DNA of 46,417 nt, taken from positions 1 to 46,417 of the IMG/VR virus record IMGVR_UViG_3300045411_000353. One strand, 5' to 3'. Of the stretch, positions 1-46,417 are shown one piece after another. The DNA is from a virus. The notes under the pieces were generated by a model, which was not told where the DNA came from, did not search any database, and saw only the letters and a program-made list of their open reading frames with translations. How positions within the stretch are numbered: position 1 is the first letter of the stretch; every line of letters starts with the position of its first letter. The translations under genes were made by a program, and so were the position numbers.

Positions 1-136
1 CTTGTGAAGAGCACGTTGCCGGCCCCCAGCCCCGCATCGTTGCTCTGGAGGAAGACCATGTTCGTGCCGTTGTAGGTCGCCGTGAAATCGGCCCCCGCCC
101 CCCATTTCACGTATTGATGGTCGGCGTCCACGTCCA
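1..136. repeat. Left copy of 136-bp terminal direct repeat
   Basis: Bases 1-136 match 46282-46417 except at base 10 (a here, t at 46291). The 126 bases from 11 to 136 are identical. The offset of 46,281 is divisible by 3, and the fibre-like gene reads through in one frame, so the simplest reading is assembly overlap of a circular or circularly permuted genome. The single mismatch changes one codon (Leu here, His in the right copy) and may be a population variant. Confidence 0.93.
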
Positions 137-776
137 CGCCTCCCGAGGCGTCCAGGTTGCTGACGAAGTCCGCCTGCCCCCCGACGTAGCAGGTCCCGTT
201 GACCGCGAAGTTCTCCGGGACGTAGGAGATCGCAAACTTCGGCGCGCCGGCATGGTTATTCGCCGCGTACAGAGCGAAGAACTGACCCTTGGATCTGGCC
301 GCGGGAAACACCTTGTCCACCGCCCATAGGGAGTAGTCGGTCCCGGCCCCCACCGCAACGTCGATGGTGACGCTGTTGGTGTCGTCGGTGATGAGGAACA
401 AGTAGTACTCCCCCGCGGCCGGCGCCGCAGAGAGTTGAATCGTCACTCCTGCGCCCCCGGCATAGACCGGATAGAGAACCCCCGTCGTCAAGGAGGCGAC
501 GGTGAACGACCCCGACTTCTCACTGCCCACCGTGACCGGCCCAGGCGGCAGCACCCAGCCCCCCAGGGTATCCGTCAGGGGATGACCGTACCGCCCCTTG
601 AACTCCCCCGCCCAGGACGAATCGGTGGAGAGGCCGGAAAAGTCGAAGCCGTACACCCGCCCCGACTGGATACGCATGAACTTCGCCATGATGTTGATCA
701 AATCTGTCTCGCCGACCGCGGGACGGGCCGCCAGCACCGTCGCCAGGGTCAGCAGGACCGCCAGGATTCTTTTCAT
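1..776 (-). CDS. Tail-fibre-like glycine-rich protein, N-terminal part (continues at right end)
   Basis: ATG at 776 follows a strong Shine-Dalgarno (AAGGAGG). The frame stays open to base 1 and resumes in the same frame at the right end, where it stops at 44379; on the circle the protein is 892 residues. The first ~22 residues (MKRILAVLLTLATVLAARP...) look like a cleavable signal peptide or a hydrophobic anchor, unusual for a virion protein. Residues ~25-230 form a non-repetitive head domain, and the segment GGVDVDADHQYVKWGAGADF starts the repeated shaft. It sits directly after the capsid gene and before the tail genes on the circle, so a fibre, appendage or decoration role is inferred from context and composition. 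Confidence 0.75.
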   Translation of the reverse strand, partial: MKRILAVLLTLATVLAARPAVGETDLINIMAKFMRIQSGRVYGFDFSGLSTDSSWAGEFKGRYGHPLTDTLGGWVLPPGPVTVGSEKSGSFTVASLTTGVLYPVYAGGAGVTIQLSAAPAAGEYYLFLITDDTNSVTIDVAVGAGTDYSLWAVDKVFPAARSKGQFFALYAANNHAGAPKFAISYVPENFAVNGTCYVGGQADFVSNLDASGGVDVDADHQYVKWGAGADFTATYNGTNMVFLQSNDAGLGAGNVLFT

Positions 777-803
777 GTTGTGTCCTCCTTGTCCGCGCCC
801 TCC

Positions 804-835
804 GGGGGCGACCGACAACGCGGCCGATCGCCCCC
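804..835 (-). other. Stem-loop between capsid gene and fibre-like gene
   Basis: A perfect 8-bp inverted repeat (GGGGGCGA / TCGCCCCC) with a 16-base loop lies in the 75-bp gap after the capsid stop and just before the fibre-like gene's ribosome binding site. It has no U-tract after it in the leftward direction, so it is not a standard intrinsic terminator. It could pause transcription or protect the abundant capsid mRNA's 3' end; this is inference. Confidence 0.45.
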
Positions 836-851
836 TTCGAGCCGCCTCCTG

Positions 852-2180
852 CTACCCGACGAAGTCCACGGTGCAGTTCAGATCCTGCAACCGGCCAATG
901 GTGCGCCGGTTGAGGGTCAGCATCTGCCCGTACCCGCCCATGGTCGCGATCCCTTCATCGTACCCCTGGCGCTCCCGCAGGATGCGCCCGGTGAACTCGT
1001 CCAGGACCCACCCGAGCGGTTCGCACCACGAGAACTTGAGATCCGAGTTCTTGATGAACGTGAGCTCATTCCTGAAGCCCATGTCATCCCAGTGGAACGG
1101 GATCTGCTTGTCCTCGTAGGTGAAGGTCAGCTTCTTGTTGCCGGCCATCAGCTCCAGCGGCGCGAAGCGCTGGTCCGGGTACAGCATCTTGAAGACCTCG
1201 ACGGCCATGCCGGGATGGCCCCAGATCATGTCCGGCGTGGTCCCGGTGTAGCGCTTGTACGCCGACACCATCCGCATCAGGTATTCCTGCTTGATGTCCA
1301 GGTTGCCCAGGCCGCCGTTGACCTGGATTTGCAGCGGCTTCCACCACGGCGAGTCGGCCACGGTCAGGCCCTGGCACGTCGCCGTCACCGACCCGAAGAG
1401 CTTGAGGCCGGCGAACTCGTTGTTGTACGAGCAGGCATAGGCGCCCGCGGCCGAGCTGTAGGTACCCGGCGTGAGGTAGTCGAGGGGATCGGGATCGTTC
1501 CCGTAGGTCTTCGTCACCTTGACCTCGGCATCCCCCGACACTTCGGAGACGTAGCCCGCCCCGTCCGGGACGTTGGGCGCGCCCGTGTTGGCGAGTTGGG
1601 CCGTGGTGCCCCAGACCACCAACTGGCCGGCCCGCATCTTGGACGTGTTGGTTTCCGCGTCCGCCACGGTGGTGTCGAGCGTGATGGTGGCCACCGCACC
1701 GACGACGACCACGACCGAGGCCTTGCCGAGCAGGGCGACCCCGTCCATCCAGATCATCCGCTGCATGTTGAACTTGAGGCCGTCCCGGAGCGACTCCAAC
1801 TCCGTCTTGAGCGCGCTCGCCTGGGCCTGCGCCGAGGTCCGCGAGAACTTCACGGCCTGGCCGGTGATGCTCATCTGGGAGTAGATGAACTTGGCCCAGA
1901 TCTCGCCTTCCTTGTGCTTGGTCGCCCCCGGCTCCGGCAAGCGCCCCTGCTCGGGCACGCCCGCGAACGAGCCGTTCTCCTGGTGCCGCACCGGGAACGT
2001 CGCCCGGCGTCCCGCGGTCCACTGCAACGTCGTCTCCCCGAAGGCATCCCAGGCCGGGACTTCCTTCTTGGCGACGTTGATGATCGCGAGCTTCATGTCT
2101 TTGAGCAGGGCGTCGATGCCCCCGCTGCCGAGTACGCCCGCATATGGCGAGGTGGTTCCCCCAAACAATGTCTGTGGCAT
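852..2180 (-). CDS. Major capsid protein (HK97-fold type)
   Basis: 442 residues, ATG at 2180 preceded by AAGGAGATACGACC, a strong ribosome binding site. Its position after portal and scaffold genes is the standard head-gene order. The sequence has the features of phage capsid subunits of this size: an N-terminal arm, a charged helix region around residues 110-150, a long middle domain with mixed beta segments, and a C-terminal part ending in a conserved-looking hydrophobic patch (GYGQMLTLNRRTIGRLQDL). It would form the icosahedral shell. The scaffold function appears to be on a separate upstream gene, so no delta domain is expected. Confidence 0.8.
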   Translation of the reverse strand: MPQTLFGGTTSPYAGVLGSGGIDALLKDMKLAIINVAKKEVPAWDAFGETTLQWTAGRRATFPVRHQENGSFAGVPEQGRLPEPGATKHKEGEIWAKFIYSQMSITGQAVKFSRTSAQAQASALKTELESLRDGLKFNMQRMIWMDGVALLGKASVVVVVGAVATITLDTTVADAETNTSKMRAGQLVVWGTTAQLANTGAPNVPDGAGYVSEVSGDAEVKVTKTYGNDPDPLDYLTPGTYSSAAGAYACSYNNEFAGLKLFGSVTATCQGLTVADSPWWKPLQIQVNGGLGNLDIKQEYLMRMVSAYKRYTGTTPDMIWGHPGMAVEVFKMLYPDQRFAPLELMAGNKKLTFTYEDKQIPFHWDDMGFRNELTFIKNSDLKFSWCEPLGWVLDEFTGRILRERQGYDEGIATMGGYGQMLTLNRRTIGRLQDLNCTVDFVG

Positions 2181-2209
2181 GGTCGTATCTCCTTCCTACG
2201 TGCGGCCCT

Positions 2210-3100
2210 CTACTGCCCCCCGTTCTCCGCCCGCCCGATGACGCTCATGGCCTCAAGCAGTTGGGCGTCGAACTCGTCGCCCGTCTCCGGGAGTTTCGGC
2301 GGGGTATAGGTGGGCCGCGGGCGCCCGTCACGCGAGCCCGGTATCTCCGGGGCCGCGGGGCGCCGTTCCTGTTTCAACACAAATCCCGCGTCGCGGGCGA
2401 TCTTGAGCGCGTCGCTAGCCGCCAAATTGGCGGCTTGCTGGACCGTCGCCCGTGCGCCCAACGCATACTTGCGTTCCGCGATGGTCTGTTCGGTGAAGCC
2501 GGGCAGCGCCTTCAGGTTCAGTTGGGCCAACACCGCGGCCTTGGCCGCCGCGATGTCGCGCTGTACCGTCTCCGTCCGCAGACCGACCTCGACGTTCCGC
2601 AACGACGAGGCCATTTCGCTCCGCAACTGCGTGTTCTGGGCTTCGAGGCTCTTCAGCCGGGTGTGCATCGCCTTGAGGAGCGGGGTCAAGGTCGCGGCCA
2701 ACTGCCCCTTGGGGGCCGGCTGCCCGGCCTCCAGGCCGTCGTCCTCCTCCTCGACCGGCACGCTCGGGGCCGCGGGCGCGGGACGGCCCTGAAGAGCCTG
2801 CCCGAGCGCCTGGAACCCCCGCGTCATCTGCTCGACCAGCGCGGCCATCTGCTGCTGCTGCGCCTGGATCGCGCCGGCCAACTGCCCCAACTCGGTCGGA
2901 GCCTCGTCCTTGACCTCGACGATGTCCAGTCCCGCCGGTACCTCCAAGTCCCGGAAGTCATACTCCGGGGCTGGCGCGACCGGCTTCTGGTCCGGAGCCT
3001 GCTGGTCTCCGGCCTTCTGGGCCGTCTGCTGGCCTGCCTTCTGGTCCGCCTTTTGGTCGCCGCCCTGCTGCACCTGCAATGTCATGCCCTCGTCACCCAC
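2210..3100 (-). CDS. Probable capsid scaffolding protein
   Basis: 296 residues with a GTG start at 3100, five bases after AAGGAGG and overlapping the portal stop; an in-frame ATG lies five codons in. The N-terminus is a low-complexity Q/K/A/D tract (residues ~8-45). The middle is Q-rich helical (QAQQQQMAALVEQM) and residues ~140-230 are predicted coiled coil. This highly charged, helical, cysteine-free composition between portal and capsid genes is typical of scaffolds. No protease motif was seen, so whether it is cleaved or simply leaves is unknown. A head-decoration role is less likely. Confidence 0.65.
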   Translation of the reverse strand: MGDEGMTLQVQQGGDQKADQKAGQQTAQKAGDQQAPDQKPVAPAPEYDFRDLEVPAGLDIVEVKDEAPTELGQLAGAIQAQQQQMAALVEQMTRGFQALGQALQGRPAPAAPSVPVEEEDDGLEAGQPAPKGQLAATLTPLLKAMHTRLKSLEAQNTQLRSEMASSLRNVEVGLRTETVQRDIAAAKAAVLAQLNLKALPGFTEQTIAERKYALGARATVQQAANLAASDALKIARDAGFVLKQERRPAAPEIPGSRDGRPRPTYTPPKLPETGDEFDAQLLEAMSVIGRAENGGQ

Positions 3101-5084
3101 GCACGCCTCCTTCCGTTATTGTGCCAGCCCCCGCGGCCGGGAACGCTTCCGCGCCCGGATTCAGCCCCATCGTGGGACCGCCGGCCATCATGGGAGGCTG
3201 TCCATACACTTCCGTCTTGGCGGACCCCGCGGCCGCAATGCCGCGTTGCATGGCGGCCATCTGCTGCTGCTGCATCCGCACCTGCTCGCGCTGCAAATGC
3301 GCCTGGTAGTGCGCGACCAGACCGGCCTGCGCCGCGTCCGGCAGATTGTCGAACGTGGTCGAATTGAGGAACCCGGTCATTTCGTCCAGGTGGATGTAGC
3401 TGTCGTGCCACTCCTGCACGGGCTGCGGTTCGCTGGGCTTGGCAATGATGGCCTCGATCTCCCGCCGTTGCTTCAGGCGGTGCAGGTCGATATCGCCCGC
3501 GGCCTCCTCGACCTCGCCAAACTCCAGCATCTTCCGCATCTGGCGGTCATCCTTGATGATGCCATAGTTCCACAACTGGAAGAGTTGGTCGGTGCGGAGC
3601 GCCTTGTTCGAGGCGAACGTTGACCCTTCCTGCACCACCACATCCGTGCTCGAAATGTCGGAGGCGAAGAACTCATAGACCTCAAGCCCGGTGTTCTTGC
3701 CGACGACCTTGACCGTGAAGGGGCCGTCCGCATAGGTCTTCCACAGTTTCAGGCCCATCGCCCCGGCCTGTTTCACGAGGCGCGACAGTGACCGCGCCAT
3801 GGGGGCAAAGTTGGTCTGTTCCTGCTCCGCAATGATGCCCATGCCGCGGCCCGACTGGATCGAGCCGACCGCGGACCCCTGCGAGATCGGATGGATGCCC
3901 GTCATGTCCCGCATCCAGTCCACCAGGACCGCCGGCATTTGCGCCACCCACCCCGGCAGACTCCCCAGGTGAAAGGGCTGCGGGGGCAGCGTCGCCCCCG
4001 AGAACTCGATCACCGACCCCGGCTCATCCACCAGCGTCGCCGGGTTGATCTTGGCGTTCTTGTGGGCGAGGATGCGGGGGAAAGCGATGAGATTGGCGAT
4101 CTCGGTCAACTGCGAGGCCCGGCGATTCAATTGCTTGTTGAGCTCCAGGGCGTCCCACATCGGACTCTCGCCCCGGTTGGCGTTCGACCCGATCCCGCCC
4201 GGTTCGAGGTCGCCCTTGTTGGGGATGGCCCGGGCCTGGAGGTACGGGATCGGCAGGGTCCATTCGCCCTGGTCCAGCACCACCCCTTCCGCGGGGCAGA
4301 AGGTCACGAACTTGCGCTTGGCGCAGTCGTACCACTCGATGACCGTGGTGTAATTCTTGCCCAGGCGGCTGGCGGTGCCGACGTCCTCCAGGATCTTGGC
4401 GCTCAAGAGCCGGTGTTGCAATTCGTCGTCGCCCGCATCGCTATTGCCCTTGACGGTCTTTGCAAAGGTCCGCTTGACCCAGTCCTTGGAGGCGCAGCGC
4501 AGGCGATAGCCCCACTCCGCGGTGGCCGCGGTCGGCGCAATCGGGTCCAGCCCGATATCGAAGGGCATGATGCTGTCGAACTGGAGAAAGCCGGTCACGC
4601 CCTCCCGAATGGTCTCCCGCGTCTCGGGGTCCTGGAGCACAAAGGGACTGCCCGCGGTCCGGTTCCAATACACGCCCCAGTAGCCCTCGCCGCACAGCAC
4701 CAGGTCGGCCGCGGTATCGGCCAGTTTCGACTGGCAATCCTCCTCCTCCCAGACGTAATCGAGGAGGGCTTGCGCCATGCGGGCCTTGTCCCGGTCGTCC
4801 TGGTCCCGGGTGGCCGGCCGGACGTTCCATGCGGGCCGGTTCTGCGTCAGCTTGGCGATCATCGTGAGCGCAAAGCGCCGGTAGAAGTTGACGGTCAACT
4901 GCACCCGCCACTTCTCCCGCTTGCGGGTCGGGATCAGGCCCAGGAGGTTGCTGTAGTTGCTGTAGTGGTGGCCCTTGAAGAACGCGATCGAAGTTTGCCA
5001 CTTGATGAGTTGGTCGGTCTTCTGTTCTTCGCTGGCCCGAATGGTCTCTTTGACATCTTCAAGGTAGGTACTGGTAACGCCCAT
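3093..5084 (-). CDS. Portal protein
   Basis: 663 residues from the ATG at 5084, which has a GGGGGT element just upstream; a GTG at 5096 is in frame but lacks a ribosome binding site. Length and order (terminase, portal, scaffold, capsid) fit a podovirus-type portal. The N-terminal part has the aromatic-rich region common in large portals (FFKGHHYSNYSN and YRRFALTMIAKLTQNRP, residues ~35-85). The C-terminal ~100 residues are glutamine-rich helical (QREQVRMQQQQMAAMQRG), consistent with a barrel or helical tail. It forms the ring at the capsid vertex through which DNA is packaged and ejected. Confidence 0.8.
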   Translation of the reverse strand: MGVTSTYLEDVKETIRASEEQKTDQLIKWQTSIAFFKGHHYSNYSNLLGLIPTRKREKWRVQLTVNFYRRFALTMIAKLTQNRPAWNVRPATRDQDDRDKARMAQALLDYVWEEEDCQSKLADTAADLVLCGEGYWGVYWNRTAGSPFVLQDPETRETIREGVTGFLQFDSIMPFDIGLDPIAPTAATAEWGYRLRCASKDWVKRTFAKTVKGNSDAGDDELQHRLLSAKILEDVGTASRLGKNYTTVIEWYDCAKRKFVTFCPAEGVVLDQGEWTLPIPYLQARAIPNKGDLEPGGIGSNANRGESPMWDALELNKQLNRRASQLTEIANLIAFPRILAHKNAKINPATLVDEPGSVIEFSGATLPPQPFHLGSLPGWVAQMPAVLVDWMRDMTGIHPISQGSAVGSIQSGRGMGIIAEQEQTNFAPMARSLSRLVKQAGAMGLKLWKTYADGPFTVKVVGKNTGLEVYEFFASDISSTDVVVQEGSTFASNKALRTDQLFQLWNYGIIKDDRQMRKMLEFGEVEEAAGDIDLHRLKQRREIEAIIAKPSEPQPVQEWHDSYIHLDEMTGFLNSTTFDNLPDAAQAGLVAHYQAHLQREQVRMQQQQMAAMQRGIAAAGSAKTEVYGQPPMMAGGPTMGLNPGAEAFPAAGAGTITEGGVRG

Positions 5085-5086
5085 GC

Positions 5087-5251
5087 CTACCCCCACAGCG
5101 GCAACGCAAACGCGTTGCGGTGCGCAGTTTCCCGGTTGATCCGACTGAACTCTTCCGCTTCCATGCGCGACCAGAGGAAGCGCGACATGCCCTCCGGCCT
5201 ATCCTCCCAGGGGGAGACCGCGGTCTCGGGGGTGGGGATGCCGACCAGCAC
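5087..5251 (-). CDS. Small protein between spanin-like gene and portal
   Basis: 54 residues from a GTG at 5251, four bases after the upstream stop and ending three bases before the portal ATG. It contains EDRPEGMSRFLWSRMEAEEF and ends in FALPLWG. The tight packing between two genes with good coding character supports translation, perhaps coupled to the upstream gene. A longer frame begins upstream but overlaps the neighbouring gene extensively and is rejected. Family not recognised; a small head-assembly role is possible only from position. Confidence 0.5.
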   Translation of the reverse strand: MLVGIPTPETAVSPWEDRPEGMSRFLWSRMEAEEFSRINRETAHRNAFALPLWG

Positions 5252-5255
5252 CGCG

Positions 5256-5609
5256 TCACCCTTGAGGCCGGCCGAGACCGAGGGACTCAAGTCGCTCTCC
5301 CAGGAAAGCCGCCCGCTGGTTGGGCTGCTCGGCCTGGGTCCGCTGTGTGTCCTCGCGTTCATCCTGATACTGTCGCTCCCGGAACAGACGTTCCGCCGCC
5401 TGCTCGTCCAACACCGCCTTGCGGCTCGCACTATCGAGGTTGGCAATGTGCCGCTTCAGGTCCGTCTCCTCCCGCCGGAGCGTCTCTTGCAGCTCGGCCT
5501 GGCGCATGTCGAACGCCAACCGCCGCTCTTCGACATGCCGCAGATACCGCTTGTCCTGCCACCACAAGAACCCGATCAGGACCACGACGGAACCTAGGAG
5601 CAGTTCCAT
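5256..5609 (-). CDS. Membrane-anchored coiled-coil protein, spanin-like topology
   Basis: 117 residues, ATG at 5609 after AGGGAGGGAAGGA. Residues ~2-18 (ELLLGSVVVLIGFLWW) form a single N-terminal membrane segment, followed by a highly charged helix to about residue 95. This inner-membrane-anchor plus periplasmic coiled coil is the topology of an i-spanin (Rz-like), but there is no recognisable Rz1 lipoprotein partner and it lies in the head operon, so a virion or assembly role is equally possible. It is the first gene after the promoter at 5631-5659. Confidence 0.55.
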   Translation of the reverse strand: MELLLGSVVVLIGFLWWQDKRYLRHVEERRLAFDMRQAELQETLRREETDLKRHIANLDSASRKAVLDEQAAERLFRERQYQDEREDTQRTQAEQPNQRAAFLGERLESLGLGRPQG

Positions 5610-5630
5610 TCCTTCCCTCCCTGTGCAACT

Positions 5631-5659
5631 AGTTTACACGGAGACTTTTGGTGTGTCAA
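5631..5659 (-). promoter_or_regulatory. Sigma-70-like promoter P1 for the head genes
   Basis: Read leftward: -35 TTGACA (5654-5659), 17-bp spacer, -10 TAAACT (5631-5636). The gap between the terminase stop and the spanin-like gene has no other use. Transcription would start about 20 bases before the first ribosome binding site and drive portal, scaffold, capsid and probably the fibre and tail genes beyond. The -35 shares the heptamer CTTGACA with five other leftward sites in this genome. Confidence 0.75.
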
Positions 5660-5686
5660 GAGGTGACAGCGAGAACTGCCGGCGTG

Positions 5687-7681
5687 TTACTCTTCTTCCC
5701 ACCCCGAGCCGCCCCGCTCCGCCCGCAGCAGACGCTGCCAGACGGAATACAGGGGATCGTGCGGGTCCAAGGGTTTCTGCGCCGCCTTCTCCAGCCGCGC
5801 CAGCACCCCGAGTTCATCGTCAATCTGGCAGAAAATGACGAAGGTCATGGCTTCGTCGTCCTTGGCCCCCGCCTTGGCCTCTTCCTTGACCCGGCTGGTC
5901 CCGGCCTTCGAGCGCCGGAAGACGATGGTGCGGAGTTCCTCGACGAGAGAGGCCGAATGGATGATGGCCTGCTTCTTGCGGACGACGCGCCGGGCCGTGG
6001 AGAAGGCCTGGGGCCGCGTGACTGCGGTTGTGCTCCAGCCCAGTTTCTGCCCGATCTCCTCGCCGATGGTGTTGTAGCGGGCGGCCTGGTAGAGATTCCC
6101 GTAGCCCTCGTCTTTGGCCAGTTCGATGGTTGCGGTAGCATAGCCGGCCGCGTTCTCCGGCGCCACCAGGGCCACGTTGTAATACTCGCCGGCCAGCAGG
6201 CACATTTCCGCCAGTTCGTCCGGCACAAACCGCCCCTTGGCCTTCAGCACTTGCTCTTTGGTGCCCTCGGCGTTGCAGCGGTCGCCTACGAAGATGCAGG
6301 AGTTGTCCGGGACCTGGACGTGCGGCGCGTCCGGGGTCTCATCGCCCTCCGAAGGGTCCGCCGTCAGGATATACTCGTGGTCCTCGACCCGCGGTTTGAA
6401 CATCTCGAAGCGGCCCGAATGGACCGGGTGCCACTCCACAACCTTGGTTTCTGGATGGCGTACGAACTCGCCGCGCTCGCCGGCCCGGACGTGGTTGTGG
6501 GTCTGCCAGAGCAGACCGCCCGGGGAGAACACCGGCTCGCCGGTCCCGATGAAGGCCTCGTCCGGGTTGCTCGGATACTCCTGATGGAACCGCTCGACCG
6601 AGCCGCGGCAGAGGTTCTCGATCGCCCACCGCCGCCACAGGATCTGCTCGGCATCGACCGGGCCGAAACGATCCTCCTTCGTCTCCTGCAACAGTTGGAT
6701 TTCGTCCTCGTCCAGATCCGCGGCCCGCCAGTCGCCGGCGTTGATGTACGCCTGCATCTGCACCGGGTCAGTGCACGCCCCCTGCACGAATTGCAGGCTC
6801 GTGTCGCCGGGCCGCAGGCGGTATTCGTCAATGGCGAACCAGGGAATGAACACAAACCCCCACTCGCCCTTGCCTTCCCGGGCCAGTTTGCACAACTCGA
6901 AGAACTCGCCGCCCCACCCGTACGCGGTCGATTCCACGAAGATCATCGACACGCCCTGCTTGGTGACCGCGTTGAAGCCGCCGGTGAAGACCTCGGACGC
7001 CTTCTCCTTCCAAAAGGCGACCTCGGAGGCATGGAAGCCGTTGAGGGTCAGCGACCGGGCCACGGCATCCGCCTGGGCGGTGTCCACCTGGATCATGCTC
7101 TCCGTCGTCTGCTTGCAGCGGTGCCAGTCGTGCTCCTGGTCGAACCCCTTGAACGCGATCACGTTCAGGGCCGCGCGGTCGGTCAAGGGCTTGAGCCAGT
7201 CCGGCAGTTGGGCGTGCATCCGCTTCAGCATCCGCAGGATGCCCTCGCCCTTCTTGGTCTTGTCGGCCAGGGTCAGACATTCGGAGTGGGGATGGAAGAT
7301 CATCAGCCACAGCAGGAGCGCGTTAGCCAACGTCGTGCAACCCCACTGGCGGGCCTTGAGGATCACCAGGCGCACGCGGCCCGTCGTCGTGAGTTGGCGC
7401 AAGACCTCTTCGGCAAAGTAGCGTTGCGCCCGGCGGTAGTCCGGATGATCAATGTCCAACGGTTGCAGTCGCTTGTCCTTGCCGACGACCTTGACGCAGT
7501 CCCGGATGAACTCAAAGGGATGCTGCGCGTGCCATTGCCACAATGCCCACTGCATCTTCGGGCTGCATTGCGTGGCGACGGCCCGCTGCCATTGCTCGGA
7601 CCCCCACTCGCCGGCGATGCTGAGGCGCGGCCGTTGGCTCCGGTCGGCCAGGAGGCTAATGGCGGTTGATAGGCTTGCCAT
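5687..7681 (-). CDS. Terminase large subunit (ATPase-nuclease)
   Basis: 664 residues from the ATG at 7681, overlapping the end of the upstream gene. Packages DNA into the prohead and cuts it. ATPase: Walker A-like KARQWGCTT at residues 109-117, Walker B-like HASEVAFW near 217-224, coupling motif ESTAYGWGGEFFEL around 250-263, and the RFHQEYPSNPDEAF segment typical of phage large terminases near 364-377. Nuclease: first acidic residue in LTADPSEGD (D442) and a late acidic site in KDDEAMTF near the C-terminus. Full length for the family. An upstream in-frame ATG at 7735 would overlap the previous gene much more and is less likely. Confidence 0.9.
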   Translation of the reverse strand: MASLSTAISLLADRSQRPRLSIAGEWGSEQWQRAVATQCSPKMQWALWQWHAQHPFEFIRDCVKVVGKDKRLQPLDIDHPDYRRAQRYFAEEVLRQLTTTGRVRLVILKARQWGCTTLANALLLWLMIFHPHSECLTLADKTKKGEGILRMLKRMHAQLPDWLKPLTDRAALNVIAFKGFDQEHDWHRCKQTTESMIQVDTAQADAVARSLTLNGFHASEVAFWKEKASEVFTGGFNAVTKQGVSMIFVESTAYGWGGEFFELCKLAREGKGEWGFVFIPWFAIDEYRLRPGDTSLQFVQGACTDPVQMQAYINAGDWRAADLDEDEIQLLQETKEDRFGPVDAEQILWRRWAIENLCRGSVERFHQEYPSNPDEAFIGTGEPVFSPGGLLWQTHNHVRAGERGEFVRHPETKVVEWHPVHSGRFEMFKPRVEDHEYILTADPSEGDETPDAPHVQVPDNSCIFVGDRCNAEGTKEQVLKAKGRFVPDELAEMCLLAGEYYNVALVAPENAAGYATATIELAKDEGYGNLYQAARYNTIGEEIGQKLGWSTTAVTRPQAFSTARRVVRKKQAIIHSASLVEELRTIVFRRSKAGTSRVKEEAKAGAKDDEAMTFVIFCQIDDELGVLARLEKAAQKPLDPHDPLYSVWQRLLRAERGGSGWEEE

Positions 7682-8015
7682 CCGGTCCCAGTACCCGCGC
7701 CAGGCGATCCACGTCCGCGGGCGTGGCCTTGACAATCTGGCCCCCGGCCACGAGACCCTCGATGATGGTCTTGGCGATCAACACGCCCACGTTTTGGCCC
7801 TTGCCGGCCACCTCGCACGCGGCCCGTTGCTCCTGGTTGCCGCACAGCGCGGTCGCACAGAGCATCCGCACGTGCATCAACACTTCCACCGGCGCCCCGA
7901 AGGCCCCCATGACCGCCAGGCCCGCCACCGCGCCCGTGAACATGAGTTGCCGGTCCCGCGCATCCAGCGCCTTGCCCTCAATCTCCGGCACTACCACGGC
8001 CTTGTCGTCAGCCAT
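7656..8015 (-). CDS. Small protein upstream of terminase large subunit; possible small terminase
   Basis: 119 residues, ATG at 8015 preceded by GGAGGG. It is mostly helical with an alanine/glycine/valine-rich middle (FTGAVAGLAVMGAFGAPVEV) that could be a buried or membrane-like helix and a C-terminal segment DVDRLARVLGPDGKP. It overlaps the large terminase start by 26 bases, so the two are probably translationally coupled. The position is that of a small terminase subunit, but no DNA-binding motif is visible, so this assignment rests on context only. Confidence 0.5.
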   Translation of the reverse strand: MADDKAVVVPEIEGKALDARDRQLMFTGAVAGLAVMGAFGAPVEVLMHVRMLCATALCGNQEQRAACEVAGKGQNVGVLIAKTIIEGLVAGGQIVKATPADVDRLARVLGPDGKPINRH

Positions 8016-8067
8016 TGCTCGCCCTCCACCTCGCATTGCCCATCCTACCCCACTCCCGGGACGCCGT

Positions 8068-8358
8068 CTAGCCCCCGACCTCGCCCATCAGCGCCAGCGC
8101 GGCTTCCCGCAAGGCGGCCAGCGCGGCCATCTGCTGCTCGTGATAGGCCTCCCGCTGCTGTACGTACCGCAAGTAGGTCGCCACGGCCATGGCCGGCGTT
8201 ATGCTCACGTCCGAGCCCTCCACGCGGCCGGCGCCGTTGGGGGCCTCCGGCTCCACCAGGAAGGCCGGGTGATGGTACGCGTGGCAGAGCGGTCGGCCTT
8301 CACAACTGACGATCCGCAGGGGCCGGTAGCGGTCATCCACGAAGTAGAGCGTCGTCAT
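8068..8358 (-). CDS. Hypothetical protein, 96 residues
   Basis: Starts at 8358, three bases after the NlpC/P60 stop. N-terminal half is beta-rich (TTLYFVDDRYRPLRIV) and contains a CEGRPLCHAYHHPAF stretch with two Cys and three His. C-terminal half is a helix (YVQQREAYHEQQMAALAALREAALALM, shown here in part by its pattern of alanines and leucines). Family not recognised. The operon position between a wall hydrolase and packaging genes gives no clear role. Confidence 0.6.
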   Translation of the reverse strand: MTTLYFVDDRYRPLRIVSCEGRPLCHAYHHPAFLVEPEAPNGAGRVEGSDVSITPAMAVATYLRYVQQREAYHEQQMAALAALREAALALMGEVGG

Positions 8359-8361
8359 GGG

Positions 8362-8811
8362 TCAGACCTCCCGGAACAGCAGAAAGGGATCACGGAGCAC
8401 GGCCAGTTTGCCGAACCTGGCAATGGGGCGGACCTTGACATAGGCGTTCTGGCGGATGGCGTCCTCGACGGTCAGCGTCTTGCTGCCGCCGCCGGAGGCC
8501 CCGAGGCTGAGATCACCGTTGACCGCGATCTCGACATGCGTGATCTTGGCCGGCTCTTTGGCGTCCGCAAAGAACACCAGCGCGCCCGGCTTGACTTCTC
8601 CGATGGAGACGGCCTCCGTCTTGAAGTAGTCGCAGAGGTTCGCGGCCGAGCGATCCTCATCCCGCCCGAGGAGATTGACCGACTTCAAGACCTCGACCGC
8701 CAGCCCGGAGCAGTCGAACCCGGAGGGGTCATCGCCGCCCCACCGATACCACGTTCCCAGGTAACTCCACGCCACCCGCATCGCCACGTCTCTTGCTTCC
8801 TGTCGTGTCAT
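8362..8811 (-). CDS. NlpC/P60-type cell-wall cysteine peptidase
   Basis: 149 residues. Family enzymes cleave peptide links in the peptidoglycan stem. The signature is clear: YRWGGDDPSGFDCSG with catalytic Cys34, the PGALVFFAD segment (75-83), and THVEIAV with catalytic His92. It is a free-standing catalytic domain without signal peptide or binding module. In long-tailed phages this domain sits at the tail tip; here it lies beside packaging genes, so a virion-associated role in entry or a role in lysis are both open. Confidence 0.82.
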   Translation of the reverse strand: MTRQEARDVAMRVAWSYLGTWYRWGGDDPSGFDCSGLAVEVLKSVNLLGRDEDRSAANLCDYFKTEAVSIGEVKPGALVFFADAKEPAKITHVEIAVNGDLSLGASGGGSKTLTVEDAIRQNAYVKVRPIARFGKLAVLRDPFLLFREV

Positions 8812-8829
8812 CGTTGACCTCCGTTGTTA

Positions 8830-9627
8830 TCAGACCACCTCCTTGAACCAGATATCCCACTCTGCCGACCCAGGAGCAAACGGCTCGAAGGGCGGCAACC
8901 GCTCGCGCGTCGCCATCTCGAACACCAGCCGACCAAGACCCTCCATATGCTTGTCGTTCTTGGCCCGGTGAATATTACGGAGCATCGCCGGCGACATGCC
9001 CTCGCTGATCTTGCCACAGGTAAGACCCCGCCATAGAACCCTGGCCGCAATCAAGCAGCCATCCCGGCACCGCTCGACGTTATCCGCCTCCGGGTCCAGG
9101 CAATGGCCCCAGGTCCGCTCCGGGCGCACCACGCCCCGCCACCACGGCAACCGTCCAAGTTCCTTGGTCCGTTCCCGATTGGCCGGCGAGGGGACGCCCG
9201 AGTAGCCCCAATGCGGAGACTCCGGGAAGCCGCAGTCCTGGAGGTTGTGCAGAAACGGACCATACCAGATCAAGGACCGATCGTCGCAGGTTGCCGCTTT
9301 TGGCAAGTCGGCAATTACGGCATCAAGAATACGGTACCGCTGAAAGTGCCACTTGTGCACCGCCTCATAGTTCCGGTTCCACGACTTCTTCAGGGTCAAC
9401 AGCAAACGAATCCCCCGGGACGCCTGTTGCTGCGTGATGGTCCGAGGATCGCCGGGCGTCCAGCCGTCCAGGGTGATGTGCCGGTCGTCGGCCCAGTCGG
9501 TCATGGCATCGGAGCGGGCCACGAGCAGCGCCCGCCGCGCGGCCTCCTGGCCGGCCATGCCGACCGCGACCAGCGCCTCGGCAATCACGCCTGCGGTGAC
9601 GGCATAGTGGTATTCATTGCGGTTCAT
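8830..9627 (-). CDS. Putative zinc-dependent phospholipase C / P1-nuclease-like protein
   Basis: 265 residues, ATG at 9627 after AAGGAGG. It shows an ordered set of metal-ligand-like residues: His7 in EYHYAVT, Asp44 in MTDWADD, His91 and His94 in HKWHF, the HxxxD motif FLHNLQD (His127, Asp131), His139 in PHWGYSG, and WGHCLDPEADN (His175, Asp178, Asp182). This order resembles the trinuclear zinc hydrolases of the P1/PLC type and related DUF6765-like or RHS-associated domains. No signal peptide. The target (lipid, nucleic acid or other) cannot be inferred. The match is by motif reading only. Confidence 0.45.
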   Translation of the reverse strand: MNRNEYHYAVTAGVIAEALVAVGMAGQEAARRALLVARSDAMTDWADDRHITLDGWTPGDPRTITQQQASRGIRLLLTLKKSWNRNYEAVHKWHFQRYRILDAVIADLPKAATCDDRSLIWYGPFLHNLQDCGFPESPHWGYSGVPSPANRERTKELGRLPWWRGVVRPERTWGHCLDPEADNVERCRDGCLIAARVLWRGLTCGKISEGMSPAMLRNIHRAKNDKHMEGLGRLVFEMATRERLPPFEPFAPGSAEWDIWFKEVV

Positions 9628-9763
9628 GGGTCGCCTCCTCCTTCTCCGCTCGCTTCCCCGTGCCGACACGAAGCCGCAGGCCCTTGAAGTCGATCTCGAC
9701 CTCCAGGCCCCCGGCCACGACCTCCAGTAGCTCCTTGACCCACTCCAGCCAGTTCCCGGTCAT
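9614..9763 (-). CDS. Small acidic/basic protein, 49 residues
   Basis: ATG at 9763 overlaps the previous stop (TAATGA) and the gene overlaps the next start by 14 bases, the packing typical of this operon. Sequence begins MTGNWLEWVKELLEVVAGG, an amphipathic helix, followed by a short beta segment (LEVEIDFKGLRLRVG) and a charged tail. Function unknown. Confidence 0.55.
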   Translation of the reverse strand: MTGNWLEWVKELLEVVAGGLEVEIDFKGLRLRVGTGKRAEKEEATHEPQ

Positions 9764-9954
9764 TACGTCCCTCCTTTGGCTCGTCTCACCCGCCACGTCA
9801 GCCACGCGCCCAGAGGCACGGCGACGGGCAGCATTGCCACGCCCACGAGCGGCCCGACGACGAACCGCACGAGGCCCCCACCCAGGACAGCCAGCGCCGC
9901 GGGCAACCAGGCCCCCTCACGTTGGAGGGTCAAGACGGACTTGCTTGCTGTCAT
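9763..9954 (-). CDS. Small two-span membrane protein
   Basis: 63 residues, ATG at 9954 after GGGAGGGAAGCC. Two hydrophobic segments at about residues 17-31 and 34-53 (PAALAVLGGGLVRFVVGPLV and GVAMLPVAVPLGAWLTW) with a basic C-terminus (RVRRAKGG), suggesting a hairpin with both ends in the cytoplasm. This is holin-like in size and topology, but there is no endolysin immediately beside it, so holin function is only a possibility. Confidence 0.6.
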   Translation of the reverse strand: MTASKSVLTLQREGAWLPAALAVLGGGLVRFVVGPLVGVAMLPVAVPLGAWLTWRVRRAKGGT

Positions 9955-10172
9955 GGCTTCCCTCCCCTGATGCGCTTCCGCGCCGCTCGCCCGGCTCGGC
10001 TATCCACGGGCACGCACCGGGCCGCGGGATAGATGGGGCGGTGATGCCAATCATAGCATCCGGCCTCCGCCTCATGGTGCTCGGCGGCGCAGTCGTGCGG
10101 GCGCGCTCCGTCGCAGCCGCCCGGCAGACACTCGGCCCGCCCCGCGTGGTCGCAGATCATCTCCTCAGGCAC
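9951..10172 (-). CDS. Small Cys/His-rich protein
   Basis: 73 residues; its stop overlaps the next ATG in an ATGA. Contains six Cys and seven His (CDHAGRAECLPGGCDG, HDCAAEHHEAEAGCYDWHH), compatible with one or two zinc sites. Basic C-terminus. No family recognised. It is one of a run of small metal-binding-like proteins in this part of the genome. Confidence 0.55.
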   Translation of the reverse strand: MPEEMICDHAGRAECLPGGCDGARPHDCAAEHHEAEAGCYDWHHRPIYPAARCVPVDSRAGRAARKRIRGGKP

Positions 10173-10458
10173 CGGACTCCTCCCGCCCGTTCACCGGGCA
10201 TTTGTCCTCGCACGCCTCGCCCGCCAGTCGGCAGACTTGGCAGGCCACCGCGGCTAGGCGCTCGTTCTCGGCCTTGAGGCGGGCAACCTTGCCCTCCAAA
10301 ATCAACTCCGACTTCAGCAGACACTCAGGGCTGCGCTCGGTGCACGTCGGGCTTACCTGGGTCGAACCGCACGCCCACGTCCCGGCCCGGTATGCCGTCG
10401 TCCCACGCTTGCCGGTGTTCCTCGCCGCCCCGCACTTCGGGCAGGTGTCATCGGTCAT
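10165..10458 (-). CDS. Zinc-ribbon plus coiled-coil small protein
   Basis: 97 residues, ATG at 10458. N-terminal CPKCGAARNTGKRG with later Cys residues (WACGS, SPTC, PEC) looks like a zinc ribbon. A short coiled coil follows (LKSELILEGKVARLKAENER) and a second Cys cluster ends the protein (CQVCRLAGEACEDKCP). Role unknown; small zinc proteins of this kind in phages often modify host transcription or replication, but nothing here proves that. Confidence 0.55.
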   Translation of the reverse strand: MTDDTCPKCGAARNTGKRGTTAYRAGTWACGSTQVSPTCTERSPECLLKSELILEGKVARLKAENERLAAVACQVCRLAGEACEDKCPVNGREESGA

Positions 10459-10613
10459 GGCTTCCCCCTCTTCCTGTGTCGATCCGCCCACAATATGGCA
10501 GCGAACATGCACCCGTAGAACGCGGCCAGGTACAGCCTCGTCGCCACCTCCAGCGCGCACCCCGGCAGGAGAAACGGCCACGCCCACAGCGGCAGGCGGT
10601 CGTGATGCTTCAT
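10455..10613 (-). CDS. Tiny membrane protein, 52 residues
   Basis: ATG at 10613, with 4-base overlaps to both neighbours. Two hydrophobic stretches (LPLWAWPFLLPGCALEV, about residues 7-23, and LYLAAFYGCMFAAILWA, about 27-43) and a basic tail RHRKRGKP. Likely an inner-membrane protein. Function unknown. Confidence 0.55.
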   Translation of the reverse strand: MKHHDRLPLWAWPFLLPGCALEVATRLYLAAFYGCMFAAILWADRHRKRGKP

Positions 10614-10816
10614 GCCTTCCTCGCTTTCCGCTTGCCCAACGTCGCCACGCGCCAGAGCGCAAGGGCGCACTTCGGGCACACCTGCACTCTCGCAGCCGTG
10701 CCCCTCGCCGTCGTCCGCTCCGTGTGAAGCACGACCGGGAACGTCTCGCCGCACACATAGCACTTGTACCCGCGCCGTTCGTCGCGGGGCGTCAACCCAA
10801 TCTTCACGTCACTCAT
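10610..10816 (-). CDS. Small zinc-finger-like protein, 68 residues
   Basis: ATG at 10816. One CxxC pair in YKCYVCGETF and another in QVCPKCALAL, spaced by ~30 residues, forming a probable zinc ribbon. Basic C-terminus (LGKRKARKA). The conserved pairs and ATGA overlaps support translation. Function unknown. Confidence 0.6.
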   Translation of the reverse strand: MSDVKIGLTPRDERRGYKCYVCGETFPVVLHTERTTARGTAARVQVCPKCALALWRVATLGKRKARKA

Positions 10817-11132
10817 CCTTGACCTCCCCTTTGCTTCTCCGTGTCTGCTTCCGGTGTATCCACTCCTGCGTCGCTTGCCGATCCCGCCGACTCCAGTAGC
10901 GGGCCTGCTCGTCTGCGGTCGGGAGGCCGGTGTCCCGGTTGGCCGTCCGGTGGCGGTCCGCGTCCAACACTTCAGACATCCCGATCCGAAAGTGCGCTTT
11001 CCGCTCGGCCCGGCTCGCCCCGTTCCGCCGCAGTTCCGCGGCCTTGGCGCAGAGCGCACAGAGGACGGCCCCAGGCACAATAATCAGGCCGTCGCAGAGC
11101 GGGCAGCGGGGAGGTGATTGAGTCTTGTTCAT
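10809..11132 (-). CDS. Small zinc-binding-like protein, 107 residues
   Basis: ATG at 11132 preceded by GAGGAGG. N-terminal CPLCDGLIIVPGAVLCALC gives a four-Cys knuckle at about residues 10-28. The rest is charged and helical (RAERKAHFRIGMSEVL, then YWSRRDRQATQEWIHRKQ). May bind nucleic acid; no family recognised. Confidence 0.6.
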   Translation of the reverse strand: MNKTQSPPRCPLCDGLIIVPGAVLCALCAKAAELRRNGASRAERKAHFRIGMSEVLDADRHRTANRDTGLPTADEQARYWSRRDRQATQEWIHRKQTRRSKGEVKDE

Positions 11133-11551
11133 GGCCTCCTCGTCGCCGCCTCGAACACACGCCGCAGCAAGTCGCCGGGACTGGCCGCCCCCTCTCCATG
11201 ATGCAGGATGCCAGCAACTCCACAAAAGAACGAGCGCAGCGTGAGCAGTTCCCGATCTTGCGCCTGTACGCGTTGCGACAATTCGTCCCGATCCTTTTCC
11301 ACGGCGAGCCAGTTGGTATGCGCCCGCTCTTCCGATTCCTTCAGCGCCTTTATCCGCTTCTGTGCCGCTGCCAACTCGTTTCGAGCGGCCAGCGCTGCCC
11401 TGGCCCGGCCTTCCCTCTCCGCTTGCATGACTAAAGCCAGCGATTCAATATGCCTGTCCTTTTCGGACAAGCCGCGGTTGCGGGCACGCACCACGCCCCA
11501 TAGTAACTTGATCCGCGCCCGCAGTTGCGTCTTGCTTCGCTTGTCGGCCAT
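11129..11551 (-). CDS. Coiled-coil protein, 140 residues
   Basis: Starts at 11551. Basic N-terminus (MADKRSKTQLRARIKLL), then a long heptad-rich helix at about residues 28-105 (EKDRHIESLALVMQAEREGR and QKRIKALKESEERAHTNW), then a short C-terminal domain with SFFCGVAGILHHGEG. Probably an elongated dimer. Function unknown; it resembles many phage accessory coiled-coil proteins. Confidence 0.6.
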   Translation of the reverse strand: MADKRSKTQLRARIKLLWGVVRARNRGLSEKDRHIESLALVMQAEREGRARAALAARNELAAAQKRIKALKESEERAHTNWLAVEKDRDELSQRVQAQDRELLTLRSFFCGVAGILHHGEGAASPGDLLRRVFEAATRRP

Positions 11552-11560
11552 CGTCTCCCC

Positions 11561-11833
11561 CTACCAGTCCACGACCTTGAGTGTGACTGAGTTACTTGCG
11601 TTTGGCTCAAGGGCCAGGAACCCATCCTCACAACGCAGCAGCAAGCCGCCCTTGTCGTCCTTGCGGACGCTCACGCGCACTTTGCGCCCAGCCCGCGTGC
11701 CCCGACTGAATGTGACCTCAAACTCCACCGTTTGAATTCCGGGTCGCAGAACCGCGCCCGGAATCACGGTGGGCACAGATTCGAGGCCGGCCACGACACC
11801 CCCTTGAACGCCATCTTTCCGTTTCTTGCTCAC
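11561..11833 (-). CDS. Small beta-rich protein, 90 residues
   Basis: Basic N-terminus MSKKRKDG, then a series of short alternating hydrophobic segments (IQTVEFEVTFSRG, RKVRVSVRKDD, GGLLLRCEDGFLAL, SVTLKVVDW) that predict a small beta-sandwich or barrel. Nine-base gap to the next gene. No family recognised. Confidence 0.6.
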   Translation of the reverse strand: MSKKRKDGVQGGVVAGLESVPTVIPGAVLRPGIQTVEFEVTFSRGTRAGRKVRVSVRKDDKGGLLLRCEDGFLALEPNASNSVTLKVVDW

Positions 11834-11846
11834 CCCTTCCCTCCCT

Positions 11847-12335
11847 TCAACGCCGCCTTCCTTCTCGCCACTTCCACGCCCTCACCCTTACCGCCCTTCT
11901 CACGTCCGCGGCGAACCCGTCACCCTCGTTCTTGCACCCCCGCCCGCCCCGGTTCCACGCCTGGACGTACCGCGCCGGGCAATGCCGCTTCCACGCGGCC
12001 AGGTGCGCGGCCCCGTACCACACGGCCACGACCGGGAACATAACGAGCACCAAACACCCCGGAATCCGCGGCCCGTCGTCGGCCCACACGGGCGCGCCGC
12101 CCTGAAGCTGCCACAGCCCGCAATACCGCCATTTCCGCCCGTGCGGAGGCTCGCCCCAAGGCTCCCGAGTTCCGTACCGCGGCGCGTTCGCCTGCCAGCC
12201 CGACTCGACCCAGGCAATCCCCCGCATCGTGTCGGCGTCGAGCTCCCAGGCCGCAGCCGAGGCGCGGATCGCCACGTCCACCCGGCAGGAGTGCCAGGCG
12301 GGCGCGAGAGACAGGGCCAGGAGGAGGGCAATCAT
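11847..12335 (-). CDS. Lytic transglycosylase-like (SLT fold) protein with signal peptide
   Basis: 162 residues from the ATG at 12335. Residues 1-16 (MIALLLALSLAPAWHS) form a signal sequence or anchor. The catalytic motif of SLT-type enzymes is visible: RGIAWVESGWQANA with Glu45, YCGLWQLQGG (about 71-80) in place of the usual G-L-[MW]-Q-hydrophobic motif, and AWNRGGRGC near 126-134 like the late Y/W-N-x-G motif. It would cut peptidoglycan glycan strands. A hydrophobic stretch at ~94-110 interrupts the domain, which is odd. Exported on its own, it may act as an endolysin or as an early wall-modifying enzyme. Confidence 0.6.
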   Translation of the reverse strand: MIALLLALSLAPAWHSCRVDVAIRASAAAWELDADTMRGIAWVESGWQANAPRYGTREPWGEPPHGRKWRYCGLWQLQGGAPVWADDGPRIPGCLVLVMFPVVAVWYGAAHLAAWKRHCPARYVQAWNRGGRGCKNEGDGFAADVRRAVRVRAWKWREGRRR

Positions 12336-12748
12336 GCAGGCCCCTTGCGGAATCCAGGGCACGGCAGTTTGATCAAGTCCCACCATTTCCCTTTCGGCGG
12401 CGGATCGCCCTCTTGCTCGTATGCGTAACCCGGCCTCATCCCGGTCTTGCATCCTTCCATCCAGTGCCGGTATCTGTCGTGTCGATATGCATCCCAATCT
12501 TGCTCATCCCGGCCGTGGTCGGTGTAGTGTTCTGGCTCTGGAAGACGGGCGGATCGCTCAGTGACGGGCACATAGTTCGCACACGCCGTACACATGGCCC
12601 GCTTGACTTGCCGCTCCATGGCGCGGGCCGAATGGGTATGCGGGTAGAATGATCCGCACTCCGGGGCCACTCGAAATGTCGGGGCCTGTCGGACACGCAC
12701 GATGATTCCTAGCGCCTTGGCTGCGTGGTAGATTGGTTCCCAGTTCAT
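12332..12748 (-). CDS. Hypothetical protein, 138 residues
   Basis: ATG at 12748; ends in a 4-base overlap with the SLT-like gene. The N-terminus MNWEPIYHAAKALGIIVRV is amphipathic; a CTACANYVP knuckle lies near the middle; and the rest is rich in Tyr, His, Asp and Arg (HYTDHGRDEQDWDAYRHDRY). Two further Cys in the C-terminal third. Possibly metal-binding. Not recognised. Confidence 0.55.
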   Translation of the reverse strand: MNWEPIYHAAKALGIIVRVRQAPTFRVAPECGSFYPHTHSARAMERQVKRAMCTACANYVPVTERSARLPEPEHYTDHGRDEQDWDAYRHDRYRHWMEGCKTGMRPGYAYEQEGDPPPKGKWWDLIKLPCPGFRKGPA

Positions 12749-13026
12749 CCATTCCTCCCCGCCATCGCCCGCTGCTCCGGCGTGGCCCTTTGACAGAAGA
12801 ACGCGTGACCGAGCCGTCCCGGCCAGCCGTGCATCACTTCCGCGGCCGTCCGCTTGACCCACTTCCCCACGGTCGGCCCCTTGCCTTCCCAGTCCCACCG
12901 GGCCCGGTACACCGCCCCACAGAGGCCGCACGTCGCCGTCGGCTCGCCCGAGAGGTCGGGCAAGTCCGAAGGCGAGGTGTGCGGGTCGGGGTGTGTTGCC
13001 GTCGTCGTCGCAGTCCGTTTCATCAT
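12745..13026 (-). CDS. Small protein with a CxxC motif, 93 residues
   Basis: Two consecutive ATG codons at 13026 and 13023; the second is equally possible. Threonine- and proline-rich N-terminus, then CGLCGAVYRARWDWEGKG and a later FFCQRATPEQR, suggesting an incomplete zinc ribbon. Operon overlaps on both sides support translation. Function unknown. Confidence 0.55.
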   Translation of the reverse strand: MMKRTATTTATHPDPHTSPSDLPDLSGEPTATCGLCGAVYRARWDWEGKGPTVGKWVKRTAAEVMHGWPGRLGHAFFCQRATPEQRAMAGRNG

Positions 13027-13169
13027 GGCCTCTTCTCCTTTCCGCCTTTCCGCGGTTCGTCCCACTTCCGGCACTTGCAGCGGGGGCACTCCCGCGGCGT
13101 CGCCACCCGCGCAACCCATTCGTAGCCGCATTTGCGGCACCGACACACTGACAGTTCGTCTTTCTTCAT
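13023..13169 (-). CDS. Tiny four- to six-Cys zinc-ribbon protein, 48 residues
   Basis: A short frame from the ATG at 13169 to the TGA at 13023, the stop overlapping the next start (ATGATGA). It encodes MKKDELSVCRCRKCGYEWVA, then ATPRECPRCKCRKWDEPRKG, giving two classic zinc-ribbon knuckles (CRCRKCGYEW and CPRCKCRKW). This pattern is very like small zinc ribbons in other phages and cannot easily arise by chance. Role unknown, possibly nucleic-acid or RNA polymerase contact. Confidence 0.65.
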   Translation of the reverse strand: MKKDELSVCRCRKCGYEWVARVATPRECPRCKCRKWDEPRKGGKEKRP

Positions 13170-13178
13170 TCTTCCACC

Positions 13179-13466
13179 TCACCACTCGCTTGAGTACATG
13201 ACCTCTGACTCTGAGTTGCTTCGTTCCGCGCACACGTCTAGCCACGTCTGGCGCGTCACGATCCCATCTTCGTCGAGCAGGAACACTCGCATCTCCGCGT
13301 CCGACAAGCGCCGGCATTCTTCAATAGGGCACAAGGGGAGTTTGTCTCCACAGTCCTCGCGCCGGTATCTCCGATAGGCCGACATGGCTGCGCGCTGACA
13401 CCACGCGATGACGCCCGCAATCTCACCGTCGCACCTGATTTCGTAGATCCACCATGCGCGCTTCAT
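13179..13466 (-). CDS. Hypothetical protein, 95 residues
   Basis: ATG at 13466 after GGAGGGGGC. Starts MKRAWWIYEIRCDGEIAGVI, with a charged helix (QRAAMSAYRRYRRED) and an acidic C-terminal half (DAEMRVFLLDEDGIVTRQ). Four Cys are scattered. Looks like a compact alpha/beta domain. No family recognised. Overlaps the preceding gene by four bases. Confidence 0.6.
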   Translation of the reverse strand: MKRAWWIYEIRCDGEIAGVIAWCQRAAMSAYRRYRREDCGDKLPLCPIEECRRLSDAEMRVFLLDEDGIVTRQTWLDVCAERSNSESEVMYSSEW

Positions 13467-13783
13467 TGGCCCCCTCCGTCGTCGTGGGCTTTGAGTATTT
13501 GTACGAACCGTTCTTCGATGATGTCCTCCGGGCGCATATATGCCTTCTGGAGATCCGCAAAGGCAAAACATAGCGACACTTTACAGTACTCGCCTCCGTC
13601 CTTCCACCGCAGATCAACCGAGAAGTAGTTGCCATCTTCGCGGCCCTCAATGCTCACGCGGACCTGCTGCTTGTCATGGACCAAATGCCTCAGAGCACAA
13701 AAGAGCTGATGTAGCCAGAGAACGGGGGTTGTCTTGGCTTTCTCCACCCAATCAGGCCGCTTACATACGCGGTGCACCTTCAT
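13463..13783 (-). CDS. Hypothetical protein, first gene after promoter P2
   Basis: 106 residues from the ATG at 13783, about 20 bases from promoter P2's -10. Contains VRVSIEGREDGNYFSVDLRW, a beta-hairpin-like segment, and a helix ending in IEERFVQILKAHDDGG. Less GC-rich than neighbours in places (ctttgagtatttgtacg downstream edge). Function unknown. Confidence 0.6.
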   Translation of the reverse strand: MKVHRVCKRPDWVEKAKTTPVLWLHQLFCALRHLVHDKQQVRVSIEGREDGNYFSVDLRWKDGGEYCKVSLCFAFADLQKAYMRPEDIIEERFVQILKAHDDGGGQ

Positions 13784-13802
13784 CCTTCCACCTCACGCCC
13801 GC

Positions 13803-13830
13803 AGTTTATCATAGTCATAGCGGTTGTCAA
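13803..13830 (-). promoter_or_regulatory. Sigma-70-like promoter P2 for the small-gene operon
   Basis: Read leftward: -35 TTGACA (13825-13830), 16-bp spacer, -10 TAAACT (13803-13808), identical to the -10 of P1. It lies in a 96-bp gap. Just upstream a 6-bp GC stem with a 7-base loop (13841-13859) may end or weaken transcription from the preceding genes, although no U-tract follows it. Confidence 0.7.
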
Positions 13831-13879
13831 GCGATTTGTTGCCCCGCAGCCTCCGGGGCCTGATGGCAGTAGGCAATCC

Positions 13880-14089
13880 TCACCTCTGCACCCTCCCTGC
13901 CAGCGCCTCGATCTTCTCGCACAACTCCCGCGCCCGCTTCCACTCTGCCGGGCCGGGCCAGACACGCCGCGTCCTTTGCCGCAGCCCCGGCAGCGCCGCG
14001 CCGTGCTTGCGGTCGGGCAGGTCCACCGGGGCCAGCAACGCCCCGGCCATTTGTGCCAGGGCCGCGATTTGTGGGCCTACGCCACGCAT
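13880..14089 (-). CDS. Hypothetical helical protein, 69 residues
   Basis: ATG at 14089 after GAGGTGAGG. Mainly helical: GPQIAALAQMAGALLAPVDL, then EWKRARELCEKIEALAGRVQ. It follows the Dam-type gene and a 13-codon frame. Last gene before the P2 gap. Function unknown. Confidence 0.5.
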   Translation of the reverse strand: MRGVGPQIAALAQMAGALLAPVDLPDRKHGAALPGLRQRTRRVWPGPAEWKRARELCEKIEALAGRVQR

Positions 14090-14118
14090 GGGGGAACCTC
14101 ACCTCTGTTGGTTGTCAT
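14077..14118 (-). CDS. Possible 13-residue coupling peptide
   Basis: ATG at 14118 overlaps the methyltransferase stop (ATGA) and follows a GGAGGG element inside that gene. The frame encodes MTTNRGEVPPCVA and its stop lies 12 bases past the start of the next gene. Such a mini frame could carry ribosomes from one gene to the next. It may equally be a chance frame. Confidence 0.3.
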   Translation of the reverse strand: MTTNRGEVPPCVA

Positions 14119-15206
14119 AGTAGTCTCCCTCCCCGCAGACAATGCGGACTCATCCAGAGCCGTTCTTGCTTGCGGTTCGCCTTGTTCGCCCCGTCGCTGT
14201 CGGCGCTCTGGTAGGCCGCGTTGGCCTTCCAGGCCACCATGCGCCAGCCCGCCGCGGCCATCTGCTCCACATGCTCCGACTCGTACCCGGCCAGCACGAT
14301 CCGTAATCGTGGATCGTCGCCGTGGGCAAGGCACCACTCCCGCACGCCCGCGGCCACCGTCAAATCCTCGACCGCGTAGAGGCTCGGATCGCGAACCTCG
14401 CCTGAGTATGGCGGGTCGAGGAACACGCCCACGGTGTCACCATGCGCCAGCGCGCCCCGCGTCACAACGCGTTGCCAGTCGCCGCAGCACACCCGCACCC
14501 GCCGCAGGCGGGCGGCGAGAGCACCGAAATAGGCCAGGAGCGCGGCGCGGTCCGCTTGGCAGTTGATGCCCTGATGTCCCTTTAGGTGCAGGCGCTTCCG
14601 GTTGACGCCCTGGCCGGGGTTGCCCAGGTGCGGGAGCTGCCGGTTGACGCCCTTGCCGGAGTCGCCCAGGTGCGGGCGCTTCCGGTTGACGCCCTTGCCG
14701 GGGTCGCCCAGGTGCGGGAGCTTCCGGTTGACGCCCTTGCCGGGGTTGCCCCCGACGACCTCGCCGCCAACCACACTCCACGGCCCGGTGCCCGAACACC
14801 ACCCGCTCCCGATCCATAGGCATTGACCCCAAAGCCAAAAGCCCGCGACTTGGGCGTCGTAGTAGTCTGGGGCGGCCTCCAGTTTGGCGAGCCGCTCCCG
14901 ACCTGTGTTTACAAGCCACAGGTGCCGCGCCAACAAATCCGTCTCGTTGACTGGCCAGTCCGCATACTGCGCCACTTCTTCCGGGGCCGCGGCCAGCGCC
15001 CGCCACACGTTACAGATATGCGCGTCCTTGTCGTTGACCGTCTCGACGTGCCCCGTATGCCCCGCGGGACGCCCCAGGAGCACGGCCAGCGAACCGGCAA
15101 ACGGCTCAACATAGTTAGATACGTCACCGAGCGCCGCCCACACTTCTGGAGCGCATCTACTCTTACCACCAAACCAAGGGAAGGGAGCCTTCAATACGTC
15201 CGCCAT
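14115..15206 (-). CDS. DNA adenine N6-methyltransferase (D12/Dam class) with inserted repeat
   Basis: 363 residues, ATG at 15206. Methylates adenine N6 in DNA using S-adenosylmethionine, often to protect phage DNA from restriction. Motifs: PFPWFGGKS (8-16), SAM-binding YVEPFAGSLAVLL (32-44), and catalytic DPPY at 264-267. Between them, residues ~153-208 hold a 15-residue repeat (GKGVNRKLPHLGDP type) in nearly four copies, not part of the core fold, probably in the target-recognition region. Target site unknown. Confidence 0.88.
   Translation of the reverse strand: MADVLKAPFPWFGGKSRCAPEVWAALGDVSNYVEPFAGSLAVLLGRPAGHTGHVETVNDKDAHICNVWRALAAAPEEVAQYADWPVNETDLLARHLWLVNTGRERLAKLEAAPDYYDAQVAGFWLWGQCLWIGSGWCSGTGPWSVVGGEVVGGNPGKGVNRKLPHLGDPGKGVNRKRPHLGDSGKGVNRQLPHLGNPGQGVNRKRLHLKGHQGINCQADRAALLAYFGALAARLRRVRVCCGDWQRVVTRGALAHGDTVGVFLDPPYSGEVRDPSLYAVEDLTVAAGVREWCLAHGDDPRLRIVLAGYESEHVEQMAAAGWRMVAWKANAAYQSADSDGANKANRKQERLWMSPHCLRGGRLL
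14585..14750 (-). repeat. 45-bp tandem repeat inside methyltransferase gene
   Basis: About 3.7 copies of a 45-bp unit, each keeping the frame, encode variants of GKGVNRKLPHLGDP. Differences are mostly single bases (LPHL/RPHL/LHL; NP/DP/DS). In-frame length and near-identity point to expansion by slippage or recombination. Confidence 0.9.
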
Positions 15207-15712
15207 GGCCCCTCCACCACCCGGAACGCGAGCCGCACGACCTCTTCCTCCCGCATGGCTTCCCAGTCGCACCTGTGGAGCGACTCCCACAAAGCACAGA
15301 ACGCACTGCGCGGGCAGAGCACGCCGCAACTACTGCCTTCGGGCGCATAGTAGAGATTCCCGCGCCTGAATATTTCCATCCCCTCGCGCACGGCCTCCTC
15401 CTCCGTGATGCCGCCCAGGCGCTCTAGCCGGGCGTCCTCGGTGGCCTCCAGGGTGAGGCGGGACAGGGAACGGGGCATACGGAGAGAGGAAAACCACCGG
15501 GCGACTTCCCGCCGCGCCGTGGCCTGGTACTCCGGCTCTCCCGTGTCCGTTCCGATCACGAGGTGCGACGGACACCACGTCTCCCTGACCCACAGCCGGT
15601 CTCCGGCCTTCACCTTCAGCCACCGCCGCGACCGTCGCCGAGTGACCGACTTGTGCCCCGCCAGAATGGCCCGCACCATCGGGCCGGCAAAGATGATTGC
15701 TCGATCAGTCAT
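15191..15712 (-). CDS. ASCH-domain protein
   Basis: 173 residues. The N-terminal half has the ASCH-type pattern seen in many phages: FAGPMVRAILAGHKSVTRRR followed by VKAGDRLWVRETW (about residues 34-46). ASCH domains are a PUA-related beta-barrel thought to bind RNA or modified bases. The C-terminal half has three Cys in SSCGVLCPRSAFCALWE. It overlaps the Dam-type start by 16 bases; association of ASCH with nucleic-acid modification genes is common, but the substrate is unknown. Confidence 0.75.
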   Translation of the reverse strand: MTDRAIIFAGPMVRAILAGHKSVTRRRSRRWLKVKAGDRLWVRETWCPSHLVIGTDTGEPEYQATARREVARWFSSLRMPRSLSRLTLEATEDARLERLGGITEEEAVREGMEIFRRGNLYYAPEGSSCGVLCPRSAFCALWESLHRCDWEAMREEEVVRLAFRVVEGPWRTY

Positions 15713-15882
15713 GGGCGGCCTCCCCGTTCCTCCTGGCGAATCTGCTCCGTCGCCTCGTCAATCTCCCGATAGCTCAGCGTCCCGATGTGACTCCAGAGGT
15801 GGAATCGAGTCAGGGCCCAAGGGAGCCCCTTCCACTGAGGATGCTCTTGCAGCGCCTTTCGGACTTTGTCTTTTGGTGTCAT
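15709..15882 (-). CDS. Small protein, 57 residues
   Basis: ATG at 15882 following a run of G that can act as ribosome binding site. Sequence MTPKDKVRKALQEHPQWKGL then a tryptophan-containing middle (LTRFHLWSHIGTLSY) and an acidic helix (REIDEATEQIRQEERG). Possibly a small helix-turn-helix. Four-base overlaps with both neighbours. Function unknown. Confidence 0.55.
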   Translation of the reverse strand: MTPKDKVRKALQEHPQWKGLPWALTRFHLWSHIGTLSYREIDEATEQIRQEERGGRP

Positions 15883-16166
15883 GACCCCCCCCCTGTTGCC
15901 GACCCGTTGATGACCCCCTGCTTCCACGCCTCGACCTCGCCGCTCACAAACTGCCGACACGGGCGTTGCTGTTCCCACGGGCGGCGTTGCTCCCCGAAGC
16001 CGACCAGTTCCACGACAGCGGGCGAAAGCTCAGACATCATGTCTCCCTCGGCAAACGTCGGCTCCGCGTCGCACCTGTCGTGCCAGTAGCAGCGCCGGCA
16101 GTTCTGGTCGAGCCAAGCCTGCTTTTGCTCCCAGGACTCCCACAGTTGGCATTGATGGAGCCTCAT
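15879..16166 (-). CDS. Cys-cluster small protein, 95 residues
   Basis: ATG at 16166. Contains CQLWESWEQKQAW and NCRRCYWHDRCDAEP, a tight set of Cys/His that could bind zinc or an iron-sulphur centre. The C-terminal half is unstructured-looking (RPWEQQRPCRQFVSGE). Function unknown. Confidence 0.55.
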   Translation of the reverse strand: MRLHQCQLWESWEQKQAWLDQNCRRCYWHDRCDAEPTFAEGDMMSELSPAVVELVGFGEQRRPWEQQRPCRQFVSGEVEAWKQGVINGSATGGGS

Positions 16167-16381
16167 CGCTCCCCCCCGCACGAAAAGTCCTTCGCCCCGC
16201 TTCCCTCCCCGCACCACCACTCGATCAGGTGCGCCCGCAGCCCCCTGGCCTCTTCCTTCGGTGCGTCCGGTTGGCAGCCATGCCAGACTCCGACCACGCC
16301 CATCAGAAAGGCCGCGAGCACCAGCAAGCCCGAGAACGCCCCAAGCGCCATTTCAGCGAGCGAGAGCTTTTCGGGTTTCAT
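16163..16381 (-). CDS. Small single-span membrane protein, 72 residues
   Basis: ATG at 16381. One clear membrane helix at about residues 12-33 (LGAFSGLLVLAAFLMGVVGV) with a charged N-terminus (MKPEKLSLAE) and a ~38-residue hydrophilic tail. The net topology cannot be fixed. Function unknown. Confidence 0.6.
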   Translation of the reverse strand: MKPEKLSLAEMALGAFSGLLVLAAFLMGVVGVWHGCQPDAPKEEARGLRAHLIEWWCGEGSGAKDFSCGGER

Positions 16382-16854
16382 GGCGTCTCCTTTCCGGCCG
16401 GGTGCGTCACCTTCGGGCAGTCCGCGGCGTGTGGCTGCGCGCCGAGAGGATGCGTCTTGCCGCGTGCCCCGCAGTAGGCGCAGTGGTCCAGCGTCCCGCC
16501 GCCGGACGCGGCGACTTCGTCCCGCACGTCCACCGCCTCCCGCAGCCGGGCAACCTCGGCCTTGAGCGCGTCCCGCTCGGCCTCCAGTCCAGCAATCCGC
16601 TTGTCTGCGTCGTCCAGCGCATCCAGGGCCGCGGGCAAGTCCACGCGGGCGTGGGCGATGAAGTCCACATTAGGCCCTTCGTTCTCGGTGGTCGGGCCAT
16701 ATTCCCCAAAGGAACTTCCGTCGTCGAAGATCGTTGTCCCGTCTCGGGCTTCCATCATCCAACTGTGATTCCCGCCGCGACTTCGCCACCCCCACGGCCC
16801 CGGCGTCGCCGCCTCGCACCGCTTCCTGGCTTCCTCACGCCTTGCCTTGTCCAT
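16378..16854 (-). CDS. Ead/Ea22-like accessory protein
   Basis: 158 residues. Starts MDKARREEARKRCEAATPGPW, the hallmark of the Ead/Ea22-like family in many phages, followed by DFIAHARVDLPAALDALDDA and a coiled coil (IAGLEAERDALKAEVARL). The C-terminus has a zinc-ribbon-like CAYCGARGKTHPLGAQPHA...C. Family members lie in early, non-essential regions and their role is not established. Confidence 0.75.
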   Translation of the reverse strand: MDKARREEARKRCEAATPGPWGWRSRGGNHSWMMEARDGTTIFDDGSSFGEYGPTTENEGPNVDFIAHARVDLPAALDALDDADKRIAGLEAERDALKAEVARLREAVDVRDEVAASGGGTLDHCAYCGARGKTHPLGAQPHAADCPKVTHPAGKETP

Positions 16855-16856
16855 CG

Positions 16857-17099
16857 TTATCCCTCCTTGGTTGCTGTCCGGCCCAACTCTTCACGGGCTG
16901 CCTTCAGCATCCTTTCGGCAGTGCACGGGCCGCCCGTCCAGTCGAGATTCGACGCCCGCTGCACGATGGCGTTGATTTCCCGCACGGACAGCGCCAGGGC
17001 TTCCTCCAGCTCCGCGATCCTCGCCCTTGCCGCCCGCAAGGCTTCCGCCGCCAGCCGCAGCCCGTCCTCAAGCTCTGCAATGCGCTTGTCCTTGTCCAT
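16857..17099 (-). CDS. Short coiled-coil protein, 80 residues
   Basis: ATG at 17099 overlaps the helicase stop. Heptad pattern in DKDKRIAELEDGLRLAAEAL and RAARARIAELEEALAL, then AIVQRASNLDWTGGPCTAER. Similar in style to the C-terminal coiled coil of the Ead-like neighbour. Function unknown. Confidence 0.55.
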   Translation of the reverse strand: MDKDKRIAELEDGLRLAAEALRAARARIAELEEALALSVREINAIVQRASNLDWTGGPCTAERMLKAAREELGRTATKEG

Positions 17100-18430
17100 C
17101 ACCGACCCTCCTGCATGGCCGTCGCATCCTCGGCCACCATGCTCTGCCCCTTGAACAGGATCAGCGGCAACCGAAACTCGTAGCCGCCGAGCTTGTTCTT
17201 GTCCACCTTGCCCCACAACTTCAGCGCGTCGCCGCCGGCGTCCTTGGCCTTCCGCCGCCAGAGCAGCATGATCACGTCCGCGGCTTGCTCGATCATGCCC
17301 GAGTAGCGCAAGTCGGCCATCGTCGGCCCCTCCCACTCGTCGGCCTCCGTGGCGGCCCGGCGCAACTGCGACATGGCGACGACCGCACAGTCCGCGGCTT
17401 TCGCCAGCTCATGCAGCGCCACGACGATCTTGCTGATTTCCTGCTCCCGGCTCCCTGTCTTGACCGCGGGCGGGCGGACTTCCTCCAGGTAGTCCACGAT
17501 CACGAGGGCAAGTTTGCCCCCTTGCCGCTTGCGCCAGTTCCGGGTTTCGGTGCACAACTCTTCGATGCTGAGGCCGGAGTCCACGACGTCAATCCCGGTG
17601 GGCACCAAGGGTATCCCCTCGGCTAACTCCTCCAGCGGGACGTTGCCGAACCGGATATCCTTGGCGTCGTGCCCGGTGGCGTGCGCGACGATGCGGAAAG
17701 TGAGGCTCTTGCGCGTCGTCTCCGTCGAAATGAACCGCACCGCGGCCCCGGCCTTGGCCGCCTTGACCGCGAAGCTCACGCCCACCGCCGTCTTGCCGCA
17801 CGACGGCCGGGCCCCCACGACGTAGAACGCGCCGGCCAGGAAGCCGCCCACATGCCGATCGAACTCGGGCAGGCCGCTGGGGAGACTCGGGGTGCGCTGG
17901 CCGCTCCGCAGTTCCGCCAGGATTTCTTGGAGCACGACCTGTACGCTCGTCTCGGGCTGGCGGGCAATCTGCGCGCCCAGGGCTTCGAGGTTGGCAAGGC
18001 TTGGGGCCAGCACGTCGCACGCCGGCATCCCCGGCAACCAGGCTTTCGCCAACTCCGCCCCGGCCTTCTGCGCTTCCCGGATGAGCCAGGCGTCCCGGAG
18101 GTGTTGGCATTCCCGCGCACACGCCCAATCAATGCCGCACTCGTGCTCGGTGAGTTCCAGGACCGCCTCTTGCAGCCGCGGACCCGGGCGTTTGGCGGCG
18201 AGGGTTTGGGCCAGGATCGGCCGCGTCCACGTCTGGCCCGCGGCGTGCAACGCGGCCATCGTCTCGAAGATGACCCGGCAGTTCGGCTCCGTGAACATCT
18301 CCGGGCGCAAGCTCGGCGCGCACTGCGAGAACAACTCCGGCCACAGGAGGAAGTCGCCCAGGATGGCCCGCTCGCTCGTCGTCGTGTCCGGCGTCGGGTA
18401 TTTCGTCGGCTTGCGGGTGGCCTCAGGCAT
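17099..18430 (-). CDS. DnaB-like replicative helicase
   Basis: 443 residues. Unwinds DNA 5' to 3' at the phage fork as a hexamer. N-terminal DnaB domain (about 15-110: SERAILGDFLLWPELF, FETMAALHAAGQ); C-terminal RecA-type motor with Walker A GARPSCGKTA (206-215), FISTE (233-237), Walker B LVIVDYLE (309-316), and SQLRRAATE near 365-373. Eight-base overlap with the replisome organiser ahead of it, a partner pair in phages that use host primase and polymerase. Confidence 0.88.
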   Translation of the reverse strand: MPEATRKPTKYPTPDTTTSERAILGDFLLWPELFSQCAPSLRPEMFTEPNCRVIFETMAALHAAGQTWTRPILAQTLAAKRPGPRLQEAVLELTEHECGIDWACARECQHLRDAWLIREAQKAGAELAKAWLPGMPACDVLAPSLANLEALGAQIARQPETSVQVVLQEILAELRSGQRTPSLPSGLPEFDRHVGGFLAGAFYVVGARPSCGKTAVGVSFAVKAAKAGAAVRFISTETTRKSLTFRIVAHATGHDAKDIRFGNVPLEELAEGIPLVPTGIDVVDSGLSIEELCTETRNWRKRQGGKLALVIVDYLEEVRPPAVKTGSREQEISKIVVALHELAKAADCAVVAMSQLRRAATEADEWEGPTMADLRYSGMIEQAADVIMLLWRRKAKDAGGDALKLWGKVDKNKLGGYEFRLPLILFKGQSMVAEDATAMQEGR

Positions 18431-19772
18431 AGTCGCCCTCCGCGCCCTGGCCGGCTTCCCCCTCCGGTGGCGGCGCGGCCACCCCGCCCGGCACGCCGAG
18501 ATTCATCACCGTGGCCCGGCCCAAAGGCGTGGGGAAGTCCAGTTCCGCAAACGGCTTGGGCGGCTCCTTCGCCAGTAACGCCCGCTTGACCTCAGCCAGC
18601 GCCGCGGGCGAGAAATCCGTCGCCAGCGCGGCGCAGATATGCAGGCACCAGTCGGTGAGCTTCATGTCGCCGCGCCGGACCGCGGTGTCCATGCGGCTGT
18701 ATTCCCAGTCCGTCATGGCGAGCAGGCGGTAGATGACGTTCGAGTCGAAGAGCGCGGGCCAGGACTCCACGCGGGCCAGGGCGGTCAGAGGCGACAGGCG
18801 GCGCAACCGCTCGCTCGCGGGCATCCGCGTATAGATGTCTCGCCCGCGCTCGACATGCTCCTCGTCTCGGAACAGCACGGTAAGGTCGTGGTTCCGCAAC
18901 TCCCGATGCCGCGGCTTCCAGTCGTCCTCGCGGTAGCCGAGCAACGCTTCCTCACACTCCGGGTAGCCGTAGGTTTCGATGGCCTTGATGATGCAGTCGA
19001 GGCGCTTGGGGCTGAGGACCATCTTGCGGTCGTTGTGCTCCCACAGGGACAGCCAGAGTTGCCAGAGGGCTTGCACGTCGGGGTCGTCGAGCATGGCGTC
19101 TCTCTTCTCGGCCTTGGTGCGGGGCTTGCGGGGGGGCTTGGCCGGGGCTTCCGGCGCGGCTTCCTCCCGGGATACTTCCGGCTGGCCGAGGGGAAGGAGA
19201 GGTTGGGATGGTGTCTCGTGCACGCGAGCGGGCACGGGCGCGGGTACGTCACGCACGGGCACGCGGTCCCCCCCTAAAGGGGGGGAGGGGGGGTGTTCTT
19301 GCTTTTTCTTTTTCTTTGTATCTGCTTCTGTTTCTGCTTCTGTATCTGTATCTGATCTGTATCTGGTTCCGTTACATAACGCGTTATGTAACGCGTTACT
19401 CTGTCCGTCTCGTAACGCGTTACGGTGGCGAGCCTGCCGTTCTGCGTTGGTGGTGTCAGTGTCGGAAGCCGGTTGCCACCGCCGCCAGTTGGGAAGCGAG
19501 ATCATGCCGTCTGGCCCCTCGACCAGCCAGCCGACGTCAAGCAGGGCAGCGAGGCCGGCCTCTGTCGCTTCTCGTTCGCGGAAGCCCAACAGGCGGGGAA
19601 TGTCGGCGCGCCTGGCTACGCTGCCATCGTCGCGGTTCGTCCGCACAAGGCAGTCAAACCAGACTTGCTTTGATGAGTCGGAAAGCAAGAGGAACTTCGC
19701 ATCCGTGGTAACAGGCTGAATCCAGAGCCGTCGCCAAGGTTGCGTTACGCTACGTTTCTGCGTGTCACTCAA
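18423..19772 (-). CDS. Replisome organiser / helicase-loader-type replication protein
   Basis: 449 residues from a TTG at 19772 seven bases after a G-run; a TTG at 19778 is also in frame. N-terminal ~110 residues look like a winged-helix domain (VWFDCLVRTNRDDGSVARRA, then LLGFREREATEAGLAALLDV). Then a linker encoded by the origin-like repeats (ERQARHRNALRDGQSNALHN and a D/T/E/K-rich stretch), a proline-rich section, and a C-terminal helical domain. This plan matches phage initiators that bind origin repeats within their own gene and load the helicase encoded next. Confidence 0.72.
   Translation of the reverse strand: MSDTQKRSVTQPWRRLWIQPVTTDAKFLLLSDSSKQVWFDCLVRTNRDDGSVARRADIPRLLGFREREATEAGLAALLDVGWLVEGPDGMISLPNWRRWQPASDTDTTNAERQARHRNALRDGQSNALHNALCNGTRYRSDTDTEAETEADTKKKKKQEHPPSPPLGGDRVPVRDVPAPVPARVHETPSQPLLPLGQPEVSREEAAPEAPAKPPRKPRTKAEKRDAMLDDPDVQALWQLWLSLWEHNDRKMVLSPKRLDCIIKAIETYGYPECEEALLGYREDDWKPRHRELRNHDLTVLFRDEEHVERGRDIYTRMPASERLRRLSPLTALARVESWPALFDSNVIYRLLAMTDWEYSRMDTAVRRGDMKLTDWCLHICAALATDFSPAALAEVKRALLAKEPPKPFAELDFPTPLGRATVMNLGVPGGVAAPPPEGEAGQGAEGDYA
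19268..19424. other. Candidate phage replication origin inside the replisome organiser gene
   Basis: Three elements lie together. (1) Three copies of the 10-bp palindrome TAACGCGTTA at 19377-19386, 19389-19398 and 19413-19422, offsets 12 and 24 bp; the first sits in a perfect 22-bp palindrome, 19371-19392. (2) A ~65-base tract (about 19301-19366) that is purine-rich on the minus strand and low in GC for this genome, a likely unwinding region. (3) A hairpin of seven C and seven G with a 4-base loop at 19268-19285, with a second G7 run just after. The location in an initiator gene's linker parallels lambda O/ori. Origin function is inferred. Confidence 0.6.
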
Positions 19773-19789
19773 TGTCAACCCCCCCTAGA

Positions 19790-19838
19790 TGGGACTGACC
19801 GGGGCCAGCTAGGGACCAGCCCCGGCCTGTCAGTCCCA
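19790..19838 (-). promoter_or_regulatory. Large stem-loop in the leader of the replisome organiser gene
   Basis: Arms of 9 bp (TGGGACTGA / TCAGTCCCA) and 7 bp (CCGGGGC / GCCCCGG) stack with a 4-base bulge and a 13-base loop. It lies between promoter P3 and the start codon, ending about 18 bases before it and next to the G-run used as ribosome binding site. It could control translation, attenuate transcription or protect the message. No U-tract follows. Confidence 0.5.
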
Positions 19839-19905
19839 GGGTTGCCGGCTTGCGCCGGGCACTGCCCACCCGACCGGCCCGTCGGACAGGACAACCCCCG
19901 AATTG

Positions 19906-20532
19906 TCACGCCAACACACTACCACGAGCCGCATGGGTTGTCAAGCGCGTTGTCGGCCCGGCCCGTGTTCCTGCACGCCGGGCCAACTCCAACAACAAAT
20001 CCCGGAACGCCTCTGGTGTCGCGGCCCGCTGACGCTTGCTCAGATTCTCCAGTCGGCCTCGCTTGCCCTTGCCAACGCGCGGGATGCCCCATTTCAGATC
20101 GAGCGGGGGTTTGCCGGGTCCAACCCAGTACAACCACGTCGGCTTGCTGGCCGTGTGCCCGTAGTGCTGTTGGTCCAGGCAGCAACTCCATCCGCCGCAC
20201 AGGAGGCCCCGCACCCATCCGCCCGACCGCGGCGGCTTCGGCAGTCCGAAAACCGCCCAAGCGTTGCTATCGGCAGGATGTTCGAGCACGCCGCCCCACC
20301 GACGCACGGCCGCGAGGGCCGCGGCAAAGCAACCGCCGTCGTCTCCCGGAGTCCTCGTGTTGGGGTGCGACGGTCCACCGCTGGCATAGCGGCCCCACCG
20401 CGCACAGGGCGGATGAGCCACGACAGGATGCGGGCCAGCATAAATGCGGGCATCTCTGGCCTCATCCCAAGGGTCAACTCCGGGCAGGCCAAAATAGGTT
20501 CCTCCGGTTGCGACAAACAGAGCTGCAATCAT
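19906..20532 (-). CDS. Conserved phage protein with HPPC motif (unknown function)
   Basis: 208 residues, ATG at 20532 overlapping a short frame upstream. The block DEARDARIYAGPHPVVAHPP, CARWGRYASGG, GDDGGCFAAALAAVRRWGGV, LEHPADSNAWAVFGLP and CCLDQQHYGHTASKPTWLY is of a kind seen in many phages next to DNA-modification genes. HPPCARWG recalls the Pro-Cys loop of cytosine-5 methyltransferases, but no SAM-binding motif is visible. The C-terminal ~20 residues overlap promoter P3. Confidence 0.6.
   Translation of the reverse strand: MIAALFVATGGTYFGLPGVDPWDEARDARIYAGPHPVVAHPPCARWGRYASGGPSHPNTRTPGDDGGCFAAALAAVRRWGGVLEHPADSNAWAVFGLPKPPRSGGWVRGLLCGGWSCCLDQQHYGHTASKPTWLYWVGPGKPPLDLKWGIPRVGKGKRGRLENLSKRQRAATPEAFRDLLLELARRAGTRAGPTTRLTTHAARGSVLA
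19916..19944 (-). promoter_or_regulatory. Sigma-70-like promoter P3 for the replication module
   Basis: Read leftward: -35 TTGACA (19939-19944), 17-bp spacer ending CGTGG, -10 TAGTGT (19916-19921). It overlaps the last codons of the HPPC gene. The transcript would have a ~130-base structured leader before the replisome organiser start. Confidence 0.65.
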
Positions 20533-20591
20533 GCGATCGCCCCGATGTCCGCCGCGTACGGGTCGTTCTCGTTGTAGTAGGCGCTATTCAT
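20529..20591 (-). CDS. 20-codon frame resembling the start of a cytosine methyltransferase
   Basis: ATG at 20591; encodes MNSAYYNENDPYAADIGAIA and stops within the next gene's ATG (ATGA). YYNENDPYAA resembles the N-terminal segment of phage cytosine-5 methyltransferases (pattern Y-x-N-E-x-[DE]-P-x-A-A). A short leader peptide or a leftover of a deleted gene are both possible. Preceded by the repeat array. Confidence 0.35.
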   Translation of the reverse strand: MNSAYYNENDPYAADIGAIA

Positions 20592-20606
20592 CGGGAAGCC
20601 TTACCG

Positions 20607-20663
20607 CAAGGTTGCTGTAAGGTTGCTGTAAGGCTTGCGGCAAGGTTGCTGCAAGGCTTGCGG
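20607..20663. repeat. Iteron-like array of five 11-12-bp repeats
   Basis: Five adjacent units on the plus strand: CAAGGTTGCTG, TAAGGTTGCTG, TAAGGCTTGCGG, CAAGGTTGCTG, CAAGGCTTGCGG. A degenerate sixth precedes them at about 20595-20606. One helical turn per unit suits a protein-binding array. It fills the only non-coding gap between recombination and replication genes. Confidence 0.7.
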
Positions 20664-20669
20664 CATGCA

Positions 20670-20936
20670 TCACTTCTTCTTCCCCTTCTCGGCCACCGCG
20701 GCGTCCGCCATCGCCAGCGCCCAACAGTTCTCGACGGGTCGCAGGTCGCCGATGCAGACACACCCCCGACACCGCTGCCGGGCTTCCTCATCCATCCAGG
20801 GCCGCGGGCAAGCGCCCGGCAGTACCGCCAAGTCCTGCAAGATGACCGCCCCGGCCCGCAAGACGCCATCGATAAAGCAAGAGATTTCAGGATCATCTTG
20901 CCGCGCGAGCCGGCGTCGCCTCCTGGTCACAGCCAT
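20670..20936 (-). CDS. Hypothetical Cys-containing protein, 88 residues
   Basis: ATG at 20936 overlaps the exonuclease stop by ten bases. Basic N-terminus MAVTRRRRRLARQDD; then a helical core (CFIDGVLRAGAVILQDLAVL) and CRGCVCIGDLRPVENC, a small Cys cluster; lysine-rich end (EKGKKK). Function unknown; it follows RecT and exonuclease in one operon. Confidence 0.55.
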   Translation of the reverse strand: MAVTRRRRRLARQDDPEISCFIDGVLRAGAVILQDLAVLPGACPRPWMDEEARQRCRGCVCIGDLRPVENCWALAMADAAVAEKGKKK

Positions 20937-21736
20937 CGCGGCACCCCCAAGTCTTCCACGTCCTGGTTGTACGACGTCGGCCACCCATGCACCCCCGCCA
21001 GGCGGTAGGTCAGCAGCGCATCCCGGTAGGCCTGCCGGCCGCGGTCGAGCCAGTCCGCCCCGAGCGCGTACGTCCCGACCAGGTACGGCGGCTCCTTCTC
21101 CTGCGCGATGACCACGACCCGCACCGGCTCCCCGCCCTGGAAAGCCTTGGCCACGTCATGGTAGAGCGCCATCTTCAGGTGATACTTCCACCCCGCCACC
21201 GCCTTGGCCATGCCCTCCGGCGACGCGTCCGCCGCGGTCTTGTAGTCCACGAGCCACCCCGGCCCGAGCCCGTCCAGGCGGGCCTTCATGGGGAGCACGG
21301 GCTGGTCCGGGTACTCCTGCATGTCGAACAACAACGAGACCTCATGCTCGCAGGCCAGCAGCGCCGCCACCTTGGGATGCCGGTGCACCGCGCATACCAT
21401 GGCCTTCCCAAGCTCGTATTCCTTCTCGGTGAGCACCAGCGCCCCCGGATTCGCCGCGGCCAGCTCCTTGTACGCCTTGGCCGTGTCGAGTTGGCAGGGC
21501 GCCACCAGGGGCGACAGCGGCGACTTGTCCAGGAGCAGGGTGTGCGCCCAGGTCCCGAGCCGTAACGCCGCGGTCGGCTCCTCCTGGCCCCCGCCCGCCA
21601 ACCGCTGCTCCCGTTCCCACCCGAACTTCGCCGGACTGGTCGCGATCTCCACCAGCGCGGAGGCGTTCAGGCGGTCGAGCGCATGATACTCCCGCGCCGT
21701 CAACTCCACCCGCTGGACGTTACTGATGGCGCTCAT
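20927..21736 (-). CDS. PD-(D/E)XK exonuclease (RecE/DUF3799-like)
   Basis: 269 residues, ATG at 21736 overlapping RecT's stop. Degrades one strand of double-stranded DNA ends to feed the annealing protein. Motifs: YHALDRLNASALVEIATSPA (17-36) common at the start of this family, His65 in LGTWAHTLLL, Asp155 in MKARLDGLG, and the DxK site in WLVDYKTAADA (Asp164, Lys166), followed by YHLKMALYHDV (185-195) where the family usually has Gln and Tyr. Forms a two-gene recombination pair with RecT. Confidence 0.82.
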   Translation of the reverse strand: MSAISNVQRVELTAREYHALDRLNASALVEIATSPAKFGWEREQRLAGGGQEEPTAALRLGTWAHTLLLDKSPLSPLVAPCQLDTAKAYKELAAANPGALVLTEKEYELGKAMVCAVHRHPKVAALLACEHEVSLLFDMQEYPDQPVLPMKARLDGLGPGWLVDYKTAADASPEGMAKAVAGWKYHLKMALYHDVAKAFQGGEPVRVVVIAQEKEPPYLVGTYALGADWLDRGRQAYRDALLTYRLAGVHGWPTSYNQDVEDLGVPRWL

Positions 21737-22587
21737 ACCAGACCTCCTTTCCCCTTCGGGGCCGCTTTCTCTTCCGCAACCTTCGCCGGGTCGGGAGGCG
21801 CCGTGTCCCACGGCTCGGGCGCGGGCATGCTCGCGGCAAAGCCCTCCAGGTCGATGGTCTGCGGGCGGACCTGCTCGCCGTCCTCCAGTTGGTTGTCCGC
21901 GGTCTCGGCCAGGATCATCTTCGTGCTCTTGGGCAACAGCTTGTACAGCGCCCGGATCGCCGTTTTCTTCCACATCTCCTCTTCCCACGAGGTCCAGAAA
22001 GAATCCTCGTAGGTCGCGGTCTTGCTGACGGCCTTGCGGCGCTCGACGTCCCGCCGGGTCAAGACTACCGACGTGATCACCGGACTGCCGGCCAGCACCG
22101 CACAGGCATAGACGTGGCTCAGCGGGGCCTCCTCGGGCGCGGTCTTGACGTGCCGGATCGTCTTCGTCGTGCCGTGCAGGACGTCGAACTCGTCGCCCTC
22201 CCGCACGACCTCGGCCCAGATGTCATGGACCCTCCCCGAGCGCCGGGCCAGCTCGATCATGCCCTGGTAGCCGATCTGGAAGTTGGCCTCCATCACGTTC
22301 TGCTTCTTCTTGTTGCGATAGGGGATGATGTAGGCCATCCCCAACAGCAGTTCCAACCCCAACTCCGCCGCGGCCATGACGGACAGCGCGAAGCTCGACG
22401 GCGTGCACTGGGCCAGCTTCCCGGTCCGATCCTTCTGGATGAGGTTCAACGCCGTACGCGTGAACCGCGCCGGGTCCATCCCCTCCGGCAGGATCGAACA
22501 GAGCTGCTTGTAGTGCATCTGGAGGACGGTCCCAAACCGCGCGTACGGGGTCACTTCCATGCCCGTAGCCTTGCTCTGCTCGTTCAT
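21733..22587 (-). CDS. recT: RecT-family single-strand annealing protein
   Basis: 284 residues. Anneals complementary single strands during recombination-dependent replication or circularisation. Recognised by the core RFTRTALNLIQKDRTGKLAQ, CTPSSFALSVMAAAELGLEL, YIIPYRNKKKQNVMEANFQI and GYQGMIELARRSGRV (about residues 41-130), and WKKTAIRALYKLLPKS near 207-222. The C-terminus is proline/alanine-rich. Paired with the exonuclease downstream. Confidence 0.9.
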   Translation of the reverse strand: MNEQSKATGMEVTPYARFGTVLQMHYKQLCSILPEGMDPARFTRTALNLIQKDRTGKLAQCTPSSFALSVMAAAELGLELLLGMAYIIPYRNKKKQNVMEANFQIGYQGMIELARRSGRVHDIWAEVVREGDEFDVLHGTTKTIRHVKTAPEEAPLSHVYACAVLAGSPVITSVVLTRRDVERRKAVSKTATYEDSFWTSWEEEMWKKTAIRALYKLLPKSTKMILAETADNQLEDGEQVRPQTIDLEGFAASMPAPEPWDTAPPDPAKVAEEKAAPKGKGGLV

Positions 22588-23021
22588 GCCTCACCTCCCG
22601 GCCCCGCGTCCAGGCCCTCGGCGCGGCCCTCAGCCACCGTTCCATCCGTCGCCACCCCATCGCAGCACCCCTCCATCTTCGCCTGCCGGACCACCGTCAG
22701 CGCGAACTTGAACCGCGGACCCAGGCGCACGGGCTGATACTCGTGCCCGTCCTCGCAGTGCGCCCGCGCCAGCCGCAGCAGCGCCCGCCGATCCGGGGCC
22801 GTCAGGACCAACTCCCGGTAGGGCGTGTTCCAGGTCGCCGCGGCTGTCGGCGTCACCAGCCCCCACAGCCACCGCTGCCGGGGCGGGCGAGGGGTTGCCG
22901 GCCCCCGCCGCCGCCTCCTCCGCCTCGCCGCCTTGGCCCCCTCGCCGTTGACTCCCTTCTCGGCCGTGGGCGCTTCAGCCCCCGACCCCGCACCCCCCGT
23001 TCCCGTCTCGTCTGTACTCAT
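22584..23021 (-). CDS. Arg-rich hypothetical protein, 145 residues
   Basis: First gene after promoter P4; overlaps the RecT start by four bases. Residues ~1-50 are disordered with a basic tract (KAARRRRRRRGPATPRP); residues ~50-120 look folded (WNTPYRELVLTAPDRRALLR, then FKFALTVVRQAKMEG). It may bind nucleic acid and assist RecT. Family not recognised. Confidence 0.6.
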   Translation of the reverse strand: MSTDETGTGGAGSGAEAPTAEKGVNGEGAKAARRRRRRRGPATPRPPRQRWLWGLVTPTAAATWNTPYRELVLTAPDRRALLRLARAHCEDGHEYQPVRLGPRFKFALTVVRQAKMEGCCDGVATDGTVAEGRAEGLDAGPGGEA

Positions 23022-23082
23022 TTTGACCCTCCATGGTTCTAGTTTGCACGCACGCGGCTCCTTTGATCAACCACGCGGCCCA

Positions 23083-23111
23083 GATTTACCACGACCAGTC
23101 TAAACTGTCAA
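23083..23111 (-). promoter_or_regulatory. Sigma-70-like promoter P4 for the recombination module
   Basis: Read leftward: -35 TTGACA (23106-23111), 17-bp spacer ending CGTGG, -10 TAAATC (23083-23088). It lies ~60 bases ahead of the Arg-rich gene and RecT. In the same gap as P5. Confidence 0.68.
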
Positions 23112-23224
23112 GCGCGGACCCAAGATGACAAGCGGAGGCGGCGACGGACAACCACGTCAACCGCCCCCTCAGTCCGGCACTGCTAAGGAGAAGCATGGCC
23201 CACACGGGCCTTTGAGGCAACCGC

Positions 23225-23253
23225 AGACTACCACAGCCGCGCCAGACTGTCAA
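23225..23253 (-). promoter_or_regulatory. Sigma-70-like promoter P5 upstream of P4
   Basis: Read leftward: -35 TTGACA (23248-23253), 17-bp spacer ending TGTGG, -10 TAGTCT (23225-23230). P4 and P5 are 142 bp apart. A 5-bp hairpin (GGCCC / GGGCC, 23197-23210) would fall within the first 30 bases of the P5 transcript. The 256-bp gap holds no convincing gene. Confidence 0.65.
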
Positions 23254-23277
23254 GCAACCACCCCGCCACGGCCCCGC

Positions 23278-24387
23278 CTACTCGCAGCAACCACACGGTT
23301 CGCCCTCCGGCTCGAAGTCCTCCGCGGCCAGTTCCCGCGCCGAACCGTCCGCCGCCCCCCCAAAAGCGGGGGCGGCCAGGGCCACGGGATTATCGCCCCC
23401 CCCTGGGTCGCCCCCCGCCGCCCGCGCCGCCTTCCGAGCCTCCTGGCGGGCGATCCAGGCCCGCTCCGTGGCCCGCAAGCCATCCCAGTCCTCGGCCGCG
23501 GCCGCCTCCTCCGCTTCCCGCGCCGCCTGCTCGTCGAGGTCCAACAGTCCGTCCGCGGCCTCGTCAAACCCCGCGGCCAGCTCCCGCGGCCGGGCCTGCT
23601 CCGTGCCCCCCCGCAAGCGCGGCCGGTTGTCGGCCCCCCGACTCCCCGGCCCGCAGAAGTACTCCTTCGCCCGCGCCATCGTCAGCAGCGCATCGTGGTC
23701 CAGGTCCTCCACCTCCGCATAGTACAGCCCCAGGTCCCGCTGCATATGCCCGGACGTCTTCGCCGCATTCCACGCGGCCCGCTGCTTCTCGAACTCGACC
23801 CCGGCCACCACCCCCCCGCGGTAGGTCGTCGCCGCCACCCGCCACGGCCACAAGGCGCAGTACCGCCGCTTGCAGTTCTCGACCTGCGTCTTCTCCCCGC
23901 AGTTGCACCACTGGCAATGGGCCTTCACCGCGGCCAGCAACTTCCCCTTGCGCCACGCCCGCCACCGCGCCGTCCGAATCTTGATCCGAAGCGATGACGA
24001 AGTGTGCATCTGCTTCTTCCGCGACAACCGCACCTGCGCCCGCAACTTCGCAATGTACTCCGTGTCCGTCTCGGGACTGCCCCCCTTGCGCGCCCAGTCC
24101 GGCCGCGGCCCCTGATGCAGAATCGGCCCTTCCCCCGGCGCCGGCGCCCGAATGCCGGCCTTCTCGAAGAGCTCGTTGGCCAGGATCTGCGCCTCGTTGA
24201 CGGTCAGGTCCAGTAAGGGCCGCACATACTCCCCCTCCTTCCACGGCATCGTGCGGGGCGCCAGTTTCAGCCCCGACCCCGAGGGGTTCATGTCCGGCGT
24301 GGACCTGGCCCGAATCCGGATCTTCGGGCGATGCTGCGATTCGCCCCGGCTCACTTCCAGCAGAAACCGCGCGCCATTGGTATCCAT
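23278..24387 (-). CDS. Unknown early protein, 369 residues
   Basis: ATG at 24387, first gene after promoter P6 and thus probably the first leftward gene expressed. Basic middle region with a Cys/His cluster (HCQWCNCGEKTQVENCKRRY at about 158-177) that could bind zinc; before it SRKKQMHTSSSLRIKIRTAR. The C-terminal ~130 residues are Ala/Glu/Asp-rich helices ending EGEPCGCCE. Not recognised. Role unknown; its size and early position make it a target for function studies. Confidence 0.7.
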   Translation of the reverse strand: MDTNGARFLLEVSRGESQHRPKIRIRARSTPDMNPSGSGLKLAPRTMPWKEGEYVRPLLDLTVNEAQILANELFEKAGIRAPAPGEGPILHQGPRPDWARKGGSPETDTEYIAKLRAQVRLSRKKQMHTSSSLRIKIRTARWRAWRKGKLLAAVKAHCQWCNCGEKTQVENCKRRYCALWPWRVAATTYRGGVVAGVEFEKQRAAWNAAKTSGHMQRDLGLYYAEVEDLDHDALLTMARAKEYFCGPGSRGADNRPRLRGGTEQARPRELAAGFDEAADGLLDLDEQAAREAEEAAAAEDWDGLRATERAWIARQEARKAARAAGGDPGGGDNPVALAAPAFGGAADGSARELAAEDFEPEGEPCGCCE

Positions 24388-24425
24388 CCGCGACCCCCCA
24401 GTCCCACCACGGGACTCCCACCGAA

Positions 24426-24454
24426 AAGGTACCCCCCTATCCCCAACCTGTCAA
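24426..24454 (-). promoter_or_regulatory. Sigma-70-like promoter P6, first leftward promoter
   Basis: Read leftward: -35 TTGACA (24449-24454), 17-bp G-rich spacer, -10 TACCTT (24426-24431). About 35 bases before the first leftward ATG. It faces away from the rightward cluster, so it marks the left edge of the divergent control region. Confidence 0.65.
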
Positions 24455-25168
24455 GAGTACACACCAGACGCACACACGCAAAAGGGCAATGCTGCACAGG
24501 GATTAGTGGATCATTACATTATCATTGCCGGACCTGTGGGTGCTCCCCTAAGAAGCATAGAGCAAACCCGCATAGCTCTAGGCCGAGAACGCGATCAGGG
24601 CGGGCGAATCCGGTGCCCATGAGTAACTATGTCACCCCCCCCGCTTGTGGCCGCCCGTGCCCGCCCTGCCCGCTTGTGATTCCAGTTCTGGGCGCAGCTC
24701 TTTCGGCCACGCGCGCCGCGGCGTCTTGGTGATTCCCCTGCTGGCCGTGAGGCCCGAGACCTCGACTTGTGCGTCTTGCACCCCTCCAGCCTTGAAGCGA
24801 AAGGGGGGGAAGAAGAAAGAGATCTAAGATCTCTTACTTCGGGGGGGATAGCGTAGGAAGAAAAGCCGGAAGGGGTCCGGGGGAACCAATCTATCAGACT
24901 CACCACAACTCACACTCTGCGATTACTGGGCGCGGTCGCATGGTCTTCGGGGCCTGTCCCTGGATGCAACAAAAGTGTCGCGCGATTCCCACGGATATAC
25001 ACTTTTGCCATACGCTAGAGATGGCATAGATATTTCCGTCATGGCGCACGCCCTAGAGCGATGCGGCATAGCGTGTTTCCATCATACATTTGGCGTATGT
25101 TGGCATGTCAGTTGCATACTACAAAGGCATGACCGGCGAGGTTGCCGGATGACAGGGGAGAGAGGACG
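24455..25168. promoter_or_regulatory. Divergent intergenic control region
   Basis: 714 bases without a convincing gene, between leftward and rightward units. It holds: TAGAGC/GCTCTA inverted repeat (24558-24580); a perfect hairpin AAGAGATC-TAA-GATCTCTT (24817-24835); a 9-bp inverted repeat CAAAAGTGT/ACACTTTTG (24970-25007); and two imperfect ~30-bp direct repeats (25015-25042 and 25053-25086) sharing CTAGAG, ATG, GCATAG, TTCC and TCAT in order. Local AT content rises over 24,970-25,130. A rightward promoter is expected here; TTGCCA (25005-25010) with GATATT 18 bases on is the best but weak. Confidence 0.5.
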
Positions 25169-25432
25169 ATGAGACAAACCGAAGCCATGAAGATCAGTGC
25201 CGCCCTGGGCCACGACGGCCAGCGCTTCAAGGCTGCCGAAGGCGTGACCCTCGCGCACCTCTGCCGGGCCGCCACTGTCGAGCAGGACGGCGACTTCACC
25301 GCGTACCGCTTCGACGACGGAAGCTCCATCATCGCTGGCCCTGGCGGGTGGGACTTGGGGTTCGAGGGGTGCGACTGCTTTTGCTGGTCCGGGGTGGGGC
25401 ACGCGGACGATTGCCCGGAGCGCGCCGCATGA
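25169..25432 (+). CDS. First rightward gene, hypothetical, 87 residues
   Basis: ATG at 25169 after GAGAGAGG. Reads MRQTEAMKISAALGHDGQRF then a beta-rich section (DGDFTAYRFDDGSSIIAGPG) and CDCFCWSGVGHADDCPE, a C-terminal Cys/His cluster. Ends overlapping the next ATG. Not recognised; being first in the rightward unit it could be an early regulator. Confidence 0.6.
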   Translation: MRQTEAMKISAALGHDGQRFKAAEGVTLAHLCRAATVEQDGDFTAYRFDDGSSIIAGPGGWDLGFEGCDCFCWSGVGHADDCPERAA

Positions 25433-26385
25433 CCTCCCTCCTCACCATCCCGGGCGCGCGCCTCGCTCCTGACGGCGCCCTGGTGTTCCTGACGGGCAAG
25501 GGACGGGATCGCACCTCGAAGTATCACCCGCCCGTCAAGGGCTTGCGAGACTGGCAGTTGTGCGCCCTGGTTGACCTGCTGCGGGGGGATCTGGTGGAGA
25601 CTCAGGCCCGCGCCTATGCGGCCTTGAATTGGATCGCGGGCGCACCCCCGCGCAAGTCGGACGGGGTAGTAATCAGGTCCGTCTCGAGTCGAACCATGAC
25701 CCGCGTGCGGTCGCTGTGCATGGTAGAGGCCGGGCCCGGGGCGTATCGCGTGGGGCCGTGGATCGTCACGTTCCAAGCGCCTCGGCGTGTGCGTGTGCGT
25801 CCGGCTGAGGAGTATGTCTGCCCGCCCGTGCTCTACCGTCCGGCGGAGTATGGCGCGTCCGCGGTGTACGTCCAGGAGGCGCAGGCCGGGACGCTCGCGG
25901 CGCACGTTGACCCCGAGACTTGGGAGACGGGCGCGGATGAGGCCGTGGACTACCAGGACGGCGAGATCTCGGATTGGATGGATCGGGAGTGCGAGGATTG
26001 CCCGCGGGGCGAGCTGCAAACGCTGCCCGTGCCTCAAGGCGAGGAGATTCCACCCGCGGATGACACCCCGCCCCTAGCCGCGGCCGAAACGCGGCCCGCG
26101 TGGTTCCTGGTTGCCCAGAATCGGGCTTCCACCAAGGGGGACCGGGAGCGCAAAACGGTCGAAACAGGACTGCGGGCCATGACGTGGCTCATGGACCACG
26201 CGAGCAAGGGCGGGTATTTCGGCGGGGAGCTGCCCCGAGCCATGCGGGCATCCCTGCGGGCCATGCTCGCGATCGTAGCGGACCGCGGGGCGGATCGGGT
26301 GTACTATCTGGATGACTACTGTTTTACTGGCATTGACCGTGCCTGCGGTCGGGTCGAGGTGATCCGACTGCGGGACGCGGCATGA
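25429..26385 (+). CDS. Unknown rightward protein, 318 residues
   Basis: ATG at 25429 in an ATGA overlap. Starts MTSLLTIPGARLAPDGALVF; residues ~55-90 helical (QLCALVDLLRGDLVETQARA), residues ~155-200 acidic (DPETWETGADEAVDYQDGEI); a CEDCPRG knuckle follows. C-terminal block DRVYYLDDYCFTGIDRACG. Not recognised. Confidence 0.65.
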   Translation: MTSLLTIPGARLAPDGALVFLTGKGRDRTSKYHPPVKGLRDWQLCALVDLLRGDLVETQARAYAALNWIAGAPPRKSDGVVIRSVSSRTMTRVRSLCMVEAGPGAYRVGPWIVTFQAPRRVRVRPAEEYVCPPVLYRPAEYGASAVYVQEAQAGTLAAHVDPETWETGADEAVDYQDGEISDWMDRECEDCPRGELQTLPVPQGEEIPPADDTPPLAAAETRPAWFLVAQNRASTKGDRERKTVETGLRAMTWLMDHASKGGYFGGELPRAMRASLRAMLAIVADRGADRVYYLDDYCFTGIDRACGRVEVIRLRDAA

Positions 26386-26418
26386 CGGGGCACGGCACGC
26401 CCCGAAAGGAGAAGGACA

Positions 26419-26607
26419 ATGGAAACGTGGAAGCAGGCGGAGACGTGGCGAACGAGGGGCTTGATTGCGATGTACGCGGGCAAAGGGAAAGCCGCGGGCC
26501 TGGCCTTCGGGAACCGCCTGTTGGTCCTGGCAGGCCTCGCCCTCCCGGAGAGCGCAGGGGATGAGTACGCCGCGGCCCTGGTCGGCAAGGGGGAGGTGCG
26601 GCCATGA
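26419..26607 (+). CDS. Small protein, 62 residues
   Basis: ATG at 26419 after AAAGGAGAAGG. METWKQAETWRTRGLIAMYA then a hydrophobic helix (GLAFGNRLLVLAGLALP). The stop overlaps the next start. Function unknown. Confidence 0.55.
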   Translation: METWKQAETWRTRGLIAMYAGKGKAAGLAFGNRLLVLAGLALPESAGDEYAAALVGKGEVRP

Positions 26608-27164
26608 ACGGCACCATCAATCATGAAGAGATCGCCCGTGAGCTCGGGTCGGAATGGTCGGTGCTCAGGAAGGAAGATCAGCAGCCCGTGTTGATTCTGA
26701 CCGCGGAGCCGGCGGTTTACCTCTGGTTCCGAGTCGAAAGCCACGGGGCCAAGCCGGGGCGCTTGGCCATCCACGGCAACGTCTGGGACACTGGCGAGAA
26801 GATCAGTATCGACCGGGCCGCGGTGACTTCGATTTCCGTCGCGGCCGACGCCGCCCCGGCGCGGATCGCGGCGGAGATCAAGCGGCGCTTGCTGCCTTCG
26901 TATGTGCCTGCCCGGCGCGCCCAACTGGCGGAATCCGCCCGGCAGTCGCGCATCAAGAAGGCGGACGAAGCCCAGATCGCAACCTGGGCTAACCAGCACG
27001 GCCTGAGGGTGCATCAGCATTCACCAAACACGGCCTCCTGGTACAGCAACGACAAGGCCTATGGTGACGTTCAAATGTCCTGGGGAACCTGCGAACTGAA
27101 ACTCCGCAACCTCACGCCGGAGTTGACAGGGCGCATCCTGGAACTGGTGTGCGGGGCGAAGTAG
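26604..27164 (+). CDS. Hypothetical protein, 186 residues
   Basis: ATG at 26604. Residues 1-90 look like a compact alpha/beta fold (EEIARELGSEWSVLRKED, VYLWFRVESHG, AVTSISVAADAAPARIAAEI); residues ~95-125 are a basic helix; the last 60 contain WANQHGLRVHQHSPNTASWY. Not recognised. Possibly nucleic-acid binding. Confidence 0.6.
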   Translation: MNGTINHEEIARELGSEWSVLRKEDQQPVLILTAEPAVYLWFRVESHGAKPGRLAIHGNVWDTGEKISIDRAAVTSISVAADAAPARIAAEIKRRLLPSYVPARRAQLAESARQSRIKKADEAQIATWANQHGLRVHQHSPNTASWYSNDKAYGDVQMSWGTCELKLRNLTPELTGRILELVCGAK

Positions 27165-27179
27165 CACATTTGATCCCCG

Positions 27180-27222
27180 TCCGGCCCGAGCGGCACGCGC
27201 GGGTGCGACTCCCGCGGCCGGA
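27180..27222 (+). other. Minimal tRNA-like acceptor/T-arm hairpin
   Basis: In the 95-bp gap before the helix-turn-helix gene. A 7-bp outer stem (TCCGGCC 27180-27186 with GGCCGGA 27216-27222) joins directly to a 5-bp stem (GCGGG/CCCGC) with the 7-base loop TGCGACT, close to a T-loop. Only 12 bases replace the D and anticodon arms, so it is not a functional tRNA. It could be a tRNA mimic, an attachment-site remnant, or a regulatory hairpin. Confidence 0.4.
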
Positions 27223-27259
27223 TCCTGACCCCATGGAGGGGCAGAGAGGAGACTGAACC

Positions 27260-27514
27260 ATGAAACTCTACTGGAAAGCGGTGTACAAACTGATGGATGG
27301 TCGGCGGTGGTGGTGGCTGGCGGATGCCCTGGGCCTGAAACATCGGACCCTCGAAGGCTTGCGCCGCCGCGCCCCCTCGGCCAAGACACAGGAGGCCATC
27401 GCCAAGGCCCTGGGGGTGCCTCTGTCCACGGTGCTCCTGACCATGGAGGCCCTCGCCGTCGCGGCCATCACCAAGGAGGCCCCCGCCCCGGACCTCAACG
27501 ACCCGCGGAGGTGA
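27260..27514 (+). CDS. Small helix-turn-helix (XRE/Cro-like) protein
   Basis: 84 residues, ATG at 27260 after GAGGAGA. WWLADALGLKHRTLEGLRRR followed by KTQEAIAKALGVPLSTVLL gives the shape of an XRE-type helix-turn-helix. Possible repressor or Cro-like regulator of the divergent region; it is the only recognisable transcription-factor-like gene in the genome. Confidence 0.6.
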   Translation: MKLYWKAVYKLMDGRRWWWLADALGLKHRTLEGLRRRAPSAKTQEAIAKALGVPLSTVLLTMEALAVAAITKEAPAPDLNDPRR

Positions 27515-27517
27515 GCC

Positions 27518-28249
27518 ATGTACGGCTATCATTTCTGTACTGCGGATCGTCGGCTCGGTTTTGGTGACGGTCGGCCCATCGTCGTCGGGGAGACGTTGCG
27601 GCATGATGGCGAATTGATCCTGTGTCACCGCGGCCTGCACGCGTCGGAGCGCATCGTGGACGCACTCCAATACGCGCCGGGGCCTGTCCTGTGCCGGGTT
27701 CAACTCTCGGGCCAGATCGTCAAAGGCGACGACAAGGCCGTCGCACGAGCGCGCCGCGTGTTGTGGGTGCACGACGCGACCGCGGCGTTGCGGGTCTTTG
27801 CCAGGTTGCAGGCGGCAAAGGTGTTGCATCTCTGGAACGCTCCCGAAGTGGTGCGGGAATACCTGCGGACGGGAGACGACGGCTTGCGGGCCGCAGCCTG
27901 GGACGCAGCCAGGGACGCAGCCAGGGACGCAGCCAGGGACGCAGCCAGGGCCGCAGCCAGGGCCGCAGCCAGGGCCGCAGCCAGGGACGCAGCCAGGGCC
28001 GCAGCCTGGGACGCAGCCAGGGACGCAGCCAGGGACGCAGCCTGGGATGCAGCCTGGGCCGCAGCCTGGGACGCAGCCTGGGCCGCAGCCTGGGACGCAG
28101 CCAGGGACGCAGCCAGGGACGCAGCCAGGGCCGCAGCCAGGGCCGCAGCCAGGGCCGCAGCCGAACTCGACCTGCAACGCCTCGTGCGCCTGGATCGCGC
28201 CGGTCGCCTGAACCCCATCATCGAACTGCCGGAGGTGTCCAATGTGTGA
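27518..28249 (+). CDS. DUF7666-like protein with alanine tetrad repeats
   Basis: 243 residues, ATG at 27518 after GGAGGTGAG. Residues 1-~115 match the DUF7666-like domain common in phages (YGYHFCTADRRLGFGDG, LILCHRGLHASERIVDALQY, VLCRVQLSGQIVKGDDKAV). Residues ~127-214 are 22 tandem tetrads of type [WR][DA]AA, expected to form one long helix, followed by a short C-terminal segment LQRLVRLDRAGRLNPIIELP. Function of the family unknown. Confidence 0.65.
   Translation: MYGYHFCTADRRLGFGDGRPIVVGETLRHDGELILCHRGLHASERIVDALQYAPGPVLCRVQLSGQIVKGDDKAVARARRVLWVHDATAALRVFARLQAAKVLHLWNAPEVVREYLRTGDDGLRAAAWDAARDAARDAARDAARAAARAAARAAARDAARAAAWDAARDAARDAAWDAAWAAAWDAAWAAAWDAARDAARDAARAAARAAARAAAELDLQRLVRLDRAGRLNPIIELPEVSNV
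27897..28160 (+). repeat. 12-bp tandem repeat array (22 units) coding Ala tetrads
   Basis: Unit core GGGACGCAGCCA. Across the array variation is almost confined to two positions: T or A (Trp/Arg) and A or C (Asp/Ala); one extra silent change (GAT) occurs. This nucleotide-level uniformity points to recent expansion or gene conversion. Confidence 0.92.
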
Positions 28250-28811
28250 TCTCGTTCTCGGCTGGGACGGCGCGAACTGTGCGGGCTTTGCCCTGGCGAC
28301 GGTCTGCGCGGACCCCCGGATCTCACTCTCTGGCGTCGTCCGCGGAACCACGGACGCGCGCCGCCTGCGGAACCTCTGGGATGCGGTAAACAAGGTCCAA
28401 GCCGCGTGCGACGACCTGGTCGTGTGTGTCTTCGCGGAGCAGCCCTGGTTGCACGGCGAGTCTCCCGAATCCAAGCGCGCCTACGGGAAGCTGTGCCGCG
28501 TGACCGGCTGGATCGAGGCCGCCGCGGCCTTCTACTCGTACCCCGCCCGGCTGGTCCGTCCCGAGGTCTGGCGCGCGGCCATGATCGGCGGCCCCGCGAA
28601 CCGCAGCCGGGAGGACTGGAAGCGGATCGCTCTCGCCATGGTCCGCAGCCTCGACATGGCCCCGGTCACCCACGACGAGGCCGAGGCCTGCCTGATCGCG
28701 CTCTACGGGGCGAAAACGATCTGGTTGGAACGGGCAACCAACGTCAAGGCCGCGGCCCGGCGGGCGCGTCGCCTGGGGCCGCCGGCGCGGCCGGATTCGG
28801 GCCATTCCTGA
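28242..28811 (+). CDS. RuvC-like Holliday-junction resolvase
   Basis: 189 residues; overlaps the previous gene by eight bases. Resolves branched DNA before packaging or in recombination. RNase-H-fold acidic residues are in place: Asp9 in VLGWDGANCAGFAL, Glu66 in VCVFAEQPWL, and THDEAEACLIALYG with Asp145 and Glu148. The C-terminal tail (KAAARRARRLGPPARPDS) is basic. Last gene of the rightward unit; its 3' end overlaps the leftward holin-like gene by 68 bases. Confidence 0.75.
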   Translation: MCDLVLGWDGANCAGFALATVCADPRISLSGVVRGTTDARRLRNLWDAVNKVQAACDDLVVCVFAEQPWLHGESPESKRAYGKLCRVTGWIEAAAAFYSYPARLVRPEVWRAAMIGGPANRSREDWKRIALAMVRSLDMAPVTHDEAEACLIALYGAKTIWLERATNVKAAARRARRLGPPARPDSGHS

Positions 28812-29214
28812 GCACGTCGATCAACGCGTCCCGCGCCGCCTGACTGGCGACCGCGGCCACCTCCTCCTGATCGCTCGGCAACAGCAATTGCCCCCCGCTC
28901 GCGCCCAACAGGGCGAAGACGATCCAGGGCAAGACCTTCTTGGCGATTTCCACAAAAACCGGGTTGAGCTTGCCGGCCGCGGCCTCCGGTGGAGTCGCCG
29001 GCGGGGCGGCCAGGGTCTTCTGGATCGTCTCGACGGTGGCCCGCAAGCCCACGACGCGCTCCGCCATGCCGTTGACCCCGGACAGGATCGCATCGGTCTT
29101 GGCAGATATCGTGATCCGGAACGCTTCCAAGTCGCTCTCGGTGCGCCCGATCCGGTGGTCCATGCTCTCCATCAACCGTTCGCATTCGCGCGGCGTGATT
29201 ACGTCCGTTCCCAT
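28744..29214 (-). CDS. Single-span membrane protein, holin-like
   Basis: 156 residues from the ATG at 29214 after GGAGGGACC; a longer upstream frame overlaps the amidase-fold gene and is rejected. N-terminal coiled coil (CERLMESMDHRIGRTESDLE, residues 11-30, on to ~68), then one membrane helix at about 92-112 (KKVLPWIVFALLGASGGQLL), then a Pro/Ala-rich tail. This layout resembles XhlA-type or similar holin-associated proteins. Overlaps the amidase-fold gene by 16 bases, suggesting a lysis pair. Confidence 0.55.
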   Translation of the reverse strand: MGTDVITPRECERLMESMDHRIGRTESDLEAFRITISAKTDAILSGVNGMAERVVGLRATVETIQKTLAAPPATPPEAAAGKLNPVFVEIAKKVLPWIVFALLGASGGQLLLPSDQEEVAAVASQAARDALIDVLRNGPNPAAPAAPGDAPAGPRP

Positions 29215-29765
29215 GGTCCCTCCAGGTACAACTTCGGATGCCAGTAGATCCGCTGCAACACGTCCACCAACGTGGACAGCGCCGCCAGTTGAGCTTTCGT
29301 CGGCCGCGTCCGGCCCGTGGCCTTGCGCCCCAGGTTCGCAATGACGACGGTGGACCGGGCCGGGAAACTCCGCCCCTCGGCCGCGGTCCCTGACCCCCGC
29401 ACATCGGAGCCGGCGCGGGCCGGGTCCAGGAACTGCACGATCTCGCCGTCCTCGGCGATCGCAAAGTGCGGCGGACACGCGGGCGGCAACTCGGCATCGT
29501 GGGGCCACCAGCCCTCCCGCGCCGCCTGCGCCGCGTCCCGGGGCGGGTCAGCCACCCACACGCACCGGATCGCCGCAGGTCGGCCCCCCGCAGTGGCATA
29601 TGGCACGGTGGGCGGCGGGGCGTAGCGCAAGCGCAACCCCTTGAGGTCGGTCCACATCCCAGTCAACAAACACGAACACGGTTGCGGCTTGACCTGCTCC
29701 CGGTCGAAGCGATAGCCCGGCGGGCACTCCCGCGGCGCGGTCGGCGTGGTCTTGTCGTCACTCAT
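29199..29765 (-). CDS. Amidase_2-fold (PGRP-like) protein, probably without zinc ligands
   Basis: 188 residues, ATG at 29765 after AAGGAG. PPHFAIAEDGEIVQFLDPAR (98-117), STVVIANLGRK (138-148) and TKAQLAALSTLVDVLQRIY (156-174) line up with the three conserved blocks of N-acetylmuramoyl-alanine amidases. However, the first strand, which normally carries a His, reads RCVWVADPP, and the late Gly-His-Arg-Asp motif is absent. So it may bind but not cut peptidoglycan. N-terminal ~60 residues add a CSC-containing extension. Precedes the holin-like gene. Confidence 0.5.
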   Translation of the reverse strand: MSDDKTTPTAPRECPPGYRFDREQVKPQPCSCLLTGMWTDLKGLRLRYAPPPTVPYATAGGRPAAIRCVWVADPPRDAAQAAREGWWPHDAELPPACPPHFAIAEDGEIVQFLDPARAGSDVRGSGTAAEGRSFPARSTVVIANLGRKATGRTRPTKAQLAALSTLVDVLQRIYWHPKLYLEGPWERT

Positions 29766-29769
29766 GCCA

Positions 29770-32700
29770 TTACTCCTTCTTCTCAATGATGATGGGTTCC
29801 GAGGCCGGTTTGGCCGTCAGGCCCACTTGCCGCTTGACCCCAGCCCGGATCAGGGCCTCCGGATAGCGCCCGGCGGACTGCTGGTAGTCCTGTTGCGCGG
29901 CCCGGGCTTCTTGCAGCTTGCCCGCGGCCTTCTGCAACTCGGTCTGGTAGGGGCGCCCCGCCTTCTTGGCCCGCTCCGCTTCCGCGAAGTCGATGGTTTC
30001 CTCCGCGTCCAAGGCCCGCAACGTCCGCTGCCCGGCCCGCTGCAACCGCCGATCGAGGGCTTCCTTGGTCTGGCCCGTCGCCGCCTCGACCGTGACGTCG
30101 ATCCCCCACGCCTCCCCGATCGGCTGGAGCGCCCATTGCAACCGCTCCGGGCTGGCCGGGGTGCGGTTCTGATACGCCTCCTCCAACAACTCTTCAAGCC
30201 GATCCGCGGTCTCGCCGCGCAGGTTATTCAGGGTCTTCTGCACCTGGTCCGTCTTGAGGAAGCGTTGCTCAATGGGGGTGTTCAGGTATTCAAACATCAC
30301 CGCGGTCTGCAAATCCTCGCCCACCCGTTCGAGCTTGCCCTTGACCGCCTCAAACGTGGCCTTGGCCGCGTCGTATGCCGCGGTCTTCAGCCGCAGTTCC
30401 GCCACGTGCTCCGAGGCCCCCGCCAGCAGTTTGCCTTTCGGCTGCGGCCCGACCTTCCTGGCGAGCTCCGCGTTTTCCGTCTCCCACCGGTTGAGTTGCA
30501 GGTTGCCCACGTCCCGCACATAGTCCACCGCAAACCCGATCACCGACCGGGAGGGCGGCTTGTCAAGCCCCAACTCCTCAGCCCGGGCCCGCTCCTGCTG
30601 CGTGACGAGCTCGCCCGCAACCAGCGTCCGCGCCGCGGCCTTTTCGCCCGCAGGGATGATCTTCAGCCCGACCGCGCGGGCAATCGCCCCCTCCAGGCCC
30701 GGCACCGCCGCGGTCCCGGACGCCGACCCGTGCAACGCCTCCAGGAACGGCTGCGTCGTCGTCGTGCCCCGCATCCCCGCCGGACCGGGGCCGGTGGGCA
30801 GACCCGCCCGCGCCGCCCCATACTGCGCGGCCTGTACCAAATTGAGCCCGGGCGCGAACTTTGACCACTCGGACAACAAGAACTGCAACGCCTTCTCCCC
30901 GCCGCCCAAGTGTTCCTGGGTCAACGGCGGTCCGCCGGCCCCGCCCGTGGACTCCGGCCCGGTCGCCCGCGGGAACATGGACCGCGGCGCCCGGTCTCCG
31001 AACAGTTGCCCGAACTCCAGCAGCAACGCCCCGAACGGCGACAACGCCGGATTGAACGTGTCCGGCCCCAGGTAGCCCGAGGTCAGCGCCGCCATGTCGA
31101 TGGCCGCGGGCAACTCGGTCGGTCCCAGGCCGGTCCCGAAACTGATCTCCGTGCCCAGCGGCATCGGCAACTGCCAATAGGGCACGGTCTGTTCATAGTC
31201 ATGCGCCGACCCATGGCCGCCCGCGGCGTGATACATCGTGGCCGTCAAGACGTTGTGCAGCATCCGCACCCCGAGGAACTCCAAGGGCTTCTTGGCCGCC
31301 CAGGCCGCCAGCATCGGCAGACTCTTGACCGAGTAGGTCAGGTAGATCGGACCAAAGGGGTTCTTCGACAGGGCTTCCAGCGCCCGGCTCTTGTCGTCGT
31401 AATCCACGAAGCCCTTGCGCGCCTCCCCGATCACCCCGTCGATCTGTTCCGGGGTCAACCGCTGCCAGGCCTTGCTGAAAGCCCGGTCGTACACGGCCAC
31501 ACGTGCCGCCCATGCCGCCTCTCGCGACTTGCCCTTGCTCTGGGATTTCCGGGCTTCCTGATACGCCCGCTTTCCCTCAGCAGCCGCAGCCGCGTTGATG
31601 GTCTTGAGCGGCCCCTCTTCTCTCGCCCAAGGCCGGACGAATGACCCCTTGGAGACGGGCACGCCAGCGTCTTTGGCAATGGACGCCAACTCAGCCTGCC
31701 ACACGGTGTCATCGACCAGCAGTTTGGAGATCCGCTGAACCGTCAGCACCGACCGGGGGATGAAATCGGTAAACGCCCGCTGGTACTGACCGAACTTGCC
31801 AGCAAGCGTTTTGGACGGGGCGAATGTCAGCTTTGCAGCGGCCTTCAGCAAATAAGCCGCCTTGTCCAAAGCGGGCGTGTCACTTTTCTTCATGCCGGCC
31901 CAATCCCGCTGCACCTCAGCCCACATCTTCCGCCATTGCGCACGCAGGCCAGGCGGCGCGTTGCCGCCCAAATACCCGGCCTCCGTCAGCATGCCGCCCT
32001 GCAAACCCTGCGCCCGCAGCGCCCCCGAGACCGCGTTGCTGCTGTCCGCCAGGTACGGCCCCATCTCCCACGCGTGCGAGGCCGGGGAGAGGTCGTTGGC
32101 CGGCCCCAGGAGGAAGCGGTTCGAGAGATAATCGCGGACCCAGTTGCCCGTTTGATAGACGATCTGGTTCTGCTTGATGTACTGGGTGATCCGGCCCAGG
32201 ACCTGCATGACTTTGTTGTCCGCGCCCGGCAAGGTCGCCCGCCGGCCCCGCGTGACGTGCAACTCCGCCTCCGGCGACAGGTACACCTCTTTCGCCCACG
32301 CCGGCAGTTCCGCGCCCGGCCCGAAGCTCAACTTCTTGAGGCCCGCGGCCTTGAGCGCCCGGGCCAACTCCGGGGCGACGGCCTCCGGGACCGCCACCGC
32401 CTGGGCCTGGCGCAGCAGGTCCACCGCCGCGGTCATCCGCTCGATCGGACTGAGCTCGTTGACCGTCCGACTGAGGCGCTCTTGCACATAAGAGCGGACC
32501 TCGGGGGTCAGGGCGCGGTTGCTGGTCAACTCCCGCAGCACCCGCGCCCCATGCTCCGCCTCGCCGCGCAGGGCGGACAACATGTCACAGAAGTCATTCA
32601 TCATCCCCAAGCCGGCCCGCGCCTGAACCCAGGCCTCCTTGCCGGTCTCCCAGACCCGATCCACCACCCGGCGCCCCGTCTCCCCGGCCAGTTTGACCCC

Positions 32701-35700
32701 CGGCAGGATCTTGCGCGCCTTCAGGAGGTTGCCGCCCGGCATGAGGTTGGCCACCGCCGCCGCGGTCATGCCCTCCCACTCGGAAGGCGCCGCCGGCTCC
32801 GGCGTCGTCTTGGTCTTCTTCTCTGCCCCGAGCTGGCGGTCCAGTTCCGCGCGCAACGCCTTGACGTAGGCCCGCCGCTCCGCCAGCGGGATTCCGCTGT
32901 AGCCTTGCGGTTCGTTGGCAAACCGCTTCAAGGTCTCCTGCAAGCCGCCCGGGGACCGGGCATTCTCCCGCGCGATCCGGTGCAGATGTTCCAACGAGTA
33001 ATTCATGACCTGGTCGAGCTTCAGCAGGCCGAGGTCGGCCATCTTCAGGCCCACGTCATAGGCCGTCCGGGACAGGTTCTGCACCGGCTCGCCCATCTCC
33101 TTCAGGTAGGTCGCCACGGGCATCTCCTGGAGCGCCCCGTCCCGCATGAACCGCATGGTCTTGCCGGCCATTTCCTGGAAGGTCAGGGCCGGTTGCAACT
33201 CCCGCATGAGATGCAGTGCGACAGAATGTCTCAGCCACCCCTCTTTCGGCAGCGCCCGCAGCGCCGGCGAATGGTCCAGCAGGGCCTGGTAGAAGCCGCC
33301 CAGACGCGCCCCTTCCGCGCCCCCTACCTTCACTCCGGCCTCGCCCAAGGCCCATTGCACCGCCAGCCCGAACTTGAGCGCCTCGGGCGAGACGCCGGTC
33401 ACCTCGGGGAGCTGCAACGCGGGGGTCAGGGCGGGGGTTTCGTTGCCCCGCTGGCGCTCCCACAGGGCCAGGAAGTTGTTGCGCGCCCCGATGGCGGACG
33501 GTGCGGTGGACTCCGGGAACTCGAAGCCCTCGCTCTTGACGGTAAAGTGCGGTTTGCCCGGCCCCGCGGTCCGTTCGATGGCATACTCCTTGCCGTACCA
33601 GTCGAACCAGCGCCGGCCCGTCGCCTGGTCGTGGAAGACCTTGGGCTTCCCCACCGACCGCCCGCCGAGCAACTCGGCCCCGGCCTGGCCCGCGGCCATC
33701 GTGTCCAACGGCACTTCGCCCGCCGCCGCGGGGCGCGTCTGGTCCCGGACCCGATCCATTTCCGCCACGATCCACTGGCGGGCCGCCTGCCACGGGGTCA
33801 ACCCATGCCGCCGGGACAGGTCCGTCACGATCTCCCCGAAGTCCGCGGGAACCTTGACCTGCGCGACATAGCGGGCGAGATTGCGGGCCAGGAGACCCTC
33901 GATGACCGGCCCCGGATGCTCCCCGGCTTTCACCAGGTCTTGCAGCCGGTACGCGAACGGCCCCACCCGGAACGCCCCGCCCTGCTGCGCCGCGGCCTTG
34001 GCCACCGCCTCCGCCATCTGTCCGTAAGGCCGGGCCACGTCCCACACGCCCAGGCCGACGAAATCCCCCATGTTCTGCATCAGGGTCCACGCGGCCAGGC
34101 GGGATTCCGCTTCCGGCATGCCGAGGTTCTTGAGGTTGGCGACGCCCTTTTCCATGTCGCGCAACGCCTCGTAGGCTTGCCGCATGCCCTTGCCGGCCAT
34201 CGACTTCACGAAGTCATAGGCGAAGGTCGGCGGCGCGATCTTCGAGGGCGAGACGACCCAGTTGCGGATCAGCCGGCCCAGGCCATGATCCTTGAGCACG
34301 CCGGCGAACGCGGCGTGCAGTTGGCCGGCCTGCCGCTGCAACTCGCCCAGGGCCTCCACCGAGGCCCCGACCGCGTCCAGCGTCGCCCGGTCCGCGCCCG
34401 CGTTGACGGCCTTCGCCAACTCCTCCTTGGCCGCCCGCCACGCGACAGTCAGATCCTGGGTCGGCGGCATCCCGAGGTCCTTCAGCGTCTTGGCCGTCAG
34501 CCGCTTGGCCCGGCGCTGCACCGCCTCCGTCTTGAGGATCTCGTAGCCCGCGCGCATCGGCCCGCCGAGGAGATTGCGGAGCGAGACCACCGCGTTCCAC
34601 GCCGGACTGCCTTCTTTCAGCCCCTTGGCCAACTCCGCCAGGCGGGAACCGGCCTGGGCGCGCGCGGCCCGCGTCGCGCCGCCGACCACCTTGGAGGCCA
34701 CACTGTTCGTCAACAAGGCCGTCCACACGGGCCGCAGGGGGTCATCCTGCCACTCCAACAGGGTCTTGCGTTCGTCCCGGGTCAGCGGCAGCCCCGCGCT
34801 CAAGCGCGCCGCCAGCACCCAGTCCTTGCCGGTGGCTTGCAGCAGACCCTTGACCTCGGCCTTGGCCACGTCCGCTTCGGCCAACAGTTGATTCTGCAAG
34901 TCGCGCGGCGTCTTGTCGTCAAACACGGCCATGTCCACGAGGGTCCGAGCCGTGCCGGCCAGGAACGTCGGCAGCGCCAAGTACAACTGTGCCACCCCGA
35001 CCACCGACCGCCCGAAGGACGCGGGAACGTTGGTCACAAACTGGACCCAATCAAAGTCCGGCAGGGCCTTGCGGTCCTCATAGGCCAGTAGCAACTTCGC
35101 CGCCAGGTAGGGATCGCCGTCGTGCGCGGCCAGTTCCGCGGCCCGGGCCGCCAGTTTGCCGGGCGGTTCCTTGGTCGCCACCAGATCCCAATAGGCCGGG
35201 TCCTCGGCGTAGGTCGCGGGGTCGATCTCCCCGGTCTTGGGGTCGGCCTCAAGGCGCAGGTACGCCGGCGCGTCGCCCTTGAGCGCGCCCGCAATCCGCT
35301 TGATGCTCGTGAAGGCCAAACTCCGGGCCTGCTCATAGGCCGCGGCCTGACTCTCCGGCCGGTCCGCCTGGTAGTCCAACGACGCGGGGCGCATCGCCAG
35401 TTCTTTCTGCACCGCCGGATGGTTCAAGAGGTCGGCAAAGAAGCTCTCCGTCGTGGCCCGCGTCGCCAACCCGAGGAGCAGGATGGACTGCCGCAGGTCC
35501 AACTGGCCCTGGCCGGCGATGGCCTTGATCTTCTCGAAGTCCACCCCCTTGACGTGGTACGTCCCGGTGGGCACGTCCTTTTCGAGCACCAGGCCGGTCA
35601 GCCGCCGCACCCCCCGATCCATCGCGGCTGGGTGCAGGCCATCGGTGTTCAGGCTCCACGCCGCGCGGGCCACCAGGGGATCAAGCAAACCCTGCGGCGC

Positions 35701-36408
35701 CCCCCCGGCGGCCAAGGTCTCCCCCCGCGCCTTAGCCAGCATGGCATCGGGGGTCGGGCCGAGCAGTTCCCCCGCCCGCCGCGCCTCGATGGCCGTCAAG
35801 GTGGAGGCAATGCGGGCCTGCCGGTGCGGCCCCAGACTTGCCCCGCCCAGGGCTTCTTCCGGACTCGCCGGCAACGGCACCGGCTGGCCGGCCTTGTCCA
35901 CGCGGCGCGGGAGGTAGGCTTGCAACTCCACCGCCCCATGGATGGGGACCGGCTTACCGGCCAGGACGTCGAGGCGGGACTGTGGCACAAAGAAGGCCTC
36001 CGCCGCGCCCGGCTCGCCAATCTCAACTTCGCCCGGCGGCACGGGCGCCGCGATCGGCTCCGGGGGGAGCTCGACCGGCCGGACCATGGCCGCGCTTTCG
36101 GCCCGGGCCAGCTCCGCCAGGAGAAAGTCAAGGTCGGCCTGTTCCGCGCCGGGGGGCATCGGCAGCGGCGGCCTTTGGGTTTTCACCGGCGGGGGCAATG
36201 GAACCGAAGCGCCAGGAGGCCCCAGGACGAGACTTTCGGGGGCAGGCAAGGGTGGAGTGACCCCCCCCTGGGCAAGTTGCTGGTAGTCATTCGCCAGGGG
36301 AGGCACGAGCCGGGACCAGAGTTCCCCCGGATCGGTCTGCGCCACCAGATCCGCCGCGGTCGGGGCGCGGGGCAACGCGGCCCAGACTTCCTCCTCACTG
36401 AGCGGCAT
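29770..36408 (-). CDS. Giant virion protein, probable internal/ejection protein
   Basis: 2,212 residues, ATG at 36408 after GAGG. Proline-rich N-terminus (~1-110), then very long alpha-helical regions. YIKQNQIVYQTGNWVRDYLS and the C-terminal LTYSVKSLPMLAAWAAKKPL are of the kind found in the large polyvalent (LPD38-like) proteins of podoviruses and related mobile elements. Hydrophobic stretches near residues ~480-520 (VVGVAQLYLALPTFLAGTAR) could insert in membrane. Placed after tail genes and before lysis genes, as ejection proteins are. No peptidoglycan hydrolase motif seen. Domain assignment is by resemblance only. Confidence 0.7.
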   Translation of the reverse strand: MPLSEEEVWAALPRAPTAADLVAQTDPGELWSRLVPPLANDYQQLAQGGVTPPLPAPESLVLGPPGASVPLPPPVKTQRPPLPMPPGAEQADLDFLLAELARAESAAMVRPVELPPEPIAAPVPPGEVEIGEPGAAEAFFVPQSRLDVLAGKPVPIHGAVELQAYLPRRVDKAGQPVPLPASPEEALGGASLGPHRQARIASTLTAIEARRAGELLGPTPDAMLAKARGETLAAGGAPQGLLDPLVARAAWSLNTDGLHPAAMDRGVRRLTGLVLEKDVPTGTYHVKGVDFEKIKAIAGQGQLDLRQSILLLGLATRATTESFFADLLNHPAVQKELAMRPASLDYQADRPESQAAAYEQARSLAFTSIKRIAGALKGDAPAYLRLEADPKTGEIDPATYAEDPAYWDLVATKEPPGKLAARAAELAAHDGDPYLAAKLLLAYEDRKALPDFDWVQFVTNVPASFGRSVVGVAQLYLALPTFLAGTARTLVDMAVFDDKTPRDLQNQLLAEADVAKAEVKGLLQATGKDWVLAARLSAGLPLTRDERKTLLEWQDDPLRPVWTALLTNSVASKVVGGATRAARAQAGSRLAELAKGLKEGSPAWNAVVSLRNLLGGPMRAGYEILKTEAVQRRAKRLTAKTLKDLGMPPTQDLTVAWRAAKEELAKAVNAGADRATLDAVGASVEALGELQRQAGQLHAAFAGVLKDHGLGRLIRNWVVSPSKIAPPTFAYDFVKSMAGKGMRQAYEALRDMEKGVANLKNLGMPEAESRLAAWTLMQNMGDFVGLGVWDVARPYGQMAEAVAKAAAQQGGAFRVGPFAYRLQDLVKAGEHPGPVIEGLLARNLARYVAQVKVPADFGEIVTDLSRRHGLTPWQAARQWIVAEMDRVRDQTRPAAAGEVPLDTMAAGQAGAELLGGRSVGKPKVFHDQATGRRWFDWYGKEYAIERTAGPGKPHFTVKSEGFEFPESTAPSAIGARNNFLALWERQRGNETPALTPALQLPEVTGVSPEALKFGLAVQWALGEAGVKVGGAEGARLGGFYQALLDHSPALRALPKEGWLRHSVALHLMRELQPALTFQEMAGKTMRFMRDGALQEMPVATYLKEMGEPVQNLSRTAYDVGLKMADLGLLKLDQVMNYSLEHLHRIARENARSPGGLQETLKRFANEPQGYSGIPLAERRAYVKALRAELDRQLGAEKKTKTTPEPAAPSEWEGMTAAAVANLMPGGNLLKARKILPGVKLAGETGRRVVDRVWETGKEAWVQARAGLGMMNDFCDMLSALRGEAEHGARVLRELTSNRALTPEVRSYVQERLSRTVNELSPIERMTAAVDLLRQAQAVAVPEAVAPELARALKAAGLKKLSFGPGAELPAWAKEVYLSPEAELHVTRGRRATLPGADNKVMQVLGRITQYIKQNQIVYQTGNWVRDYLSNRFLLGPANDLSPASHAWEMGPYLADSSNAVSGALRAQGLQGGMLTEAGYLGGNAPPGLRAQWRKMWAEVQRDWAGMKKSDTPALDKAAYLLKAAAKLTFAPSKTLAGKFGQYQRAFTDFIPRSVLTVQRISKLLVDDTVWQAELASIAKDAGVPVSKGSFVRPWAREEGPLKTINAAAAAEGKRAYQEARKSQSKGKSREAAWAARVAVYDRAFSKAWQRLTPEQIDGVIGEARKGFVDYDDKSRALEALSKNPFGPIYLTYSVKSLPMLAAWAAKKPLEFLGVRMLHNVLTATMYHAAGGHGSAHDYEQTVPYWQLPMPLGTEISFGTGLGPTELPAAIDMAALTSGYLGPDTFNPALSPFGALLLEFGQLFGDRAPRSMFPRATGPESTGGAGGPPLTQEHLGGGEKALQFLLSEWSKFAPGLNLVQAAQYGAARAGLPTGPGPAGMRGTTTTQPFLEALHGSASGTAAVPGLEGAIARAVGLKIIPAGEKAAARTLVAGELVTQQERARAEELGLDKPPSRSVIGFAVDYVRDVGNLQLNRWETENAELARKVGPQPKGKLLAGASEHVAELRLKTAAYDAAKATFEAVKGKLERVGEDLQTAVMFEYLNTPIEQRFLKTDQVQKTLNNLRGETADRLEELLEEAYQNRTPASPERLQWALQPIGEAWGIDVTVEAATGQTKEALDRRLQRAGQRTLRALDAEETIDFAEAERAKKAGRPYQTELQKAAGKLQEARAAQQDYQQSAGRYPEALIRAGVKRQVGLTAKPASEPIIIEKKE

Positions 36409-37690
36409 AGGTCCTCAACTCCTCGGTGACTTGGTCGATCTGGTCCTGGTAGTCCTGCGCTTGCTTGTCGGCCAACTCCGCCTCCGCCAAGAGACTGGAG
36501 GCCGCCGGCGTGCCCTGCATGACGCTCGCCCCCGTCCGCTTCTTGGCCGCTTCGCCTTGCTTCTGGTTGCGGGCCAAGACCAACTTGTCCCGCCGCGCCT
36601 TCAGTTCTTCCGGCCCGGGGCCTTTCTCCGGCCCGGTCGGGGTCGGCCCCGCCTTCGCATAGGCATCCATCGCCCGCACGACCTTGAAGGCCTGGCCGCT
36701 TTCGAGGGTTTCGCGCAGGGCCTGCTCCAAGGGCGGCAACGCCATCAGAAACGGATTAGGCTGGCCGCCGGGAAACTTGGCGGGCGCGGCGTGGGCCTGG
36801 GCGAGCGGGGCGTAAATCGTGCCCTGATACATGGCATCTTCAATGGCCTTTGCCTTGGCGAGCCGGCGCGCATACTCCTGCGGGCTTTCGTCCTTGTCGG
36901 GAGGTCGTTTGGCATCGCGCAATGTGGCCCCGAGATTGGCCTGCTCCAAGACGATGGACTGCCACGCCGCGGGATCGAGCGGCTTGGCATAGGCGAACTT
37001 GCCTTCCGGGGTGATCTCTGTCACCACGCCCGCGCCGCTCTTCATCGCCATCCGGTAATTGTCAAACGCCATGTCCAGCGCATCCTTACCGCCGCCCTTA
37101 CCGCCGCCCTTACCGGATGCCTTGGCCGCCGCTTCCGCCTTCCGTTGCGCCAGCTTCGTCCACTCGATCCGGGCGTGCTCCGGAATCCACCAAGCCTGTT
37201 GGCCGAGCAGTTCCGTCTCGAAGGGCAGTTTCCCGGCCCGGACTTGCGAGAGCACTTGGCCTTCCGCCACGTTGCCATAGTGCTCCGCGGTCCGCCCGCC
37301 CAGTTCCGCGATCTGCGGGCCAAGCAGGGCCTGGGCCTGGCGAATGTCGGACGCATATTTCTCCGCGGCCCCGAATTGCCGGGCCGCACTCGCCCGCTTC
37401 TCGCCCACCCGCGGCCCCAACATGGCCTGCTCGATGGCCAGTTTGCCCGCCGCCAAGCGCGCCGCCGCTTCCTGGGCCGCGATCTTCGCCGCTTGCGCGT
37501 CCATCTGCGCCCGCAGGTAGCCGGGGTCCATCTCCTCGACCCAGATCTTCCCGCCGGGCTGCGTGGCGGCTTCAAGCCGCGCGCGCTCCGGCCCCATTTG
37601 CTGTTCCGCCATCATCTGCGCCACCACCGGGAAAAGCGCCCGCTGCCAGCGCTGCTCCGGGGTCTCAAAGACAGTCGGTCGGTACGGCAT
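36395..37690 (-). CDS. Helical virion protein, probable ejection/internal protein
   Basis: 431 residues, ATG at 37690 after AGGAGGTG. Long Ala/Gln/Glu-rich helices (AQAAKIAAQEAAARLAAGKL and KRTGASVMQGTPAASSLLAE), a glycine/lysine linker (GKGGGKGGGKDALD near residues ~195-208). Ends overlapping the giant gene by 14 bases. Likely another internal virion or core protein. Confidence 0.55.
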   Translation of the reverse strand: MPYRPTVFETPEQRWQRALFPVVAQMMAEQQMGPERARLEAATQPGGKIWVEEMDPGYLRAQMDAQAAKIAAQEAAARLAAGKLAIEQAMLGPRVGEKRASAARQFGAAEKYASDIRQAQALLGPQIAELGGRTAEHYGNVAEGQVLSQVRAGKLPFETELLGQQAWWIPEHARIEWTKLAQRKAEAAAKASGKGGGKGGGKDALDMAFDNYRMAMKSGAGVVTEITPEGKFAYAKPLDPAAWQSIVLEQANLGATLRDAKRPPDKDESPQEYARRLAKAKAIEDAMYQGTIYAPLAQAHAAPAKFPGGQPNPFLMALPPLEQALRETLESGQAFKVVRAMDAYAKAGPTPTGPEKGPGPEELKARRDKLVLARNQKQGEAAKKRTGASVMQGTPAASSLLAEAELADKQAQDYQDQIDQVTEELRTYAAQ

Positions 37691-37714
37691 GTTTCACCTC
37701 CTGGCGCGGCCAAC

Positions 37715-38305
37715 TCACCACGCCGGTGTCGGGGCGTTGGGCCACGCGCCATAGTACGGGTTCGTCCCGCCAAAGAACGACTGCACTTGCCGCAGATCGA
37801 ACGGATAGCCCTGGTTCTGGCCCCACAGGGTCCAGTCCAGGGCCTGCGCCGCCAGATCCGCCGCGTTCATCATGCCCGTCTGTTCCGCCAGATACTGCTT
37901 GATGGCCGCTTCCTTGGCCGCGACGGCACTCTGCACGTCGAGCCCGGCCTGCCCACTGGCCGCGGCCAACCGCTTCCAGCGATCCTCCTGGGCCATCTGC
38001 TGCTGCTGCATGGCGAGTTGATTCAGGGCCTGCGAGCCGGCGCGGTTCATGTCCGCGATGATCTGGCGCTGGCCGGCCATCTGCATGCCGCTCTGCGAGG
38101 TGCCCTGGGCCGCGCCCTGCTGGCCGAGCCGGTACATCATGCCCGCGCCTTGTTGGGCGATACTTCCCAGGGCCTGCTGCTTGGCCGCTTCCCAGGCCGC
38201 GGGGTCCGGGCCGAAGCCGCCTTGGCCGCCGATCTGGCCGGCATACCAACCCTTGTCCCAACTCACGTCCTTGGGTCCCTGGCTCTGCATGTTGTTCTGT
38301 GGCAT
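37715..38305 (-). CDS. Q-rich helical virion protein, 196 residues
   Basis: ATG at 38305, shared junction with the previous stop. Starts MPQNNMQSQGPKDVSWDKGW; middle LGQQGAAQGTSQSGMQMAGQ and LNQLAMQQQQMAQEDRWKRL; aromatic C-terminus (GGTNPYYGAWPNAPTPAW). Small Gln-rich internal virion proteins precede the large ejection proteins in several podoviruses; that is the likely role. Confidence 0.6.
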   Translation of the reverse strand: MPQNNMQSQGPKDVSWDKGWYAGQIGGQGGFGPDPAAWEAAKQQALGSIAQQGAGMMYRLGQQGAAQGTSQSGMQMAGQRQIIADMNRAGSQALNQLAMQQQQMAQEDRWKRLAAASGQAGLDVQSAVAAKEAAIKQYLAEQTGMMNAADLAAQALDWTLWGQNQGYPFDLRQVQSFFGGTNPYYGAWPNAPTPAW

Positions 38306-38306
38306 C

Positions 38307-38561
38307 TTACTTGCCCTCCCGTTGTGCGATCGCCTGTTCCGCCAGCCACCGCGGCAACGCCCCCAGGGGCGAGGCCCCCGCCGGGACGCCGGCATCCGCC
38401 GGCCGCGCGATCAGCGGCAAGCGATTGAGGCTCCGCGTGGTCCGCCCGAGGATGAACGCGTCGAGATCCTCATTGTGCCGTTGGCGCCGGGTCCGGTTAT
38501 CCGCCCCCTTCATGGGCTTGCCCGACCACGCGCTCTTCGGCTGCCACGGTTGATTCGCCAT
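38307..38561 (-). CDS. Small basic protein, 84 residues
   Basis: Begins MANQPWQPKSAWSGKPMKGA, then TRRQRHNEDLDAFILGRTTR, and a proline/alanine-rich middle, ending ALPRWLAEQAIAQREGK. Packed by one-base spacing before the Q-rich protein. Function unknown, perhaps virion assembly. Confidence 0.55.
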   Translation of the reverse strand: MANQPWQPKSAWSGKPMKGADNRTRRQRHNEDLDAFILGRTTRSLNRLPLIARPADAGVPAGASPLGALPRWLAEQAIAQREGK

Positions 38562-38562
38562 C

Positions 38563-39057
38563 TTACCCCACCTCCACCGCCGCCTTGCATTCTATCACGC
38601 AAGAGACGGAAAGGGAATTGATGTAGGGTCCGCCCACCTGGATCTTGAGCCATTCGTTCTTGCCCACCGAGACGTTGCAGGTAATGGTTTCCGCGGGCCA
38701 CAAATTGGTCAGAATCGTTGTGCCGACGACCGTATCGGCGCCCCCGACAGTCGCACACTTCAGCACAGAGAAGACCAAATGACCGCCGGCCCCGCTCCAC
38801 GAAGAAGCCACCTCGATGGTCGTCACCAGGCAGGCCACCGGCACCGGGATATACCAAGTGCCGTTCAGGTTGCCCGCCGCGACATTGTTGCGGGCGAAGT
38901 TGAAGGGCACGTAGAAGCGATAGAACGGGGAGGCCATGTCCGGCGCGGCGAACTCGTAGTCCTCAAGGAACCGCTTGAGGGCCAGGAAGTTGTCCATCAA
39001 CTCCTGCGCGTCCGGCAGGTCCGACTTCACGGCGGAGTGGGGCAGGAGCAGTTTCAT
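38563..39057 (-). CDS. Virion appendage-like protein, 164 residues
   Basis: ATG at 39057 overlaps the preceding stop (ATGA). MKLLLPHSAVKSDLPDAQEL and a following helix, then a beta-rich domain (YIPVPVACLVTTIEVASSWS; VSVGKNEWLKIQVGGPYINS). Similar small beta domains occur in the two genes upstream, so this may be one of a set of related tail or fibre-base proteins. Confidence 0.55.
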   Translation of the reverse strand: MKLLLPHSAVKSDLPDAQELMDNFLALKRFLEDYEFAAPDMASPFYRFYVPFNFARNNVAAGNLNGTWYIPVPVACLVTTIEVASSWSGAGGHLVFSVLKCATVGGADTVVGTTILTNLWPAETITCNVSVGKNEWLKIQVGGPYINSLSVSCVIECKAAVEVG

Positions 39058-39554
39058 TCGAGCAGACTCCTTGCCAAGAGACAGGTCGAAAACGTCCTCA
39101 GTTGGGTATAGACGGCGCTGCTCTGGCGGAACTGCAACGCCGAACCCGCGGCGAGTGAGATCCCCGCGCCCCCAATAACTTTGAACGCCATGCCACCGGG
39201 CGCGACGATGGTCATGCTGTCCACCAACACATATCCCGCCCCGGCATCGACCCAAGCCTCCAGGACCACGGACCCGGTAGCCAGTTCCGACCACGTCTCC
39301 CACGTCGTCAGGTCCCACGCCTTGGTGGGGCGGATGGTCCACAGGGCCGGGAAGGCCCGATTGTCGCAGCCCGCGGCCTGCCCCTCGAAGTTGCCGACCC
39401 AGGACCAGGACTGCCGGACATACTTGTTGGGGAGGAGGGTGGAGGAGATCGTGTTCAAATTGAAGTAGTCGAGGATGGCGTAGAAGTTGGCGAGGACCTT
39501 GTCGGCCTCGGCTTTGGTGCCGTTCGTCAGGGTGTAGGGGAGGGTCAGCGGCAT
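39054..39554 (-). CDS. Tail-fibre-associated protein (TLxNG-type N-terminus)
   Basis: 166 residues. MPLTLPYTLTNGTKAEADKV followed by LANFYAILDYFN is the short motif that opens many phage tail-fibre or appendage proteins (P-Y-T-L-x-N-G ... A-x-x-V-x-A-N-F). The rest is beta-rich (VVLEAWVDAGAGYVLVDSMT). Close parallel with the next gene suggests duplication. Confidence 0.6.
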   Translation of the reverse strand: MPLTLPYTLTNGTKAEADKVLANFYAILDYFNLNTISSTLLPNKYVRQSWSWVGNFEGQAAGCDNRAFPALWTIRPTKAWDLTTWETWSELATGSVVLEAWVDAGAGYVLVDSMTIVAPGGMAFKVIGGAGISLAAGSALQFRQSSAVYTQLRTFSTCLLARSLLE

Positions 39555-39555
39555 G

Positions 39556-40068
39556 TCATGACTCCTCCGTCAAGTGTTTGACCCACAAGGTCATGGCGAA
39601 GTCGATGGTAAAGGGCAAGAGGGCCGTAGCCACAACCCTAATGACTAGTGAGGTGCCAACGCCAGCCGCAAAACTGGTCTGGGACTTCGGAATGGAACAG
39701 GTCCCAATGGGCTTGGTGGCAGTCGGGTGCACTTCCAGGACGTTACTGTCCAAGCCGCCCGTCAACCAGAAATCCAGGTGCAGACCCGACCCGATCGCGT
39801 TGTGGGAACTGAGCACGATGGACGCCACGTCGCCGGCTCGCAGCAAATAAATTACCCCCAACCAGCGCTCGGCGGGAGCAACACCCGTGAAATACGCGCT
39901 CCCGCTGATGACGTACGGCTCATAGACCCAGAGCTTCGAGAAGGCCATGTTCACGGCCAAGTTAGAGTTGATCTCATCGACCACGCGCTGAAAGTTGGCC
40001 TGGATCTTGGCCGCGTCCGCCGGCTCGCCGTTGTACAAGGTGTAGGGATAGTCGATGAAGTAGCCCAC
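39556..40068 (-). CDS. Tail-fibre-associated protein, paralogue-like
   Basis: 170 residues. MGYFIDYPYTLYNGEPADAA then KIQANFQRVVDEIN repeats the opening motif of the neighbour. C-terminal domain is beta-rich (YLLRAGDVASIVLSSHNAIG). One-base gap to the neighbour. Fibre or base attachment role inferred. Confidence 0.6.
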   Translation of the reverse strand: MGYFIDYPYTLYNGEPADAAKIQANFQRVVDEINSNLAVNMAFSKLWVYEPYVISGSAYFTGVAPAERWLGVIYLLRAGDVASIVLSSHNAIGSGLHLDFWLTGGLDSNVLEVHPTATKPIGTCSIPKSQTSFAAGVGTSLVIRVVATALLPFTIDFAMTLWVKHLTEES

Positions 40069-40077
40069 CGTCGCCCC

Positions 40078-40743
40078 CTACGTGAAGTTGGCCAGGGGCG
40101 AGAAGCACCCCGGATTCAGGCTGAAGGCCCCGCCCGCGCACCGATTGCCCACCACCGTGCTCTTGACGGGCACGACGTTGAGATCCCACCCCGCCAACCC
40201 GGCCTCCAGGTTATTGTCGAGGACCGCGCAGAACTCGGCCTGCACGTCGATCCCCGAGCCGCCCCAGGGCCGATCCGACACCCGGCCCCCGGTGAAACTG
40301 CCGCCCGTGGCGCTCACGTTGAACACGACGCCCGAGAAGCAATGCCGCAGCCACACCCGCCAAGCCCGGAACTCGGCCCCGTGGATGTCCAACAGTCCCC
40401 CAGTGGCCCGCGGCGAGTCGGCATGGCCCTCGACCACGAGGTTTTCGAGGTGCACCCGCGCGCCCGTGACTTTGATGTAGGTCTCCGGGCCGCCGACGAG
40501 ACGGATGATCGTTTTCCACCCCTCGCCCCGAATCCGCACGTCGGCATTACCCCAGGTCGCCAACGACTGCACGTACCAGATCCCTTCCGGGAGCAGGATG
40601 GACCCGCCCGCGGGAAGCCGGCCCAGGAGCTTGTGTATGGTGTCCGTCTTCTGGGCCGTCAAGACCGGCCGCGCCGTCGCCGCCCCGAGCACGACTCGCT
40701 GACTTTCGGTGAGGGCCTCCGCCCCGAGTGCCAGGCGCTTCAT
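40078..40743 (-). CDS. Right-handed beta-helix (pectate-lyase-like) tailspike-type protein
   Basis: 221 residues, ATG at 40743 in an ATGA overlap with the nozzle gene. Short coils typical of beta-helices: IHKLLGRLPAGGSILLPEGI, WYVQSLATWGNADVRIRGEG, ARVHLENLVVEGHADSPRAT, LLDIHGAEFRAWRVWLRHCF. Such folds degrade or bind surface polysaccharide. Short for a full tailspike, so it may be a base or partial domain. No catalytic pair identified. Confidence 0.65.
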   Translation of the reverse strand: MKRLALGAEALTESQRVVLGAATARPVLTAQKTDTIHKLLGRLPAGGSILLPEGIWYVQSLATWGNADVRIRGEGWKTIIRLVGGPETYIKVTGARVHLENLVVEGHADSPRATGGLLDIHGAEFRAWRVWLRHCFSGVVFNVSATGGSFTGGRVSDRPWGGSGIDVQAEFCAVLDNNLEAGLAGWDLNVVPVKSTVVGNRCAGGAFSLNPGCFSPLANFT

Positions 40744-42869
40744 CCGTCTGCCCTCCCGCCGGTGGGTACGGCCTGCATAAAGAGGATCGAGACGCCGCGC
40801 AGCACGGCCCGCGTGGTGCCAAACCCCCAGATCGCCAGCCGCACGTACCGACTCCGCACGTCGAGCGGCAACTGCTGCACGATCCCTTCCCGCTTGGTGT
40901 ACAGGAGCGCGGTCGCGCCGGTGCCCCAGTCGGCCCCGTCCCATTTCTGTTGACCCGTGAGGTACAGGGGATAGGGCCGCACGTCACCCACGATGGTCTG
41001 GGCATTGGCCCCCCAGGGCGCTTCCGCCCCCCAGAGGTACGCCTTGCAGGTGCCCGCCTCGCCCCCCCGGTCCACCGTCGTCCCGTTGGGGGGGCGCCGC
41101 CAGTTGAGGATGATATGTTGCGCGTACACTTCCGTCGAGCGTTGCGTCAGCAGCGGCTTAGTGACCATCAGGAAGGGGATGCGACTGCGCCCGGAGACCG
41201 CGGTGGACCCCGAGTAGATCGGGCGCAACATGCCCCCATAGTCATGCCAGCGGCAGACCACGTCGGTGTAGTAGTTCTCATCCCACCCGAACATCAACGT
41301 CTCGCTGCCCATCGGCACGATCAGGCGATACCCGTTGGCGTAGCAGTTGAGGCCGGGCGACTCGATCTTGAAGTTGTTGCCCACGGCCACCAAGGGCCAA
41401 CTCTTCAGGTTGAGCACTGGATCTGCACACAGACTCTTGACTCGCGCGGTCGTGTTCGAGTTGATGATGGTCACCACGTCGTTCTCGACCACGCCCGCCG
41501 CGGCATACCCGCCCAGGGTGCCCTTGAGCGCCTTGTTGGCGGTGCCCAGGGGACTGGCGACCGTATCCCCGGTCACGCGGGTAATGGCCGAGTTGGTCTT
41601 GCCGGCCACGCCGTTGTAATGGCGGTCCGCGCTGGCGACCCACCAGGCCCGCTTCGAGATCCGATAGACCAGGGCATAGTGATGATGGCCGGTCTGCCGG
41701 CGGGCCACCGGGAACCACACTTCCCGCTGCCGTCCGATGTAGGCCGCCTGCCCCCACTCCCGCTCGAATTGCAGCGGCGCGCCGACGTCGTTGATCTCCG
41801 TCGTGTAGGCCGTCGAAGGGAGGAAGTAGCCGGTCTCAAAGAGGTGTTCAATGGGATCGCTGATCCGCTCGACCGCCCCGCCATCGGTCGCGTAGATGCC
41901 CGAGGAATGGGCGAAGAACACCCCCTCCGGGGCCACACACACGGCCTGCTTGCCGGAACACCCGATGCCCGTTGCAATGGGCCGCAGCACAAACTCTTCC
42001 TCCAGCATGCCGGTCAAGACCCAGAGGTCGTTGTCGGTGAAGATGAAGAGCCGATCCCGCCAACTGACCAGGGCGGTGATGGCGTGCGCGGTCCCGACCT
42101 TGAGCCAGTTGGGGAAGCGCACGGCCCGCGGGTTCGCCGGGTCCGTCCAGGCCAGGGTCTGCCGGTTGACGAACAGACTGTCATCCGAGACCGTCAGGCC
42201 CGCCACGATGGTCTGCTCCGGGGGGATCGTCCCGTCGAACCCGACGACCTGATTGTCGTTGAACCCGGCCATGAAGATCCGGTCCAGGTGGGCACAGAGC
42301 ACCCGCCCGCTCACGTCGCCGGTGAGATAGGGCCAGTTCTCCGCGTCTACGCCGCTGGTCCACGCCCAACTGCCGACCTGCAACCACTCGCCGTTATTGA
42401 GGGGGATGGCGACGAGGTCATCGGATAGCCCCGCCAACTGCTGCGCCACGACGAAGGGCGGACGTTGCGGGCAGTTCGAGAAGAAGAGGCGGTTGCCCAT
42501 GCTCACGCACGACCAGAAATCATCCGCACTGTTGCTGTAGTGCCCGCTCAGACAGTCGTGCGTCAGCGTGGCCCCGTAGAGCGTGCGCCCCCGGTCATCC
42601 CCGACCCACAGATAGCCCGTCCCGTTCTCCTTGAAGCCCAGCGCGACCGCCACCAACCGCTCATTGAAGCGGAACGTGCCCGCGGCCACAAAGCGGATCG
42701 TCGTGGTCGGCTGATGCTCCAGGGCGGTCCCGGGCCGTTGCTGCCAACCCTCATCGGTCGGGCACATGTTGAGGAGCAATTCAAACGGCGCGGGCGAGTC
42801 GGCGCGCACGTCCATCCCCGAGGGGGAGTACAGCGGCAGGTTGAGCAGCCTATTCCCAGTCGGCGACAT
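40740..42869 (-). CDS. Tail nozzle / tail-tubular-B-like beta-propeller protein
   Basis: 709 residues. Typical of podovirus nozzle proteins: N-terminal LYSPSGMDVRADSPAPFELL then a series of propeller-like blades (RLVAVALGFKENGTGYLWVG, DRIFMAGFNDNQVVGFDGT, RDRLFIFTDNDLWVLTG, GVFFAHSSGIYATDGGAVER) and a C-terminal domain with beta-strands (DVRSRYVRLAIWGFGTTRAV). It would form the tip channel of the short tail. Overlaps the adaptor gene by 20 bases. Confidence 0.7.
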   Translation of the reverse strand: MSPTGNRLLNLPLYSPSGMDVRADSPAPFELLLNMCPTDEGWQQRPGTALEHQPTTTIRFVAAGTFRFNERLVAVALGFKENGTGYLWVGDDRGRTLYGATLTHDCLSGHYSNSADDFWSCVSMGNRLFFSNCPQRPPFVVAQQLAGLSDDLVAIPLNNGEWLQVGSWAWTSGVDAENWPYLTGDVSGRVLCAHLDRIFMAGFNDNQVVGFDGTIPPEQTIVAGLTVSDDSLFVNRQTLAWTDPANPRAVRFPNWLKVGTAHAITALVSWRDRLFIFTDNDLWVLTGMLEEEFVLRPIATGIGCSGKQAVCVAPEGVFFAHSSGIYATDGGAVERISDPIEHLFETGYFLPSTAYTTEINDVGAPLQFEREWGQAAYIGRQREVWFPVARRQTGHHHYALVYRISKRAWWVASADRHYNGVAGKTNSAITRVTGDTVASPLGTANKALKGTLGGYAAAGVVENDVVTIINSNTTARVKSLCADPVLNLKSWPLVAVGNNFKIESPGLNCYANGYRLIVPMGSETLMFGWDENYYTDVVCRWHDYGGMLRPIYSGSTAVSGRSRIPFLMVTKPLLTQRSTEVYAQHIILNWRRPPNGTTVDRGGEAGTCKAYLWGAEAPWGANAQTIVGDVRPYPLYLTGQQKWDGADWGTGATALLYTKREGIVQQLPLDVRSRYVRLAIWGFGTTRAVLRGVSILFMQAVPTGGRADG

Positions 42870-43548
42870 GGCGGATTCCCATCGGCATCTGGTCGCTGTT
42901 CTTCAGGGTTTCCTCTGCCTCCGCCCATTCCTCCCGTTGCAAGCCTCCAAAGTAGTTGGCCGCCTCCCGGACCTTGACGCACGCGAGCTCACAGGCCCGA
43001 TACACGACCAGGTTGTGGAGGTGGTGGAGGGTATCGCCGAAGAGCTTGTCGGTGGTCAGCACCAAGTCGGTCGGTTGTCGGATCAGCCGGGCCAGGAGAT
43101 AGGTCGTGTCCTGGACCGGGCCGCCAGCAAAGCGTAGGTGCAGGTTGTCGCTGTTGTCCCGGTGATAGGTCCACTCCGCCTCGGCCCGCCCGATGGAGGA
43201 GTCGCTATCGCTGTCCGTCTCGAGATCCGCCATGCCCGCGGCCGGCGTGATCGGTTGCGGGTGATTCGTCGCGCTGATGGCCCCCGCGTTGGGGAGCCGA
43301 AACACGGCCAACAGTTTCAGGACGCTGCCCTTGCCCGCGGTGGCCAGGGACTGCGACAGCGACCCCGCGGTATAGGTCAACTGTTTCTCTTCCATGCAGA
43401 GCCCTTGGGCCGCGTTGGCGATCTTCATCCACCAGTAGCGTTGGGCCACGTTGAGGAGGCGGGTCAGTGTCGTGAGGTCCCAGGTGCCCACGCTCTCCCG
43501 CGTCCCGATGAGTTCCCGCGCCAGGTCGATCGCCTCAGCCAGCGTCAT
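42850..43548 (-). CDS. Head-to-tail adaptor (tail-tubular-A-like)
   Basis: 232 residues, ATG at 43548 after GAGGT. N-terminal helices TLAEAIDLARELIGTRESVG and LTRLLNVAQRYWWMKIANAA, a middle beta section, and long C-terminal helix LHHLHNLVVYRACELACVKV. This architecture and placement directly before the nozzle gene match podovirus adaptors of the gp11/gp4 type. Confidence 0.62.
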   Translation of the reverse strand: MTLAEAIDLARELIGTRESVGTWDLTTLTRLLNVAQRYWWMKIANAAQGLCMEEKQLTYTAGSLSQSLATAGKGSVLKLLAVFRLPNAGAISATNHPQPITPAAGMADLETDSDSDSSIGRAEAEWTYHRDNSDNLHLRFAGGPVQDTTYLLARLIRQPTDLVLTTDKLFGDTLHHLHNLVVYRACELACVKVREAANYFGGLQREEWAEAEETLKNSDQMPMGIRHVADWE

Positions 43549-43994
43549 CGCAATGACCTCAAGTAGTTGACCCCCTCGCGGGCCATGGCCTCCGTGGTGC
43601 GGTCCGCGTCCCGCGCCCGTTCGTCAGCCTGCCGCCTTTCCTCTTTTCGATACTGGCGGAACCACTCGGCCCGGCCCCCGCCCGTGTGGGTATCGGCCGC
43701 GGCCAAGTGGGCGAGCGCCCGCCCGTCGAGTTCCCGACAGGAACCGTCCTCGTTCTGGACGACAAACAGGGGGAGCAGACGGGGATCGCTGTCTGCCCCC
43801 CCCGCATGATCCTGGCGGTAGGGAACGGTCTTGTTCTCCCAGAGGACGACCCACCTTCCGATCTGGTTGCTCCACCGGACCACGAGGTTGGGATCAAGGG
43901 CATGGAGTTGGGCGACGAAGCCCTCCGGCGGGTAGCGGTCGTTGTAGCCGCTGCCGCAGAACAGCCTCTTCATCCGGGAGTACCGGCTTTCCAT
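43545..43994 (-). CDS. Hypothetical tail-module protein, 149 residues
   Basis: ATG at 43994; an internal ATG seven codons later is an alternative. DRYPPEGFVAQLHALDPNLV and VRWSNQIGRWVVLWENKTVP suggest a small alpha/beta domain, followed by a charged helix (EWFRQYRKEERRQADERARD). Four-base overlap with the adaptor gene. Function unknown; a structural or assembly role is likely from position. Confidence 0.55.
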   Translation of the reverse strand: MESRYSRMKRLFCGSGYNDRYPPEGFVAQLHALDPNLVVRWSNQIGRWVVLWENKTVPYRQDHAGGADSDPRLLPLFVVQNEDGSCRELDGRALAHLAAADTHTGGGRAEWFRQYRKEERRQADERARDADRTTEAMAREGVNYLRSLR

Positions 43995-44009
43995 CGCCCG
44001 CCCCCAATC

Positions 44010-44366
44010 TCAATTCGACCAGAAGACCTTGAAGGTCTGGTCGGCCAGTTGGACCGGGACATAGAAGCGCACCCACCGCCCCCCGAGCTTCCAGTTCTGC
44101 GCCACGCTGGAGACCGTCCCGGACAAGGTCGTGTCCAAGACCACGTCCACGGACCACCAGTCGGTGTTCGAGGAGGCCGCGAGGACCGCGTTGCTCTTGT
44201 CGAACGGACTGGGATCGACCCCGGCATAGACCTCGGCCCGCACCGAGCCGGGGCCGACCAAGGCCGGAATCTTCACCATGAAGCCCAGGCAGTTCGCCGG
44301 CAGGTAGAAGGCCGCGGTCCGTTCCGTGTCCACCGCCACCGCCAACAGTACGTTTTCAGCCCCCAT
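44010..44366 (-). CDS. Beta-rich virion-like protein, 118 residues
   Basis: MGAENVLLAVAVDTERTAAF, then YLPANCLGFMVKIPALVGPG and WKLGGRWVRFYVPVQLADQT predict a jelly-roll-like small domain similar in style to the fibre-associated proteins downstream. Twelve-base gap from the fibre-like gene. Not recognised. Confidence 0.55.
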   Translation of the reverse strand: MGAENVLLAVAVDTERTAAFYLPANCLGFMVKIPALVGPGSVRAEVYAGVDPSPFDKSNAVLAASSNTDWWSVDVVLDTTLSGTVSSVAQNWKLGGRWVRFYVPVQLADQTFKVFWSN

Positions 44367-44378
44367 GACGGCCTCCTG

Positions 44379-46417
44379 CTACTTGCGGTCGATGACCAGT
44401 TCGATCCCGGTGATGTGCACCCAAGCCGCCGCGCCGGTCGTGCAGTCGAAACGGGCATAGTACTGGTAACCCGTGGCCACCGTACTCACCGCGGCCTCCG
44501 AGTTGTCGTACAGGTCCACGTCCGCCGTCACGCCGGCCCAGCCCGTATGGGCGTCGATCTCCCCATCCACGGGAACACTGGCCGCGTGGAGATTGCGCCG
44601 CAGACTGGCCGCCAGCGTCACCGCGTTGCCCACGCTCGCCTCGATGGAGCCGATGATCCGCCAACTCTGGATCACGTCGCCCACCTTGAGGCCCTCAATG
44701 TGGATGACGAGCATGGCGTTGGCTTCGTTGGGCGCACAGTACCATGACCCGGTCGCCTGTGGCACCCAGTCCGGCGTGCCGCCCGCGAACGACGTACACT
44801 GCCCGGCATTGAAGACCATGCTCTGCGCCAGCTTGTGTCCGGTGTAGGTGAAATTCCCCGTCACCGTCGTCAGGATGCCGGCCGCGCCGATCCCGACCGC
44901 GGAAGTGTTGGCATCACCGATCTGGATCGTGCCATCGGCCAGCGCTCCCGTGGCATTGCCGGCCCGGATCGAGATATTCCCGCCGACCGCCCCTACGCCC
45001 GCCCCGATCGTGCCCCCACCGCCGGCCCAGATGTTGACCGCGCCGCCCGCGCCGGGAGCACCGCCGCCCAGGAGGGCCGCCGCGCCGCCCCTGCCGCCGT
45101 ACAACGAGAGGACGCCGCCGTCGCCCGCGTTCTGCGGATTCGGATCACCCGCGCCGCCCGTGCCCGCCTGCATGGTTACCGCGCCGCCGTTGCCACCGAT
45201 GGCCGTGGCCGTGGCCTCGCCGCCCGCGCCGCCCAGGAGGCGGAACAGATAGCCGCCGAACGTCGCCGGGGCTGGATCAATGTCGATGTCCAGTGCCCCG
45301 TCGCCGTTGATGCTCAGGTTGCCCGCCATCGTGAGGTTGGCCCCGGTCACGTCCAGGCCGGCTTCGGCGTCGAGACTGACCAGCGCCCGCACCGCCGTGG
45401 TATTGGAGTCGCCCAGGACCACGTTGCCGTCCGCGCCGCCGCCCGAGGCATTGCCGCCCCGGATGTAGGTATGGCCGCCGTTGTTCCCAGCGCCCGCGCC
45501 CACGACGCCGCCCGCCCCGCCCGCCGCCACCGTCACGTCGCCGCCCGGACCCGCGGTCGAGGCGGCATCATCCCCCGAGGCGCCGCCCGCCCCGCCCGAC
45601 AGCCCGGCGTTGCCGCCGGTACCGCCATTTTGCGCGGCAGGCAGTGTTGCCCCGTCGCCGCCTGCCCCTGCCCCCAACGTGAGTTGACCGCCGTTGCCGC
45701 CCGCCCCGAGGCCCACGGAAGCACCACCTGCTCCTGCCACCGCGGCCAGGGCATACCCGACCGCTTCCACCGCGGCCGTGGCATTGTTGAGGGTCAACGC
45801 GCCCAGGCCCTGAATGATCAGGCCCGCGCCCATCCTCAAGTTGGCCATCGTCACATCGAGACCGTTCTTGGCGTCCACGTTCCCGTTGAACGTCGCCTGG
45901 CCGTCGCCGGTGACCGAAAAGAGAACGCTCGTTGCGGCATCCTGGATCTCCACGCCCGTGGTATTCGTCGCGGTCCCGACCCGCAGCACCGTCTCTTCGT
46001 TGACGTTGAGGTTGTTGAAGATGAGGTCGCCCGTGATGGACTCGCAGGTCGAGTTCGTCCCGTCGTGGTAGCAGGTCACGTCCGCCCCTGCGCCGATCGA
46101 CAGGCGCGCGTTGTCCGCGTCGATGTCCACTCCCCCGGTCACATCGAGGTTCCCGGGGATGTCCGCCTGGCCGGCCCCGCCGACCTGGAACAGTGTGCTG
46201 CTCAACGCGTCCTCGATCTCGAAACTCGTGGCGTTGGTATTCGTGCCGAGCTCGAAGAGGAATTGGCCGTCAGCATCCGCGCTTGTGAAGTGCACGTTGC
46301 CGGCCCCCAGCCCCGCATCGTTGCTCTGGAGGAAGACCATGTTCGTGCCGTTGTAGGTCGCCGTGAAATCGGCCCCCGCCCCCCATTTCACGTATTGATG
46401 GTCGGCGTCCACGTCCA
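44379..46417 (-). CDS. Tail-fibre-like glycine-rich protein, C-terminal part (joins 1-776)
   Basis: Continuation of the gene that starts at 776. The shaft contains ~70-residue repeats (GGVDIDADNARLSIGAGADV; VLRVGTATNTTGVEIQDAAT; FELGTNTNATSFEIEDALSS) and then two long Gly-rich regions (AGAGGASVGLGAGGNGGQLT; RGGAAALLGGGAPGAGGAVN), separated by a repeat-type spacer. The last ~160 residues form a non-repetitive tip domain (CTSFAGGTPDWVPQATGSWY to VHITGIELVIDRK). Gly-rich sandwiches of this kind occur in receptor-binding adhesins, so host recognition is plausible. Confidence 0.75.
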   Translation of the reverse strand, partial: DVDADHQYVKWGAGADFTATYNGTNMVFLQSNDAGLGAGNVHFTSADADGQFLFELGTNTNATSFEIEDALSSTLFQVGGAGQADIPGNLDVTGGVDIDADNARLSIGAGADVTCYHDGTNSTCESITGDLIFNNLNVNEETVLRVGTATNTTGVEIQDAATSVLFSVTGDGQATFNGNVDAKNGLDVTMANLRMGAGLIIQGLGALTLNNATAAVEAVGYALAAVAGAGGASVGLGAGGNGGQLTLGAGAGGDGATLPAAQNGGTGGNAGLSGGAGGASGDDAASTAGPGGDVTVAAGGAGGVVGAGAGNNGGHTYIRGGNASGGGADGNVVLGDSNTTAVRALVSLDAEAGLDVTGANLTMAGNLSINGDGALDIDIDPAPATFGGYLFRLLGGAGGEATATAIGGNGGAVTMQAGTGGAGDPNPQNAGDGGVLSLYGGRGGAAALLGGGAPGAGGAVNIWAGGGGTIGAGVGAVGGNISIRAGNATGALADGTIQIGDANTSAVGIGAAGILTTVTGNFTYTGHKLAQSMVFNAGQCTSFAGGTPDWVPQATGSWYCAPNEANAMLVIHIEGLKVGDVIQSWRIIGSIEASVGNAVTLAASLRRNLHAASVPVDGEIDAHTGWAGVTADVDLYDNSEAAVSTVATGYQYYARFDCTTGAAAWVHITGIELVIDRK
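46282..46417. repeat. Right copy of 136-bp terminal direct repeat
   Basis: Matches 1-136 except base 46291 (t, versus a at base 10), changing His here to Leu in the left copy. 46292-46417 is identical to 11-136. Confidence 0.93.

Follow-up and report, generated by a model that had tools for sequence, protein, structure and literature searches.

Introduction

Why would several copies of one short palindrome lie close together in the middle of a protein-coding gene, and does their presence in a gene for replication initiation mean that the phage begins to copy its DNA there? We addressed this question in IMG/VR virus record IMGVR_UViG_3300045411_000353, positions 1 to 46,417 (the whole 46,417-base stretch analysed, hereafter the window), for which an initial annotation had proposed an origin-like architecture. 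There are precedents for such a location. In the lambdoid O gene, the origin is found within the initiator gene, in the same layout (PMC7466680). In plasmid pSK41, Rep uses its N-terminal 120 residues to bind Rep boxes that are located centrally in rep, and the region encoded by the origin forms a linker, with the C-terminal domain separate (PMC5703833). From comparison of sequences, we regard the palindrome cluster as a very probable origin of DNA replication for this phage, situated inside its initiator gene.

The initiator gene and its neighbours

The gene that carries the palindromes encodes a protein of 451 aa when read from a TTG codon, and its true start may be a few codons further downstream. 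The initial annotation had described an initiator-type gene just ahead of a DnaB-like gene, and both assignments are borne out. The protein matches phrog_3926 (E 6e-8) and phrog_2509 (E 1.5e-6), two PHROG families that are both annotated as 'replication initiation protein', and the product of the adjacent gene matches Pfam DnaB_C (E 1e-43) and phrog_19 (E 4.5e-63). Upstream of the initiator gene are an exonuclease VIII-like gene and a RecT gene. The genes and the domain concerned are:

18423..19778, minus strand: gene for the replication initiator, 451 aa when counted from TTG (phrog_3926, phrog_2509)
19470..19721, minus strand: section coding for the winged-helix N-domain (residues ~20-103), which presumably reads the repeats
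17099..18430, minus strand: next gene downstream, for a DnaB-like replicative helicase

The AlphaFold model of the initiator is poor overall (mean pLDDT 55.6), with a confident section at residues 21-100 (pLDDT mostly 77-92) that is predicted to form a winged helix. Plasmid initiators are among the PDB matches of this N-domain model, through their own N-domains (4pta, 4pt7 and 5kbj, with Z 7.2 for each), and all of the PDB matches are at the level common to winged helices (Z 7.2-7.6), many of them tied. Its matches in a viral structure library include phage replisome organisers and replication initiators. We found no close relatives of the window's initiator and DnaB-like proteins among viral contigs, and none of the initiator among annotated phages.

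Elsewhere in the window, a 677-aa protein (44379-46412) bears a weak resemblance to cyanophage proteins, and an ORF for a D12-type adenine methyltransferase (14115-15329) contains an in-frame tandem peptide repeat near its middle, with about four GKGVNRKLPHLGDP-like copies.

A 12-bp-phased array of palindromes

A motif scan found the three TAACGCGTTA copies where the initial annotation had placed them, starting at 19377, 19389 and 19413 with consecutive offsets of 12 and 24 bp. No further copy occurs in the window, and there was none in 100 dinucleotide shuffles of it. The longest palindrome had been given as 22 bp and in fact measures 24 bp. The elements of the cluster, with the one other half-site in the initiator gene that we list, are:

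19370..19423, no strand assigned: iteron array of 12-bp-phased GTAACG/CGTTAC half-sites, presumed initiator-binding sites
19370..19393, no strand assigned: perfect 24-bp palindrome CGTTACATAACGCGTTATGTAACG, the sole perfect palindrome of at least 16 bp in the window
19377..19386, no strand assigned: TAACGCGTTA copy 1
19389..19398, no strand assigned: TAACGCGTTA copy 2, core of GTAACGCGTTAC at 19388-19399
19413..19422, no strand assigned: TAACGCGTTA copy 3, core of GTAACGCGTTAC at 19412-19423
19743..19748, minus strand: lone GTAACG half-site close to the gene's 5' end, possibly due to chance

The array can be read as 12-bp units that begin at 19370, 19382, 19394, 19406 and 19418 (CGTTACATAACG, CGTTATGTAACG, CGTTACTCTGTC, CGTCTCGTAACG and CGTTACGGTGGC, in that order), the first two of which make up CGTTACATAACGCGTTATGTAACG. 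Five of the window's 12 GTAACG/CGTTAC half-sites fall within 19370-19423. The array sits ~350 bp inside the initiator gene, where it codes for residues ~119-136, past the winged helix (20-103) and ahead of the C-terminal part. Disorder is predicted for residues 128-209, a section that holds the end of the repeats together with the AT-rich tract described below.

Selection on the DNA of the array

Each palindrome is translated as Asn-Ala-Leu (NAL), and the leucine codon is TTA in all three. Elsewhere in the window's predicted genes, TTA accounts for 7 of 1126 leucine codons (0.6%), a count that depends on a rough, automatic gene set and leaves a large margin. When residues 111-150 were redrawn synonymously 200,000 times according to the codon usage of the window, one site appeared in 269 draws and two sites never did. 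The use of TTA in all three leucine codons and the absence of any redraw with two sites lead us to conclude that selection acts on the DNA of the array rather than on the encoded peptide.

Other phages point the same way. Some genes read the palindrome as NAL and others as VTRY, and both frames are found within each of two loci (L005 and L012). Several phages (L004, L043, L084 and L128) have the repeats immediately behind the stop of the N-domain gene, so that the array cannot owe its retention to the peptide it would encode. The products of two of these genes (L004 and L084) match phrog_2447, which is a replication initiation family.

Sequences flanking the array

The initial annotation had also reported a purine-rich, GC-poor tract beside the palindromes, and a hairpin with a second G7 run.

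19299..19364, minus strand: AT-rich tract, purine-rich on the coding strand, GC 33%, the presumed unwinding element
19268..19293, plus strand: C7-TAAA-G7-A-G7, a hairpin and possible G-quadruplex of doubtful role

The tract is real. Its GC content is 33% against ~66% for the window, pyrimidines make up 79% of its plus strand (the coding strand being correspondingly purine-rich), and its best 60 bp surpass every other 60-bp stretch of the window in AT content, at a distance of a few bases to tens of bases from the array. The hairpin and the second G7 run are likewise present in the sequence, and it is their structural significance that does not stand: the DNA folds about as well as its composition predicts (z -1.0, with a fold at least as good in 26 of 200 shuffles), and the GC-rich window has some 15 sites with G4-type motifs. 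A functional part for the hairpin in the origin is thus unsupported by its comparison with shuffles. The idea that it belongs to a ubiquitous dispersed palindromic repeat is likewise unsupported, as it was absent from 199 sampled genomes of one phylum (that of G006) at up to one mismatch. GC skew, which had been put forward as a check on the origin, is flat at the array and gives no origin signal.

We also observed a strong stem-loop on the minus strand at 19791-19838, between the upstream gene and the start of the initiator gene (RNA fold of 19785-19850: -36.1 kcal/mol, z -2.66), which could possibly be a terminator, an attenuator or an operator.

Recurrence in other phages

Two TAACGCGTTA copies within 20 bp of each other were found at 45 viral loci, 16 of which have the pair inside an initiator N-domain ORF or at most 300 bp after it. 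Pairs of TTACGCGTAA, which consists of the same half-sites in opposite order, lie at initiator N-domain ORFs in five of nine loci, and pairs of the control TAAGCGCTTA, which has the same composition, in none of 12 loci that mostly represent one family. Initiators were detected by iterative HMM searches from seven initiator N-domains; this detection is incomplete, and several undetected loci that are initiator-like by eye were left uncounted. Given this one-family control and the presence of near-duplicate loci (such as L017/L038, L027/L041 and L004/L043), these counts refer to loci and not to independent lineages. N-domain searches that started from L131 and L018 gave little or no matches. The search for related phages with TAACGCGTTA at the same gene position, proposed in the initial annotation, found none close enough to represent the window's own lineage.

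Three GTAACG copies at exact 12-bp spacing lie inside initiator ORFs at 29 of the 80 loci examined. A spacing of 15 bp suits the reading frame just as well, and there the count is 0 of 80. Tail proteins with GNVT repeats account for many of the other 12-bp loci, and several others resemble initiators missed by the HMMs. In a comparison of 29 loci, half-sites of the same orientation are most often offset by 12 bp (28 pairs), 24 bp (23) and 21 bp (19), with low counts at 9 bp (5), 15 bp (2) and 18 bp (0). The best 50-bp AT content at these loci, some of which are related, averages 0.58 after the repeats vs 0.48 before them (Wilcoxon p 2e-4). A general purine excess downstream of the repeats was not borne out (p 0.42), and only AT-richness is supported. 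As far as sequence comparison can tell, the GTAACG word at 12-base spacing recurs in the corresponding gene of many phages that otherwise differ from one another.

Some occurrences of these words have other settings. Peptide repeats of the type GNVTGNVTG give 12-bp GTAACG arrays by coding alone (L178, L212, L214, L222, L252 and others), and viral proteins of this type can mislead motif scans with false hits. A family of viral contigs (L007, L008, L011 and L033) has two ATAACGCGTTAT sites 30 bp apart near TGACCGTTCGTCGG, seemingly in intergenic DNA outside initiators, and two Treponema contigs (L053 and L105) have long 21-bp tandem arrays that contain TAACGCGTTA.

Samples that were assembled independently of the motif show how far this word extends. 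Among 247 Actinomycetes genomes, 17 have a phrog_3926 match, and three of these 17 have a GTAACG cluster. A second sample comprised 22 named phages reached via N-domain similarity. GTAACG clusters with offsets of 12-13 are found in Xanthomonas phages SAC, Olaya and CP2 and in the environmental phage ctnlZ23; epsilon15, phiPSA1 and Carin1 have GCGGAC/TCCGCA words within the initiator gene; Propionibacterium phage B22 has repeats right behind a short N-domain gene; and others have few repeats. In 37 deduplicated linker regions taken from these samples, a 6-mer is repeated at offset 12 in 21 cases (mean 4.9 and maximum 10 in 200 codon shuffles), and offsets of 10 and 15 are raised too, partly through GACCC-type repeats. 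These samples suggest that linker repeats are common in such genes and variable in sequence, with GTAACG as one recurrent class.

Repeats of other sequence were seen at further loci. Initiators resembling that of epsilon15 (L156, L157, L158 and L161) carry GCGGAC/TCCGCA repeats in place of GTAACG. GCAATG at 12-bp spacing is found in initiator-like linkers (L386, L399, L401, L423 and L441) and is probably another 12-bp iteron class; seven of its 80 loci are initiator genes with SNAxSNAx linkers, so that it cannot serve as a neutral control.

Alternative explanations

The palindromes could form an operator through which a repressor, or the initiator itself, regulates the initiator/DnaB operon, with no origin function. 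The palindrome can evidently take such a role, since at least 14 bacterial genomes have pairs of the form GTAACGCGTTAC-N3-GTAACGCGTTAC immediately ahead of genes for MazE-like antitoxins (PF11455), where the pairs are likely autoregulatory operators. We recorded these pairs at L050, L060, L062, L075, L085, L087, L097 and L101, and further at L102, L104, L107, L110, L111, L112 and L113; the copies are nearly always 3 bp apart, and 6 bp apart in L111. The palindrome alone is therefore no marker of an origin; its location and the 12-bp array are. Whereas the operators lack 12-bp phasing (their offset is 15 bp) and precede the antitoxin gene, the sites of the window have offsets of 12 and 24 bp and lie well inside the 451-aa gene, beside the AT-rich tract, and in other phages the palindromes recur in the initiator linker and not at promoters. 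We thus regard a purely regulatory role as unlikely; autoregulation of the initiator via the array would be compatible with an origin at the same place.

Somewhat less probable again is that the sites serve a different cis function, such as incompatibility or copy-number control, partition, recombination or the binding of a host protein, and that replication begins elsewhere. The lack of a skew signal tying initiation to the array would suit this explanation, which fits poorly with an array location that is specific to initiator genes and has an AT-rich tract alongside. A third possibility, that the repeats simply follow from the coding of a repetitive linker peptide, seems highly improbable, even though NAL is repeated in the linker peptide, the linkers of such proteins are of low complexity, and tail proteins with GNVT repeats also yield 12-bp GTAACG arrays. 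Coding alone would explain neither the rare TTA in all three sites and the failure of synonymous redraws to give two, nor the reading of the same DNA in two frames at other loci, nor the arrays that stand outside the N-domain gene.

Comparison with known origins and proposed mechanism

Taken as an origin, the locus resembles those of lambda and the Stx phages, in which mid-gene iterons are followed by an AT-rich region and the N-domain is encoded upstream (PMC7466680), and in which the helicase function is likewise supplied by a neighbouring module. The differences concern the parts. Lambda/Stx origins have four to six O-binding iterons of another sequence, whereas the palindromic GTAACG array of the window is phased at 12 bp; the gene beside the window's initiator encodes the DnaB helicase itself and not a P-type loader as in lambda; and a PHROG search up to E 0.1 returned other initiation families without the O-like one, at a sensitivity of HMMER that leaves distant kinship possible. 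The modelled N-domain resembles initiator structures of the pSK41/pTZ2162 type, a likeness confined to the common winged helix and tied with many others (Z 7.2-7.6). Unlike pSK41 Rep, the window protein has no match to Pfam RepA_N up to E 0.1, and the iteron sequence differs.

The initiators of PHROG 3926/2447/2509/9474, whose annotations are based on homology, are also among the closest known systems; the window protein matches two of these families (phrog_3926 and phrog_2509), and relatives carry GTAACG arrays in the gene or right after it. We found no paper in the open-licence literature that describes a GTAACG array as the origin of these initiators. Salmonella phage epsilon15, phiPSA1 and Carin1 have an N-domain homologous to that of L133 and short in-gene repeats of the other word, GCGGAC/TCCGCA.

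The repeats of the window are thus located within the initiator coding region between the N- and C-terminal domains, are maintained as DNA (rare codons, redraws, two frames and out-of-gene copies) and adjoin an AT-rich region, as expected of an intragenic iteron origin. The origin-in-initiator reading of the initial annotation is supported by protein family, winged helix, codon evidence, enrichment across phages and an AT-rich tract in the lambda order. We assign a probability of about 0.8 to an intragenic iteron origin for theta replication, at which the initiator would bind the array, the tract would unwind and the DnaB-like helicase would be recruited. Weighing against this reading are the flat GC skew, the absence of close relatives among the phages searched, the detection of initiators at no more than 16 of the 45 palindrome-pair loci, the use of the same palindrome in apparent MazE-type operators, and the GTAACG cluster in just 3 of 17 actinobacterial genomes with a phrog_3926 match.

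Because the window has every sequence-level element of the lambda and pSK41 plan, we infer the following course of initiation. The winged-helix N-domain would bind the 12-bp-phased array (19370-19423) in the DNA that encodes its own linker, with several initiator molecules sitting side by side. The resulting complex would open the adjacent AT-rich, purine-asymmetric tract (19299-19364), where unwinding would start, and the C-terminal part of the initiator would recruit the phage's own DnaB-like helicase, the product of the gene that follows.

Conclusion

The architecture itself is an ordinary one with good support from sequence; it is newly recognised in this phage, with a recurrent iteron class that seems worth systematic study. 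We found no report of GTAACG or TAACGCGTTA as a phage origin in the open-licence literature, and the wider literature may differ. The chances are about even that 12-bp GTAACG/CGTTAC repeats constitute a widespread iteron class, shared by the initiators of many unrelated phages and of their bacterial hosts, that travels with the winged-helix N-domain module and is one of several such classes, GCAATG and the TCCGCA type being others.

The locus provides a concrete predicted origin for an uncultured phage for which no close relatives were found, and the repeat and its layout point to likely origins in many other phages with unmapped initiation sites. If N-domain and repeat class do move together, phage origins could become predictable and classifiable, as they are for iteron plasmids, and sequence alone could then suffice to place the origins of a great many uncharacterised phages and to assign them to compatibility groups.
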